Positions 1 through 48,423 of a stretch of 48,423 nt of DNA are shown piece by piece (positions within the stretch are counted from its first letter, which is position 1; each line of letters starts with the position of its first letter). The notes beneath the pieces were generated by a model. That model saw nothing but the letters and a program-made list of their open reading frames with translations, searched no databases and was not told the DNA's origin. Both the position numbers and the translations under genes were made by a program. The stretch lies in IMG/VR virus record IMGVR_UViG_3300005518_000007, positions 1 through 48,423 of that record; one strand, given 5' to 3'. The DNA is from a virus.

Positions 1-133
1 CGCTGCCAGGGACGCTGCCAGGGCCGCTGCCAGGGACGCTGCCAGGGCCGCTGCCTGGGACGCTGCCGGGGACGCTGCCTGGGACGCTGCCAGGGCCGCT
101 GCCGGGGACGCTGCCGGGGACGCTGCCTGGGCC
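1..133. repeat. 12-bp tandem repeat array, left end
   Basis: Eleven consecutive 12-bp units of the form GCTGCC-A/T/G-GGG-A/C-C fill 2-133. All lie in frame in the Ala-rich gene, so unit variants swap Arg, Trp, Gly, Asp and Ala codons. Bases 1-49 are identical to 48375-48423. Confidence 0.95.
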
Positions 134-205
134 GCTCTTGAGCCGACCGTCAAGCAGCTGCAAACCTCCGCGCTCCTTCTACTGGATCGGATGATCGAGG
201 CGTGA
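2..205 (+). CDS. Ala-rich repeat protein, C-terminal part (continues from 47761)
   Basis: The frame is open from base 2 and ends at TGA 203-205. It encodes tandem four-residue units (A-A-R/W/G-D/A) and then a non-repetitive tail, ending L-L-L-L-D-R-M-I-E-A. The same repeat in the same frame closes the window at 48423. The first 49 bases equal the last 49, so both pieces are one gene cut by the contig ends. With the overlap collapsed, the joined protein is 272 residues. Proteins with this N-terminal domain, Ala/Asp/Trp repeats and this tail occur in actinophages and actinobacteria, without a function known to me. The true repeat number is uncertain because assemblers collapse such arrays. Confidence 0.85.
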   Translation, partial: AARDAARAAARDAARAAAWDAAGDAAWDAARAAAGDAAGDAAWAALEPTVKQLQTSALLLLDRMIEA

Positions 206-276
206 CCACGGAACACAAACCAAGCAAGCGCCGGCTCCTGTGTCACTTCGAGGATGGGACGGTGCGCCGTGGGTGA
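202..276 (+). CDS. small protein, duplicated C-terminal segment
   Basis: A 24-residue frame starts at GTG 202, overlapping the upstream stop as GTGA, and ends at TGA 274-276. It reads M-T-T-E-H-K-P-S-K and then the same 17 residues that end the protein at 47560-47721, because both lie in the 69-bp direct repeat. It looks like a truncated copy of that Cys/His-rich protein, missing the cysteine half. It may be a remnant or only a coupling peptide. The overlaps at both ends are the main support. Confidence 0.4.
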   Translation: MTTEHKPSKRRLLCHFEDGTVRRG

Positions 277-291
277 AGTACAGAACGTGTC
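223..291. repeat. 69-bp direct repeat, copy 1
   Basis: Identical base for base to 47668-47736. The two copies flank the Ala-rich repeat gene on the circular map. Each contains the end of one small frame and the GTG start of the next. Confidence 0.9.
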
Positions 292-457
292 TAGCGTTCC
301 GCACTCGTCGTCGGCGATCCCGACACTGATCTGCCTGCACCGCTGGAAGCACATCCCCGAGCGGGACTGGGTGGGCGGGATCAACGGTCACCGCGTCAAG
401 CTCGTGTTCTACTGCGAGCAGTGTCTTGAGATCGCCACGCGGGTGGTGGAGCGGTGA
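269..457 (+). CDS. small Cys/His protein, zinc-ribbon-like
   Basis: 62 residues from GTG 269, which overlaps the upstream stop at 274-276. An in-frame ATG at 254 would lengthen it by five residues. It contains a C-x2-H pair and a later C-E-Q-C pair, spaced as in a small zinc ribbon, with basic and aromatic residues between. The start lies inside the 69-bp repeat, and the other copy yields only a 16-residue frame. The stop overlaps the next gene as GTGA. Function unknown. Confidence 0.6.
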   Translation: MGEVQNVSSVPHSSSAIPTLICLHRWKHIPERDWVGGINGHRVKLVFYCEQCLEIATRVVER

Positions 458-708
458 TCTCGAAACCAAGCAAGAGCCGCCTTGTGCTGGAGATCGAAGT
501 CCCCGACTTCAATGTTGACGGCGCTCAGGAGGCTGCCGACGAGTTCTGCGACGGCGACCTGCTCTTCATCGTGACGGAGGAGTGGATGCGCGAGGAAGTC
601 GGCGTCACCTTCGTGACGATCCCTGGTGAGAAGAACCTGAACAGCGACTTCGAAGTCATCGCCCGAACGTGCCACATCGTCGGCGCAAGGATCGTGACCG
701 ATGCCTGA
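454..708 (+). CDS. hypothetical protein
   Basis: 84 residues from GTG 454 (GTGA overlap with the gene before). It opens with K-P-S-K-S-R-L, echoing the K-P-S-K-R-R-L segment in the frames at 202 and 47560, which suggests duplication of a short DNA module. The body is acidic with no recognisable motif: a predicted alpha/beta fold with few Cys. It shares its last bases with a 25-residue frame starting at 701. Confidence 0.65.
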   Translation: MISKPSKSRLVLEIEVPDFNVDGAQEAADEFCDGDLLFIVTEEWMREEVGVTFVTIPGEKNLNSDFEVIARTCHIVGARIVTDA

Positions 709-778
709 CGTTCAGACAGTCGCAGCAGCGGTAGACCGGGTCTCGGGCGACGGCACCCCGTTTGGAGCGAAGGCATGA
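701..778 (+). CDS. very small hypothetical protein
   Basis: 25 residues from ATG 701, overlapping the previous stop by 8 nt and the next start as ATGA. Sequence begins M-P-D-V-Q-T-V-A-A-A. It has no motif. Supported only by the two tight overlaps, which match the pattern of this whole arm, and because it fills the only gap between its neighbours. Confidence 0.45.
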   Translation: MPDVQTVAAAVDRVSGDGTPFGAKA

Positions 779-1029
779 GCGGCCCGGTACAGAGACCACA
801 TATCAGCCTTCATGTGCCGGTTCAGGAATGGGTCGGCTTTCCCGTCACGGCCTGCGACTTCTGCGGCCAGCGGTGGCCCTGCGAATACGAACTGGCGCGG
901 CGCGAGGCGGGATCACGGCCGTCTCTGTTCAACTGCCTGAGCTGCGGACATGAGATCGTCAACACGCATCCTGCCGACGCGCCCTGTCCTTTCTGCAAGT
1001 CGATGGCGATAGGCGAGAAGGGCGAATAG
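775..1029 (+). CDS. small zinc-ribbon protein, three Cys pairs
   Basis: 84 residues from ATG 775. Cysteine pairs occur as C-D-F-C, C-L-S-C and C-P-F-C, with an additional Cys and several His, a pattern expected for one or two structural zinc sites. The N-terminus holds a beta-rich segment without Cys. Small zinc proteins of this type in phage early regions often bind nucleic acid or host proteins. No specific partner can be inferred. Confidence 0.7.
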   Translation: MSGPVQRPHISLHVPVQEWVGFPVTACDFCGQRWPCEYELARREAGSRPSLFNCLSCGHEIVNTHPADAPCPFCKSMAIGEKGE

Positions 1030-1031
1030 GA

Positions 1032-1229
1032 ATGCCACCCTCGGAGCCAGCTCTGGGCGTACTAGTGGAAGCCGAGGACTGGCCACACGGTCTGCGTTGC
1101 GCGGAGTGTCATCGGCCCCTTCAGGAGGGCGGGCGCTACTCGGAACGTCTCGACGCGCTCAACGCTGATGGGATTCCAATCGTGCTGATCGTCTGCTTGG
1201 GGTGCGCTCTCATTGAGGATAAGCAATGA
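1032..1229 (+). CDS. small zinc-finger-like protein
   Basis: 65 residues from ATG 1032, two bases after the preceding stop. Cys pairs C-A-E-C and C-L-G-C are separated by about 35 residues, the spacing of a simple four-Cys ribbon. It ends in I-E-D-K-Q and overlaps the next gene as ATGA. Function unknown. Confidence 0.65.
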   Translation: MPPSEPALGVLVEAEDWPHGLRCAECHRPLQEGGRYSERLDALNADGIPIVLIVCLGCALIEDKQ

Positions 1230-1486
1230 CAATCGAAGAAGCCCATCGAATCGTGCGTGCTGGCCCGCCCCCGCTGGGCGGAGCTACCGGATACGACCAC
1301 TCCGAGGAGAAGAAGCTCGCCAACTGGCGAGGTAGCTACAACGAAGCCAGGCGTGTCCTTCTCGCAGATGAGATGGCGCAAGATCCTGTCCTTCAGGAGG
1401 CGTGGGAGCGAGCGCAAGATGCTGTCCTGGACTTGCAGAGCATGGATCTTGATGGTGTTCCATCCGGGTTGTGCCGCGATGACTGA
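1226..1486 (+). CDS. hypothetical helical protein
   Basis: 86 residues from ATG 1226 (ATGA overlap). Predominantly helical and charged after a Gly/Pro-rich segment near residue 15-20. No recognised domain. Overlaps the next gene by 8 nt. Confidence 0.65.
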   Translation: MTIEEAHRIVRAGPPPLGGATGYDHSEEKKLANWRGSYNEARRVLLADEMAQDPVLQEAWERAQDAVLDLQSMDLDGVPSGLCRDD

Positions 1487-1910
1487 GATCATGGATGACT
1501 TCGACTACGTGCGGGCTGCCTTGCGCCGCTTGAATCCCCAGGCGCATGAGGCCGACCACTCGCTCTTGAACCGCCAACTCGCGACGCCCACCGCAAGCTC
1601 GCTCGCCAACGAGGGCTACGCGGCTCTCGGTCGCCTCGAAGAGCAGTACACAGTCGCGCGAGAAAGCTCGGAGGCGATGGGCCGCGCTCTCGCGGCAGCG
1701 CACACGAAGATCACCGGGCTAGAGGACCAGTTGGAGTCCGAGCAGCTAACCAGCATGCGCCTCCGCGACGAGATTGCGTCCATAGGGCTGCTCACCGAGA
1801 TTTACCAGGAGGCGCTCGAAGAGATCGCAGAAGCCCCAGCCCGATCATCTGCTGCGAAAGCATGTGTAGCCACAGCGAGAGCGGCCCTGAATCCAGCGAG
1901 GGAGTCATGA
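1479..1910 (+). CDS. coiled-coil protein
   Basis: 143 residues. ATG 1479 is chosen because it overlaps the upstream stop by 8 nt; in-frame codons further upstream would overlap the whole preceding gene. Residues about 45-120 are a long Ala/Glu/Leu heptad-rich helix, then an Ala-rich tail. No enzymatic motif. Overlaps the next gene as ATGA. Confidence 0.65.
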   Translation: MTEIMDDFDYVRAALRRLNPQAHEADHSLLNRQLATPTASSLANEGYAALGRLEEQYTVARESSEAMGRALAAAHTKITGLEDQLESEQLTSMRLRDEIASIGLLTEIYQEALEEIAEAPARSSAAKACVATARAALNPARES

Positions 1911-2119
1911 GAACCGCCGCTGAGATTCGCGAGACCGGTGCAGCATGGATTACGGAGTCCGAGCTGGAGTGGCTGTGTGAGCAGTTCGAGACGCTGCGTA
2001 CTGCATCCCAGGCTCTGATCGACTCCACCGCGCAGTTCCGATCACGCGAACTTGACGCAGCGCGCACGCGAGTACGTGACCTTCTCATCACTCCGGCCAC
2101 CAAGAGGCGGAACGAATGA
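1907..2119 (+). CDS. hypothetical helical protein
   Basis: 70 residues from ATG 1907, which forms an ATGA overlap. An earlier in-frame ATG at 1862 lies well inside the previous gene and is less likely. Almost entirely predicted helix, with a basic C-terminus. No family recognised. Confidence 0.6.
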   Translation: MRTAAEIRETGAAWITESELEWLCEQFETLRTASQALIDSTAQFRSRELDAARTRVRDLLITPATKRRNE

Positions 2120-2367
2120 GTGCCCGATGGCACCTGCGCAGTAGGGCGATCAGCGAGGTTGTGGTGGCCGAGGACCAGTTTGCGGCGTGGGATACGCTTC
2201 GCGATCTCCCCGTAGAGGACTTCGGTCTGGTCATTACAGCCGAGGCGGACGAAGACGGAGAACCGATCCCCGTCCAAACCGAGACGCTGATGACTCGGTG
2301 GGGCCGCGAAGAGGACGCGGCGGCGTTTCACGCTCTGGCTGTTCATCACGGACTTCTCGATGAGTAG
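2116..2367 (+). CDS. hypothetical protein
   Basis: 83 residues from ATG 2116 (ATGA overlap). Mixed alpha/beta with an acidic middle (E-A-D-E-D-G-E) and a helical C-terminus. No recognised motif. Confidence 0.6.
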   Translation: MSARWHLRSRAISEVVVAEDQFAAWDTLRDLPVEDFGLVITAEADEDGEPIPVQTETLMTRWGREEDAAAFHALAVHHGLLDE

Positions 2368-2938
2368 TGCTCTCAAGGCCGAGCACGTCCAAGCTCTCGA
2401 TCGCATCGAGGCTGAGTTGATGCACCTCAACGCGGTCCTCCGCATCCTCGTGTGGTCGAAGACGGGTAAGTGGCCCGCCTCTAGTCCAGCAAGCGATTCG
2501 GAGCCAAGCCTCCGTGAGCAGCTTCAGGCGGCGCAGCGTCGCATCCACGATCTGGACGAACTGGAAACGATCGCCTCACGGAATCTTGGGAAGGTCGAGA
2601 AGGAGCGGGACGGGTTGAGGCGTGTCGCGAGCAAGGCAGTGGGAGATGCGGCGGCGTGGGAGGCGGAGAACCGGGGGTTGAGGGAGCAGATGGCTTGCGC
2701 CGACACGCCTCTCATGCGGGACGTGCTCGCGGAGCGCGACGGACTGAAGGAGCAGTATCAGACGCTACGGCAGTCGCTCGATGAGGTTCATGAAGTGCAG
2801 TGCGGGTGCGACGAGCCAGGCCGTTCCGACCTGTGCGTGGCACAGCCGCCCACATCCTTCCGCGCCCTCGCTGATCCACGTTGCCCGGTGAAGGGCTGCG
2901 ACCTCGACCACGCGGCCGCAGCAAAGGAGCCCCAGTGA
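2360..2938 (+). CDS. coiled-coil protein with Cys-rich tail
   Basis: 192 residues from ATG 2360. Residues about 50-140 are a continuous, highly charged coiled coil. The C-terminal 50 residues carry six Cys/His-type ligands (C-G-C-D, C-V-A, C-P-V-K-G-C-D-L-D-H), suggesting a zinc-stabilised end. Overlaps the next gene as GTGA. A scaffold or oligomerisation role would be guesswork. Confidence 0.65.
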   Translation: MSSALKAEHVQALDRIEAELMHLNAVLRILVWSKTGKWPASSPASDSEPSLREQLQAAQRRIHDLDELETIASRNLGKVEKERDGLRRVASKAVGDAAAWEAENRGLREQMACADTPLMRDVLAERDGLKEQYQTLRQSLDEVHEVQCGCDEPGRSDLCVAQPPTSFRALADPRCPVKGCDLDHAAAAKEPQ

Positions 2939-3066
2939 GGGATTTCTACGTGTATGTGATCGCCTTCGACGCCGAAGTGTTCGGCATCTTCGCCACTCGC
3001 GAGGCAGCGGAGGAATCGCTCAAGCTTCAACTCGCTTCTTTCCAAGATATGAGCCCGCGTGAGTGA
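2935..3066 (+). CDS. small hypothetical protein
   Basis: 43 residues from GTG 2935, overlapping the upstream stop as GTGA. The pattern F-Y-V-Y-V-I-A-F followed by F-G-I-F-A-T and a helix (R-E-A-A-E-E-S-L) suggests a tiny beta-beta-alpha fold. The gene overlaps the next by 8 nt. Confidence 0.5.
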   Translation: MRDFYVYVIAFDAEVFGIFATREAAEESLKLQLASFQDMSPRE

Positions 3067-3271
3067 GGACGTCAAGGCCGCGCTAGAGGAAGTGGAGGCC
3101 GAGCTCCAGCACGTCTACCGCCGCCTGTGGCCGCTCAGGGAGGCATATGCGGAACAGTTCCCGCCGGCAGAGCTGCCCGCCCCGCGCAACCGCACGGACA
3201 AGCAGCGGCTGGTGGCAAGATGTCCAAGGTGTGGAGGGCCACTTGAAAGCGAAGGGGCGGCTCCGAAATGA
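3059..3271 (+). CDS. helical protein with C-terminal zinc knuckle half
   Basis: 70 residues from GTG 3059. The first half is a heptad-rich helix. The C-terminus carries C-P-R-C-G-G-P-L, a half zinc ribbon, so dimerisation may complete the site. The stop overlaps ATG 3268 as ATGA. Confidence 0.6.
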   Translation: MSEDVKAALEEVEAELQHVYRRLWPLREAYAEQFPPAELPAPRNRTDKQRLVARCPRCGGPLESEGAAPK

Positions 3272-3924
3272 AACCGCCCCCGATTCGCAATGCACGCATG
3301 AGGCGTGCTAGTGTCGTGACTAGTGAGGAAACGACAAGATGCAGCGTAACACTTTGGCCCGTCAGACGCCGGGCTAGTAGTGCTGTCCCCATACGGGCCA
3401 GCGTTGCGTCGGCTACACGCGGGGGCGGTAGCGGCACGACAGCTACAGGTGGACTCGACCATACGAGCGGGCGGAGGCCCGGGCGCTCTCCGCTTACGCT
3501 CCGAGCAAGAGAGGTGGTGTTGTTTTTGAATACCAACAACCCCGGCACCGAGGAGACACTGCGAAAAGAACTTGGCTCCCTAGGCGCTCGTGAGTTCGAG
3601 ATGGTTGCTCTCACGATGGAACCTGAGCGCGGTCTAGCGGCGCTTCGCTACGCGACGACCAGAGGCGTAGACCATCCGATTCCATATGCCATCAAGATCT
3701 TCGATAACCCCGACTGGCAGCCCTCGGGAGAGAAGCGCCGGCTGGCCACCAACCAGTCCGTAGAGATCATCTGCCCTCATTGCGGGGGTGACAGGTTCGT
3801 GATTTTGACGGATGACCCTGCAGCGCTCTATGGAGAGTCGTACGCGCCATGTTTCAAATGCAACCCCCAAGCCGACACCACGCGCTACGTCGGACAAGAG
3901 CGCCGCGTGACGGCAGCGCGATGA
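3268..3924 (+). CDS. zinc-ribbon protein, start uncertain
   Basis: The frame from ATG 3268 (ATGA overlap) encodes 218 residues, but the first 80 or so are Arg/Ser/Ala-rich and unlike a folded protein. In-frame GTG at 3514 and 3517 and TTG at 3520 and 3526 follow a purine-rich GAGAGG stretch and would give about 130 residues starting at the natural-looking L-F-L-N-T-N-N-P. That part has a beta/alpha domain and then C-P-H-C-G-G-D with C-F-K-C, a four-Cys zinc ribbon. I favour the shorter form; 3272-3510 may then be non-coding. Confidence 0.55.
   Translation: MKPPPIRNARMRRASVVTSEETTRCSVTLWPVRRRASSAVPIRASVASATRGGGSGTTATGGLDHTSGRRPGRSPLTLRAREVVLFLNTNNPGTEETLRKELGSLGAREFEMVALTMEPERGLAALRYATTRGVDHPIPYAIKIFDNPDWQPSGEKRRLATNQSVEIICPHCGGDRFVILTDDPAALYGESYAPCFKCNPQADTTRYVGQERRVTAAR
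3355..3400. other. inverted repeat in doubtful coding stretch
   Basis: Perfect 8-bp arms TGGCCCGT (3355-3362) and ACGGGCCA (3393-3400) separated by 30 nt, in the 240-bp stretch whose translation looks non-protein-like. Possible RNA hairpin. No T-tract follows, so it is not a classic terminator. Confidence 0.35.
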
Positions 3925-4082
3925 CGCCGCGCTACGTGAAGATCTTCTGCTCTGCCACCGCGGAGAAGCAGTCGAAGCACACCTTCCACCATCGAGAGCT
4001 TCTCGGGATGTGTTATGCGCGGCTCGTGGATGATCGCTGGCAGTGCTCCTGCTGCGGGAAGTCCGTCTCGGTGGTGTGGTGA
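3921..4082 (+). CDS. small zinc-finger-like protein
   Basis: 53 residues from ATG 3921, overlapping the preceding stop as ATGA. Contains T-F-H-H near residue 21 and C-S-C-C-G-K-S near the C-terminus. Possible CCHH-type site. It begins M-T-P-R-Y-V, similar to the R-Y-V-T segments coded at other palindromic sites in this genome. Its stop lies just before the promoter-like element at 4083. Confidence 0.55.
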   Translation: MTPRYVKIFCSATAEKQSKHTFHHRELLGMCYARLVDDRWQCSCCGKSVSVVW

Positions 4083-4088
4083 TATCAT
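4083..4088 (+). promoter_or_regulatory. candidate leaderless promoter, -10 TATCAT
   Basis: TGATATCAT at 4080-4088 places TATCAT 7 nt before ATG 4096, with a TG in the extended -10 position. No Shine-Dalgarno sequence precedes that ATG. The same arrangement recurs at 5793, 45825 and, on the minus strand, 40569-40564. No clear -35 is visible here. Confidence 0.5.
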
Positions 4089-4095
4089 CCCCGCG

Positions 4096-4434
4096 ATGAG
4101 CGTCCGCAGTTGGCCCACGTACCTCCTGCGCGACATCCCGGACGAGATTCGCGCGGCGATCGAGGCGGACGCGGAGACCGAGGAGCGCTCGATGGCCGAG
4201 ATCATCAGAGAGATCCTCTGTGGGCATTACGAGCTCAACTGCGATCCGGTGGAGGCGTTCGGGCCGGCCCCGAAGCTCCCCGGCACCAACACGATGGTCC
4301 TGCGCGTCCAGCCCGAGGTGTTCTCCGCGGTAAAGGCGGACGCCGCCCGCATGGAGAGCCAGTACGGCGCGATGCGCAAGGTCATCTTCTCGATCCTCAA
4401 AGCGCACTACAACGGAGGTCACTCCCATGACTGA
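4096..4434 (+). CDS. double ribbon-helix-helix DNA-binding protein
   Basis: 112 residues from ATG 4096, which lacks an SD and sits 7 nt after a TATCAT box. Two segments resemble ribbon-helix-helix (Arc/CopG-like) units: residues about 10-46 (Y-L-L-R-D-I-P-D-E-I-R followed by two helices) and about 69-105 (T-M-V-L-R-V-Q-P-E-V-F followed by two helices). RHH proteins bind operators as dimers. A tandem pair in one chain would act as a pseudo-dimer. Likely a transcriptional regulator of the phage, inferred from fold only. Confidence 0.6.
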   Translation: MSVRSWPTYLLRDIPDEIRAAIEADAETEERSMAEIIREILCGHYELNCDPVEAFGPAPKLPGTNTMVLRVQPEVFSAVKADAARMESQYGAMRKVIFSILKAHYNGGHSHD

Positions 4435-4657
4435 GTACGTCATCCTCGGGAACACGGACGACGGCGGAACGCGCTGGCAGGAGGTGGCTCGACTCACCGC
4501 TCGCTCAACAGCCAGCGCGATCCGAGAGATGGTCGACGGGAACGCAAACGGCCTGCTACCTGAGGACAGCGGTGGTGTCTACGTTGCCGTCCCCGCTCGC
4601 TCGTTCCGCCCGGTCACAGTGAAGGTAGAGACGAAGACGGCGCTGCGCTTTTCGTGA
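4427..4657 (+). CDS. hypothetical protein
   Basis: 76 residues from ATG 4427, overlapping the double-RHH gene by 8 nt. Beta-alpha-beta pattern: Y-V-I-L-G-N-T at the N-terminus, a helix with S-A-I-R-E-M-V, then V-Y-V-A-V-P-A-R-S-F. This resembles small beta-sheet phage proteins of unknown role. Overlaps the next gene as GTGA. Confidence 0.6.
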   Translation: MTEYVILGNTDDGGTRWQEVARLTARSTASAIREMVDGNANGLLPEDSGGVYVAVPARSFRPVTVKVETKTALRFS

Positions 4658-5112
4658 GCGAAGTCGCGCTACCCGACGCCCACTGGGACCTGACCGGAGT
4701 AGGCCTCAGGATCACTGATCCAGACCTCTCCTACGCCGAGTTCGAGCACCTGTGCGGAGTGTTGGGGGCGCTGCACGAGGCGGTGCGCTTTGCGATAGGG
4801 GACGCGATCATCCAAGGAGAAGCGCTGTACGGAGAGAGCGCGTATCAGGCATTTGAGCGCTTCCAGCTCTCGGAGGAGGCCATGAAGGAGTACGTGCGGG
4901 TGGCCCAGCGCGTTCCTCGAGCCAGGCGGCGAAAGGGGCTGAGCTGGTCCCACCACCGGGCCGTGGCCGCCCTGCCGGCGCCCGACCAGAAAGAGTGGCT
5001 CAAACGGGCCGTGGATGACTCCCTCTCCCACCACGACCTAAGAGCGGCGTTACGTAACGGGACCGAGCCCCAGCCGGTGGAGACCTGTCCGTCCTGTGGC
5101 CGTCGGCTCTGA
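4654..5112 (+). CDS. LmbU-like regulator with Cys tail
   Basis: 152 residues from GTG 4654 (GTGA overlap). The pattern L-S-Y-A-E-F-E, then G-D-A-I-I-Q-G-E-A-L-Y-G-E, a helix with Y-V-R-V-A-Q-R-V-P, then L-S-W-S-H-H-R-A-V-A-A-L and a W-L-K-R-A helix matches LmbU-type actinobacterial regulators, which also resemble the helical part of ParB-like proteins. The end adds C-P-S-C-G-R-R-L, a half zinc ribbon. A DNA-binding regulator is the likely role. The palindrome GTTACGTAAC lies inside it at 5049-5058. Confidence 0.55.
   Translation: MSEVALPDAHWDLTGVGLRITDPDLSYAEFEHLCGVLGALHEAVRFAIGDAIIQGEALYGESAYQAFERFQLSEEAMKEYVRVAQRVPRARRRKGLSWSHHRAVAALPAPDQKEWLKRAVDDSLSHHDLRAALRNGTEPQPVETCPSCGRRL
5049..5058. 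other. palindrome GTTACGTAAC
   Basis: CGTTACGTAACG is palindromic over 5048-5059. Related palindromes occur at 45018-45045 and 46292-46301, with near-matches at 25257-25266 and 44056-44065. Confidence 0.6.
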
Positions 5113-5119
5113 GAAGTTC

Positions 5120-5305
5120 ATGTGGAAGCTGTTCGAGGGGCTTCCCAAGATCTGCCGGGAATGCGGAAAGACCCTCAAGATCGATGACGTGAGAGAGCAC
5201 CGCACGCTCTATCCGTCCAACCGGACAGACTTCTGGTGCAAGGACTGTCACGCCCTCTGGCTCCGTGAGAGACGAGAAACCACCCAAGCGCGTCAAGGAT
5301 CCTGA
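5120..5305 (+). CDS. small four-Cys zinc protein
   Basis: 61 residues from ATG 5120; GTG 5096 in the same frame would add eight residues and overlap the gene before by 17 nt. C-R-E-C-G-K and C-K-D-C-H pairs are about 33 residues apart, a typical zinc-ribbon spacing. Overlaps the HNH gene that follows by 41 nt. Perhaps an accessory to the HNH protein, inferred from position only. Confidence 0.6.
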   Translation: MWKLFEGLPKICRECGKTLKIDDVREHRTLYPSNRTDFWCKDCHALWLRERRETTQARQGS

Positions 5306-5489
5306 TGCCCTGCGCAGGTTCCGGCTCGAGCACGCCGGAGAGCCCTGCGACGAATGCGAGCTGCGCCCGGGAATTCACGCCCACCACAAGATTTTTCGGA
5401 GCCAGGGCGGGGATGATGTCGAATCGAATCTGTCCTGGCTATGCGGCCCGTGCCACGACGCGGCCCATGGCGTCATGGCGACGTGGTAA
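5265..5489 (+). CDS. small HNH-family nuclease
   Basis: 74 residues from GTG 5265. It has the compact HNH core: C-D-E-C, then I-H-A-H-H-K-I (the first His pair), N-L-S-W-L-C (Asn of the motif) and C-G-P-C-H-D-A-A-H-G (final His), with two C-x2-C zinc pairs. Size matches stand-alone phage HNH endonucleases, which nick or cut DNA at packaging or homing sites. This one lies far from the terminase genes, so a homing or DNA-processing role is more likely. Confidence 0.8.
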   Translation: MRDEKPPKRVKDPDALRRFRLEHAGEPCDECELRPGIHAHHKIFRSQGGDDVESNLSWLCGPCHDAAHGVMATW

Positions 5490-5499
5490 CAGTAACGGC

Positions 5500-5808
5500 A
5501 TGGACAGAACCGTTTACGACCTGCGCTCGTGGCGGAACCTCCCGCGTGAGTTCTGCGTCGTGGAGTACCTATTCGGGGACATGGTGGGCGAGTGCGTCGG
5601 GGTCATCGATCTCCACCACGTTCGGCCCGGAGACCCGGACTCGCGGCACATTCCCGTATGTCACCGGCACCACCCCCAGCTAGAAGCCACGCTAAGGCGT
5701 CTGGGAGCCCCTGAGAAGCCTTGGCGCCGCTGCAGCCATAGGCACTCCACCCCCGAGGGGAGAGAGGCTTGTGAGCGCCGCTTGAACCGTGATATCGTGG
5801 CCGCGTGA
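5500..5808 (+). CDS. HNH-like protein
   Basis: 102 residues from ATG 5500, ten bases after the previous HNH gene. It contains I-D-L-H-H-V-R-P-G-D and I-P-V-C-H-R-H-H, which resemble the His-Asn-His pocket but lack the two C-x2-C pairs. It may be a divergent HNH nuclease or a partner subunit of the gene before. The C-terminus is Arg-rich. The last codons overlap the promoter-like element at 5793-5798. Confidence 0.55.
   Translation: MDRTVYDLRSWRNLPREFCVVEYLFGDMVGECVGVIDLHHVRPGDPDSRHIPVCHRHHPQLEATLRRLGAPEKPWRRCSHRHSTPEGREACERRLNRDIVAA
5769..5798 (+). promoter_or_regulatory. candidate promoter, TTGTGA-18-TATCGT
   Basis: TTGTGA (5769-5774), an 18-nt spacer and TATCGT (5793-5798) lie 6 nt before the GTG start at 5805. 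This is the best -35/-10 pair among the repeated TGATATCGT elements and predicts a leaderless mRNA for the membrane protein and lysin genes. Confidence 0.55.
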
Positions 5809-5960
5809 ATCTCTGGCTCCTGGTTGGCATATCCGCCGCCGTGTTGTACGGTCTGTGGCTCTTGCTGGCCTTCACGTTCACGATGATCGACCGCGCACAT
5901 GACCGCGCGAGAGAGCCTCGAAACGCCGGGGCAAAGCCCGCGAGGGGAAAGGTGACCTGA
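5805..5960 (+). CDS. small single-pass membrane protein
   Basis: 51 residues from GTG 5805, overlapping the upstream stop as GTGA. Residues about 2-26 form one hydrophobic transmembrane helix (L-W-L-L-V-G-I then V-L-Y-G-L-W-L-L-L-A-F), followed by a basic tail. It sits directly before the secreted transglycosylase and may share its transcript, so a holin or spanin-like role in lysis is possible. A second holin-like gene lies at 6714-7055. Confidence 0.6.
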   Translation: MNLWLLVGISAAVLYGLWLLLAFTFTMIDRAHDRAREPRNAGAKPARGKVT

Positions 5961-6595
5961 GGCTCCTTGCAGCAAGTGCGTTATTCGTCATCGTGATTGG
6001 GGTAGGTTTCGGGCACACGGCTCCCGTCGCCCCGAGGGAAGAGCCGACTTCTGCGGTGGAGGTCTTCGGGACAGGAGGGGCGGGGGCCACATCATCGGGC
6101 GCGGGCCATAATCAGATGCCTGCCGCAGCTGACACCCGCGCCCGGTGTCCATCCGCCCACAGAGCCGTCAAGTTCTACGCCGGTCGCATCGCGTACTGGC
6201 GTGACAGGATGGGGGCAGGGTCAAGGCTTCGGCCCACCGCTTTGCGGACCTGTCCCCGCTACCTCGCCCACGTCCTGCAGCGCAAGGCGTACGCAGCACG
6301 CAAGGCGTACACGCGCTGGGTCGACTACCACTGGAACTGGCAGTCATGGCTTCCGGACAAGTGGGCGAGAATAGGAGCCTGCGAGACGGGCTATGGTCGA
6401 CGCCCCGGGCAGTGGACGTGGAACTCAGGCACTTACCAGGGCGCGTTCGGGTTCTACACGGGGACGTGGGACCAGTACAAGCCCCGCGGCGCACCCTCGG
6501 AGGCGTACCAAGCGACTCCGCGCCAGCAGTACCAGTGCGCGCTCAACGTGTACGCCGCCCACGGATACGGGGCCTGGGGTTGCGGGGGTGCCTAG
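5957..6595 (+). CDS. secreted transglycosylase, Rpf-like lysin
   Basis: 212 residues if it begins at CTG 5957, which overlaps the upstream stop as CTGA and yields a complete signal peptide/anchor (R-L-L-A-A-S-A-L-F-V-I-V-I-G). The first standard start, GTG 5993, would cut this in half. The C-terminal 75 residues (W-A-R-I-G-A-C-E-T-G-Y-G, then Y-Q-G-A-F-G-F-Y, T-W-D-Q-Y) match the resuscitation-promoting-factor/transglycosylase fold, with Glu of A-C-E-T-G as the expected catalytic acid. It would cleave peptidoglycan glycan strands. The variant with Y-Q-G-A-F-G-F-Y resembles Thermoleophilia proteins. Confidence 0.75.
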   Translation: MRLLAASALFVIVIGVGFGHTAPVAPREEPTSAVEVFGTGGAGATSSGAGHNQMPAAADTRARCPSAHRAVKFYAGRIAYWRDRMGAGSRLRPTALRTCPRYLAHVLQRKAYAARKAYTRWVDYHWNWQSWLPDKWARIGACETGYGRRPGQWTWNSGTYQGAFGFYTGTWDQYKPRGAPSEAYQATPRQQYQCALNVYAAHGYGAWGCGGA

Positions 6596-6674
6596 GAAAT
6601 TTTCAAGAGCGTGATACCATCTCCATAGTTCCTTCCCCAAGGGAAACCAGTTCTCCTCTCAGTGGACTGGCGGC

Positions 6675-6710
6675 AAAGGCCCCGTTCCACCCCCTCGGTG
6701 CGGGGCCTTT
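6675..6710. terminator. bidirectional terminator hairpin
   Basis: Perfect 10-bp stem AAAGGCCCCG (6675-6684) and CGGGGCCTTT (6701-6710) with a 16-nt loop. It lies between the converging lysin (ends 6595) and holin-like (ends 6714) genes. The A/T ends of the stem give a short U-run in both directions. Confidence 0.75.
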
Positions 6711-6713
6711 GTG

Positions 6714-7055
6714 TTACTCGGTCTTGTTCGTGAGCTGATACACGAACCCGGTCGCAACCACGGCGGCCGAGAACGCGGTCAGCTGCTCCGCTCGAGTGAG
6801 CGCACCATCATCGAGCGCGAGCACGAGCGAGGACACACCCGCAGAGAGGAACGCGAGCACGGCCTTGATCGCGGGAGCGGCCGGCCCGTTCTCTGCCAGC
6901 CACACGAGCCCGCCCGAGCCGAGCACTGCTCCGGCTGCGATCAGCCATTGCTGGCCCGAGATGTCCCCGAAGTCGGTGGCGCCGGTACCGAGCGCCACCA
7001 CGAGAGCTCCAGCCGCTGATACGACCACGGCCGCGAGCGCCTTGAGATAGAGCAT
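6714..7055 (-). CDS. holin-like membrane protein
   Basis: 113 residues. The start at ATG 7055-7053 is preceded by a strong SD (AGGAGG, 4 nt away). Three hydrophobic segments, at residues about 5-24, 36-56 and 88-106, suggest a three-helix holin or similar pore. It is the last gene of the leftward arm, just after a coiled-coil membrane protein, a usual place for lysis genes. Holins form membrane holes that time lysis. Assignment rests on topology and position. Confidence 0.6.
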   Translation of the reverse strand: MLYLKALAAVVVSAAGALVVALGTGATDFGDISGQQWLIAAGAVLGSGGLVWLAENGPAAPAIKAVLAFLSAGVSSLVLALDDGALTRAEQLTAFSAAVVATGFVYQLTNKTE

Positions 7056-7089
7056 GATGCCTCCTGTGTCTAGACCCCGGAAGTATCCG

Positions 7090-7581
7090 TCAGTGCCCGG
7101 ATAACCAGTTGGCTGCGACCACCAGGATCCCGATGATGGTCGCAAACGCCGCGAGCAGGGCAGCCAGCGTCCCGTAGGTCAGCCGCGACCCCGACACCTC
7201 CCCCTCGCGGAGATCGATCCGTTTGGAGAGCTTGTCCAGGTCATCACGGTTGCGCTCGATGGCCGCCTCCAGCTTCTCCCCGAGAGAGAGCAGCGTCTCG
7301 GTGGTCACGAAGCGCGTGGCCTGATCGGAGAGCGCGGCGCGGAACTCGTTGACCCCCTCGAAGCGCTTCTCGGTGGCCTCATCAGCCTTATCGATGGCCC
7401 TCTGTGAGGACTCGAAGGCTGCTGCCACCTGCTCCTTCATGGCCTGGAAGCGCTGGTCGGAGAGCTTCTCGGCCGCGTTGATCTGAGCCATGAGGTACTC
7501 GCGCAGCGAGACGTCCGTGGCGGCAGAGGACCCCGCAGCGGGATCCGTGGAACGGGATGCCCCTCCGCCCTCCTGGGTCAC
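7090..7581 (-). CDS. coiled-coil protein with C-terminal membrane helix
   Basis: 163 residues from GTG 7581-7579, which overlaps the upstream stop as GTGA. Residues about 30-120 are a long coiled coil. A single transmembrane helix (about 136-158, A-A-L-L-A-A-F-A-T-I-I-G-I-L-V-V) ends the chain with S-G-H. This architecture is common next to phage holins. It may be a holin partner or a tail-associated membrane protein. Confidence 0.6.
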   Translation of the reverse strand: MTQEGGGASRSTDPAAGSSAATDVSLREYLMAQINAAEKLSDQRFQAMKEQVAAAFESSQRAIDKADEATEKRFEGVNEFRAALSDQATRFVTTETLLSLGEKLEAAIERNRDDLDKLSKRIDLREGEVSGSRLTYGTLAALLAAFATIIGILVVAANWLSGH

Positions 7582-8318
7582 GCCGGGAACCCATCCGAAA
7601 CGTTGCGGCGGATCCACATGTCCTCGATGCGGATGCGGTTCCCCGAGCTCGAGCCGTTCTTGGTGATGTTCTTCACCTTGAGCACCCAGATCCCAGGACC
7701 ACCGTCGAAGTGCTCCTCACCATCCGGCCCGCTGGCCGTCCCGTTCGAAGTGATCGGGTCTCCTTCATCCCCCATCATTCTGAACTGCGAGTAGCCCGTG
7801 TGAGCGTCATGCAAGGAAGGAGCCGCGGAGTAGGCGTCGAAGGTGGAGGTGCCGGCGGTGTAGTAGGTGGGAGTGCTGCGGTCGGTCGACCCCGCGATCA
7901 TTCCCTGACCATCGAGCAAGTACCCGTTACCGGGCGCGTCCTCGGAGATGGTCTGCCAGGAGAACTCCACCTTCCCACAGTCGGAGCCGAGATCCATGAT
8001 GAAGGAGATCGACCAGATCGATCCCTTCGGACCGAGCCTGAAGTAGCGCAGGAACTCACCCGTGGAGGAGTTCTTCTCGACGTAGTAGCCGCGCATGTAG
8101 TTGACGTCGAAGGTGGGGAAAGTGGTCCAGGAGGATCCTGCCTCCTTGTCCGGGCCGTACTGGAAGACGTCGAAGGGAATGACGTCATAGGACATGGGAT
8201 ACATGGCGGGGACAACTACGGAACTCGTGGGGGCAGGACGGCGGAAGAGCTGTTGCTGCTGGAAGTCCAGGTACGCGTCCTGGCGCGTCAGCGTGGGTTC
8301 GTAGATGGGACGCGTCAT
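7578..8318 (-). CDS. minor tail protein, C-terminal tail tip
   Basis: 246 residues from ATG 8318-8316 (ATGA overlap). A beta-rich protein with many aromatic residues, located directly downstream of the hub-like gene in the tail module. It lacks collagen-like repeats and enzymatic motifs. The I-W-V-L-K-V-K-N-I and R-I-E-D-M-W-I-R-R segments near the end look like a jelly-roll type fold. Probably a tail-tip or receptor-binding component, by gene order. Confidence 0.55.
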   Translation of the reverse strand: MTRPIYEPTLTRQDAYLDFQQQQLFRRPAPTSSVVVPAMYPMSYDVIPFDVFQYGPDKEAGSSWTTFPTFDVNYMRGYYVEKNSSTGEFLRYFRLGPKGSIWSISFIMDLGSDCGKVEFSWQTISEDAPGNGYLLDGQGMIAGSTDRSTPTYYTAGTSTFDAYSAAPSLHDAHTGYSQFRMMGDEGDPITSNGTASGPDGEEHFDGGPGIWVLKVKNITKNGSSSGNRIRIEDMWIRRNVSDGFPA

Positions 8319-9703
8319 ATGCCTGTGTCGATCCCGACATCGGAGGATGTCTGGAGCTCGGACAATTCGCAAGGCCCGTCCGCATCCCAGGAGATCGTGT
8401 ACTGGTAGATCCGCTGCGCCCCCGAGAAGCCACCGCGCACCGAAGATACGGCCTCCACGGTGATGATGTCCCCGATGTCGAAGGTGCCAAGCGGGTAACC
8501 CCTGACCGGGGTGACGTGGATGAGTTCTCGCGGAACCGCTCGCAGCCACGATTCCTCCTGCCAGAGCCTGCGGTAGAGCCAGCGCTCGGGGTCGAACGAT
8601 GATCCCCCGAGGCAGATGTCGGAGAGGGAGTCGTAGATCCTTACCTCCATGCGCACGCCATAGCCCTCCCCGGTGCAGCCGGCACTTACCTGTGAGTCGA
8701 TGCGGCGCACTCCCAGCGGGTTATCCGTGGAGGAGGCCGGAGGGGAGTTGCGTCCACCGGGAGGCACGAGCCCCGCGGCACCCGCCGGATCGAACTCTGG
8801 GTCATCACCCGTGATGTTCCAGCACCAGTGCTGGTCTCCCGCAGGGTCAGCCGCCGTCCCCACCCGAGGGCCTCCGTAGTACCAGAGCTTGTTCACGATG
8901 TTGGACATGTCCTCGTTCCAGCGCACGCGCCGGATCGAGTAGTCCCCCATCCCGTACGATAGGGTCACCGAACCCGAGAGGTCGGTCCCGTAGTCCCCGT
9001 TGAACCAGTCGAGCGTCCCCATGATCCCGCCCCCGGGATCGGTGGGGGTGATGACGCCATCCACGCAGCCGGTCGACGTAAGCAGGCTGAAGAGCTGGGA
9101 GATGGTCATGGGCCAGTCGGTGGGGGCGCCCGAGAGATCGCAGCCGGCCGTCTCGACCGTGCCGAAAGTCAGGAAGGTCGGGCCTTCAGCAGTCCCGGGA
9201 GGGGTCAGCCCGGCGTTCCCCTGTGCCGTCGAATCACCTTCGGTGTTCATCATCACGGCGTTCATGATCTCCGGCCCAGTGATGTAGGTCGCGAACAGGT
9301 CATCCACGCCGCCATCACCGGCGGGCTTGGAGAAGTCACCATCATCTGCTCGCACCACCCGCCATTGCCAGAGCTCCATCGGGTCGGAGGCGTTGTAGAC
9401 CGTGTACCCCATGTCCTCTCCCGAGTCGGTCTCGCAGTCCATCACCATCCCGTGGAAGAAGAGGGTCGAGTCGAAGTAGATTTTCAGCTTCGACCCTGCG
9501 CACCCGATTGCGCTGTCCATGGGAATTTTTATGGTGGCAAGTGCGGGGCGGTTGAGCCTGCGGGTAACGGAGCCCTCGATCGCGACATCCGACACGTCCG
9601 TGCCGTCGAGCACCACCTGGATGTCACAGTCGGAGCCCCCCGTAGGGGGCGACATGCTCGGTGCCGCCTCTTCGACGGGAGCGGTCGGTGCAGACTCGCT
9701 CAT
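8315..9703 (-). CDS. tail hub / baseplate protein
   Basis: 462 residues from ATG 9703-9701, overlapping the gene before by 4 nt. After an acidic Pro-rich N-terminus, residues about 27-130 (D-C-D-I-Q-V-V-L-D-G-T-D-V-S-D-V, then S-V-T-R-R-L-N-R-P) read like the hub domain of siphophage tail-associated proteins. Further residues form beta domains with scattered Cys. It follows the tape measure and distal tail genes, as in most siphophages. Confidence 0.65.
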   Translation of the reverse strand: MSESAPTAPVEEAAPSMSPPTGGSDCDIQVVLDGTDVSDVAIEGSVTRRLNRPALATIKIPMDSAIGCAGSKLKIYFDSTLFFHGMVMDCETDSGEDMGYTVYNASDPMELWQWRVVRADDGDFSKPAGDGGVDDLFATYITGPEIMNAVMMNTEGDSTAQGNAGLTPPGTAEGPTFLTFGTVETAGCDLSGAPTDWPMTISQLFSLLTSTGCVDGVITPTDPGGGIMGTLDWFNGDYGTDLSGSVTLSYGMGDYSIRRVRWNEDMSNIVNKLWYYGGPRVGTAADPAGDQHWCWNITGDDPEFDPAGAAGLVPPGGRNSPPASSTDNPLGVRRIDSQVSAGCTGEGYGVRMEVRIYDSLSDICLGGSSFDPERWLYRRLWQEESWLRAVPRELIHVTPVRGYPLGTFDIGDIITVEAVSSVRGGFSGAQRIYQYTISWDADGPCELSELQTSSDVGIDTGI

Positions 9704-10173
9704 GTCCCGAAGGGATTCCCTGCGATCAGGCCGAAGGAGAAGTCGAGGGAGTGGTAGTTGTTGGAGTGAACGAACTCGAGGCCCACCTCGTAGCGCACGA
9801 TGTAGGAGACGGCGCTCTGTCCCTGCGGGGTGAAGGCGAAGGTGCCGTCCGCGCGGAGGATGGCGTTGAGCGCGTCCGTGAGATCGGTCTCCATGTCGTT
9901 TCGGATCTGCACGATGTCGTCCTCCACGCGCACCGACTGCACGAGGATGGTCCCCTCCACCGCGATGTGCCGCGGCCCGTACCAGAAGTCGTGGATGAGG
10001 CCACCGTCTCCGAGCGCGACGTTATCGAAGGGCGTGCGCAGAGCGGGCGCCGCCAGCCCCCGGATCTCGGTGATGTAGAACTGGTCCTCCCCGGTGAAGG
10101 GCGTGGTGAACTGGTTGAACGTGATGTCCGTCCCCGGAGTGGTGAGCACGTACTGAACCCCGATATCAGCCAC
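9700..10173 (-). CDS. distal tail protein (Dit-like)
   Basis: 157 residues from ATG 10173-10171, overlapping the homing nuclease gene by 8 nt. Beta-rich, with the central segment H-I-A-V-E-G-T-I-L-V-Q and C-terminal V-R-Y-E-V-G-L-E-F-V-H, typical of the ring-forming distal tail proteins that cap the tail tube. Gene order (tape measure, Dit, hub) supports this, with a LAGLIDADG gene inserted after the tape measure. Confidence 0.6.
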   Translation of the reverse strand: MADIGVQYVLTTPGTDITFNQFTTPFTGEDQFYITEIRGLAAPALRTPFDNVALGDGGLIHDFWYGPRHIAVEGTILVQSVRVEDDIVQIRNDMETDLTDALNAILRADGTFAFTPQGQSAVSYIVRYEVGLEFVHSNNYHSLDFSFGLIAGNPFGT

Positions 10174-10609
10174 AGCGCTTCAGTTCCTTCATGCGGTAGA
10201 CCATCTCACGCCGGAGATCAGCCTCCTCTTCAGGCAATCCTCCGGGCATGTGACCGCGGCGGTACATCATCGCGCGGGCCTGAAGCCATAGCTCCATCTG
10301 CTTCTTCTTGATGATGAGATAGGGATAGATGTCCGCCGCGAAGACATCGGCTTGTTCGGAGAAGACGATCCATCTGCCTAGAGGTTTGCGGACTCCATAC
10401 AGAGTGCGCTGATCGATAGAAACAGCTCCTCTCCACCTCTCCTGCAGCCAGCCGAGAGGATCCATGTCTGTTGAGCTTATGGACAGCGCACATCGAAACG
10501 AGTTGTCCTGGCGATTGGTCGGCCTGGGATGCTTGCGCATATAGAGCTGCACGCACCCCTCGCCGTCGAAGAAGCCCGCGGCGTAAGCATTTTCCAGAGC
10601 GTCTGCCAT
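10166..10609 (-). CDS. LAGLIDADG homing endonuclease
   Basis: 147 residues from ATG 10609-10607, sharing TAATG with the tape measure stop. The N-terminal motif Y-A-A-G-F-F-D-G-E-G-C-V is a LAGLIDADG helix with its Asp/Glu metal ligand. Only one such motif is present, so it would act as a homodimer. The S-I-S-S-T-D and I-I-K-K-K-Q segments are usual for the family. It is free-standing, with no intron visible, and splits the usual tape measure/Dit junction. Such nucleases spread by cutting cognate sites in related phages. Confidence 0.85.
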   Translation of the reverse strand: MADALENAYAAGFFDGEGCVQLYMRKHPRPTNRQDNSFRCALSISSTDMDPLGWLQERWRGAVSIDQRTLYGVRKPLGRWIVFSEQADVFAADIYPYLIIKKKQMELWLQARAMMYRRGHMPGGLPEEEADLRREMVYRMKELKRCG

Positions 10610-13467
10610 TACATGGTGTCGAAGTTAGAGGAGCCGGTGGCATGCTGGTAGCGGGCTTCCGGATGGCCGGCACGTCCGTTGAGGTTCTCGAGCGAGCGCA
10701 GGATGCGGCGCAGGAGCGCATTTGTGGTCTCCACCTGACCGGGCCTCACACCGCGCTCCCGCGCAGCACCGACGGCTGCGCTTGCATCTACGCGCTGCTG
10801 CGGCTCTGCCCCGATGTCCGCTGGACCCCGCCCGCTCGATGAGACGTTCCCCACGAGACCGCCCGTAGCCCCCGAGGGGATGAGGTTCCCCAGCAGATTG
10901 GCCGCGAAGCCCTGCTGGGTCTGCAGGAACTCGAATGTCATGCGCGCAAAGCTCTTGCCCTTGTTCTGGGCCTCCTCGTCTTCCTTGCGGAGGTCCTCTA
11001 TCTCCTTGTTGATGCGAGCGATCTCATTGCGCTTCTCCTTGAGCGCGTTGCCCTGGAGATGCAGCACCTTGATCTCGCGCCTGATCTGGGCAATCAGCTT
11101 CAGGCGCAGGGAAATCTGCCGCTTCTGGTTCTCGTTCGTATCCGCAAGATCGATGTCGAGCTGGATGGAGCGCTCGAGCCGCTCCTGCCTCTCCTGTGCC
11201 GCGTCCCTGAGTGCCTGCCGCTGCTCCTGCCGCAGGCGCTTGATCTCGTTGCCCACCTGCACGATCTGTGAGGTCAGGGATGCGATCGTGGCGGCCCGGA
11301 GCTTCGCATCCTGGATGGTCTTGCGGGCGTTCTTGATCTGCTGTTCCAAGAGATTGATGAAGCGCACACGAAGACGGATGTCGTCCTTCAGCGACTCCGT
11401 GCCCTCTGCCTGCGTGATGAAGCGCTCCCGCGTATCTCGCTTGCCCGAGAGCATGTCGAGGAACGACTGATCCGCCTTGTCCCTGGCGCTCTGGATGTCT
11501 CTGGCGGCGCGCTCGTTGTCCGATGCCTGCTGACTGAGGATGGAGTCAATCTCCGCGCGCACAGCGTCGAGGTCCTGGTTGGCCTTTGTGAGCGTCGCGA
11601 CCACAGCCTTCGTCTGCTCTCGCTTGTTGAGGCGATCGATGAACGCCTGCAGATTCTGCTCACGCTCCTCCAGGAGGCTCACGAGGTCCTGGTCGTTCCC
11701 ACCCGCTCGCGCGGCCTCAATCTCCAGGCCGAGCTTGGCTTGCGGGGTGGCTGCCTGCGTCGTGGCCCGCGCAAGTGCGTCCATATCCCCGGCAAGAGCC
11801 AGCGTGGCTGCCCCGGCTCGCTCCCCTGCATCGATGTAGCCCTCGAGACTCTTGGTGAGCGTGACAACCGGGGGATCAACACTGGCAGTGGCGCTACTCA
11901 GGCCGAACAGATCCTTCGTGAAGTCGGCCACGGCTTGCCCAGCCCTCTCGAAGTCATCCTGGAAAGCGTCCCCACCCTCATCCACGGTCTTCACGAAGTC
12001 GCTGAACCCGCTCTCATCCGAGAGTGACTTGAGGGCATTCCCGATCTGCTCGAGGTCGGAGATCTGCTGCTTCCAGGCCTCGTGGATGTCATGGAGCTCA
12101 TCCGCGAGCGCCCCGAAGAGAAGGGCGGTGGCATCGAGACCCAGTGAGGCGAGCGGTGCTGCCATCTGCCCGATCTCCAGGGCGAAGGCACTGAACTGGT
12201 TCTTGGCATTCTCGACGCTTCCCGCCAGCCCCTCGTTCTTGGCTGCCGCGACGTCCGCGGCGGTGCCCTCTTTGCGCAGAGCATCCTGCGTGGCTCGCAA
12301 CGCGGGGAGTCCCTGCCGGGAGAGGATGGCCGCCACGCGCTGGGCGTTCTCTCCGAAGATGTCCTTGAGCGCCCGATCCTGCGCTGCTCGGTTTAGCCCC
12401 TGTAGCGCAGTCCCCAACTGGACGAAGATATCGGTGCGCAGGTTGCCCTGAGCATCCCGCAGGTCGAGCTGCAACTTTTCGATCTGCTCCGCTGCAGCCG
12501 CTGTCGGTGCAACCAGGCGCGTCAGCGCAACCCTGAGCGTGGTACCTGCGTCAGAGCCTGCCAGGCCGGCCTTCGCAAGCTGGGTGAGGAATACCACGGT
12601 GTCCTGAGCGGACAGGCCGAGCTGGTTGGCAACCGCCGCCGACTGGCGCAGAGCGATACCCATGTCCTCGATGGAGCCCTGGGAGGCATTCGCAGCATTC
12701 GCGAGAAGGTCTGCGATGTCGACAGCCTTGGAGCCCGCAAGCCCGAAGGCATTGAGCGCGTTCGCTACCAGAACTGCAGCGCTGGCGTTATCGATCTCCG
12801 CTGCGGTAGCGAGCTGTAAGGATCCGCGGGCGCCATCGATGGATTCCTGCACGCTGAGCCCTGCCTTAGCGAGCGCGAGCATAGACTCCGCTGCGTCACT
12901 CGCGGACACTCCTGGTAGGCGGATGTCTCGGCCCAGCGCTCGGGCTGTTTCCGCCACACGGGTGAGCTCATCGGCCGTGGCCTCGGTCGTGACGCGGAAG
13001 GTCGCGAGGTCCTGCTCGAGATTGGCCGCAAGCTGCAGGGATTTGAAGAACGTCAACGCACCAGTAGCCCCGATGAGGAAGGCGCTGTTGGCTCCGAGCA
13101 CCGCCCCGCGTAGCCCCGCCAGTCCGAGTGTCTGGGAGAGGACTCCGCGTTCGGCGTTCTTGCTTGCGACAGAGACAGCGGTCTGCGAAGCCGCCAGGGT
13201 TCTCTGCGCCCCGGACGTCTCGAGCGAAACTCTCCCCAGTCTCGATACAGCCGTCGTCTCGCCTGTGACCGCTTCAGCTGCGCTTGTAGCGGAGGTGGTG
13301 ACGCCGGCCGCGCCCCGGGTCAGCGCCGCCTGGTCGAAGCCAATGATCGGGATCTTGATCGGCGGTATGGAGCGCTGAATGGCTCCCAACTGAGCGAGAA
13401 GCTCGGTCCTGAACGCTGCTGTGTTCGGGCGTACGAGAACCTGCGCTTCAGCAATGAACTCGCTCAC
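10609..13467 (-). CDS. tape measure protein
   Basis: 952 residues from GTG 13467-13465 (GTGA overlap). It is the longest gene, with the phage tail tape measure domain in its first half (residues about 130-400, helical with A-E-T-A-R-A-L-G, a conserved I-E-D-M-G-I-A-L-R-Q-S and D-A-G-T-T-L-R). A hydrophobic segment lies near residues 110-125, and an extended charged coiled coil spans about 600-850. At about 0.15 nm per residue it predicts a tail near 140 nm. It follows two tail chaperone frames, as expected. Confidence 0.9.
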   Translation of the reverse strand: MSEFIAEAQVLVRPNTAAFRTELLAQLGAIQRSIPPIKIPIIGFDQAALTRGAAGVTTSATSAAEAVTGETTAVSRLGRVSLETSGAQRTLAASQTAVSVASKNAERGVLSQTLGLAGLRGAVLGANSAFLIGATGALTFFKSLQLAANLEQDLATFRVTTEATADELTRVAETARALGRDIRLPGVSASDAAESMLALAKAGLSVQESIDGARGSLQLATAAEIDNASAAVLVANALNAFGLAGSKAVDIADLLANAANASQGSIEDMGIALRQSAAVANQLGLSAQDTVVFLTQLAKAGLAGSDAGTTLRVALTRLVAPTAAAAEQIEKLQLDLRDAQGNLRTDIFVQLGTALQGLNRAAQDRALKDIFGENAQRVAAILSRQGLPALRATQDALRKEGTAADVAAAKNEGLAGSVENAKNQFSAFALEIGQMAAPLASLGLDATALLFGALADELHDIHEAWKQQISDLEQIGNALKSLSDESGFSDFVKTVDEGGDAFQDDFERAGQAVADFTKDLFGLSSATASVDPPVVTLTKSLEGYIDAGERAGAATLALAGDMDALARATTQAATPQAKLGLEIEAARAGGNDQDLVSLLEEREQNLQAFIDRLNKREQTKAVVATLTKANQDLDAVRAEIDSILSQQASDNERAARDIQSARDKADQSFLDMLSGKRDTRERFITQAEGTESLKDDIRLRVRFINLLEQQIKNARKTIQDAKLRAATIASLTSQIVQVGNEIKRLRQEQRQALRDAAQERQERLERSIQLDIDLADTNENQKRQISLRLKLIAQIRREIKVLHLQGNALKEKRNEIARINKEIEDLRKEDEEAQNKGKSFARMTFEFLQTQQGFAANLLGNLIPSGATGGLVGNVSSSGRGPADIGAEPQQRVDASAAVGAARERGVRPGQVETTNALLRRILRSLENLNGRAGHPEARYQHATGSSNFDTM

Positions 13468-13802
13468 TTGCTCACGCCCCTCATCATCATCTCGAGTTGC
13501 GCCATCGAGCGGGCGTTCTCGCGATCGACGTCAGCCTCCTGCGCCTCCTCTGGACGGGGTCCGCCCTCACGCCAGACCTCCGTCTTCTCGAGGGCGTCCA
13601 TCAAGTGCCCGCCGGGGATGGATGCATAGGCCTCCACGAGCAGGGCATAGCCCGCGTCCAGGAAGTCCGACAGCGCGAGTGAGTCTGGTTCTCCTCCGGC
13701 AAGAGTCACACGCCCCTTTATGAGGCTGCGGTTCTCCCACGCCCAGGCGCCGAGGACGAGGGCGCTTCCGTAGGGCGGCCGGAGGTGACCTCCAGCAGCC
13801 AT
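13464..13802 (-). CDS. tail assembly chaperone, second frame
   Basis: 112 residues from ATG 13802-13800, overlapping the upstream chaperone by 85 nt in the -1 frame. In siphophages the second chaperone is usually made as a -1 frameshift fusion with the first, and the geometry here fits. The most conserved part is A-L-V-L-G-A-W-A-W-E-N-R-S-L and the helical remainder. I could not identify a classic slippery heptamer, so independent initiation at the internal ATG remains possible. Confidence 0.7.
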   Translation of the reverse strand: MAAGGHLRPPYGSALVLGAWAWENRSLIKGRVTLAGGEPDSLALSDFLDAGYALLVEAYASIPGGHLMDALEKTEVWREGGPRPEEAQEADVDRENARSMAQLEMMMRGVSK

Positions 13803-14080
13803 TCGTAGAGGGCATTGATCTGACCGATCGGAACGGGCTTGTCCTTGCCCTCGAGCAACTTCTTCATGCGTGCGGGACCCTCGTTGTCTTCATCCACGAA
13901 CGCTGGGATGAGGTCGATGAGCTCCTGTACCTGCTCGGTTGCTGTGGGGTCCTTGCCGTTCTTGCCGCCTTCGTCCACGATCGAGGTGATGACCGACCAG
14001 TGAACGAGCTTGTACTTGAACAACTCACCCAGGAACTCGAAGTCCCTGTCCTGGGTCAGCGTGTCAGAGAACTTCTTCAC
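13718..14080 (-). CDS. tail assembly chaperone, first frame
   Basis: 120 residues from GTG 14080-14078 with a good SD (GGAGG, 5 nt away). Helical protein; the segment N-A-L-Y-E-W-L-L-E-V-T-S-G-R-P-T followed by a Ser/Pro-rich tail is characteristic of first tail chaperones just before the frameshift region. It keeps the tape measure soluble during tail assembly. The gene is directly upstream of the second chaperone frame and the tape measure. Confidence 0.75.
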   Translation of the reverse strand: MKKFSDTLTQDRDFEFLGELFKYKLVHWSVITSIVDEGGKNGKDPTATEQVQELIDLIPAFVDEDNEGPARMKKLLEGKDKPVPIGQINALYEWLLEVTSGRPTEAPSSSAPGRGRTAAS

Positions 14081-14104
14081 TGCAACCTCCGGGGGTTGGG
14101 GGTA

Positions 14105-14626
14105 TTACGACTCATAGCCGTCCAGCTCGACCCTCAGGAACAGGTTGTACCCACCGCATCCGCCAGAAGGAGTCAGTGAGCGAAGCCCGTCCCAGAAGAC
14201 CTCTCCGCAGATACTAAAAAGCTCTTCGGCTTTCACCGCGTTGAAGAGGTGGTTCCAGAGAGCCCAGCCGTCCGCGTTGATCTGCTCCGCAGAGGCCTGC
14301 AGGTCAGTGGGGTCGGGGGGACTGCCGTCCGTGCCCGTGTCCACGCAGCGAATGATGCGAGCCACTAGTGGGATCGCGATGATCTGCCCCTGGGTGGCGC
14401 TCTTGCCCGTGATCAGCCCCGGAGAGCGCGGAGAGGGACCGACGCCACCGGCCCACACGGTCAGTTGCGGGCAGCAGTCATCGACCGACTGGCCCGGGGA
14501 GATGTAGCTCCGCTCCGGAGCACCCCCAAGCCCCGGAGCGAAGACGGGGATGGTGTCGAGGGCCTCGATACACGCATCCAGAAACTCCTGGCAGAGAGCC
14601 TGGAGATCCTCCGGCCCCGTGCCCAT
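14105..14626 (-). CDS. tail terminator / head-tail connector
   Basis: 173 residues from ATG 14626-14624, immediately after the previous stop. Located between a gp10-like connector and the tail chaperones, where the tail terminator or tail completion protein is expected. The protein has a helical N-terminus with L-C-Q-E-F-L-D-A-C, a beta-rich middle with C-C-P-Q-L-T-V-W, and a Gly/Cys segment near the end. Function is inferred from order. Confidence 0.5.
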   Translation of the reverse strand: MGTGPEDLQALCQEFLDACIEALDTIPVFAPGLGGAPERSYISPGQSVDDCCPQLTVWAGGVGPSPRSPGLITGKSATQGQIIAIPLVARIIRCVDTGTDGSPPDPTDLQASAEQINADGWALWNHLFNAVKAEELFSICGEVFWDGLRSLTPSGGCGGYNLFLRVELDGYES

Positions 14627-14947
14627 CTAGCGCACCCCGGTCGCGCGCACCGTGTCGACTGCGCGCTGCAGCCAGGGGAATCTCCCTTCGGCCTGATACT
14701 GGGCAAGACGCTGGGCCTTGCTCCCGCCATCCTTGATGCCCACGACAGCGGAGGAGCCTTCCATCTCGGAGTCGACCTCCAGATCGACGCGCCCCGACAA
14801 CGAAGGCGCCGTCCCGAAGTAGCTGCGCACGTTCTGTTGCGCCTCTGCCACCACTGCGTCAGCCACACGCTCCACGAAGCGCCCCACCGGCCCTGCCTCG
14901 GTGTCCAGGAGGGCAGTGAGGGCCGACTCGTTGAGCACGACCGTCAC
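14627..14947 (-). CDS. neck protein, HK97 gp10-like
   Basis: 106 residues from GTG 14947-14945 (GTGA overlap). The N-terminal helix (G-P-V-G-R-F-V-E-R-V-A-D-A-V-V-A-E-A-Q) followed by a beta-hairpin and a C-terminal region with R-F-P-W-L-Q-R-A-V matches the HK97 gp10-type head-tail joining family. It follows the head-tail adaptor, consistent with neck assembly. Confidence 0.65.
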   Translation of the reverse strand: MTVVLNESALTALLDTEAGPVGRFVERVADAVVAEAQQNVRSYFGTAPSLSGRVDLEVDSEMEGSSAVVGIKDGGSKAQRLAQYQAEGRFPWLQRAVDTVRATGVR

Positions 14948-16149
14948 TGGCCCACCGTGCGAGCGTAGGGACGTCCCGGAGCCCAGAACACTGGCCTGCG
15001 CTTGAGACCGGCGGTGTTGTAGGTGTTGAGGAAGGCGTCGACCACGGGCATCCCGGTGTTCCAGCCGGCGGCACGCCCACCACGGGCGTAGCGTGAGGAC
15101 GTATAGCCCCAGGTAGCAAACGCCAGCTTCTCGATCGTGATCCCCTGGCGGTTGACGCGCGTGGTGCCGGTGGGAAGAGCACACGTTTGCCCAGCACAGG
15201 CTTTGTAGAGCTCGCACCCGAGCTGCGCAGCGGCATGGATCCCGAGCGGGGGAGCATCCTGCCCGTAGCGGTAGGTGACCGAGAACGTGCCCTCGAACGT
15301 GTCCGGGAGGCCCATGTTCTGGCACACCGGCCAGCGCAGCCAAGTGTCGGGCTCCGTGGGATCGGGGACACGCACCAGCCAGCGGCGCTCATCCAGGCGG
15401 TAGGTGGTGGGGTCGACCACTGCGCCGTCGATCTTGACCTCGGTGATCTCGCGCACCGGGTAGCCGGAGAGCTTCACGCGGTCGAGGGGGCGGCAGCCGC
15501 AGGCATTGGAGCCGTTCCACCACCAACCGTCGTTCCAGTACGGCGTCCAATACGGATCCCACCACCAGTTCCCATACCCGCCCCACACGATGTACCCACG
15601 GGAGAGGACCTGGAAGTTACAGGTCATGTTCCCGCACGGGCGCACGGTCTTCTCGCAGTTCCCAGAGAACTGCCTGCCGGAGAGTTCGTACAAGACCTGG
15701 GAGGCCTCGAGCGCGAACTGGGTCATGTCTACCGGGCATTCCTCCTGGTCCGAGCCCTCCCCGATCGTGGTCATGGGAGAACCGCAGCACTCCCACACCG
15801 CCTGCGAGGAGACCCAGGGCTGGCACGGCCCCTGCACGGCCCAGTCCACGTCCTGGTCTGGGACGGCGGGGTTGGGGATGACGTAGAAGGAGCCGTCTCT
15901 GGCCGCCTCCACCGCCCCCGTCGCAACCACCGAGTAGGAGTAGAAGCCGGGATTCCCCGGAGGGGCCAGCGATAGGAGGAACTCCCCCACCGAGGGGTTC
16001 GTGACCTCGGGGTCACCGTTGACGTAGATCGTGGTGACGCCATCGGGTCCGAGAATCGTGTAGGTGACCGTGGTGGGGTTCGTCAGAGCCCCGTCCGCGG
16101 TGAAGGTGTCCGAGATCTCGATGGGCGTGCCTTGTGTGTAGTCCGGCAT
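14944..16149 (-). CDS. head-tail adaptor with N-terminal Ig-like domain
   Basis: 401 residues from ATG 16149-16147, sharing TAATG with the previous stop. Residues 1-95 (T-P-I-E-I-S-D-T-F, T-V-T-Y-T-I-L-G-P-D-G, F-Y-S-Y-S-V-V-A-T-G) form an Ig/BppU-like beta module. Residues about 135-165 (M-T-Q-F-A-L-E-A-S-Q-V-L-Y-E-L-S-G-R-Q-F) are the helix typical of adaptor proteins. A Trp/Tyr-rich insertion (N-W-W-W-D-P-Y-W and G-W-W-W-N-G) lies near residue 205, then a beta domain with I-T-E-V-K-I-D-G. It is far longer than simple adaptors, which are near 110 residues. Confidence 0.6.
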   Translation of the reverse strand: MPDYTQGTPIEISDTFTADGALTNPTTVTYTILGPDGVTTIYVNGDPEVTNPSVGEFLLSLAPPGNPGFYSYSVVATGAVEAARDGSFYVIPNPAVPDQDVDWAVQGPCQPWVSSQAVWECCGSPMTTIGEGSDQEECPVDMTQFALEASQVLYELSGRQFSGNCEKTVRPCGNMTCNFQVLSRGYIVWGGYGNWWWDPYWTPYWNDGWWWNGSNACGCRPLDRVKLSGYPVREITEVKIDGAVVDPTTYRLDERRWLVRVPDPTEPDTWLRWPVCQNMGLPDTFEGTFSVTYRYGQDAPPLGIHAAAQLGCELYKACAGQTCALPTGTTRVNRQGITIEKLAFATWGYTSSRYARGGRAAGWNTGMPVVDAFLNTYNTAGLKRRPVFWAPGRPYARTVGQ

Positions 16150-18536
16150 TACGTCGCCTTTCTGTCGGATCCGGACACGCTTCCGCCTGGCCGTTCGCTG
16201 CCCGACACTGTACTTCCGGCGCGCGATGAACCAGAGACCCCGAAGCGCGAGGACGTGGAGCCCGAGACCTGAGAACCCGGGACTTCCAAGCTGCAGACGA
16301 TCGATCCTGCGATGTCGAACCCGCAGATGTCTCCGTGAAGCCTCCTGAAGGCCACCAGCGTCACTCTCAGGGCATGGATGACCTTCGGTGGACGGATTCG
16401 CACCAGCCACGTCTGAGGCCCGTAGAAGGCCACTCCTGCGCCCACCACGGAGGGCGGCTTGAGGAGCGTGACCGTTGGCCGCGGGGCGATTCGCGTGAGG
16501 TGAACGAGAACGCCGCGGAAAGGAGCTGCTCCGACTCTCTCCGGCTGGCGGAAGGCCTGCGTCCTGCCCCTGCGCGAATAGGTGAGGTGAACGAGCAGGC
16601 CACGGAAGGGCGCTCTGCCCACGACCACTGGCGGAGAGAGCAGATAGGTCGGTCGCCCGCGCCGGGAAGGTGCGAGATGGACGTCGAGGATCCCGATGTC
16701 CTGCGCATCCGAGATGTCCGTCGGGGGCTTGAGGAAGTAGGTGGTGGGCTTGGGCTTGATCTGCGCCAGGCGGATGACCGGGCCGTAGATTTCGACCGCG
16801 AGGCGCACCACCACAGGGGCGCGCAGGATGTAATGAGGAGCACCGCGCCTGGAGTAGGTGAGGTGGACCCTGAGCGGCGTGTTCTCCTTGAGAACAGTCG
16901 GAGGCTTCAGGAAGGAGGTCGGAGCGCCCCTACTCTGCGGTGCCAGGAACACCTGCGCCGGCCGCGCGATGAACGGGAAGACCGCTGTCGGAGGAGTGAG
17001 GAAGTAGATCGGCCTGCCGCGCCGCGAATATGTGAGGACGGGTGGGAGAACCTGCTGGTACGCGGGCGGCTGCGAGACAACAGCCGGTGCCCGCAGGAAG
17101 TACTTCGGCTCTCCGCGCCGCGAATAGGTCAGCCACAGGAAGGGGCCGTAGGAGACGACCGGAGCAACGACAGCCGGGGGCGAGAGGTGGCTCTTAGTTA
17201 CCGGCCGACGCCCGAGAACCAGCTTGACCTTCGGGCCTGCGTAGACGTCGAAGGCCGCGATCGAGAAGCCGCGCAGGAAGTAGCTCGGAGTGCCCCTGCG
17301 TGAATACGTGAGGTGTGTCTTGAGAAGCCCGATGTCCTGCTGGTCGGAGACATCTGTCGGGGGCTTCAGGAACGAGATCGTGGGTGGAGGCTTGATGCGG
17401 GCGAGGTGAACCTCCGGCCCGTAGATCTCGACCGCCAGGAACACCACGACGGGCGGGGAGAGGCGGTACAGGGGCTGTCCGCGCTTGCTCGGAGCCAGAT
17501 GAACCTGGACGCGGCCCTGATCCTCGAGACCGATGGTGTCTGCGGGCGGCCGCAGGAAGGAAGTCGGAGTGCCTCTGCGCGAATAGGTGAGCCAGACCTC
17601 CGGCCCCGACAGCTCCACCGCCGTGAAGACCACCCGCGGCGCACGCAGGACGTACTGGGCCTTCGACCTGCGGCCTCTGGTGATGTGGACGGCGGGGCCG
17701 TAGTAGATCTGAGCCGCTGCTACCGCAACGATGTAGTTGCGCAGGAAGTACTTGGCGATCGGCCTGCGCTGGGGCGCAAGCACGACCATGGTTCCACCGA
17801 GGCGGTCCTGCTCTACGAGTGGCGTCTTCCCGAGGCCGTTGAGCGGCTTTCCTCTACGCGAGTAGGTCAGCCAGGTCTGCGGGCCGTAGAAGACATCTGT
17901 GACCGGGGTGGTAACGACAGCTGGCGCAGAGAGCTTGTAGTCGGTGCGTACACGCCTGATCCGAACCAGGGAGGTCTTGATCTGCCCGTTCGTGGCAGTG
18001 ATGACCGGCGGGCGGAGGTCATAGTCCGGAGAGCGGCGGGTGACAGTCGAGCGCCGCCTCTCGGGCAGCATCACGTTGAGGTAGACCTTCGGCCCGAAGA
18101 AGATCTGCGCAGCGGTTACGACAGCCGGTGGGCGAAGATGCCCGACACCTGGGCGCCTATAGGAACGGGTGAGGTAGACACCCGGGCCGTGCCAGGAGAT
18201 CCCTCCACCGACCACCGCTGGCGGGCGGAGCTTGGAAGAGAAGGGCAGCCTGCGCGAGAGGCCAGAGCTCTGCTTGGACTTGACCGCCGCCCAGTAGGTA
18301 ATCGAAGGACCGAAGAAGATCTGAACTGCGGCTGCGGTTACGATGGCGGGCGGCCGCAGCTCGTAGCGCGTGAAGTGCCTGTTGACCTCTGCCGGGCTCT
18401 GCCGCCGAACGGTGATCTTGTAGGCAGTCCTGATCGTGCGCTGGTCGAGAAGCGGCAGCGCCGCAGGAGTTACTACGGTCGGGGGGCGGAGGAAGGTATG
18501 GCCGGGGCCAAGATCCGACCTCATGTAGCGGGCCAT
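16149..18536 (-). CDS. giant basic repeat protein, about 23 tandem repeats
   Basis: 795 residues from ATG 18536-18534, directly after the preceding stop. About 23 imperfect repeats of near 30 residues fill the first 735. The consensus is V-x-L-T-Y-S-R-R-G-x-P-x-Y-F-L-R-P-P-A-V-V, then 6-9 variable residues and Y-G-P. Repeats 11-13 and 18-20 also match each other as a block (both carry K-P-P-T-D, then Q-D-I-G), showing higher-order duplication. The last 60 residues switch to Ser/Gly repeats built on V-S-G-S. Strongly basic, almost no Cys, no signal peptide. It lies between appendage genes and the head-tail adaptor, so it is probably a virion component. I know no function. Confidence 0.8.
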   Translation of the reverse strand: MARYMRSDLGPGHTFLRPPTVVTPAALPLLDQRTIRTAYKITVRRQSPAEVNRHFTRYELRPPAIVTAAAVQIFFGPSITYWAAVKSKQSSGLSRRLPFSSKLRPPAVVGGGISWHGPGVYLTRSYRRPGVGHLRPPAVVTAAQIFFGPKVYLNVMLPERRRSTVTRRSPDYDLRPPVITATNGQIKTSLVRIRRVRTDYKLSAPAVVTTPVTDVFYGPQTWLTYSRRGKPLNGLGKTPLVEQDRLGGTMVVLAPQRRPIAKYFLRNYIVAVAAAQIYYGPAVHITRGRRSKAQYVLRAPRVVFTAVELSGPEVWLTYSRRGTPTSFLRPPADTIGLEDQGRVQVHLAPSKRGQPLYRLSPPVVVFLAVEIYGPEVHLARIKPPPTISFLKPPTDVSDQQDIGLLKTHLTYSRRGTPSYFLRGFSIAAFDVYAGPKVKLVLGRRPVTKSHLSPPAVVAPVVSYGPFLWLTYSRRGEPKYFLRAPAVVSQPPAYQQVLPPVLTYSRRGRPIYFLTPPTAVFPFIARPAQVFLAPQSRGAPTSFLKPPTVLKENTPLRVHLTYSRRGAPHYILRAPVVVRLAVEIYGPVIRLAQIKPKPTTYFLKPPTDISDAQDIGILDVHLAPSRRGRPTYLLSPPVVVGRAPFRGLLVHLTYSRRGRTQAFRQPERVGAAPFRGVLVHLTRIAPRPTVTLLKPPSVVGAGVAFYGPQTWLVRIRPPKVIHALRVTLVAFRRLHGDICGFDIAGSIVCSLEVPGSQVSGSTSSRFGVSGSSRAGSTVSGSERPGGSVSGSDRKAT

Positions 18537-18710
18537 CTAGGCCCGCCCTGCTAGGTGAGGATCAGGATCTCTGGTGCGCGTTACCTGACGGCGGGGCGCC
18601 CGAGAGCGACCGGTAACCGAGTGCGGGCGCGGAAAGCAAACGCGCTTGCGCGGCGCCATCACCAGCCGCCGCCCATAGATGCGAGCCTGCCTGAAGCGGT
18701 GCTGGATCAT
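18537..18710 (-). CDS. small Arg-rich protein
   Basis: 57 residues from ATG 18710-18708, sharing TGATG with the upstream stop; its own TAG is followed at once by the ATG of the repeat protein. Arg is the most frequent residue, with segments Y-G-R-R-L, A-P-R-K-R and R-A-P-R-R-Q. Extremely basic, like the giant protein that follows. It may be related to its repeats or bind DNA. Tight packing supports it as a real gene. Confidence 0.6.
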   Translation of the reverse strand: MIQHRFRQARIYGRRLVMAPRKRVCFPRPHSVTGRSRAPRRQVTRTRDPDPHLAGRA

Positions 18711-19249
18711 CAGCCGATCCCGTAGAGCGTGAAGACGGAGCCTTCCTTGATGTCAGACGCCGCGAAGATGGTGATGCGGTCTACCGCTGCGGGGCTGGCG
18801 GTCCAGAAGGTCTGCTGAATGGTCTGTCTGTTGGCGGCGGAATAGAAGCCGTTGCAGACACCGCGCATCACCTTTGTCCAGGTGGTTCCCGTGTACTTCC
18901 CAATGAAGATCTCCCCCATACATGGGTTCACGTCTCCCGTGGCTGCGAGCACGCCTACCAGGCCCTCCGTCTGTCCACCCAGCACGCTCGTGCCGCCCGC
19001 CTGAATGTCGACCTGGGCGAAGGCATAGTTCGCGGCTGAGTCGTTGTTCAACCGCGCATTCAGGTTCTGCGCTGCGGCATTCTCGGTCTGCGCTACCCAG
19101 GTGATCCACAGGTCACGGTAGGTGGCCGGGATGCTCGTGAAGTCGATGGTGGCAGAGCCACCCGCGGGTGCCACGATCTCCTGGATGAACGTGAAGTCAC
19201 CGCCACCGCCGCCGCCAGAGTTCACCACCGTTACCGGGATATACGGCAT
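18710..19249 (-). CDS. virion appendage protein
   Basis: 179 residues from ATG 19249-19247. A Gly-rich linker (residues 12-17) precedes a beta-rich domain with S-I-P-A-T-Y-R-D-L-W-I-T, ending F-T-L-Y-G-I-G. That pattern of an extended beta-sandwich ending in L-Y-G-I/L is common at the C-terminus of phage tail-fibre and decoration proteins. It is the last of a run of five appendage-type genes. Confidence 0.6.
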   Translation of the reverse strand: MPYIPVTVVNSGGGGGGDFTFIQEIVAPAGGSATIDFTSIPATYRDLWITWVAQTENAAAQNLNARLNNDSAANYAFAQVDIQAGGTSVLGGQTEGLVGVLAATGDVNPCMGEIFIGKYTGTTWTKVMRGVCNGFYSAANRQTIQQTFWTASPAAVDRITIFAASDIKEGSVFTLYGIG

Positions 19250-19983
19250 CAGTACACGGTACTCCGACTCACGGCCTGCAGCGCGATCAGAAGCTCATTG
19301 TCCACGAAGCCCCCGGCTGCCGCAGCCGGATAGATCGCAAGCGTGAATGCGGCTGCGCCGCTTGCAGGAGCGCTGCTGGTCCACGCTGCCACATTTTCTG
19401 TAGCAGTGTTCTCCTGTTTGGAGCCACCCCAGATAATGCAGTTCGTAGCCACAGCGCCAGCCGTGCCCGAGTTGGCGCTTGTGACATTGGACAGCGTGCC
19501 ATTACTCGCTGTTGCCGTCTCCGAATCCATTCCGATCACGGAGAGCCAGAGATAATCCTGGGCTCCACCCGGCTGAGTAGGCGTGAAGCTCGCGGGATCG
19601 ATGTTGGCACTAGTTGTGGTAGTCGCAGCAGATGCCTCGCATACAAAAGCGTTGGTCGTGTCTACACCGGTAAGCCGCCAGGTGATCGTTGCGCCTTTGA
19701 TAGCTGCCGACAGATCAACGGAGATCGTGGCGCCCTCGCTGCCGTCTGCCACTTTGAAGATCACGGCGATCGAGTCATCCGAGGCATCTGGGCTGCCGAA
19801 AGCCTGCGCCTCAGACCATCCAGCGGGAGCAGTTCCTCCAGCGAAGCCTCCAGATCCGCCCATACGCAAGTACATGACCAGGAGGTCATTGGCGGAGATG
19901 GTTCCTGGAAGGTTTACCGTCCAAGGGTCGGTTGCAGTCGTTATGTTGGTCCCCGCACGCCCAGCATCGACCGGAAATGCCAA
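19249..19983 (-). CDS. virion appendage protein, beta-sandwich
   Basis: 244 residues from ATG 19983-19981. Beta-rich, Thr/Ala/Gly-rich, with P-G-T-I-S-A-N-D-L-L-V-M-Y near residue 30 and A-I-T-W-R-L-type strands; no enzymatic motif. Similar low-complexity sandwich proteins decorate phage capsids or tails. Position within a contiguous appendage run supports a virion role. Confidence 0.55.
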   Translation of the reverse strand: MAFPVDAGRAGTNITTATDPWTVNLPGTISANDLLVMYLRMGGSGGFAGGTAPAGWSEAQAFGSPDASDDSIAVIFKVADGSEGATISVDLSAAIKGATITWRLTGVDTTNAFVCEASAATTTTSANIDPASFTPTQPGGAQDYLWLSVIGMDSETATASNGTLSNVTSANSGTAGAVATNCIIWGGSKQENTATENVAAWTSSAPASGAAAFTLAIYPAAAAGGFVDNELLIALQAVSRSTVY

Positions 19984-20379
19984 CTACGCCACCGCGGTGA
20001 AGGAACAGGTCGCGAGTGTGCTCGCAGCGCCCCCGGAGCCGCCCCCAGTTCGGTAGCGCACCACGTTCACCTTCGCGTCATCCACGAGCAGCCCCCCGAA
20101 GTCCCCGGGGACGAGCGGGTAGGCCGTGAACGTGTACTGCACGATGCCACCGGCATCGGCCTGCACGAGCGCATCCCTGCGCTCATCAGTGTCCCCATCA
20201 TGGCGCTGGCGAATGATGATCTCGTAGAACTCAGCAGACGTACCGCCAGTGGCGGTCACGGTGTACTGGGTGCCCGCTGAGATGGAGACGGGATCGGGGC
20301 TAACCGTGCAGGGCGCTCTCTTGCCCGCCTGCGCCGGGAGAGCCAGAACGAGCGCCACGAGTATGAGCCACTTCACCAT
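19984..20379 (-). CDS. secreted beta-domain protein
   Basis: 131 residues from ATG 20379-20377. Residues 1-18 form a textbook signal peptide (M-V-K-W-L-I-L-V-A-L-V-L-A-L-P-A-Q-A), cut before G-K-R-A-P. The rest is an Ig-like beta-sandwich with C-T-V-S-P-D-P-V-S-I and Y-T-V-T-A-T-G-G, and one later Cys that could form a disulfide. A phage protein with a signal sequence among appendage genes is unusual. It may act at the cell surface rather than on the virion. Confidence 0.65.
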   Translation of the reverse strand: MVKWLILVALVLALPAQAGKRAPCTVSPDPVSISAGTQYTVTATGGTSAEFYEIIIRQRHDGDTDERRDALVQADAGGIVQYTFTAYPLVPGDFGGLLVDDAKVNVVRYRTGGGSGGAASTLATCSFTAVA

Positions 20380-21017
20380 CCTGCACCTCTTCCTAGAAGG
20401 CCAATTGGGGGATTATCGCCAGCGCCCCCGGATACCATCGTGCCGCCCCCGAAGTCATCGATCCGCGCGTTTACATCTGTGATCCCAAATCCGGTGTAGC
20501 CCGCGGCGCTGTAGGTCGCATCCACCTGAGCCAGGTCCGCTGTGGCCCAGGCTCCTGAAGTGAAGACCCAGGCTTGCAAGCTGGACCCAGTGATCGCCAG
20601 GCCGATCTTGTCGCCCGCCGACAGGTTCTGAGTCCAGGACGAGAGCACCGCCCCCACACCCGCGTCATAGCGCTGCAGGCGCATGGTATGTACGCCGCCC
20701 GTGATCCGCCAGTCGACCGAGTAGCCGTTGGGCGTCGATGAGACGGCGCTCAGACGTGCAAAGCAGTAGGTCCCTCCCGCGCCCGTGGCCGGCAGTACGG
20801 AGAGCGTCGCGAACGTCTCCGTGTTTGGCCCAAACGTCCCGACGTTATAGAGGGCGTTACCTGATCGCGCGCCGGCCTCATTGGAGATCCGCTCGAGCTG
20901 ACCGGAGATCCCGTTGATGGCTACTCCTGCGCCGGTCGTCCAGATCCCACCCTCCGAGAGTGGGTCCTCGTTGGCTCCAGTGAAGGCGCTGATAATGGGG
21001 GTGGTGGGGAACGCCAC
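20373..21017 (-). CDS. concanavalin-like lectin-fold appendage protein
   Basis: 214 residues from ATG 21017-21015. The opening I-S-A-F-T-G-A-N-E-D-P-L-S-E-G-G-I-W-T and later W-R-I-T-G-G-V, M-R-L-Q-R-Y-D and I-G-L-A-I-T-G-S segments match the laminin-G/concanavalin-A-like jelly roll found in phage tail and bacterial surface proteins. The C-terminus is a Gly-rich extension. Likely binds glycans, by fold and neighbourhood. Confidence 0.65.
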   Translation of the reverse strand: MAFPTTPIISAFTGANEDPLSEGGIWTTGAGVAINGISGQLERISNEAGARSGNALYNVGTFGPNTETFATLSVLPATGAGGTYCFARLSAVSSTPNGYSVDWRITGGVHTMRLQRYDAGVGAVLSSWTQNLSAGDKIGLAITGSSLQAWVFTSGAWATADLAQVDATYSAAGYTGFGITDVNARIDDFGGGTMVSGGAGDNPPIGLLGRGAGW

Positions 21018-22310
21018 CTATGGAGCTCCGATGGTGATGCCCTCCAGCGTGAGCTTCGACTGCCAGAGATCCCACTCGGCGTCTTCCATCGCCCGCGTGA
21101 TCGTGCCGCCCGCCGGGGCCATGTGGGTGTTGTCCGTCCACGCCCCGGTCGAGGTGCCGTTTCCGTTACCCCTGGGTTCCCCCGAGAACTCCCCGTCGTT
21201 CCCGCGTGAGTAGGAGCCCTGGCTCGTGCCCTTCATGGCTCCGAGGACGTTATCGTGGGCCTGGTTGTCGGAGCCTCCGGGCTTGACGGACATCCCCTGG
21301 TATCCGTAGTAGTTGCGCGTTACGCCGTCATCGAGGTAGCCCGCGTTCGTGTAGCGGTTCCCTAGGAAGCGGTTCCCGCTCGCAGGGCCTGTCCCGGTGG
21401 GGAAGACCGCGATCGAGAGCGTGCGCACGAGGATGTTGTCCTGAATGATGTTGTTGTCGACGTGCTGCCCGGAGCCGCCGTAGCCGTCGAGGGTGATCCC
21501 ATTCTGGGAGGACCCCGGCCCGTTGCCTGGGCGGAACTGGCCCTGCAGGTAGTTGTCGTGCCAGTTCGTGCTCGAGGAGTGGTAGATCGAGAACAGGTCC
21601 TCGGGGTCGGACTTGTTGTACTCGTTGATGATCTCGTTCCAGGCCACCTCGAAAGAGCCTGACTGGTAGAGGCGCACCTGCAGGAAGTTCCCCACCCCAC
21701 CCGAGACGCGCTGGATGTTCGTGTGGCGGTTATAGCGCATGAGGATGTCCCCATTTCCCACCAGGGTGATCCCCGCCGTCTTCACGATCGTGCAGTGCTC
21801 CATCGTGATCGAGTCGAAGATGTCGCAGTCGAGGATGCGCCAGGACCCACCCGTGAGCCGGGAGTTCTGGATGACCAGATTCGGGGGCGTACCCGCGGAG
21901 GTCTTCATCATCGTGCCGGCGGTGTACGTCTGCACGAGACCGTCGAAGGTCACCAGCGAGGTCGTGGAGATCGTGATCTGCCCGTTGAAGACGCCCCCGT
22001 AGGTACCGCCCGTCGTGATGATCCCGTTCCCCGGTACCGGATCGACCGGGGTCACCGGGTTCGTGTGCTCGGTGGGGGTCACGAGAGAGCGCATGGCGTG
22101 CCCGAGATCGGCACTCACGAGTCCGTAGGTGTGCAGGGTTGCACCGGGGATCACCACCGGGTTACTCCCATCGGCGTCACAGCGCTCCCAGGCGTACTCG
22201 TAGGTCAGGTAGTCCTCGTCGAACGTCCACGTCCCGTTGGTGGTCGAGAGTGTCTGCCCGACCTTCGGGGTGCCCGAGACCACGGGTGGCGTGACGTTCA
22301 CGACGGTCAT
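21018..22310 (-). CDS. tail spike-like protein, Ig module plus beta-helix
   Basis: 430 residues from ATG 22310-22308. Residues about 5-90 (V-V-S-G-T-P-K-V-G-Q-T-L, Y-E-Y-A-W-E-R-C-D, I-P-G-A-T, Y-G-L-V-S-A-D-L-G-H) match the Ig-like domain very common in Thermoleophilia surface proteins. Residues about 130-400 have the short N/D/G-rich rungs (N-L-V-I-Q-N-S-R-L, I-T-M-E-H-C-T-I, V-D-N-N-I-I-Q-D-N-I) of a right-handed parallel beta-helix, as in polysaccharide-degrading tail spikes. Catalytic residues cannot be assigned by eye. Confidence 0.7.
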   Translation of the reverse strand: MTVVNVTPPVVSGTPKVGQTLSTTNGTWTFDEDYLTYEYAWERCDADGSNPVVIPGATLHTYGLVSADLGHAMRSLVTPTEHTNPVTPVDPVPGNGIITTGGTYGGVFNGQITISTTSLVTFDGLVQTYTAGTMMKTSAGTPPNLVIQNSRLTGGSWRILDCDIFDSITMEHCTIVKTAGITLVGNGDILMRYNRHTNIQRVSGGVGNFLQVRLYQSGSFEVAWNEIINEYNKSDPEDLFSIYHSSSTNWHDNYLQGQFRPGNGPGSSQNGITLDGYGGSGQHVDNNIIQDNILVRTLSIAVFPTGTGPASGNRFLGNRYTNAGYLDDGVTRNYYGYQGMSVKPGGSDNQAHDNVLGAMKGTSQGSYSRGNDGEFSGEPRGNGNGTSTGAWTDNTHMAPAGGTITRAMEDAEWDLWQSKLTLEGITIGAP

Positions 22311-22558
22311 GTCACCACTCCCGTAGGAGCAGAGCGAGCGGAGCCCGGGGGAGGCGGCGGCACTCCGCGGCGCACGTCCTCCACCTCCACCAGCCCCAGC
22401 CCCATCTGGGTGGTGACCCCGGTGGGGCGAGCACCCCCCTCGAGGTAGGCCAGCACCTTCGCGTACTCCGCGGGGTTGTCCTTGCGGTAGGACTGGGAGG
22501 GCGCTGAGATGCGCTTGGCTAGAAGGAGATGGTCGATGGCGGAGGAGAGATCAGCCAT
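22307..22558 (-). CDS. small hypothetical structural-region protein
   Basis: 83 residues from ATG 22558-22556, overlapping the spike gene as ATGA. A helical half (A-I-D-H-L-L-L-A-K-R, A-K-V-L-A-Y-L-E-G-G) is followed by a Pro-rich tail with five consecutive Pro. No family recognised. Possibly a small assembly factor for the appendages. Confidence 0.5.
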   Translation of the reverse strand: MADLSSAIDHLLLAKRISAPSQSYRKDNPAEYAKVLAYLEGGARPTGVTTQMGLGLVEVEDVRRGVPPPPPGSARSAPTGVVT

Positions 22559-22586
22559 AGCGTCACTCTCCCCCCGCCATCACTGC

Positions 22587-23102
22587 CTACTCAGCCCACA
22601 CAACGCCGGCGTAGCAGTTGACCGCAGCACCTGCGAGGGTGCGGACGCGGGCAAATGCCGACACGGCCACTTCGGGCTCTCTTCCCAGCGGGAACTGGAT
22701 GTAGATGCCCGAGGTAGGCGGCACGAAGTGCGCCTCCAGCGACACCGGGGTACCCGTCGGGGTGACCTCGGTGGTCGTGTTGGAGTAACCCGAGAGCGCC
22801 GCACCGAGCTGGACGCTCGAGGCGGGTGCGTTCGGGTCATTGAACTTCGAGATGTCGCCTGCGACATACGCGGTCAGGGTGGTCTGCGGCGTTGCGGTGT
22901 GCCGCAGGAGCTCCACCTTGATCGGAGTTGCCGCCGTGGAGCCGTCGAACTCGACCCACCATTCCACGAAGCGAATGGCCGGCGTGGTCGTGTTGGTCGC
23001 GAGCTGGAGCATGGTACGAGTGGTCGTACCAGTGGTGATCGCAACCGGGGGGTTCGCGCCAGGCGCGGCCCCATTAGTGACTCCGTACGTCTTTTCAGCC
23101 AC
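22587..23102 (-). CDS. virion appendage protein
   Basis: 171 residues from GTG 23102-23100. Beta-rich with V-E-W-W-V-E-F-D-G, I-K-V-E-L-L-R and I-Y-I-Q-F-P-L-G-R-E strands, typical of phage capsid decoration or fibre proteins. It follows two glycosyltransferase-like genes and starts the appendage run. Confidence 0.5.
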   Translation of the reverse strand: MAEKTYGVTNGAAPGANPPVAITTGTTTRTMLQLATNTTTPAIRFVEWWVEFDGSTAATPIKVELLRHTATPQTTLTAYVAGDISKFNDPNAPASSVQLGAALSGYSNTTTEVTPTGTPVSLEAHFVPPTSGIYIQFPLGREPEVAVSAFARVRTLAGAAVNCYAGVVWAE

Positions 23103-23805
23103 TTGCTGCTACCTCCTCCTTGGAGTCGGCCGCGTTGGACGCGGTTGTAGGCGTCTCGATGGGGATATACAGCCTGGTGCCGTCGGCCACCGAGAAACCG
23201 ACTGCCCATTCCTGGTCGACCCATGAGGGCCAAATCGCGGTAGGAGTCATGTGCCCGAGATGGGCACCCAGATCGCAGAAGACCTCGAACCCTGCTGCGA
23301 TTGCCTTCTCGCAGAAGACGATGTCCTCAGAGGCGTCCCAGCGCTCAGTCTTCCCGTACTCGAACCAGGGAGACCCGATCGCCTCGAACACCTCCCTGCG
23401 CACGAGGAGCCCTGCCGTCCCCACTGCCTGCACTTGAAGCAGGCCCTCCCCAGGAAGCTGGTGGAGGTCGATCGTGTGGTAGAGACCGTCTTCACGATGA
23501 GAGAAGGCAAGCGGGGAGAAGGGCGCCTGGCGGCGCAGGTAGAGGCTCCCCACAACGTCCTTGTGGTGCGACAGCAAGCGGGTGAGGATGTCCCCCGGGA
23601 AGACGTGGTCGTCATCGATGAAGAAGAGCCACTCCGAGTCCGACTCCAGCATGCGCTCCACGAGCTTGTTGCGCCCCCGCACGATGTCCGTCGAGAGCGC
23701 CCAGTCCACCATCGTTCCCGGGTCATGCTTGAGCTGGGTTAGGCAGACCGGGAAGAGCGTGTACCGGCTCTCATCGTTCGCAACGATTCCGACTGTCCCG
23801 CTCAT
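23095..23805 (-). CDS. glycosyltransferase, GT-A type (tandem copy 2)
   Basis: 236 residues from ATG 23805-23803. Begins G-I-V-A-N-D-E-S-R-Y-T-L-F; carries the metal-binding F-F-I-D-D-D-H at residues near 60, a R-G-R-N-K-L helix before it, and G-T-A-G-L-L-V-R-R, a common acceptor-side motif. Paralogous to the gene before it (copy 1), with the same opening and D-D-D-H motif. Phage proteins of this type next to structural genes may glycosylate virion proteins or host glycans. Confidence 0.7.
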   Translation of the reverse strand: MSGTVGIVANDESRYTLFPVCLTQLKHDPGTMVDWALSTDIVRGRNKLVERMLESDSEWLFFIDDDHVFPGDILTRLLSHHKDVVGSLYLRRQAPFSPLAFSHREDGLYHTIDLHQLPGEGLLQVQAVGTAGLLVRREVFEAIGSPWFEYGKTERWDASEDIVFCEKAIAAGFEVFCDLGAHLGHMTPTAIWPSWVDQEWAVGFSVADGTRLYIPIETPTTASNAADSKEEVAASG

Positions 23806-24494
23806 GCTTCTACTCTCTCAGACGTCGTGGATGCTTCCCCGTACTCGATCGGGAGGATCACGTTCGTGGCTGCACCGTAGGAGCCGATGGTGGCGCCCAC
23901 GGCCCACTCGCCGTCGTGGACGGTCGGCCACATGACCGCGTGCGTGATGTGACCGATTTTCACCGAAAGGTCGACGTGGATGTCGAAGCCCTCCGCCTTG
24001 GCCTTGTTGCAGAAGAGGAGATCCTCTGATGCGGCGTCATATTCGAACCAGCGGGGGCCACCGATCGAGACCAGCACCGAGCGGTGAATGAGCATCCCCG
24101 CCGTTCCTGCCGCCACGATCTCCACGAGGCCCGACTCCTCCTGCCCCGGCAGGTAGATGGGGAGGTAGCGGGTGTCGTCCACGCGCTCCGTGAAAGCCAC
24201 GGGCGGGAAGGGAGCCGAGCGTGTGGTGCAGACGGGCACGATCAGCTTCTTATCGTGAGAGAGGAGCTGGTTCAGGACGTTGGGTGCGAAGGCATGATCA
24301 TCGTCCATGAAGAACAGCCACTCGGCCTGTGAGTCGAGGGTCATCTGGCAGAGCGCGTTCCGCGCACCGCACCAGTCACCCCCGATCAGCGTCTCCTTGC
24401 GCCAGCCCGTGGGGAGCTCCAGCTTGTCCAGGCACGTCCAGAAGAGCGTGTAGCGCGCTGAGTCGTTCGCGATGACGCCGACTATGCCGGACAC
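23802..24494 (-). CDS. glycosyltransferase, GT-A type (tandem copy 1)
   Basis: 230 residues from ATG 24494-24492, sharing ATGA with copy 2. Opening M-S-G-I-V-G-V-I-A-N-D-S-A-R-Y-T-L-F; F-F-M-D-D-D-H as nucleotide-sugar/metal site; G-T-A-G-M-L-I-H-R. Clearly related to 23095-23805, so a tandem duplication followed by divergence. The product is cytoplasmic, with no membrane segment. Substrate unknown. Confidence 0.7.
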   Translation of the reverse strand: MSGIVGVIANDSARYTLFWTCLDKLELPTGWRKETLIGGDWCGARNALCQMTLDSQAEWLFFMDDDHAFAPNVLNQLLSHDKKLIVPVCTTRSAPFPPVAFTERVDDTRYLPIYLPGQEESGLVEIVAAGTAGMLIHRSVLVSIGGPRWFEYDAASEDLLFCNKAKAEGFDIHVDLSVKIGHITHAVMWPTVHDGEWAVGATIGSYGAATNVILPIEYGEASTTSERVEA

Positions 24495-24658
24495 TCGACC
24501 CTCCAGAGAGCCTTATTGCGCTCTTCCTTGAGCCGCTCGATCTCTGCCAGCAACTCGGGAACGTCGTGCGTGTAGAACCAGCGAATGCTCGTGGGGTCGC
24601 CCTTGCTCACGAAGTGCTCAGCGCGGCGCTCGATGACCTGCAGGTCGAGAGAAGTCAT
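24482..24658 (-). CDS. small coiled-coil protein
   Basis: 58 residues from ATG 24658-24656 (ATGA overlap). Mostly helical; the end carries V-P-E-L-L-A-E-I-E-R-L-K-E-E-R heptads. Overlaps the glycosyltransferase start by 13 nt. Function unknown. Confidence 0.5.
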   Translation of the reverse strand: MTSLDLQVIERRAEHFVSKGDPTSIRWFYTHDVPELLAEIERLKEERNKALWRVECPA

Positions 24659-25200
24659 GACCCCACCCGCGACCCACCGCGCTCGTTGCGCTCCAGTGGG
24701 ACGCCCGCGTACATGCGCCTGATCGGAGGCCCGATCGAGGGGAAGACGCCCCTGGTGGAATCCTCGGTCCACTTGGAGTCCTCACCGGCGTGCTTGAGCA
24801 GGTGGATGGAGACTCCTGGGAATCGCTCCTCCGCGTTCTGGATCACCCAGGCCTGATCGAAGGAGCCAGCCGTGGTCTTGATGATGTAGCCCGAGGTGTC
24901 GATCGTCCTCGCGTGCCAGCGCGGTCGTGGGTCATCGGGGTTATCCGGGTAGATCTCCACCCGCTCAACGCCCTCGGTAACGTCATCGATCTCGGCCCCG
25001 TGAATCTCTGGCTCAGACGGCAGCGTCTCAACGGTAGGAGCCGGGACACCACCGTCGAGCCAGGTAGCCAGATCATGCACGAGAGCGCCCGCGTTCGGGT
25101 CATCCTGCGCCTGCGCGTATTCACGAATGACCGCCACCACGTCCGCCATGAGGACGTACGTGCCCGCCTCCGGGACGATCAGACCCTTGATGTCGCTCAC
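24655..25200 (-). CDS. hypothetical head-tail region protein
   Basis: 181 residues from GTG 25200-25198, chosen because it overlaps the upstream stop as GTGA; an in-frame GTG at 25227 would give nine more residues. The N-terminus (I-V-P-E-A-G-T-Y-V-L-M-A-D-V-V-A-V-I-R) is helical; a second part has A-R-T-I-D-T-S-G-Y-I-I-K-T and W-V-I-Q-N-A. No family recognised. Confidence 0.5.
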   Translation of the reverse strand: MSDIKGLIVPEAGTYVLMADVVAVIREYAQAQDDPNAGALVHDLATWLDGGVPAPTVETLPSEPEIHGAEIDDVTEGVERVEIYPDNPDDPRPRWHARTIDTSGYIIKTTAGSFDQAWVIQNAEERFPGVSIHLLKHAGEDSKWTEDSTRGVFPSIGPPIRRMYAGVPLERNERGGSRVGS

Positions 25201-25280
25201 GAGAACCGCCAGTTCCAGGTGATCCACAGGCAGGCTCGGGACTCCCCGGTGGTGGCGTTACGTGACGGAAAGACATTCAT
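25197..25280 (-). CDS. very small hypothetical protein
   Basis: 27 residues from ATG 25280-25278, overlapping the HNH gene as ATGA and the next gene as GTGA. Sequence M-N-V-F-P-S-R-N-A-T-T then W-I-T-W-N-W-R-F-S at the end. Perfect overlaps at both ends support it, but coding potential of so short a frame cannot be judged by eye. It spans the near-palindrome at 25257-25266. Confidence 0.45.
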   Translation of the reverse strand: MNVFPSRNATTGESRACLWITWNWRFS

Positions 25281-25678
25281 GCGCGGGGCCTAATGACTTC
25301 CTTGTAGTACTGCCTGAACTTCTCATCACGACACGGGCGGCAGAAGCGTCCTCCGCTTGACTTGAATTCGTACTCCCCGCCACATCGAGGGCACGCTTGC
25401 TTGCGGGCATTCTGCGCAGACACAGAACTCCCGCGCAGGATGTTTTCTCGTTGGGTAGTAACTCTGAGATGCGCAGGGTTGGCGCAGATCTTGTTTTCGC
25501 AGAGATGATCGATGGTCATCCCTTCCGGGATCTTTCCGGAGCACAACTCGTAGACGAATCTGTGGACATATGTGTTTCGGCCCTCATGGCTGGCAGTGCC
25601 ATAGCCCCGGCCAGCCAACGACCCCGTCCATTCCCAACAGCTGTCTTTCTCACCTATGACCAGTGGCTCAAGATTCAT
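25277..25678 (-). CDS. HNH homing endonuclease
   Basis: 133 residues from ATG 25678-25676. Contains S-C-W-E-W-T-G-S-L, V-H-R-F-V-Y-E-L, M-T-I-D-H-L-C-E-N-K-I-C-A-N-P-A-H-L and a V-T-T-Q-R-E-N helix, the classical free-standing HNH (HNH_3-like) nuclease found as phage homing elements, plus a C-terminal zinc site (C-P-R-C-G, C-R-P-C). It lies between two small genes in the structural block and is likely a mobile intruder. Confidence 0.85.
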   Translation of the reverse strand: MNLEPLVIGEKDSCWEWTGSLAGRGYGTASHEGRNTYVHRFVYELCSGKIPEGMTIDHLCENKICANPAHLRVTTQRENILRGSSVSAQNARKQACPRCGGEYEFKSSGGRFCRPCRDEKFRQYYKEVIRPRA

Positions 25679-25680
25679 CT

Positions 25681-25908
25681 CTAGGCCCTGGGATAGGAGA
25701 TGGGGTACACGACCTGGACTTCTGCAGGGCCTGCGGAGCAGACCTTCACGTGCTCCAGGATGACCTCTCGCCTGATCCGCACCTTCTCCCACTCTCCCGC
25801 TCCGTAGGGATACACGCACTCACAGTGGACAGAGCAGCGCGGGCACACCAGCTCGACCGACTTGGCGGCCCAGGGTGTCTCCCGCGCTTCTCTGACCGTG
25901 AGTTGCAT
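25681..25908 (-). CDS. small Cys-containing protein
   Basis: 75 residues from ATG 25908-25906, beginning directly after the previous stop. C-P-R-C and C-E-C in the first half suggest a zinc site. The rest is beta strands (E-V-Q-V-V-Y-P-I). Follows the probable tail-tube gene. Function unknown. Confidence 0.5.
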   Translation of the reverse strand: MQLTVREARETPWAAKSVELVCPRCSVHCECVYPYGAGEWEKVRIRREVILEHVKVCSAGPAEVQVVYPISYPRA

Positions 25909-26565
25909 CTAGCTGACCGCGGTCACCGCAACTGCCGCGCAGGCCGCGCTCGGAGGCTCGACGTCCGTCTTCCAGTAGCCGCCTTCCGAGATGTCCTGCG
26001 AATCGGGCGGGCCGTCTCCGTAGGGACCGTCTCCCCACTGGCCGTTGGTGCGCGAAAAGCCGGTGAGGGAAGGCTGTGCCGCCGCCTCTTCGAAGGTGTT
26101 GTCCCCGAGCTGCCAGATGGTCATGGGGAAGACCCAGTGGACCCAGGGGAAGCTCGCGTCCTGGCCCGATCCCACGATGTGCTTCGTCCAGAACTCGAAA
26201 GCCACCGCCGGCTCATCCTCGTCGCAAGCCAGTGAGGACGGGAAGGCGAGACCCACCACATCGGAGCCGTCGTCGATCGTGGACGCGCCCAGCATGAAGG
26301 CCATCATCTGCGGCTCGAGCGTCGTGTCCGAGAACGCGAACTCGAACCAGTTGAAGGTGTCGGGGAACTTGAAGGAACTGATCTTGCAGCCGCAGCCGTT
26401 CCGGACCGAGACCGCCGTGCCCGTCTCGATGTTCGGGGTGACCGACACGGTGAGAGCAGTGTCCGTGACATAGGCGTTGTTGCCCGCAATCACGTTCCCG
26501 TTCCCGTCCACTCGGGTGATGCGCGTCCGACAGAGCCCGAAGGACACGCCACAATTGACTGCCAT
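25909..26565 (-). CDS. probable major tail protein
   Basis: 218 residues from ATG 26565-26563 with a strong SD (AAGGAGG). Opening V-N-C-G-V-S-F-G-L-C-R-T-R-I-T-R-V-D, then V-R-N-G-C-G-C-K-I, F-K-F-P-D-T-F-N-W-F-E-F-A-F and P-Q-M-M-A-F-M-L-G resemble actinophage tail-tube proteins. The strong SD suits a highly expressed virion protein. Its distance from the tail chaperones is unusual, so a capsid-associated role is an alternative. Confidence 0.5.
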   Translation of the reverse strand: MAVNCGVSFGLCRTRITRVDGNGNVIAGNNAYVTDTALTVSVTPNIETGTAVSVRNGCGCKISSFKFPDTFNWFEFAFSDTTLEPQMMAFMLGASTIDDGSDVVGLAFPSSLACDEDEPAVAFEFWTKHIVGSGQDASFPWVHWVFPMTIWQLGDNTFEEAAAQPSLTGFSRTNGQWGDGPYGDGPPDSQDISEGGYWKTDVEPPSAACAAVAVTAVS

Positions 26566-26587
26566 TACTGAACCTCCTTCGGACTCA

Positions 26588-27433
26588 TCACGGAGTCCAG
26601 TCGATCAGAACTCCGGATTGCAAGGACGTATCCCACAGGGCGAGGAAGTACTCCTCCGCCCGGTAGGTGATGACGTTCGATTCACGATCGATGTACTCCT
26701 TGGGCATCGGCCTCGGCCCGGGAGCCGTGTAGACCTCCACGGGGCCGGTCGCGAATGCCCATTCCAGCCCTGAGGCTGGGGTAGAGCCTGTCTTGCCTGT
26801 CGGGTCGACCCCGATATACCCGCCGTCGGAGACCACGAGAGTCCCGTTGGCGGTGCGCAGGAAGTCGGCTCCTTCTGCCCTGGTCACGAGATCCACGAAG
26901 TTCCAGGCAGACACGATCCCGGGAGTGGCGTGGATCATCCCCGCCCTGCCCGTCTCCCCGATCGCGTTCTCCAGGTAGTTCAGGCCCACCTGCGCCGTGA
27001 CCGTGCCGCCCCCCAGTTGCGTGAGATTGGTATCCCCGAAGTAGGGGTTGGTCGATCCCAGGGTGCCTCTGGAGAGAGCCTGCGCTACCGCGAAAGAGAA
27101 GGTCGCATCGAGCGCTCGCTCGGCCCTCGCGGCGAACTCCTCCGGAGCAGCGGTGATGGTGGAGCAGGAGATGGGGAAGTACGCGACCAGCCCGTCGAAA
27201 CGCGGCTGGTCCCAGTCCGACTCCGACTCCTTCGTGCGGAACGTCCCTTCCAGACCACACGGGTCCCACAGGGATGGTGTGTCGACCGGGTAGCCCCAGA
27301 CGTTGACTCCGTTGAGTTCCCTGCCCTGCACCTCGCGTCGCACGCCAGGTGCCTCCAGCAGGCTGTATGGGGGTACGACAGGAAGGGGGCCGTCCAGATC
27401 GAGCGCCGGACCGATTCCCGTGAATGTGCTCAT
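26588..27433 (-). CDS. head structural protein
   Basis: 281 residues from ATG 27433-27431, between the capsid gene and the putative tail-tube gene. N-terminal Pro/Leu-rich arm, then a helical part (A-P-E-E-F-A-A-R-A-E-R-A-L) and G-M-I-H-A-T-P-G-I-V and V-V-S-D-G-G-Y-I-G-V-D-P, features seen in companion proteins encoded next to actinophage capsid genes. A minor or second capsid-fold protein is plausible. Not proven. Confidence 0.5.
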   Translation of the reverse strand: MSTFTGIGPALDLDGPLPVVPPYSLLEAPGVRREVQGRELNGVNVWGYPVDTPSLWDPCGLEGTFRTKESESDWDQPRFDGLVAYFPISCSTITAAPEEFAARAERALDATFSFAVAQALSRGTLGSTNPYFGDTNLTQLGGGTVTAQVGLNYLENAIGETGRAGMIHATPGIVSAWNFVDLVTRAEGADFLRTANGTLVVSDGGYIGVDPTGKTGSTPASGLEWAFATGPVEVYTAPGPRPMPKEYIDRESNVITYRAEEYFLALWDTSLQSGVLIDWTP

Positions 27434-27457
27434 CCGGACAGCCCCTTTCCGTCAGTG

Positions 27458-29245
27458 CTAGCTCTCGCAGGTGCGAGCAGTACCCGCGGGCGGGAACTGG
27501 CCGACTGCGCAGAGGGTGGTCGTCTCCCAGTAGCACGACTGTGCCGGCGCGATCCGCACGACGTTGCGGAAGCGCTCTCCGAAGACCTGGAAGTCGTTGG
27601 TCGAGTTCAGCTCGGAGTCACGCACGATCCCGAGTTCCAGGACGCCCATGTCGATCCCGAGGAACGCGCCCTCGGGGAACAGGGCCCACTGGAAGGTATT
27701 GGGCCATGGATCGAGCGCACCCGCTCCCTGGCTGGCATCCGGCTGCATGTCATCACCGGCAGCGAAGTCCCCGTCCTTGTAGACGACCGTGTCGATCCCG
27801 ATCGAGGACAGGTAGTTCAGGTACCAGCCGCGCGTGCGGTCGAGGTTGTAGGGGTTCTGCACGCCGTCGAGGAGGAGCATGTCGAACACGACTTCTGGGA
27901 TGAGCGCCCGGAAGCGAGCGTCCGTGGGCATCCGGAAGCGGCCTCTGATCCCCCACATGGACTTCGCGATTGCGTCCACAAGGTAGGTCAGGGCAGACAG
28001 CGTGTTCGTACCGGAGGTGACGTTCACCGACAGAGCCTTGATCCGCTCGAGGATGAACATCTCCGAGGTACGCGCCATCGCGGCCATCGTGAGCTCGTTC
28101 TCGTGTGCGATCAGCTCCGGCCACGAGCGGGCGTTGAGGTTCCCGTACTCGCGGCAGTGGGCGATGATGTTGACCGCCGTCTCCGTGTACGTGTAGCAGG
28201 TGAGGTCCTGGCAGGACTTGGTTGCGAAGGTCCCGCCGAGAGCGTCATTGGCCTCCGAGATGGAAGAGATGGCCGTGGTGATGTCCGCGATGTAGTGCGA
28301 CTCGGGGACGTTCACCGATCCGCGTCGTGCCGCGAAGATCGGCAGGGAATCCCACACCGGCTCCGCGGTCGTTGCGAAGTTAACCAGGGAGTAGAAGGGC
28401 TCCGCAGGAGCGCACAGACCACCGGATGCGGTGAGGGAGTACTCACCCACACCACCGGGGACCGAGGCGGCCACGACAGCCGAGATCTTCTCCTTGTTCA
28501 CCTTCTGGTCGTCTCCGAGCGTCCGCTCCTCCGGGAAGGGGAATTCCGCCCGGGCGATCTTGGTCTCCGGGCCACCGAAGCGGTACTTGCCCGGGGTGTC
28601 GGTCTTGGGATGCGGCCCGTAGTGCGCCGCTGCCGTCTGCACCAGCTCCCCGAAGTCGTACGGGGTGAGCGGATCCTTGTACTGCAGGGAGAACTCACCG
28701 GCCGCCACGAGCGCGGTTCCAGCGGGCTTCTCCTCCTGCGGCATTCGGTCGGGCTTCGCAGGCGGGGGCGTCCGCGAGAAGCGAACGACCGGGACGGCGT
28801 TGATAGCTGTCGCATCCCCGGAGGCAACAACAGCCTCCTTCTCTTCTGCCTTCTCCTCGGCCGCTTCCTCGGTGATGGCCTCTGCCTCGGCCACGACTTC
28901 CAGGGCCTCTGACTTCTCCTCATCCGCGGGAGAAGGCTCAGAGGGCTCCTCGGGCTCCGGCTCGTCTTCCTTCGGCTCGAAGGCCTTGAGCGTCTTGTTC
29001 TTCTTCTCGACGTAGTTCTCGTGTGCCCGCTCGCGCAGGCCGCTCTCTGCGAGAAGGAGCTGGTACTGGTTACCGCCCTTCTCCAGCTCCGCGAGGATCT
29101 CGTCTGCTGAGAGATCCTTCAGGAACTCCTCGTCCTCGGCTGCGATCAGGTCCTTGGCGGACTCGTGATCGGCCACGAGGGTCTTGAGCTCTTCATCGGA
29201 GACAGCGCTGATGTCTTCCGGGAGAGCGGGGAACAGGGATTCCAT
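27458..29245 (-). CDS. major capsid protein with acidic N-terminal domain
   Basis: 595 residues from ATG 29245-29243 with a strong SD (AGGAGG, 4 nt). Residues 1-165 are Glu/Ala-rich coiled coil and linker, resembling a fused scaffold (delta) domain that the protease just upstream would remove. The remainder has HK97-like features, including T-Y-T-E-T-A-V-N-I-I as part of the spine helix and R-F-R-M-P-T-D-A-R and P-E-V-V-F-D-M-L in the A domain. Order portal, protease, capsid supports the call. Confidence 0.8.
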   Translation of the reverse strand: MESLFPALPEDISAVSDEELKTLVADHESAKDLIAAEDEEFLKDLSADEILAELEKGGNQYQLLLAESGLRERAHENYVEKKNKTLKAFEPKEDEPEPEEPSEPSPADEEKSEALEVVAEAEAITEEAAEEKAEEKEAVVASGDATAINAVPVVRFSRTPPPAKPDRMPQEEKPAGTALVAAGEFSLQYKDPLTPYDFGELVQTAAAHYGPHPKTDTPGKYRFGGPETKIARAEFPFPEERTLGDDQKVNKEKISAVVAASVPGGVGEYSLTASGGLCAPAEPFYSLVNFATTAEPVWDSLPIFAARRGSVNVPESHYIADITTAISSISEANDALGGTFATKSCQDLTCYTYTETAVNIIAHCREYGNLNARSWPELIAHENELTMAAMARTSEMFILERIKALSVNVTSGTNTLSALTYLVDAIAKSMWGIRGRFRMPTDARFRALIPEVVFDMLLLDGVQNPYNLDRTRGWYLNYLSSIGIDTVVYKDGDFAAGDDMQPDASQGAGALDPWPNTFQWALFPEGAFLGIDMGVLELGIVRDSELNSTNDFQVFGERFRNVVRIAPAQSCYWETTTLCAVGQFPPAGTARTCES

Positions 29246-29662
29246 TGTGCCTCCTATGGACGTAGTAGTTCACGCCCGGAACCCCTGGCACCGGATTAGG
29301 CGGTCGTCCCCGACTCCCGCGTTACGAGATCTTGTATCAGATGCTCGCGATGGCAGCCGTCGTCTTTCCCTGATAGGGGAGTAGGAGGGACGGCCGCGTA
29401 GCTCCCGAGTTTCAGATCTGAGGCTCTCCCACCACTTAGCCGAGAAGCCCCTCTGTCGTGTCCTCGCGGTGGCGCTTGCGCTCCGCTTGTCAGGCTGCTG
29501 GCTTCGTGGTTACCCCTTTATCTACCAGCCCCGCCGCTTCTCAGGTACCTCGCCTGAACTCTCTCGGGAGATGTCAGCAGCGGCGTGCGCTAGGCTACTC
29601 TCAAGTCTTGGGGCACAAGACTTAGGCTACAGGGGCGGGACGATGTTCCCGCCCTTTGCCTT
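29246..29662 (-). other. structured non-coding region before capsid gene
   Basis: No frame here is convincing, although the rest of the genome is gap-free. Hairpins: AAGTCTTG at 29606-29613 with CAAGACTT at 29619-29626; GGGCGGGA and TCCCGCCC near 29634-29655; GAGAAGC/GCTTCTC pairing across about 29440-29550. A 14-residue frame from GTG 29666 overlaps the upstream stop but lies on a hairpin. Could be a structured capsid-mRNA leader with promoter, a small RNA, or a packaging-related site. No tRNA found. Confidence 0.5.
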
Positions 29663-30292
29663 TCACCAGTTGTAGGCCAGCCCGTCCTCCGCCACACTGA
29701 GGGCGCGGCGCAGAGGGTCCCGACCCCAGCGGGCCTTCTGCCCGCCCTTCACCGAAGGCACCATGTCGGGGTGCTCTACCAGTGAGGGAACGCACACTCG
29801 GATGTCCTGGGCGGTCTCTCGCTGCCAGCGGCCGGCGTTCCCGTCATCGGCCCGGGTCATCCTCGGATGATCCTGGCTCCACTCGAGGAACTCCTCCGCC
29901 TTCGCCTTCGGCCACAGGACGGCCACCAGCGGAACGATCGGGGAGCGGTGCAGCCAGACATAGCTCTGCTTCAGCTTGAGCGCCCGCATGAAGCGCCGCG
30001 CGGTTCCCTGCGGGTAGCCCCCGAGGAAGAGCACCACCGGCACATCGTGGTTGGAGAAGGAGATCGCGTCGACAGCGCCCGCGAAGTTGCGGCACACCAC
30101 CGCGTCATCCTGGATTACGAGAACGTGTGTGCAGTCAGGTAGATCGCTGAGACAAGCGCGATAACCGTCCCAAGGGCTAGGAGGATCACTGCTGTGAAGG
30201 CACACAGATGTCGGAAGTCCCAGAGCATCTGCGAGCGGCTGGTGTAGGTCTGCACGCGCGGGGTGGCCCTGGATGCGCGCTATGACGCCCAA
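29663..30292 (-). CDS. glycosyltransferase-like protein
   Basis: 209 residues from TTG 30292-30290, overlapping the protease gene by 13 nt. Opens with V-I-A-R-I-Q-G-H-P-A-R; V-L-V-I-Q-D-D-A-V-V is the expected nucleotide-sugar/metal motif, followed by F-L-G-G-Y-P-Q-G and Y-V-W-L-H-R-S-P-I. Similar genes sit between protease and capsid in other actinophages. It may modify a virion protein. Confidence 0.65.
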   Translation of the reverse strand: MGVIARIQGHPARADLHQPLADALGLPTSVCLHSSDPPSPWDGYRACLSDLPDCTHVLVIQDDAVVCRNFAGAVDAISFSNHDVPVVLFLGGYPQGTARRFMRALKLKQSYVWLHRSPIVPLVAVLWPKAKAEEFLEWSQDHPRMTRADDGNAGRWQRETAQDIRVCVPSLVEHPDMVPSVKGGQKARWGRDPLRRALSVAEDGLAYNW

Positions 30293-30948
30293 CGGGCCAT
30301 GAGTGAGCGCTTGCGCCGCTGGTAGCCCTTGGAGCGCAATGATGCAATGATCGAATCATTCTCGCATTCGCACAGGCCCGGGAGGATGAGCGAGTGCACG
30401 CCCCCGGAGGCAGAGAGCGCGAACTGCGGGGACTCGAACCCGTTGACGGGAACCGCGAGCGCGGCCACCATCTCCAGGTTCCCTCTCATCTGCCGCCAGT
30501 CCCCCGAGAGCGGGTTGGCCCGGAGCGAAACGAGAGCCGAGGCAGCAAGATCCGGCCGGAGGACTCCGGAGACCCAGATTCCCTGCTTCCCGTTGACTGC
30601 TCGGACGAAGGCTCCGACTGATCCCGTGTTGTCGTAGTGCCGGGAGGCAGCCACAACGTCGGCGTTGAGGGGGGCGTGGTCGGTGTCGAAGGTGATCTTT
30701 CCGATGGCAATTCTCTCTCCTTCCGCCGTCACGACGTAGCCCTGGTGGAACTGCTCGTAGTTGGTAGCCGAGCGCGGAGGCGTCACGCACTGCTCGAACT
30801 GCCCCCCGAGGAAACCCCGGTGGCAGGAGCCCCAGATCGCAGCATGGCCGTACACGGAGCCGTTCGCGTCGTAGGTCATGGGCGTGGGAGTGTTCGGCTC
30901 GGGCCTGAAGAAGGATTCTCTGGCTGGTGAGAAATCAGTCGTAGACAA
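30280..30948 (-). CDS. capsid maturation protease
   Basis: 222 residues from TTG 30948-30946, overlapping the portal stop by 14 nt. The motifs G-H-A-A-I-W-G-S-C-H, A-A-S-R-H-Y-D-N-T-G, G-A-F-V-R-A-V and L-R-A-N-P-L-S-G-D-W-R match the actinophage family of portal-adjacent capsid proteases, with likely catalytic His and Ser in those segments. It would cleave the N-terminal domain of the capsid protein. Confidence 0.75.
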   Translation of the reverse strand: MSTTDFSPARESFFRPEPNTPTPMTYDANGSVYGHAAIWGSCHRGFLGGQFEQCVTPPRSATNYEQFHQGYVVTAEGERIAIGKITFDTDHAPLNADVVAASRHYDNTGSVGAFVRAVNGKQGIWVSGVLRPDLAASALVSLRANPLSGDWRQMRGNLEMVAALAVPVNGFESPQFALSASGGVHSLILPGLCECENDSIIASLRSKGYQRRKRSLMARWAS

Positions 30949-32701
30949 GGGACACCTCCAGCGCGTTTTCTACCTGGGCCATGAATGCTGACGGAAGATC
31001 CGGATGCTCGCCTTCGAACAGGGTCCTCGCAGCATAGACCTCCAGTGTCTGGCACAGAGAAGCGGCCATTGACTCCCCCAGGCCGTTACTCATCAGGAGT
31101 GAGTAGAACTCCTCCGTTCCTCCGTCGACCAGCTTGAGCGGCTCTCCCACACGCTCAGGCCCCACCACAGATGCAACAACGGCATCGGGGTGGCCCTCAG
31201 CACAGTCTCGGCACTTGTGCCGGATGCGGACTCCCGCGAGTTTGCGACAGCGTACGAGCGCGAGATCGGCCGCTCCAATGAGATGGGCACTAGCTGTCCG
31301 AGATTCCTGGCGGGAGCCGGTTCTTCCTCGGGTGGGATTGGGTGGGCCATTGGATGCATCCCTTCTGGAGCCGTTGGCCGTGGGGCCGGGGGTGGTCGCC
31401 GGGGGTGTCACAGGCTCGACGTAATAGGGCGTGCCCTTGAGGAGGTTGGGGTCGCGCAACTCCTTCGCGAGCCAGATCTTCTTGTCCTCCTCGGTCGAGG
31501 CGTAGGAGGGCGGGTAGCCCTTGAGCTCTAGGTACGCCGGCTCGTTGATCTGCCCGCGGTCGAAGGCCTGGTCTGCGTCCTCCGTGCGGTCGGGGGAGAT
31601 CACCACCTGGCTGTCGTCGTAGGCCACCACCACGTCATCGAAGCGCGCAAAGCCCTCCGCCTCGAGTGCAGGCCTGAGATATGCCTCCGCGAGATCATCC
31701 GCGAACTGCTCGGCCCTGGGGATTCCGTGCGAGCGCCACATGTCGTGCATCACCTGCTTGGCCGTCCAGTGGTTGGCATCGGTCATCCCCAGGAGTGCCT
31801 CCGGCGGCATGTCCAGGCCGAGCGCCATCCGCTTGATCGCCTCCGTGCGCAGGTCCTTCTCCATGTAGTCCGTGGCCGGATCGTGGGTCTTGATCCACTG
31901 CACGCGGTCGAGGTACTCGTACGCCCCCACCAGCGCGAACGGAACCTTGGACGCGGCCGATTCGGGATTCTCGATCTGGGAGGAGACGTGCTCCGCATAG
32001 TCCGCGAGGAAGACGTCGTTTTCCATGTCCTCGTCTCCGATCGGCTCCGCCGCCCCGAAGGTCAGCTCCTGGGGCAGCGTCACGATCCCGTTGGTCATGC
32101 GCGTGAGCGCAGTTCCCCTGACGGAGGCGGTGAGGATGAGTAGCTCTTCGCAGATGTCCACCACTGAGGCCACAGGGGAATCAGGGAGGTCCGACTGCCT
32201 GGGGTGCGGAGTCCAGAAGCGGTAGCCCACCCCGATCTCATCGGACTCGCGCTTGTCCGGGTAGAGACGGACAGCAGTTCCGTTCTCATAGACCTTCACC
32301 TCATCCTTCCACAGGAACTTCCAGCGCCGTCCCCCGTCGTAGCCGAAGAGAACGCCCTCTCCGGTGATGAAGGACAGAAGCCCGTAGGCGTACTGAACGC
32401 GGGATCTTCCTCCTCCCGGATCCTGGATGCGGTTCAGAAGTTGAACCGGAGGGCCGGACTCGATCGGCTCTATCTCGCCCGTCTCGGAGAGAAAGGCGGG
32501 GAAGTAGCGCACCCGAGACATCATCCGCGCCAGGAAGTGGGACGCGAAGTGCAGCTCCCCGATCTGGTCGTAGTACTGGAGAGCCCGGTACTGCCAGGGC
32601 ATCGACACGCGCTTGAAGTACGCAGACTCCCCGGTGCCCCGAAGCCGGGTAGCAGAAGCAGTCAGCGCTCTGGGCGCTGGCCGTCGGGTGGGTAGGGCCA
32701 C
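30935..32701 (-). CDS. portal protein
   Basis: 588 residues from GTG 32701-32699. Recognised from W-Q-Y-R-A-L-Q-Y-Y, L-A-R-M-M-S-R, G-E-G-V-L-F-G-Y, R-F-W-T-P-H-P, M-A-L-G-L-D-M-P-P-E-A-L-L-G-M, W-T-A-K-Q-V-M and A-Y-L-R-P-A-L, all typical of the actinophage portal family. Twelve copies form the DNA channel at one capsid vertex. The last 120 residues (Cys-rich H-K-C-R-D-C) vary in the family. It follows the small C-G-C-G protein. Confidence 0.9.
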   Translation of the reverse strand: MALPTRRPAPRALTASATRLRGTGESAYFKRVSMPWQYRALQYYDQIGELHFASHFLARMMSRVRYFPAFLSETGEIEPIESGPPVQLLNRIQDPGGGRSRVQYAYGLLSFITGEGVLFGYDGGRRWKFLWKDEVKVYENGTAVRLYPDKRESDEIGVGYRFWTPHPRQSDLPDSPVASVVDICEELLILTASVRGTALTRMTNGIVTLPQELTFGAAEPIGDEDMENDVFLADYAEHVSSQIENPESAASKVPFALVGAYEYLDRVQWIKTHDPATDYMEKDLRTEAIKRMALGLDMPPEALLGMTDANHWTAKQVMHDMWRSHGIPRAEQFADDLAEAYLRPALEAEGFARFDDVVVAYDDSQVVISPDRTEDADQAFDRGQINEPAYLELKGYPPSYASTEEDKKIWLAKELRDPNLLKGTPYYVEPVTPPATTPGPTANGSRRDASNGPPNPTRGRTGSRQESRTASAHLIGAADLALVRCRKLAGVRIRHKCRDCAEGHPDAVVASVVGPERVGEPLKLVDGGTEEFYSLLMSNGLGESMAASLCQTLEVYAARTLFEGEHPDLPSAFMAQVENALEVSLVYD

Positions 32702-32749
32702 CTACTTGCCGGGTCTGTTCGACTTCTTCTTACCGCAACCGCAAGCCAT
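32702..32749 (-). CDS. tiny CGCG protein
   Basis: 15 residues, M-A-C-G-C-G-K-K-K-S-N-R-P-G-K, from ATG 32749-32747 with a near-perfect SD (AAGGAGG). Micro-proteins starting M-x-C-G-C-G-K-K occur directly upstream of portal genes in many actinophages. Its stop abuts the portal GTG. Confidence 0.75.
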   Translation of the reverse strand: MACGCGKKKSNRPGK

Positions 32750-32779
32750 GAGTCCTCCTTCGCTCAGCGCGATTGTAAG

Positions 32780-33112
32780 TCACGACTGCGATGAGAGCTT
32801 GTGCGCCAGTGGCACGAGCGCAGACAGAGCCATCGGAACGGCTGCCACCTCGACTCCGAAAGGCCAGATCTGCCAGCCCGCCCACCAGCCGAGTGCAAGC
32901 CAGAATCCGAGACACCACGGGCAGTCGATGAAGGAGCCCAGCGCCAGGCGGTAGTCCGAGGGAACCGGGTCTCCCTCCTTCTCCCACTTCTCCCCCAGCT
33001 TCGTAATGTAACGGCGCGGGCGGTCGAGGATGTCGTCCTCGGCCAGAAGCCGCCAGGTTCTGAAGGCGGCCAGGGATAGGAGAATCAGGACGTACCAGCC
33101 AGGGATCTTCAC
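32780..33112 (-). CDS. DUF1360-like membrane protein
   Basis: 110 residues from GTG 33112-33110 (GTGA overlap). Two or three hydrophobic segments (residues about 5-20, 65-85, 88-103), with F-R-T-W-R-L-L-A-E-D-D-I at the N-terminus and F-I-D-C-P-W-C-L-G-F-W in the middle, the signature of DUF1360 proteins common in actinophages. Membrane-associated; role unknown. Found next to the lysin and portal here. Confidence 0.75.
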   Translation of the reverse strand: MKIPGWYVLILLSLAAFRTWRLLAEDDILDRPRRYITKLGEKWEKEGDPVPSDYRLALGSFIDCPWCLGFWLALGWWAGWQIWPFGVEVAAVPMALSALVPLAHKLSSQS

Positions 33113-34590
33113 GCGGGGACCTTGGTCGCGCCCGCGATCTCCGTGATCCGCTTCTTGGCGTCAGCCGTCCCGAGCGGGGAAGTCACTCCTAGGTGGGTGT
33201 GGGAGCGCGAGGGATCCCCGGGCCAGCTACCCACTGTCCCGAGAACCTGTCCCACCTCCACTACCTGCCCGATAGTGAGAGGGGAGCGCGCTCCGTAGTG
33301 CGTGGAGAAGTAGCGGTAGCCGGTAGACGTCTCGTAGTGGATGGACCAGCCGAAGATCCCGATCGTCTGGTCTGCCCCCGAAGCCGGATCGCGGCCCGAG
33401 AGCTTTCTGATCGTGGCGCGCTCGACCGCCAGCACCTTCGTTCCGCCAGGAGCGCAGAAGTCGATGGCCCAGTTCCCCGAGAGCCCCGCGGTGGGATGGA
33501 GCCCCTGGCAGATCTGAGAGAGGGATCCCTCCGGATGTGGGTAGCAGCGGGTGAGTGCGTCCTCGCGCACCAGCTTGAGCGCGAGCGCGTCCATCGCGTA
33601 CTGGCCGGCGTTGGGGAACTCGGCGGGAACCTTCGCGCTGCGCAACACCATCCAGGTCCCCCTGCCGTAAGCGCCGGTCGCAGGGGAGATCCCGACATCG
33701 CGCTGGAAGGCCTTGAGTGCGTCCTTGAGCTCGAGGCCGAAGTCATCGGTGAGATCGGAGAGATTCTGCTTGAGGTTCCCGAGACGGACCTGCCCGCGCT
33801 TCAGACCCTTGATCGTGGGGTGGTTGCGATCCCCCTCGTAGAAAGGACCGGTGTAGGGAAACTGCTTCTCAGTAAGCGGCACGACGGGAGGGGGAATGGG
33901 GGGTGTGATCTTCGTGCATGGCGTATTCGCCTTCCAGGCGTTCCACGCAGGAGCCGTGGGCGTGATGTCGTCCGCAGTGTAGAGCGAGTGACAGATGGAG
34001 AAGAAGCTCCCGTAGACGGAAGGCGTCTGGCCCGCGGTCCTGAGGATCGGCGCGATCTTCTCGAGTCCCTCTTTCTGCGCATGGTCGATGCACTGCTGCG
34101 CCACAGTCGGATTCCAGCCCGACTTCATCGATCCCTCCCCCGGGAAGAACTCGAGTGCTGCCACCGCGAAGGACATGTACTGCCAGCCCTGAGCGTTCTG
34201 CACCCAGTCGAGAGTCGCCATGTGGACGGGCTTCTCGTAGCGGTTGACCCAGAAGTCGAGGAGAAACCCTCCCACCTCTTGCAGCTTCAAGCCGTCGTCC
34301 ACCACGTCCTCGATGTTCACACCGAGCGCTGGGGAGTTCTTCGCCTCTCCGACAGACAGGAGCCTCTGGAGATCGGCCATCGAGCGAACGTGCATCCAGG
34401 GAAAGTCCTGAATCCCTGCCCCCGCCCACAAGCCACGGCATCTGTCCCAGACCGCCGTTCCGCCCCCACCGCCGTTATCGGAGTTGAGGCTCCATGCCAT
34501 CCATTTCACAACCGGAGCCTGGATATCGGGACGCTCCAAGTTCCCCCCCGCAGTCCTCGCATAAGCCCCGGGCTGGAAGAGGTCGATCAC
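33109..34590 (-). CDS. endolysin: hydrolase, peptidoglycan-binding and M23-like domains
   Basis: 493 residues from GTG 34590-34588. Residues 1-225 form a TIM-barrel-like glycoside hydrolase-type domain (F-P-W-M-H-V-R-S, V-N-I-E-D-V-V-D-D-G); 235-330 a peptidoglycan-binding helical domain (L-K-D-A-L-K-A-F-Q-R-D-V-G); 360-480 an M23 lysostaphin-like domain (N-W-A-I-D-F, F-S-T-H-Y-G, H-T-H-L-G). The metal ligand His usually four residues before Asp377 is Asn373; His365 lies further upstream. It should degrade the host wall at lysis or act on the virion. Confidence 0.75.
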   Translation of the reverse strand: MIDLFQPGAYARTAGGNLERPDIQAPVVKWMAWSLNSDNGGGGGTAVWDRCRGLWAGAGIQDFPWMHVRSMADLQRLLSVGEAKNSPALGVNIEDVVDDGLKLQEVGGFLLDFWVNRYEKPVHMATLDWVQNAQGWQYMSFAVAALEFFPGEGSMKSGWNPTVAQQCIDHAQKEGLEKIAPILRTAGQTPSVYGSFFSICHSLYTADDITPTAPAWNAWKANTPCTKITPPIPPPVVPLTEKQFPYTGPFYEGDRNHPTIKGLKRGQVRLGNLKQNLSDLTDDFGLELKDALKAFQRDVGISPATGAYGRGTWMVLRSAKVPAEFPNAGQYAMDALALKLVREDALTRCYPHPEGSLSQICQGLHPTAGLSGNWAIDFCAPGGTKVLAVERATIRKLSGRDPASGADQTIGIFGWSIHYETSTGYRYFSTHYGARSPLTIGQVVEVGQVLGTVGSWPGDPSRSHTHLGVTSPLGTADAKKRITEIAGATKVPA

Positions 34591-34721
34591 TTCGCGTTGT
34601 GCTCGGCCAGGAGCCTCTCGGCGTAGCGCTTGGACCTACCGACATCAATGCGCTTCTTGCCGTCCATGATGATCCACTGCCCTTTGTCTTGCACGAGCAC
34701 AGCCTTCTTCTTGGCCGCCAT
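34587..34721 (-). CDS. small basic protein
   Basis: 44 residues from ATG 34721-34719, sharing TGATG with the glycosyltransferase stop and overlapping the endolysin GTG by 4 nt. Begins M-A-A-K-K-K-A-V-L-V and continues with G-Q-W-I-I-M-D-G-K-K-R-I-D-V-G. Lys-rich beta-hairpin and helix. Unknown function. Confidence 0.6.
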   Translation of the reverse strand: MAAKKKAVLVQDKGQWIIMDGKKRIDVGRSKRYAERLLAEHNAK

Positions 34722-35317
34722 CAGACCATCTCCTCTCGCAAGCGATTGAGCGCCCAGCCGGCTTCATCCATGTTCACCTTGGAGTCCACCCGCCCGATCT
34801 GAGACCAGTGGTGGAAGAAGTCGAAGCCGTAGACCATGCGCGTTCTGATCCCAAGCGTACGCGCCTTCTCCGATAGCCAGATATCCGCGTAGTACACGAG
34901 CGGCGGCCACGGCCCCACGATCTCCCACTGCTCCTTCGACATCAGCGGGACACGGGTGAAGTGGGTGAGTTCTCCGTCGGCCCCATCCTTCTCGTTCATG
35001 AACCAGCGGACTCCATCTAGTCCGTGGTTGTCGTAGACGCGCGGAGCGGGAAGCTCCATCGGGTTGCGAATCAGCGCCTCGCGCCCGAACCAGTACCAGC
35101 CGGGCTCTCCGTCGAGGTCATCCGCTCCGAAAAGGATGTAGGGGGAGTCGGATTTGTAGTAGCCCGCGTTGCAGCCCTCGGGCCAGGTTGGGGCATCCTG
35201 GATCACCACGATGTCGTAGTCCTCCCCCGCCAGCGTGGACTCGTAGGAGTCGATCGTGCGGTGAAGGCTCTCCTCCCTGCCCGTGATCGTGGGCAGAACG
35301 ACTGTCAGCTCTGGCAT
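34721..35317 (-). CDS. glycosyltransferase-like protein, cassette end
   Basis: 198 residues from ATG 35317-35315. Opens E-L-T-V-V-L-P-T-I-T-G-R-E-E-S-L, with V-V-I-Q-D-A-P and I-L-F-G-A-D-D-L-D-G-E-P-G-W-Y, the DxD-like site of GT-A enzymes. The C-terminus (Y-A-D-I-W-L-S-E-K-A) supplies an acidic catalytic candidate. Overlaps the methyltransferase gene by 13 nt. Last gene of the glycan cassette. Confidence 0.65.
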   Translation of the reverse strand: MPELTVVLPTITGREESLHRTIDSYESTLAGEDYDIVVIQDAPTWPEGCNAGYYKSDSPYILFGADDLDGEPGWYWFGREALIRNPMELPAPRVYDNHGLDGVRWFMNEKDGADGELTHFTRVPLMSKEQWEIVGPWPPLVYYADIWLSEKARTLGIRTRMVYGFDFFHHWSQIGRVDSKVNMDEAGWALNRLREEMV

Positions 35318-35925
35318 GTGAGGCGGTAGCACGCAGCCCAGCAGACAGGGCGCCAGGGGGCGGAGCACTCGTAGCTCCCGAGATACTCGGCGTCGAAGCC
35401 CGACAGATACGCGAGGTACTTGAACTCCTGCTCCGTCCACCACAGCGTGATCGGCACCTCCGAGCGGGTGTGCTTGGAGCGGTCTCCGTCGTAGACCATC
35501 ACCCGCACCTCTCCGTCGGGGCGAAGGATGCGGCGGAAGTCCTTGAGGATGGAGGAGGGATTTTCCGTGTGATGCAGGACGCCCGCGCAGTGGATGTGGT
35601 CGACCATCGGGATCCACGGCTTCTGCACCGGGGAGGCGCGGTCGGCCAGTCCGTGCAGCTCCAGGCGCATATCCACGATCTCGAGCGCCAGCGGGGAGAC
35701 GTCGTAGTAGAAGACGTGCCCCGCCCCGTTCAGGCAGAAGAGCACCGTGTCATGTCCGGGGCCGCAGCCGTAGTCGAGAACGGTCATTCCGGGGAGGTTG
35801 ACCGGCATGAACTCCAGCAGGCGCGGGTAGCGCTGAACGCGCTCCAGAAGCGCCGTCTGCGATTCCCCGACCGTCGAGTACGGCCCCCCGACCTGATTCT
35901 CATACCAGAACTCGGTGGCGCTCAC
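35305..35925 (-). CDS. SAM-dependent methyltransferase 2
   Basis: 206 residues from GTG 35925-35923, overlapping methyltransferase 1 as GTGA. Class I fold: V-L-D-Y-G-C-G-P-G-H-D at residues 50-59 binds SAM; F-Y-Y-D-V-S-P-L-A is the acidic loop; C-A-G-V-L-H-H-T-E-N is motif IV. Related enzymes in surface-polysaccharide clusters methylate sugars or lipids. Substrate unknown. Confidence 0.75.
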   Translation of the reverse strand: MSATEFWYENQVGGPYSTVGESQTALLERVQRYPRLLEFMPVNLPGMTVLDYGCGPGHDTVLFCLNGAGHVFYYDVSPLALEIVDMRLELHGLADRASPVQKPWIPMVDHIHCAGVLHHTENPSSILKDFRRILRPDGEVRVMVYDGDRSKHTRSEVPITLWWTEQEFKYLAYLSGFDAEYLGSYECSAPWRPVCWAACYRLTCQS

Positions 35926-36536
35926 TTGCCGGCCACCGCGTGGATGACATCTCCGTGCGCAACGACTTCCAGCACCTCACAGCCGAAAATCTTCCCGAAC
36001 AGGAGTCGAAAGGTGGGCTCATCGAAGCGCCGCAGATGAACGAACTCGTAGGGCTCATCGTTCACCCGCAGCGCCTCTTCGTTGGGCGTGCGCACGATCA
36101 GAACACCTCCGGGCTTGAGAACGCGCAGAAGCTCCTTCACTGCGGCGTTGAGGTCGAGGACGTGCTCCAAAACGTCTGTGCAGACCACGACGTCGAAGAC
36201 GTTGCGGATGAAGGGCATCTTCTCGATTCGCGCCTCATAGACCTTCAGGCCGCGCTCGTGAGCTACCTCCACGTAATCCTTGCTCATGTCCACTCCGTAG
36301 TGGATCTGCTCTCGACCCTCGGGGAAACGCATGAGAAGATCACCCATGCCGCAACCGGCGTCGAGAAGCAGGTGTTCTTCGGGGAGGTACTTCTTAATGA
36401 GCTCCACCGTCTCGTTCTCATTGCGCTGGAGCGTCCCTTCATCCTGAAACGGGTTTCGGCCCGTCTCGCGCCAGTACGCGATGTGATCCCGCGCGATCTG
36501 GTCGTAGTTCGCGCGGTAGGCCTGCGCGATGGTCAT
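35922..36536 (-). CDS. SAM-dependent methyltransferase 1
   Basis: 204 residues from ATG 36536-36534, sharing ATGA with the asparagine-synthetase-like gene. L-L-L-D-A-G-C-G-M-G-D at 56-66 is motif I, Y-G-V-D-M-S the acidic loop, and D-V-V-V-C-T-D-V-L-E-H-V motif IV. Class I methyltransferases next to glycosyltransferases often O-methylate sugars. Confidence 0.8.
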   Translation of the reverse strand: MTIAQAYRANYDQIARDHIAYWRETGRNPFQDEGTLQRNENETVELIKKYLPEEHLLLDAGCGMGDLLMRFPEGREQIHYGVDMSKDYVEVAHERGLKVYEARIEKMPFIRNVFDVVVCTDVLEHVLDLNAAVKELLRVLKPGGVLIVRTPNEEALRVNDEPYEFVHLRRFDEPTFRLLFGKIFGCEVLEVVAHGDVIHAVAGK

Positions 36537-37420
36537 ACGAGAGCGGTCTGGCCCTGGCATAGATCCAGCCACCATTTTCGGTCCCAGGGCTTCTCAGGAT
36601 CGGGGATGTAGCCGATTCGGTCGAGCATGAAGTCTCGAAGTGGCCCCTGCGCCCATTCAACGTACGGCACCGGGAACCCGCGCTTATCCTTGCGATCGAG
36701 GATGGCCTGCGGCAGATACCCGTACATCGCATCCTTGAGCATGACCTTCCCCACGCGCTCCGAGTCCGGCCGTCCGAGAACGTAGTTCGCGACTCGCACG
36801 TCGGTCATTGGCGCGATGCCGGTGAGGCCATGCGCGGCGTTCACCTTCTCGTCCACCGCGAGCAGCGCCGGCAGGTTCACCTTCCATTCGAAGTCGAGAG
36901 CAGCGGCCAGCGTCTCTGGGTAGCCCGCGGGGAGGACATAGTTCTCGTATCCCTCAGGAGGCGGAATCCCCGCCACGAGATGGAGTCGTGCATATCCCCC
37001 GAACAGCTCATCTCCGCCCTCTCCTGATAGGACTGTCGAGACATGCTGCGAGACGTAGCGCGCCACCATGTACTGCCCGAACGTCCCCGGCCCCTCCGTC
37101 GGAGGCCCGATCTTCTCCACCATCTTGTCGAAGTGGTCGATGAAGTCCTGGGGCGTGATCTCGATCTCGTGCCACTCGCGGCCCTGCGTCATCAGCGCGG
37201 CCCATGGCCTTTCATCGTAGGCCGCTCCCTGGTAGTAGCCGGTGAAGGCGGGGAGCTCCGGCGCGAAGTACGCGACCGTGGAGGAGTCGATCCCGCCCGA
37301 GAGAAGAACCCCGGTGTTTCCGGGTTCGTGGAGCGCCGCGTGCCTGACGGCGTTTGCGATCAGGTCACGAAGCATCCTTCTCTCCAATCCGTAGGTGGGT
37401 GTGCGTTTGGGTGACTCCAT
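36533..37420 (-). CDS. asparagine-synthetase-like amidotransferase, synthetase domain only
   Basis: 295 residues from ATG 37420-37418, overlapping the epimerase gene by 56 nt; ATG 37375 is an alternative. PP-loop L-L-S-G-G-I-D-S-S at 39-47 and S-G-E-G-G-D-E-L-F-G-G-Y at 132-143 are the ATP-pyrophosphatase signatures of AsnB. The usual N-terminal glutaminase domain with Cys2 is absent, so the enzyme would need free ammonia or a partner. In O-antigen clusters, AsnB homologues amidate uronic-acid sugars. A like role here fits its neighbours. Confidence 0.75.
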   Translation of the reverse strand: MESPKRTPTYGLERRMLRDLIANAVRHAALHEPGNTGVLLSGGIDSSTVAYFAPELPAFTGYYQGAAYDERPWAALMTQGREWHEIEITPQDFIDHFDKMVEKIGPPTEGPGTFGQYMVARYVSQHVSTVLSGEGGDELFGGYARLHLVAGIPPPEGYENYVLPAGYPETLAAALDFEWKVNLPALLAVDEKVNAAHGLTGIAPMTDVRVANYVLGRPDSERVGKVMLKDAMYGYLPQAILDRKDKRGFPVPYVEWAQGPLRDFMLDRIGYIPDPEKPWDRKWWLDLCQGQTALV

Positions 37421-38243
37421 GCTCGCGGTAAGACTCGACCGTCATGCGAATTCCATCGTTTAGAGGGGTCGTAGCAATCCATCCCGGCAGGCGCTTCTCA
37501 CTTGAGAGCGTTCCCTGAACGTCATCGGGATCAGGGGGGACCAGCGAGTAGCGCGTCTCGACTAGGCCAAGTTCGTTCATGATCTTCTCGTACAGAACGA
37601 AGATCGGGGTCTGCACACCGGAACCCATGTCGAATGTCCCCGTGGTCCGTTCCTCCACAACGCGCTTCACGGCTCTCACCAGATCATCGATGAACAGCAT
37701 GTCCCTACTCGTATCCACCACCACGCACGGCTGCCCCTCACTCAACCGCTTGTAGAAGGTCGGGATCGGCCCCGACAGGTTCCGGGGGCCGTAGATGTTC
37801 GCGAGACGCAGAACGGTCAGGTCGACGCCCGACAGGCGCAGATACTGCTCGGCCGCGATCTTGGAGATTGCGTAGGAGGAGACCGGCGGCAGGATGGTCT
37901 GGAAATAGATGAGGTGCGCACCGTGGTGCTTCGCGACCAGCGCCGCGTTGATCCCGCCCAGAACGTTCGTCTCGGCGTCTCGGTGCCACTTGTCGGGGTC
38001 GGAGTAGGAGGCAGCGCAGTGGATGACCACATCAGGCTCCAGGTCATTCGCAACGTCGTAGAGATCGCGGCGGTTCGTGATGTCTAGCGTGAACACACCA
38101 TCACGGTTCTTATGTCCTGTCAGCCAGTTGTCGAATCCCACCAAATCGTTGCTAACCGCATCCTCATCCTTGATGAGCTCCCAGAAGGCATCCATGAGAT
38201 GGCTGCCGATAAAGCCACCTGCCCCAGTGATGAGAATGCGCAT
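37365..38243 (-). CDS. NAD-dependent epimerase/dehydratase
   Basis: 292 residues from ATG 38243-38241. Extended SDR: G-A-G-G-F-I-G at 7-13 binds NAD(P), and S-S-Y-A-I-S-K at 122-128 supplies Tyr124 and Lys128. R-L-A-N-I-Y-G-P-R-N is the substrate-region signature of UDP-sugar epimerases/dehydratases. It would change a nucleotide-activated sugar for the adjacent glycosyltransferases. Cytoplasmic. Confidence 0.85.
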   Translation of the reverse strand: MRILITGAGGFIGSHLMDAFWELIKDEDAVSNDLVGFDNWLTGHKNRDGVFTLDITNRRDLYDVANDLEPDVVIHCAASYSDPDKWHRDAETNVLGGINAALVAKHHGAHLIYFQTILPPVSSYAISKIAAEQYLRLSGVDLTVLRLANIYGPRNLSGPIPTFYKRLSEGQPCVVVDTSRDMLFIDDLVRAVKRVVEERTTGTFDMGSGVQTPIFVLYEKIMNELGLVETRYSLVPPDPDDVQGTLSSEKRLPGWIATTPLNDGIRMTVESYREHGVTQTHTHLRIGEKDAS

Positions 38244-38252
38244 CCGAGGAGT

Positions 38253-38915
38253 CTAGGAGGGCGTCCGGTTGTCGTTCCAGAGGTGCGCGTAGATCCCGCG
38301 GTCGCGCCATGTCTGCTGGTAGTACTCGTCCGAGGCGTCCTCGAACGAGATCCCCTCGATGCACTTCGTATCGACCCGATCCCACTCCCAGCCCATGCGC
38401 TCGACGGCGGGTGACATGTAGGAGTCCTCGGTGTAGCCCGGCGCCTTCAGTTGCGGCCAGGGCGTCTCCTTGTATCTGAGCCCCGCGTCCCACAGCTCCC
38501 GGCGGATGATGCAGTTCCCCCCGACGTTGTGGGTGTTGTGCATCTCCTGCTCATCCGTGCGCATCCCGAGCTGCCCGAGGCGTTCGTTCTCCCGAAACTT
38601 GCGCTCCACCTCATCGCACCAGCCGGGGAGGAACTCCCAGTCGTTGTCTGAGCGGTGGAGGTGAGTCGTGTCTTGGAAGATTCGGAAGACAGGCTCCCAC
38701 CCAAAGTTCGCCGCGAACCCCGGATAACGATTTTCCCCTAGCGAGTATTGAGCGAATCGGTAGTTCTCGTGGAGCCAGTCGCTCGTCCCGTCGGTGGAGC
38801 CGTTATCGACCACCACGAACGAGTACGGCAGCGTCACCGTCTCCAGATAGGACTCGATCGTCCGCTTCGTGAGTTCCAGGCGGTTATAGGTGATGAAGAC
38901 CGTGTGGAGCTTCAC
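38253..38915 (-). CDS. family 2-like glycosyltransferase
   Basis: 220 residues from GTG 38915-38913, overlapping the gene before as GTGA. Opening V-F-I-T-Y-N-R-L-E-L-T-K-R-T-I-E-S-Y-L, then V-V-V-D-N-G-S-T-D-G-T (nucleotide binding) and L-H-R-S-D-N-D-W-E-F-L (metal site); E-D-S-Y later fits the catalytic base region. A canonical GT2 inverting enzyme layout, soluble. Confidence 0.8.
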   Translation of the reverse strand: MKLHTVFITYNRLELTKRTIESYLETVTLPYSFVVVDNGSTDGTSDWLHENYRFAQYSLGENRYPGFAANFGWEPVFRIFQDTTHLHRSDNDWEFLPGWCDEVERKFRENERLGQLGMRTDEQEMHNTHNVGGNCIIRRELWDAGLRYKETPWPQLKAPGYTEDSYMSPAVERMGWEWDRVDTKCIEGISFEDASDEYYQQTWRDRGIYAHLWNDNRTPS

Positions 38916-39199
38916 AATCCCTGTTCCTCAACATCAGCTGCCCACGCTGCATCAAGAAGATCCAATTCCATCCCCCAAGCAGAAGTGCGCTCTTCCACAT
39001 CATCGGGCATATCTATACAGCGCACCCAGATACGTCCGTCCTTCATCTGCTGTTCGCGAAAGAGAGTGATGTGCCAGGACTCTGGGAAGTACTCCCCATC
39101 AATCTCCGCTCCCCACAAATGCTCCACACACACATCAGCATTTCGTGTCAAGGCGAAGGAACGAAACGCCTCAGGCACTGCAAGAGGCGAGTAGCTCAT
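38912..39199 (-). CDS. hypothetical protein in glycan cassette
   Basis: 95 residues from ATG 39199-39197, overlapping the preceding glycosyltransferase as ATGA. Beta-rich with W-H-I-T-L-F-R-E-Q-Q and R-I-W-V-R-C-I-D-M-P and an acidic C-terminus. No family recognised. Its overlaps tie it to the cassette transcript. Confidence 0.55.
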   Translation of the reverse strand: MSYSPLAVPEAFRSFALTRNADVCVEHLWGAEIDGEYFPESWHITLFREQQMKDGRIWVRCIDMPDDVEERTSAWGMELDLLDAAWAADVEEQGL

Positions 39200-39834
39200 C
39201 CGAACAACTCTGCCCGCACGCGGTTGTGAGTCTCCACCTGCCACTTGCGGTCGCGCCAGCCCTGCTTGTGCTTCGACTGGGGGTTCACATGGCAGAGGTA
39301 GACGGCCTCGGGCACCTTCACGATCTTCGCGCCGGCCTTCCACGCCTTCGCCCAGCAGGACCAGTCCTCGAAGCCGTGGGGGTAGTCCGAGAAGCCCCCG
39401 ATCTCCAGGAAGAGGTCTCGCTGGATGAGCGTTCCCACCACCAGCCAGTTGTCCTCCGAGAGCGGGATGCCGCGGTCTAGAAACACGGGTGGCGCAGCCT
39501 TTCCCTTGCGGATGTAGGAGACGGCGGGCGTGAGTAGAACGGGGTCGTCTCCCACTCGCTCAGCCGCCCGCCTCATCGCGTCGAGGTATCCCGGCGCGAG
39601 CTCATCATCCGCGTCCAGAAAGCAGAGCCACTCCCCGTGGGCCGTCTTCGCCATCTCGTTGCGTACGGACGCGATCGTGCCTTCTGGGTCGTGGAAGCAA
39701 GCCACATCGGGGGTCTGGGCGTGCGCGGAGGGGAAGGCGCGGCTCCAGGCGAGATCGCGCCACTCGTCCTCTCCGTAGGTTGCGATCAGAACGGAGATCG
39801 GGCTGATAGCGGTATTCGAGGCTTCTCTAGCCAT
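39196..39834 (-). CDS. family 2 glycosyltransferase
   Basis: 212 residues from ATG 39834-39832. S-V-L-I-A-T-Y-G-E-D at the N-terminus, A-S-V-R-N-E helix, L-C-F-L-D-A-D-D-E-L as the metal-binding motif and H-G-F-E-D-W-S-C-W as the catalytic-base motif: all key elements of a GT2 enzyme. Its start overlaps the end of the truncated MT-A70 gene. Confidence 0.85.
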   Translation of the reverse strand: MAREASNTAISPISVLIATYGEDEWRDLAWSRAFPSAHAQTPDVACFHDPEGTIASVRNEMAKTAHGEWLCFLDADDELAPGYLDAMRRAAERVGDDPVLLTPAVSYIRKGKAAPPVFLDRGIPLSEDNWLVVGTLIQRDLFLEIGGFSDYPHGFEDWSCWAKAWKAGAKIVKVPEAVYLCHVNPQSKHKQGWRDRKWQVETHNRVRAELFG

Positions 39835-40159
39835 GCGTGTCGCCTCGCACAACGGGAGCCGAGATAGGAGGTCGTTCGAGACCAGACCAATCGAAGCCCT
39901 TGCACTCGTGAGGATTCCCCTCGCGATAGACCTCATCCGTGGCCCAGAGGAACAGGTTGCATATCTCGTCTGCCAGGCTCGCCACGTCCAGCGCAGCAAT
40001 CTCTTCGATGGTCATGGTCTTGTAACCGAGCTCCGTCTCCCGACGACGACGGCCACCCTTGCCGCCTCCCCACTGAAACGGCCACGGAGGATCGGCCAGG
40101 ATCGTCCGATAGCGCGGCACATTTCCCGGCTTCGAAGCGTTGCGGGGCTCGCCGTCCAT
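39827..40159 (-). CDS. truncated MT-A70-family adenine methyltransferase
   Basis: 110 residues from ATG 40159-40157; TTG 40201 in frame is an alternative. T-I-L-A-D-P-P-W-P-F is the catalytic D-P-P-W motif of N6-adenine methylases, followed by Y-K-T-M-T-I-E-E-I and L-F-L-W-A-T-D-E-V as in MT-A70 family members. The later half of the fold is missing; the frame runs into an unrelated tail ending T-H-G where the next gene starts. Probably a decayed gene. A candidate -10 (TATAAA) lies at 40256-40251. Confidence 0.7.
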   Translation of the reverse strand: MDGEPRNASKPGNVPRYRTILADPPWPFQWGGGKGGRRRRETELGYKTMTIEEIAALDVASLADEICNLFLWATDEVYREGNPHECKGFDWSGLERPPISAPVVRGDTHG

Positions 40160-40277
40160 CACTCTGTTCCACGTCCGAGTCGATTCGCTCGGTTCTGGCA
40201 ATAGCGCACCCAGCAGGTAGCGCGGTCAGATACGGGAAGCGAGCCCCGACCTTTATAGCCCCGATAAGGGTCCGCGC

Positions 40278-40556
40278 TCACAGAACGTGCTCCTCGAGCC
40301 GGGACACCTCTTCGCGCATGTCCTGTAGCGCCTGCATCAGCACCTCGCGCACGATCTCCACGTCCTCTTCTCCTTCCAGCACCTGCAGGAAGCGTCCGAT
40401 GATCTGGGAGCCCCAGCGCGCGTTCTCGAGATTCACCTTCTCCATCTCGGCGTACTGGGCCTGGATGATCGCCCGCTGCTCGGCTATCACGATCGACTGG
40501 CCGTGCGCTACGCCAAGGAGACGCTCCGCCATGAAGATGCGCCGGAAGAAGTTCAT
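40278..40556 (-). CDS. coiled-coil protein
   Basis: 92 residues from ATG 40556-40554, which has no SD and lies 7 nt after a TATCGT box (40569-40564); GTG 40565 is an in-frame alternative. Predicted helix throughout, with V-L-E-G-E-E-D-V-E-I-V and E-E-V-S-R-L-E-E-H heptads. Possibly the first gene of a separate transcript covering the glycan cassette. Confidence 0.6.
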   Translation of the reverse strand: MNFFRRIFMAERLLGVAHGQSIVIAEQRAIIQAQYAEMEKVNLENARWGSQIIGRFLQVLEGEEDVEIVREVLMQALQDMREEVSRLEEHVL

Positions 40557-40563
40557 GTGCAAC

Positions 40564-40569
40564 ACGATA
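40564..40569 (-). promoter_or_regulatory. candidate leaderless promoter, -10 TATCGT (minus strand)
   Basis: On the minus strand TGATATCGT ends 7 nt before ATG 40556, the same arrangement as at 4083, 5793 and 45825. It could start a separate transcript into the glycan cassette. No clear -35. Confidence 0.45.
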
Positions 40570-41280
40570 TCACGATCGGCTCATTCGTCTAGCGCGACTT
40601 CGCTCGGCGGCAGTGAGGGGACGGTTGATCCCCATGCGGCGGCAGAAGAGGCGGTAGTCCTGGCCCGTGTTGCGCATCGCCTTCGTGTACGTGGGATCCA
40701 TCTCCGCGAGGTGCCAGTGGGGGTGCAGGTGCTCCACGACCGAGGTCTTGCAGTACGCCCACTCTCCCCGGCGCTTCGCGGTCATGCAGAACTCCATGTC
40801 GACGTATTGGTGGTCGTAGAGCTCGCAGAAGACCTTCCCCGAGCCGTCCTGGGTGCCACCCTGGGTCTCGATGTACTCGCGGGAGAAGAGGACATGTGTC
40901 GCGTGGATTCCACGGCGGACCTGCGCGTTGTGGAGGTCGTTCGTTCCGATAACGGACTTCCCGCGCAGCTTGGCGAGCGAGAGCGCCTGCGTGTCCCAGC
41001 CGGGGCTGAAGCGGACGTCATCGGCCGCCTGGAAGAGCCAGGGACTGTCAGTCATCGAGAAAGCCCAGTTGATCTTCTTCGCGAAGTTCGCTTTCCCTGC
41101 TGGCTCGGGATGAACGACGAATTCAGCCCCGGCGCTCTCCAGAGCCTTGATTTCCTCTGTGTCCCCTCCCGTCGCGATGAAGAGGACGCGGTGGGGCGTT
41201 ACGGTGACGGCCAGGCTCTCCAGTAGCGGTTCGACGTTATGGGGACGCCCGAGGACGGGAATGAGGATGTCTAGCTCCAT
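40570..41280 (-). CDS. GT-A glycosyltransferase, cassette start
   Basis: 236 residues from ATG 41280-41278. L-D-I-L-I-P-V-L-G-R-P-H-N at the N-terminus; L-F-I-A-T-G-G-D-T; W-L-F-Q-A-A-D-D-V-R-F-S-P-G-W as the metal site; C-E-L-Y-D-H-Q-Y-V-D later. The C-terminus is Arg-rich. Lies directly downstream of the terminase and its Cys-containing neighbour. Confidence 0.75.
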   Translation of the reverse strand: MELDILIPVLGRPHNVEPLLESLAVTVTPHRVLFIATGGDTEEIKALESAGAEFVVHPEPAGKANFAKKINWAFSMTDSPWLFQAADDVRFSPGWDTQALSLAKLRGKSVIGTNDLHNAQVRRGIHATHVLFSREYIETQGGTQDGSGKVFCELYDHQYVDMEFCMTAKRRGEWAYCKTSVVEHLHPHWHLAEMDPTYTKAMRNTGQDYRLFCRRMGINRPLTAAERSRARRMSRS

Positions 41281-41543
41281 ATCGCTCTGGCCATCTCTCT
41301 GATCTCCTGCAGGCTGAAGCGCTCGAGCCAGTAGTTGTGGAACTGCGTGCGCACCACCACGTCTCCGCGCCGGCACTCGGGGCAGAGCGCGTGCGTGTCG
41401 CGGTTTCGGTGCGCGATCGAGCGCAGGCCCTTGCAGCTCGGGCAGCGAATGACGTCTAGGCGCTCTTTCGATGCTTGAACGAGCTCCAGGTCCGCGCGGG
41501 GGCCGTCTGTCGGGACCTGAGCCAGTTCATGCACTGAGACCAC
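41271..41543 (-). CDS. zinc-ribbon protein after terminase, start unresolved
   Basis: The frame carries a clear four-Cys ribbon: I-R-C-P-S-C-K-G and A-L-C-P-E-C-R-R, then a helical end (E-I-R-E-M-A-R-A-I-W-S). The nearest standard starts, GTG 41543 and 41534, lie 80-90 nt inside the terminase gene. The domain itself would begin near 41448, where only ATT or GTC codons are available. A non-standard start or a genuinely overlapping gene are both possible. Confidence 0.6.
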   Translation of the reverse strand: MVSVHELAQVPTDGPRADLELVQASKERLDVIRCPSCKGLRSIAHRNRDTHALCPECRRGDVVVRTQFHNYWLERFSLQEIREMARAIWS

Positions 41544-42907
41544 GCATCCACATCATCGTCATAGCGTCCGTTGGGGAAGATGGCACAGGAGTCGATGAAG
41601 TCAACTACGAAAGCCGGACAGCGCCGCTCATCCGGGAGGGAAAACTCGTCTGCGCCTTCTCTATAGCCGGGGAGGAAGCAGTTGCCACTTTCCAGCACGT
41701 CGGAGGCCGCTTCGGCTCTCAGCACCTTATCCCCGTCGGCTCCTCGCGACAGCTTCACCACTCCCGGGATCTCGCGGCGCAGGTCCTCGATCAGCTCCAC
41801 TCCGTAGGCCGCGTTCTCGATGAGGATGTTGTGAGCGGCGTGGGGGAAGAGCCCTCTCACGTACTTCGACATCTCGACCACGGCGCGTCGTGCCTGGTTG
41901 AAGTTCATGTGGCCCTTGCGCAGATCGAGCAGGTAGCGGTCCGCGCCTCTGACGCCCCAGGCCTGGATCGCGATGAGGTTGTTACTCTCCTTGTCCTTCT
42001 GCGGGGTGTCGACCGAGATCACGATCCGCCGAAACTTGGGCCTGCGGTCCTTGAGGGCTTCCTTCGTGAAGAGATCGGGGTGGTAGAAGCGCCACCAGTG
42101 TCTCTTCAGGATCTCTCCCTCTCTGGCGGCGGGTCGTTGCTGCATCTGCCCTGCCACGCGGTGAGAGAGCATGTCTTTGGCGAGCGCATTCGAGGTTTGC
42201 TCATTCCGAAACTCCGGCCAAAGCAGATCACCCTCAGATCGCGGATCCCGAACATATGCGAAAGGATGACCCCGCTCGTATCTCTCTGGGAGACACAGAA
42301 CCTCATAGTGCTCCTTTTCTAGTAGGTGGCCCGCCAGATCGTTCTGGTGGAGGCGCTGCATCACGATCACGCGGGCAAAATCGTTTCCGATGCCGCGGGA
42401 GGACATCGTGGAGTCCCACCAGCGGTTCGTGGACTCAAGGACGGCCCGAGAGGTCGCCTCGGCGTCATCGGGCTTGATCGGGTCATCCACGATGATGCGG
42501 TGGCCGTGCAGGCCGGTCACCTTGCCCTCCGGAGATACCGAGAGGCGCGTGCCGGCGCGATCATTGGAAAACTGGAGCAGGGACTTCGTTTGCAGCTCGA
42601 AGCGCTCCCCCCAGCGCGCCTGATACCAGTCGGAGGTGATGAGGGACCGAGACCAGCTCGAGATGATCCCCGCAAGCGGCTCCGAGTAGGACGCACATAT
42701 ATAACGCGTCTTCGGAGAGTGCGTCCACTCCCAGGCAGGCCAGAGGACGCTCACGATCATCGTCTTCATCGAGACGGGCGGCACCCACACCTGCAGGCGG
42801 GTGATCTCGCCTCTTGAGACCGCGTCGAGGTGCTCGCAGATGGTCTCGATGTGCCAGTTGTGCATGTACTCGTCCTCGGGCTTGAGAGCGGGCCATGCCT
42901 CCATCAC
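41456..42907 (-). CDS. terL: terminase large subunit
   Basis: 483 residues from GTG 42907-42905. ATPase half: V-P-P-V-S-M-K-T at 42-49 (divergent Walker A) and R-I-I-V-D-D-P at 137-143 (Walker B). Nuclease half, RNase H-like: V-I-S-V-D-T-P (Asp300), I-L-I-E-N-A-A-Y-G (Glu364) and Y-D-D-D-V-D-A (Asp450-454). It packages DNA into the head. The frame continues upstream to the small-terminase stop for about 36 helical residues that look like terminase, but without a standard start, so the true N-terminus may be longer. Confidence 0.92.
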   Translation of the reverse strand: MMEAWPALKPEDEYMHNWHIETICEHLDAVSRGEITRLQVWVPPVSMKTMIVSVLWPAWEWTHSPKTRYICASYSEPLAGIISSWSRSLITSDWYQARWGERFELQTKSLLQFSNDRAGTRLSVSPEGKVTGLHGHRIIVDDPIKPDDAEATSRAVLESTNRWWDSTMSSRGIGNDFARVIVMQRLHQNDLAGHLLEKEHYEVLCLPERYERGHPFAYVRDPRSEGDLLWPEFRNEQTSNALAKDMLSHRVAGQMQQRPAAREGEILKRHWWRFYHPDLFTKEALKDRRPKFRRIVISVDTPQKDKESNNLIAIQAWGVRGADRYLLDLRKGHMNFNQARRAVVEMSKYVRGLFPHAAHNILIENAAYGVELIEDLRREIPGVVKLSRGADGDKVLRAEAASDVLESGNCFLPGYREGADEFSLPDERRCPAFVVDFIDSCAIFPNGRYDDDVDAWSQCMNWLRSRQTAPARTWSSFKHRKSA

Positions 42908-42998
42908 GAAGTCGACCAGAGACAGGGAAAGCGCCTCTGCCTCCTCTTGGACGCGCTTTTGCTCGATCGCCGCCTCGAGCGCGCGATCTACGAGCTCC

Positions 42999-43502
42999 TC
43001 ACTGATCGATGACAGGGAGTTCCTTCATCCGGACCGCATCTCGGGCCTGCTTCAGCTCAAGGAGCTTCTCCAACGGCAATTCCCCGAAGAAGACCTGCAG
43101 TTCCTCGACGTTGACCGGTCCCTGGGTCACCTGCGGGCGCATGAACCCGAAATCCTCATGGTAGGCGGCCAGGATCTTCTCCTGGGCGCGCACGTTGCCC
43201 TCTTTCGCACTTCTGACCAGCGCGGTGAAGACGTCATCGACCAGAGCCCGCCGAAACTCGCCTCCCGGCCCCATGATGCGCTCGAACTCCTCCGCGAAGG
43301 CCTGATCGTAGTTCGGGGCGTCGGGATTTCGCCGTGCGCGAAACCAGCGCCCGGTCCTGCCCGTCTCCGAGGCGGCCTCGCGCAGCGTTTGCCCGTCCGC
43401 GAGGCGCTCCAGGAACATCTCCTTCGCCTGCTTGTCGGTCAGGCCCGCTCCGAGGACGTTCTTCGCTTTCAGATCCTCCAGACGCTCGGCCAGATCGCTC
43501 AT
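42999..43502 (-). CDS. terminase small subunit
   Basis: 167 residues from ATG 43502-43500. N-terminal helix-turn-helix region (L-T-D-K-Q-A-K-E-M-F, T-L-R-E-A-A-S-E-T-G-R-T-G-R-W-F), a linker, then F-T-A-L-V-R-S-A-K-E-G-N-V-R-A-Q-E and a C-terminal helix. Position directly before the large subunit supports the call. It should recognise the packaging site. Confidence 0.75.
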   Translation of the reverse strand: MSDLAERLEDLKAKNVLGAGLTDKQAKEMFLERLADGQTLREAASETGRTGRWFRARRNPDAPNYDQAFAEEFERIMGPGGEFRRALVDDVFTALVRSAKEGNVRAQEKILAAYHEDFGFMRPQVTQGPVNVEELQVFFGELPLEKLLELKQARDAVRMKELPVIDQ

Positions 43503-43517
43503 GGCCGAAGGATAGAC

Positions 43518-43583
43518 CTAGAAACGGAGGGAGTAGTACTGCTGAATGATCCAGAGCTGTCTCAGCACACGGCGGCGTCTCAT
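43518..43583 (-). CDS. very small basic protein
   Basis: 21 residues from ATG 43583-43581 (ATGA overlap). M-R-R-R-R-V-L-R-Q-L-W-I-I-Q-Q-Y-Y-S-L-R-F: Arg-rich with a hydrophobic helix. Supported by overlap and position only. Confidence 0.4.
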   Translation of the reverse strand: MRRRRVLRQLWIIQQYYSLRF

Positions 43584-43750
43584 CTTCCCTCCTCCACGAA
43601 CGGCAATCGCAGGAGTAGGTCAAAAAACTCATGCTGCCACCTTACGACCAGACCGGCAGCGAGAAGATCCGCCGCGGCGGCGCAGCCCAGAAGCACCAAC
43701 CACCACCACTGTCGTCTCTCCACCCAGTTTCGCCAGATCGCGAAGATCAC
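43580..43750 (-). CDS. small membrane protein
   Basis: 56 residues from GTG 43750-43748 (GTGA overlap). A Trp-rich segment R-Q-W-W-W-L-V-L-L-G-C-A-A-A-A-D-L-L-A-A-G-L starts a single transmembrane helix of about residues 15-38. Unknown function; may act as an early membrane protein. Confidence 0.55.
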   Translation of the reverse strand: MIFAIWRNWVERRQWWWLVLLGCAAAADLLAAGLVVRWQHEFFDLLLRLPFVEEGR

Positions 43751-43827
43751 TTGAATCCGATCCATTCGTTGCGGATCTTCCTGTACCACCAGAGGAACAA
43801 GTGGGGATTGGGGTAGTAAAACCTCAC
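43747..43827 (-). CDS. very small aromatic protein
   Basis: 26 residues from GTG 43827-43825 (GTGA overlap at both ends). M-R-F-Y-Y-P-N-P-H-L-F-L-W-W-Y-R then a basic end. Very rich in Tyr, Phe and Trp. Overlaps support translation. Confidence 0.45.
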   Translation of the reverse strand: MRFYYPNPHLFLWWYRKIRNEWIGFK

Positions 43828-44060
43828 GACAGCGCTTCTTCGAGAGCGGCAAGGGTGAGCGTCAGCCCCCCAAAGGGATTACCGACGATTCCCTGTTCGG
43901 CCATCAGTTCTCCGTGGCGCCTGAGCACTTCAGCCTGTTCCACCACCGCCACGATCTGCGGGAGGGCGGCGATTATGGCCTCCGGGGCTTCTTCTCCCCC
44001 TGGCGGCTCGTCTTCAAAGAAGTCGGTGATCGCAGCCTTCAGGCGTTCGCTTGCCGTCAC
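43824..44060 (-). CDS. hypothetical helical protein
   Basis: 78 residues from GTG 44060-44058 (GTGA overlap). The start lies in the near-palindrome at 44056-44065. Helical N-terminus (A-S-E-R-L-K-A-A-I-T-D-F-F) and an alanine/leucine-rich second half. No motif recognised. Confidence 0.55.
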   Translation of the reverse strand: MTASERLKAAITDFFEDEPPGGEEAPEAIIAALPQIVAVVEQAEVLRRHGELMAEQGIVGNPFGGLTLTLAALEEALS

Positions 44061-44248
44061 GTAACGCCACCCCCCGGCCGTCGCGCAATCCTCTGCGCCC
44101 TCAGCTCTGCTGCGATGGCGATGAGGGTGATCGCGGTCATCCTGTCGGAGCGCATCTCGGGCTGAACGCGGAAGTCGTCGACGTATTTCCAAGCCTCCTC
44201 CGCCTCAGCGTCCGCCGCTCGCACGCGCTCTATCCAGGTATCGCTCAC
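44057..44248 (-). CDS. hypothetical helical protein
   Basis: 63 residues from GTG 44248-44246 (GTGA overlap); an in-frame GTG at 44293 is less likely. Starts S-D-T-W-I-E-R-V-R-A-A-D-A-E-A-E-E-A-W-K. Predicted two helices. Unknown. Confidence 0.55.
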   Translation of the reverse strand: MSDTWIERVRAADAEAEEAWKYVDDFRVQPEMRSDRMTAITLIAIAAELRAQRIARRPGGGVT

Positions 44249-44556
44249 ACGCGCCGCCCGATCGTCCCAGCCTGACGCCCGTCGTACTCCCACGCCGCGT
44301 ACGCCTCCGCTCGAGCGATCCGCCCCGCAGGGTCGTTGACGACGCGACCCTCGGTACCGCGCCCGACTAGCTTGCGGTTCTCATCTTCGGCCAGCCGACG
44401 CCCGTAGGCGATCGCTTCTTCCCGCGTCCAGCCGCGCTTCTCGGCCTCAGAGACGATCGGCGCGTCCAGCGCGAACGGATCTACTACTTGGAAGCCTCCG
44501 CCGTCGCGTTCAGCACCTTCCGCATCCACTCGCTGAGAGAGACCCTTCGATTCCAC
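44245..44556 (-). CDS. hypothetical protein
   Basis: 103 residues from GTG 44556-44554, 4 nt after a GGAGG sequence that is, however, also coding in the RHH gene; GTG 44529 is another candidate. Helical with R-E-E-A-I-A-Y-G-R-R-L and A-R-A-E-A-Y-A-A-W-E-Y-D-G. It overlaps the RHH gene by 66-73 nt. Unknown. Confidence 0.5.
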   Translation of the reverse strand: MESKGLSQRVDAEGAERDGGGFQVVDPFALDAPIVSEAEKRGWTREEAIAYGRRLAEDENRKLVGRGTEGRVVNDPAGRIARAEAYAAWEYDGRQAGTIGRRV

Positions 44557-44621
44557 GCCGCCTCCTTCCAGGCCGCCTTCTCCTCATCAGACACCCTGAT
44601 CTGGATTGTAGTGTTTGTCAT
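44484..44621 (-). CDS. ribbon-helix-helix DNA-binding protein, first leftward gene
   Basis: 45 residues from ATG 44621-44619 (ATG 44627 would add two). T-T-I-Q-I-R-V-S-D-E-E-K-A-A-W-K and S-L-S-E-W-M-R-K-V-L are the beta strand and second helix of a compact RHH fold. ATG 44621 is 8 nt downstream of a TAGTAT box, 17 nt below TTGCAT; an AGGAG lies 8 nt before ATG 44627. Located next to the divergent control region, it may repress its own promoter or the rightward one. Confidence 0.7.
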   Translation of the reverse strand: MTNTTIQIRVSDEEKAAWKEAAWNRRVSLSEWMRKVLNATAEASK

Positions 44622-44629
44622 GACCATCC

Positions 44630-44658
44630 ATACTACTCCTGTACTGAGCGTCATGCAA
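44630..44658 (-). promoter_or_regulatory. leftward promoter, TTGCAT-17-TAGTAT
   Basis: On the minus strand: -35 TTGCAT (44658-44653), a 17-nt spacer and -10 TAGTAT (44635-44630). Transcription should begin near ATG 44621. It would drive the long leftward arm or its first part. Confidence 0.55.
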
Positions 44659-44774
44659 GTAATTACAGGAATCGGGTCATATCGGTGCTGAATGGTGAGA
44701 GGGCTTGCGCCCCCCTCAGCATGCCCCCGGGTCTGCGGCAGCAGCAAAGATCGAGCTCACGCCGGCAGCCCAGC

Positions 44775-44810
44775 CCTAGACCACCTTTGGGGGGTGTGCT
44801 CTGGTCTAGG
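44775..44810. promoter_or_regulatory. inverted repeat, operator candidate
   Basis: Perfect 9-bp arms CCTAGACCA (44775-44783) and TGGTCTAGG (44802-44810) with an 18-bp spacer, immediately upstream of the rightward -10 candidate. Likely a binding site for a phage regulator such as the RHH or HTH protein encoded on either side. Confidence 0.5.
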
Positions 44811-44828
44811 CGGGTGTACGTTCTACCT

Positions 44829-44927
44829 ATGGATTCAAACCCAGCAACGAGAGGAGCCAAGGTGAGCGCAGCAAACACACAACCGCTTCTCACCCCTAAC
44901 TACCTGAGAGGAGAACCCACCTCATGA
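44829..44927 (+). CDS. small leader protein
   Basis: 32 residues from ATG 44829, or 21 from GTG 44862, which has a GAGGAG upstream. M-D-S-N-P-A-T-R-G then S-A-A-N-T-Q. Stop overlaps the next start as ATGA. Possibly a coupling leader for the rightward arm. Confidence 0.4.
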   Translation: MDSNPATRGAKVSAANTQPLLTPNYLRGEPTS

Positions 44928-45073
44928 CCATCGCCTACAAGATCGGCAGTAAGGAAGTGCTGGGCCAGCTGGTTACTCACCCCTCCACCATCAAGGGCTA
45001 CATCGTGTTGCTCGCTAGAGGCGGCCGTTACGTAACGGCCGCCTCCTCGGTGCGGCTTGAGGAGCTCCGCTAG
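44924..45073 (+). CDS. small hypothetical protein
   Basis: 49 residues from ATG 44924, 10 nt after a strong SD (GAGAGGAG). M-T-I-A-Y-K-I-G-S-K-E-V, then Y-I-V-L-L-A-R-G-G-R-Y-V-T-A-A-S-S. Its C-terminal codons carry the 28-bp palindrome. Small beta protein, function unknown. Confidence 0.6.
   Translation: MTIAYKIGSKEVLGQLVTHPSTIKGYIVLLARGGRYVTAASSVRLEELR
45018..45045. other. 28-bp perfect palindrome around GTTACGTAAC
   Basis: Each 14-bp half is the exact reverse complement of the other, centred on TAC|GTA. As RNA it can form a 12-bp hairpin with an ACGT loop. It lies in the end of the 44924 gene and upstream of the 45117-45147 promoter candidate. No T-run follows. Confidence 0.8.
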
Positions 45074-45116
45074 TTCCACGTGCGCGCGCATACCAGTAAA
45101 CGGATTGCGCCGCACT

Positions 45117-45147
45117 TTGTCTATGCGGCTGTACACTGCGATATCGT
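45117..45147 (+). promoter_or_regulatory. candidate promoter, TTGTCT-19-TATCGT
   Basis: TTGTCT (45117-45122), 19-nt spacer, TATCGT (45142-45147), 12 nt before the ATG of the HTH gene. It lies in an 86-bp intergenic stretch, the only gap in this part of the arm, unlike most other copies of this motif. Confidence 0.5.
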
Positions 45148-45159
45148 GAGAGGAGACCG

Positions 45160-45339
45160 ATGACCGCATTGCTAGAGATCGTGGCGGAGCTCGCCGCCGT
45201 GCGCCGGGACGCCGAGATTGAATTCCTGCGCGCGGTGCGCAGGGCATCGGTGGAGGGCGGCTATTCCGGAACGCAGATAGCGCGCGCCGCCGGCTTGAGC
45301 AAGCAGCGCGTGAGCCAAATACTGAGAGGAGCGAAATGA
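45160..45339 (+). CDS. small helix-turn-helix regulator
   Basis: 59 residues from ATG 45160 with SD GAGAGGAG. The second half, G-T-Q-I-A-R-A-A-G-L-S-K-Q-R-V-S-Q-I-L, is a clear helix-turn-helix (Cro/sigma-4-like). The first half is one helix (E-I-V-A-E-L-A-A-V-R-R). A phage transcription regulator near the divergent region is the likely role. It follows a TATCGT promoter. Confidence 0.75.
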   Translation: MTALLEIVAELAAVRRDAEIEFLRAVRRASVEGGYSGTQIARAAGLSKQRVSQILRGAK

Positions 45340-45463
45340 CCCCCACCGACATTCAGACGCTCGAGGAATGCGCGGATGAGCTCATGAGACGCGGGAGCGC
45401 AGGGCATGCTGTGAAGCTGTGGGCGCTGGCGCTCAAGATGCGTGCGGAGGTGTCCCGTGTCTG
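45336..45463 (+). CDS. small hypothetical protein
   Basis: 41 residues from ATG 45336, overlapping the HTH stop as ATGA, with SD GAGAGGAG. M-T-P-T-D-I-Q-T-L-E-E-C-A-D-E-L-M-R-R then V-K-L-W-A-L-A-L-K: two helices. Confidence 0.55.
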
Positions 45464-45924
45464 AGCATGACGCGCGGGAGCGCTTTGGGCTTTACAGGCT
45501 GTGTGAGTGCCCGACGTGCAGCAGTTCAGGTAAAGCGTTCATCTGGAAGCGGGATAAGCCACGTCCGCGCTGCGAGCAGTGCCGCGGAGAGGGACGCATA
45601 CGCCAAGAGGTGGCGTCCTGTGAGACGCCTGAGGCCGTAGGCGTGGCGCTCGTGACGCTTGCGCGTGAGGGTGAATTCACGGACTGTCCGTTTGGGCTCC
45701 TCGACCGCGAGGGAGAGACCGGGCACAAGTGGCTCATTCTCCCTTGGCTCCCTTCAGCGCGGAACGTGAGAGACGCGGCGAGAACGCTGGCGCGGAGTAA
45801 GCGCAAGCCGTCATCAGACCGTGATATCGTTACCGATGAAGGAGCGTACGAGATGAATGACCCAAAGCACCCCGACTACCACTCCATCCACGCTGATCTG
45901 TGGGACGCAAGGGAGGGGAAATGA
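45457..45924 (+). CDS. zinc-binding protein
   Basis: 155 residues from GTG 45457, overlapping the gene before by 7 nt. C-E-C-P-T-C and C-E-Q-C-R-G-E-G near the N-terminus resemble the zinc region of DnaJ-type proteins. The middle has E-G-E-F-T-D-C-P-F and W-L-I-L-P-W-L-P-S-A-R. A TATCGT element and a second start with SD (ATG 45853) lie inside, so a 23-residue product may also be made. Confidence 0.6.
   Translation: MSEHDARERFGLYRLCECPTCSSSGKAFIWKRDKPRPRCEQCRGEGRIRQEVASCETPEAVGVALVTLAREGEFTDCPFGLLDREGETGHKWLILPWLPSARNVRDAARTLARSKRKPSSDRDIVTDEGAYEMNDPKHPDYHSIHADLWDAREGK
45825..45830 (+). promoter_or_regulatory. candidate internal promoter, -10 TATCGT
   Basis: TGATATCGT ends 5 nt before ATG 45836 (a seven-codon frame) and 22 nt before ATG 45853, which has AAGGAG upstream. 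It lies within a longer coding frame. Could drive the downstream membrane protein genes. Confidence 0.4.
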
Positions 45925-46061
45925 TCGCCCTGGCGCTCTATCTCATAGCGGGGATTCTCCTCGTCCTGGTGCCCGTCGCGGCCTGCGCCAAGTACATGGA
46001 GTGGCGCGCGTGGGACGCCGATCGGCGTATCGCGCGGCTGCGTGAGAGGCGGCTGCGATGA
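45921..46061 (+). CDS. small single-pass membrane protein
   Basis: 46 residues from ATG 45921 (ATGA overlap). One transmembrane helix at residues about 2-22 (A-L-A-L-Y-L-I-A-G-I-L-L-V-L-V-P-V-A-A) followed by a basic cytoplasmic tail. Confidence 0.6.
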   Translation: MIALALYLIAGILLVLVPVAACAKYMEWRAWDADRRIARLRERRLR

Positions 46062-46285
46062 GCCTCACGATGCCATATCTCGTTGAGAACGCCGGACAGG
46101 TGACCGAGCGCGTGCGAGCAATCTCAGAAGTGGCGGGAGACCCCGAGGGCGCTCATGTCGCTGAAGACTGGCTGTGGCGTATGGTGCTTCTCTCAATCGC
46201 GGTGGGCAAGGTCGATGATCCCGCCGCGGTCTGCGAAGCGGCGCTCAGTACCCTCGATTTGGACTTCGAGCGATGGTACGCATGA
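46058..46285 (+). CDS. hypothetical helical protein
   Basis: 75 residues from ATG 46058 (ATGA overlap). Helical, with Y-L-V-E-N-A-G-Q-V-T-E-R-V and A-E-D-W-L-W-R-M-V-L-L. No motif. Confidence 0.6.
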   Translation: MSLTMPYLVENAGQVTERVRAISEVAGDPEGAHVAEDWLWRMVLLSIAVGKVDDPAAVCEAALSTLDLDFERWYA

Positions 46286-46464
46286 GCGGCCGTTACGTAA
46301 CAGAGTCCGATGGATATTGGCTTGGCCGCCTATCTATGGCCGTGGCCGTGAGTGTGGAGCGGCCGGACCCCCGAGCGAAGGACGCCCTAGAAGAGTTCCT
46401 GAAGTCGGATAAGCCGTCGACCGAGCTTGCGGACATGCTCCGCGAAGAACTGAGGAGGAGATGA
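46282..46464 (+). CDS. small hypothetical protein
   Basis: 60 residues from ATG 46282 (ATGA overlap); ATG 46273 is an alternative. Starts M-S-G-R-Y-V-T-E-S, again coding the GTTACGTAAC palindrome at 46292-46301. Helical C-terminus. Confidence 0.6.
   Translation: MSGRYVTESDGYWLGRLSMAVAVSVERPDPRAKDALEEFLKSDKPSTELADMLREELRRR
46292..46301. other. palindrome GTTACGTAAC
   Basis: Third perfect copy of the 10-bp core, ten bases into the 46282 gene. See 5049 and 45018. Confidence 0.6.
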
Positions 46465-46739
46465 ACGAATCGCTGAGAGCCATTGAGGAGGCCCGAGAGC
46501 GCAACGTAGCCCTGGAGTACCAGGACAGCCTGCGAGGGGCTGAGAACGGCTCTGAGGCCCCTCTAACGGTATTCACGGTGCAGGTGTTTGGGCAGTCTCC
46601 GTCGACGCACCATGAATCCGCCGCGCTCGCGGTGCTTCTGCGCGATCGATTCGCGGAGGTCGAGGAGAACCTGAACGCCGGGATGCTGCCGGAAGGATTC
46701 CGGGCATCCGTCCACGAGTGGGATGAGGAGGAAGAATGA
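46461..46739 (+). CDS. hypothetical protein
   Basis: 92 residues from ATG 46461 (ATGA overlap). N-terminal helix, then V-F-T-V-Q-V-F-G and S-A-A-L-A-V-L-L-R-D-R-F-A-E, ending in an acidic W-D-E-E-E-E tail. Unknown. Confidence 0.6.
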   Translation: MNESLRAIEEARERNVALEYQDSLRGAENGSEAPLTVFTVQVFGQSPSTHHESAALAVLLRDRFAEVEENLNAGMLPEGFRASVHEWDEEEE

Positions 46740-46981
46740 GCGCCGCATATGCAGATGGAGAGGATGTCTGGGTTGCAAGTGATGGCAGCACGCTCACGAA
46801 CGAAGAGATGAGGAGGCTGCAGTACGCGCTCCGGGTAGAGAAAAGGCGAGCGCAAATCGCTGCAGGCATCTACCCGGACGAGCCCATAGGAGAGGCAATC
46901 GCTGTCGGCTTCATGCTGATGCTCCCGCTTCTGGCGTGGCTTGCTCTGATCATCTTTCTAGCTGTCAAGTACGGATCGTGA
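46736..46981 (+). CDS. C-terminally anchored membrane protein
   Basis: 81 residues from ATG 46736 (ATGA overlap). Charged N-terminal half, then one transmembrane helix at about 54-77 (A-I-A-V-G-F-M-L-M-L-P-L-L-A-W-L-A-L-I-I). Confidence 0.6.
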   Translation: MSAAYADGEDVWVASDGSTLTNEEMRRLQYALRVEKRRAQIAAGIYPDEPIGEAIAVGFMLMLPLLAWLALIIFLAVKYGS

Positions 46982-46994
46982 ACAGGGAGGACTG

Positions 46995-47576
46995 ATGGAG
47001 ACCGCTGTAGGCACGCTGGACGGAATCACCGAGAAGGCATCGGGGTGGTTCGAGATCTCAGTTGCTCTCCCGGGGAAGCAATATCCGCTGCGTCTCGCGA
47101 CCAAGAAGCAGGAGCTTGTGGAGCTCGCGAGGGCGGCTGGCCAGAACGTGATGGCGTGGGAGTACAACGAGCAAGAGTCTGAGAAGATCAACCCCCACAA
47201 CAACATGCCCTACGTCAATCGCTACTTCGAGGGCGTGGGGCCCGTCGATGGAAATCGCCAGGACGCGAACGCCAGTCCTAGCAGCGTTCCACAAGCCGCG
47301 ATCGACATGGCCGCAAACGCGCCCGTGGCCGGACGCGATCAGGCTGTCGGGGGTGGGATGAGCAAGGAGGAATGGGCGCGCAAGGATTCCGCCATTCACA
47401 AGATGGCGTGCATCAAGACAGCGGCGGACGCGCTCAAGCACACGCTCCCGAGCGATCCGAGCGCAGAGGATCTCACCGCATTCCTGGGCCGCGTGTCGAC
47501 GCTGACCCTCTCCTGGCATCGCTCCGTCCTCGCGGAGCGCGATGATCCGGCGGGTGAAAATGTCCCTTTTGACTGA
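46995..47576 (+). CDS. hypothetical protein, possible OB-fold
   Basis: 193 residues from ATG 46995, with GGGAGGA upstream. N-terminal 80 residues are beta-rich (W-F-E-I-S-V-A-L-P-G-K-Q-Y-P-L-R-L, N-P-H-N-N-M-P-Y-V-N-R-Y-F) in a pattern I have seen in actinophage proteins with a nucleic-acid-binding flavour. Then a disordered linker and a helical end ending N-V-P-F-D, like the acidic tip of single-strand DNA-binding proteins. A DNA-binding role is a guess. Confidence 0.45.
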   Translation: METAVGTLDGITEKASGWFEISVALPGKQYPLRLATKKQELVELARAAGQNVMAWEYNEQESEKINPHNNMPYVNRYFEGVGPVDGNRQDANASPSSVPQAAIDMAANAPVAGRDQAVGGGMSKEEWARKDSAIHKMACIKTAADALKHTLPSDPSAEDLTAFLGRVSTLTLSWHRSVLAERDDPAGENVPFD

Positions 47577-47721
47577 ATGGCAACCCAAGTCGTGCGGCTG
47601 TGTGAAGGCCCGGCTCGAGCGTGCGGGCAAGATCGTGATTCGTTGTGACCGACACTGCGGGAAGCCGAGCAAGCGCCGGCTCCTGTGTCACTTCGAGGAT
47701 GGGACGGTGCGCCGTGGGTGA
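47560..47721 (+). CDS. small Cys/His protein
   Basis: 53 residues from ATG 47560, overlapping the previous gene by 17 nt. C-G-C near residue 12, C-D-R-H-C-G at about 29 and C-H-F-E near the end give a zinc-type ligand set. The second half lies in the 69-bp repeat, so its end is shared with the frame at 202-276. Confidence 0.55.
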   Translation: MSLLTEWQPKSCGCVKARLERAGKIVIRCDRHCGKPSKRRLLCHFEDGTVRRG

Positions 47722-47736
47722 AGTACAGAACGTGTC
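47668..47736. repeat. 69-bp direct repeat, copy 2
   Basis: Identical to 223-291. See copy 1. Confidence 0.9.
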
Positions 47737-47760
47737 AAAGAGACTTCTCAAGGAGGACGC

Positions 47761-48423
47761 ATGAGCATCATCGAGGAACGCCTGCCCTGGCTGGAGACGT
47801 TCACGCTGGACAATGGAGCACACTCGCCCGACGGCAAGGCGTGCATCATGGAAGCCGCTGCCTACGTCGCGGGTGAGGAGTGGACAGATCATCCCGAGTC
47901 CGTCTCTCCGGTCATCGCGGCCTTCCTGCGCAACTGGAACGACTCGCTCCCGGACGCGGATCGCGACCGCCTGCTGCGGCCGTACATCACGAAGGTCATC
48001 GGCACGCGCGGAACGAAGCGCCAGGAGGAGAAGCGGGCGTGGATGGCGACCGACTGGCTTGCTCGTGAGTGCGCTCCTGCATTCCTGCGTACCGCTGGTC
48101 TGACCGAGCACGCGGAGGCGCTGGAGAAGCTCGCAGCGATCACGACAACCAAGCGAGCAAAGTCGGCGCAGCCGACTTTGCGAGCTGCCAGGGACGCTGC
48201 CTGGGACGCTGCCGGGGCCGCTGCCTGGGACGCTGCCAGGGCCGCTGCCAGGGACGCTGCCGGGGACGCTGCCAGGGCCGCTGCCTGGGACGCTGCCAGG
48301 GACGCTGCCAGGGACGCTGCCAGGGACGCTGCCAGGGACGCTGCCAGGGCCGCTGCCAGGGACGCTGCCAGGGCCGCTGCCAGGGACGCTGCCAGGGCCG
48401 CTGCCAGGGACGCTGCCAGGGCC
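47761..48423 (+). CDS. Ala-rich repeat protein, N-terminal part (continues at 2)
   Basis: From ATG 47761, open to the window end (221 codons). Residues about 1-130 form a folded domain: [18 protein letters not shown], then [18 protein letters not shown] and M-A-T-D-W-L-A-R-E. This domain is widespread in actinophages. From residue 142 on come A-A-R/W/G-D/A repeats. The gene is completed at 2-205. Flanked by the 69-bp direct repeat, so it may have been inserted or duplicated as a unit. Confidence 0.85.
48184..48423. repeat. 12-bp tandem repeat array, right end
   Basis: Twenty 12-bp units in frame. The last 49 bases equal bases 1-49 of the window. Collapsing the overlap gives about 27 units in total, although real copy number could be higher. 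Confidence 0.95.

Follow-up and report, generated by a model that had tools for sequence, protein, structure and literature searches.

The window analyzed here is a 48,423-nucleotide stretch of viral DNA (IMG/VR virus record IMGVR_UViG_3300005518_000007). It contains a reading frame of 795 codons, open from its ATG, that encodes what we call the LRPP-repeat protein. This frame, its internal divisions and the genes that accompany it in other phages are listed in Table 1.

Table 1. Features of the window that bear on the repeat protein (G numbers denote relatives described in the text)
Feature	Position	Strand	Basis or remark
Head-tail adaptor, 401 aa	14944..16149	-	phrog_783, 3.6e-44; ATG at 16147-16149
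Ig-like N-terminal extension of adaptor, residues 1-92	15874..16149	-	Lacking in five cultured relatives; candidate docking domain
LRPP-repeat protein, giant basic tandem-repeat protein, 795 aa	16149..18536	-	ORF, composition, autocorrelation, repeat profile
Non-repeat C-terminal segment: CGFDIAGSIVC-type stretch and Ser/Thr/Gly-rich VSGS tail	16152..16382	-	Sequence comparison
Array of 22 repeats, ~31 residues each (residues 13-718)	16383..18500	-	Family-trained profile
57-aa Arg-rich protein, pI ~12, ending DPHLAGRA	18537..18710	-	Counterparts directly upstream of repeat gene in G001-G005
179-aa probable appendage protein	18710..19249	-	Relatives adjoin repeat gene in G003, near it in G005
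171-aa beta-sandwich-like protein	22587..23102	-	Every other carrier of the repeat protein has a copy 70-84% identical to this one
Glycosyltransferase-like protein	23095..23805	-	phrog_1574; weak Pfam Anp1/GT2 matches, DDD motif; in all carriers
Second glycosyltransferase-like protein	23802..24494	-	phrog_1574
Nucleotide-sugar epimerase	37365..38243	-	phrog_540; relatives in G004 and G005 contigs

A chain of basic repeats

The computed mass of the repeat protein is 87.6 kDa, with a pI of 11.35 and a net charge of about +79. Its residues include 90 Pro, 86 Arg, 27 Lys, 20 Asp, 15 Glu and 2 Cys. Autocorrelation of the sequence is strongest at spacings of 62, 31 and 30 residues (z 7.4, 6.8 and 5.9). 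A 31-position family profile detects 22 repeats in the protein and scores 473 bits on it, compared with at most 8.4 bits in 200 shuffles. The family consensus is KSrLrPPtVVglavvfrgpaVtLAySrRGrP. In the turn of the repeat, basic residues cluster at positions 27, 28 and 30 and acidic ones hardly occur; positions 1, 3 and 5 are also rich in basic residues. The motif Y-G-P occurs six times and L-T-Y-S-R-R-G seven times, and the C-terminal CGFDIAGSIVC-type stretch has similar counterparts in three relatives (G001, G002 and G005). An initial annotation, made by reading the sequence, had described about 23 repeats of ~30 residues with Y-G-P and T-Y-S-R-R-G motifs, followed by a Ser/Gly V-S-G-S tail, in a very basic, Pro-rich and almost Cys-free protein. 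The profile count comes close to this estimate, and the remaining traits are all present.

AlphaFold2 did not produce a confident model of the repeats. Four repeats were predicted with a pLDDT of 53 and without strands, and the chain could be disordered.

Known protein families offer no counterpart. Searches of Pfam, NCBIfam and PHROGs with the window protein returned noise only, profiles of fibre or beta-helix families (tailspikes and known tail fibres) did not match it, and a PDB search with a profile of the repeats gave no convincing solved structure. The protein and its relatives likewise had no tblastn match in 50,697 phage records and 72,556 plasmids. When the relatives were compared with the family libraries, scores were weak and no single stretch was significant, the best being phrog_23824 at 3.7e-6 for G001. 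Scanning 84,980 prokaryotic genomes with a stringent pattern yielded one contig, in which the repeat profile detects nothing, and a host search through GTDB genomes gave no result. The initial annotation had recognized no phage structural family in this protein and had proposed a profile search as a check; that search gave no strong match to a characterized repeat family in Pfam, NCBIfam, PHROGs or the PDB. The LRPP-repeat proteins thus appear to constitute a previously undescribed family, without a counterpart in any of the reference libraries covered.

Relatives in uncultured phages

A degenerate-codon pattern run over IMG/VR returned 42 stretches, five of which encode true relatives (G001 = L007/L055, G002 = L020/L066, G003 = L027/L058, G004 = L033/L061 and G005 = L044/L062). 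A sixth, G030 (L100/L110; 1147 aa), was reached through its linked 171-aa gene, and its repeat-profile score is 38.5 bits, compared with at most 10.7 bits in ~300 shuffles. Since relatives were found by sequence patterns, divergent ones will have escaped detection and the size of the family is a lower bound.

The repeat proteins are only ~30-40% identical across the family. All six relatives, at 961-1338 aa, are strongly basic; net charge runs from +79 to +146 in the seven members, and the GC content of their genes from 0.44 to 0.71. The strong basicity pointed out in the initial annotation is therefore a family trait, and its persistence across this range of base composition argues that the charge is selected.

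The repeats are old

Block duplication within the gene had been taken as a sign of recent growth by recombination. The nucleotide sequence does not support this claim. The gene contains no tandem array at the DNA level. The two duplicated blocks, at residues 359-419 and 571-631, agree at 42 of 61 positions but have only 68% nucleotide identity, and the same codon is used at just 21 of the 42 sites with an identical residue. Codons also differ among the seven LTYSRRG copies. The blocks thus represent an old duplication, and the repeats as a whole are old and maintained by selection on the protein. A two-repeat unit of the window protein (VVVFLAVEIYGP...PTDLVDQQDVG) has a very similar counterpart in G001.

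A linked module on three capsid backbones

The window and G001, G002, G004 and G005 represent related siphophages of the ReqiPine5/cluster-B-like type. Profiles and gene order identify a portal, protease, capsid hexamer (phrog_777) and pentamer proteins, major tail protein (phrog_792), phrog_783 adaptor and tape measure in this backbone. In all five, the repeat gene lies between the major tail protein and appendage genes on one side and the adaptor gene on the other, in line with the place between appendage genes and adaptor given in the initial annotation. G003 has an unrelated capsid (phrog_29) and a GC content of 40%, and its repeat gene does not adjoin a phrog_783 adaptor gene. G030 has a third capsid type (phrog_1005) and a GC content of 69%.

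Several genes accompany the repeat gene on these backbones. The 171-aa protein is encoded by all seven carriers, and the G003 copy is ~72-83% identical to the others. The gene was found on ten contigs, and the repeat gene was found on all six that have enough flanking sequence; the other four end within ~0.5-4 kb and are uninformative on this point. All seven carriers also encode at least one phrog_1574-type glycosyltransferase. The phrog_540 epimerase is a possible source of sugar donors, and its association with the repeat gene is looser. Finally, in the window and in G001-G005 the gene immediately upstream of the repeat gene encodes a tiny protein with a pI of ~12. The versions of this protein in the window, G003, G004 and G005 share a C-terminal (E/D)PHL motif. 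G030 has instead an 89-aa basic protein with LRPP motifs of its own, one gene further from the repeat gene. As these reading frames are short, their reality rests on recurrent position and motif. The Arg-rich neighbor of 57 residues singled out in the initial annotation is thus a conserved partner of the repeat gene.

The repeat protein, the 171-aa protein, the glycosyltransferases and the tiny basic protein occur together on three capsid backbones with GC contents of 40-69%. They form a module that is transferable between phages with unrelated capsids. A 171-aa protein that stays at least 70% identical between phages of 40% and 69% GC, co-transferred with a fast-changing repeat protein, is unusual.

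The AlphaFold2 model of the 171-aa protein is mostly beta, with modest confidence (pLDDT 63, pTM 0.65). Foldseek relates the model to uncharacterized phage proteins (best 1.3e-5). Matches in the PDB are weak and comprise virus coat proteins and similar beta-sandwiches, among them the turret of the archaeal tailed virus HFTV1, for which an E value of 0.11 is not significant. By likeness to the HFTV1 turrets, a beta-sandwich surface decoration is plausible, as is a location of the 171-aa protein at the virion surface.

These fold matches also bear on the possibility that the repeat protein is a structural sleeve or cement strand, wrapped around the neck, tail or capsid, that stabilizes the particle and does not bind the host. 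With their short hydrophobic segments, extended Pro-rich repeats could add to the sheets of subunits, and a beta-sandwich partner weakly resembling coat and turret proteins would suit such a role. However, occurrence of the module with three non-homologous capsids speaks against a capsid-specific fit, and a tail sleeve is disfavored by protein length. Repeat-protein and tape-measure lengths are 795/952, 1338/848, 1097/1758 and 961/838 aa, and the idea that repeat number tracks tail length was rejected on these values. We regard a sleeve or cement strand as quite unlikely. The repeat protein was also rejected as the tape measure itself, as the window encodes a separate tape measure at 10609-13467 and the lengths of the two are uncorrelated.

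Tandem repeats precede an Ig-like domain

In the window, the start codon of the adaptor gene overlaps the stop codon of the repeat gene (TAATG), and the adaptor gene follows directly in all five window-like phages. The repeat gene is translationally coupled to a fusion of an Ig-like domain and the adaptor. The term 'Ig-like' is our reading of the sequence pattern, as the domain is named by no library, and its profile detects no relative in the PDB or PHROGs. Elsewhere in IMG/VR, the domain is encoded by a separate small gene. The gene that follows the repeat gene in G030 was considered as a further example and is not detectably Ig-like.

Taking an autocorrelation z above 5 as a tandem-repeat call, the ORF directly upstream of the Ig-like domain is repetitive at ~15 of 17 loci, compared with 5 of 184 control ORFs from the same loci; the loci were gathered by domain similarity and so are not independent draws, and some of the upstream ORFs are cut by contig ends. 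At L090 the longest overlapping frame was tabulated, and the frame that reads as a real protein scores higher (z 13.8). At L126, ~210 bases separate the end of the repetitive ORF from the domain. L072 departs from the pattern, as does the second copy of the domain in the L086/L124 contig. These results provide a testable rule: where the Ig-like domain is found, a tandem-repeat protein should be encoded just upstream.

The upstream ORFs differ widely, with best periods of 10 to 62 residues and net charges of -30 to +118, and in other phages these proteins are often neutral or acidic. Polyanion binding therefore cannot be the general function of proteins at this position.

The same finding weakens the main rival to a surface location, which is that the repeat protein is an internal DNA-binding virion component. 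The basic repeats and their protamine-like neighbor would then neutralize packaged DNA or be ejected with it. Such a role would account for the high positive charge of every family member, for the pI ~12 protein that is always nearby and for the position of the gene in the head-to-neck region. It leaves unexplained why same-slot proteins of other phages are neutral or acidic. Moreover, the linked glycosyltransferases and appendage-like genes suggest the particle surface, and the gene follows that of the major tail protein rather than lying among scaffold or ejection genes. We consider an internal role unlikely.

The protein might alternatively act outside the virion, either in the infected cell or on release at lysis, as a substrate or carrier for the glycosyltransferases or as a polycation that acts on the host. 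The linked glycosyltransferases and epimerase are compatible with this, and products of structural regions can be missing from virions, as are the Corndog glycosyltransferases (PMC4351075). Overlap with the adaptor gene and the Ig-like domain rule both point to the particle, however, and no signal peptide is apparent by eye at the N terminus (MARYMRSDLGPGHT). A non-virion role is the most improbable of the alternatives considered here.

A candidate fibre tethered at the neck

The best reading of the LRPP-repeat protein is that of a fibrous virion component, as had been suggested initially. It is inferred from synteny, the linked glycosyltransferases and the Ig-like domain rule. Of the earlier interpretation, the lack of a known family, the position, the basicity and the small Arg-rich partner all stand, whereas recent growth by recombination falls with the 21 of 42 shared codons. 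More specifically, we assign a probability of roughly 45% to a fibre or stalk on the surface of a siphophage virion, attached at the neck between head and tail, whose basic turns bind anionic polymers and which probably carries glycans.

Such a fibre could work as follows. Each repeat would supply a pair of strand-like segments (SxLxPPxVV and xVxLAyS) with a basic turn, SRRGxP or RIRPxxT, between them, from which we infer that the array may be a long rod or solenoid. The C-terminal end of the array would dock on Ig-like domains that ring the adaptor; this docking role is a guess, given that the PDB and PHROGs yielded no relative of the domain. The basic turns, arranged as a ladder, could bind anionic polymers such as teichoic or other acidic glycans or extracellular DNA, providing reversible adhesion ahead of contact with the true receptor. 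The linked glycosyltransferases may act on the 171-aa protein or on the tail rich in Ser, Thr and Gly, and the repetitive part of the fibre would be exchangeable between phages.

The rule for the Ig-like domain suggests a broader scheme, which we propose tentatively and at slightly less than even odds. Many uncultured phages would swap fibres on a common Ig-like dock, free or fused to the adaptor, that nearly always follows a phage-specific giant tandem-repeat protein. LRPP would be one such cassette, moving with its beta-sandwich partner and glycosyltransferases between unrelated capsids. If these proteins are neck fibres, then exchange of repeat cassettes would let phages modify an adhesive appendage in both length and surface chemistry, and the repeat proteins would point to natural substrates of phage glycosyltransferases. 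Newly recognized here are the linked module on three capsid backbones and the coupling to the Ig-like domain with its upstream-repeat rule.

Comparison with known systems

The closest parallel in layout is with the neck passage structure (NPS) proteins, or neck whiskers, of lactococcal siphophages (TP901-1 and the 936 group), which are large and thought to project from the neck. Models of lactococcal phages place the N-terminal domains of NPS proteins in a ring at the adaptor, and these domains carry widely variable fibres (PMC10747895, PMC6669499, PMC4759559). Both systems would combine a beta-sandwich domain at the adaptor with interchangeable outer parts, and both vary in presence or absence near the major tail gene (same sources). 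In the NPS, however, a single chain holds together a BppU-like N-terminal domain, a coiled coil and a carbohydrate-binding module, whereas in our case the fibre is a basic array of tandem repeats without detectable homology, and the candidate dock is an Ig-like domain separate from it and fused to the adaptor. No Pfam, PHROG, NCBIfam or PDB match to a trimeric coiled coil or terminal carbohydrate-binding module was found in the repeat protein. By analogy, then, the NPS would be a precedent for the layout and not a homologue.

In the cultured relative ReqiPine5, the equivalent slot holds gp21, annotated as an SGNH hydrolase, and in Gordonia phage Lennon it holds gp26, which by eye reads as a tailspike-like beta-helix. 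Like the repeat gene, both lie immediately upstream of the head-tail adaptor gene in a related structural module, but these proteins are single-domain enzymes or beta-helices without tandem repeats, and their adaptors do not have the Ig-like domain.

Linkage of phage-encoded glycosyltransferases to structural genes also recalls the virion glycosylation of Che8-type mycobacteriophages. Reports cited in PMC12619734 describe mycobacteriophage capsid and tail-tube subunits that bear glycans at their C-termini. The reported substrates in the Che8-type systems are capsid and tail-tube subunits, whereas the enzymes described here travel with the repeat and 171-aa proteins, their putative substrates.

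Tandem-repeat proteins upstream of the Ig-like domain

In several IMG/VR stretches (L handles), tandem-repeat proteins of other kinds lie directly upstream of the Ig-like domain. Their repeat periods are 18–24, and the proteins that were searched against PHROGs gave no match. When the last 40–60 residues of the proteins in this position were compared by eye, a similar short strand-like tail was observed to end otherwise unrelated repeat proteins (window, L088, L089, L090, L127, and L128). Examples are VSLEEATMRVSLEG, VALGSAVLSDVAIGVAVLEEV, and VSLDVIDCD. This C-terminal ending is possibly a shared docking tail.

Features near the repeat-protein genes
Feature	Location	Basis
Other repeat protein, directly upstream of Ig-like domain	L069:7680-9998	
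Same	L088:1934-4297	
Same	L089:5746-8853	
Same	L090:9054-9908	
Same	L127:3743-4966	
Probable appendage gene, product resembles a right-handed beta-helix protein	window 21018-22310	by eye
Probable appendage gene, lectin-like	window 20373-21017	by eye
Putative methyltransferase-like sugar-modifying enzyme	L062:16014-16535	by eye
Same	L110:5987-6511	by eye
Same	L055:1813-2451	by eye
Same	L060:15077-15601	by eye
Same	L056:12752-13507	by eye
Nucleotide-sugar epimerase	window 37365-38243	phrog_540
299-residue protein, two similar halves	L062:7865-8764 (G005)	
Same	L061:3839-4738 (G004)	

Neighboring genes

The two further probable appendage genes lie upstream of the window's repeat gene in the same cluster, and neither product has a significant library match. 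A putative methyltransferase-like protein (∼52%–55% identity) accompanies five of the seven repeat-protein carriers, spanning two capsid backbones; it was not found in the window or carrier G003. The window's epimerase gene belongs to the early structural region and has relatives on carrier contigs G004 and G005. In these same two contigs, the gene for the two-halved protein is immediately upstream of the tiny basic gene.
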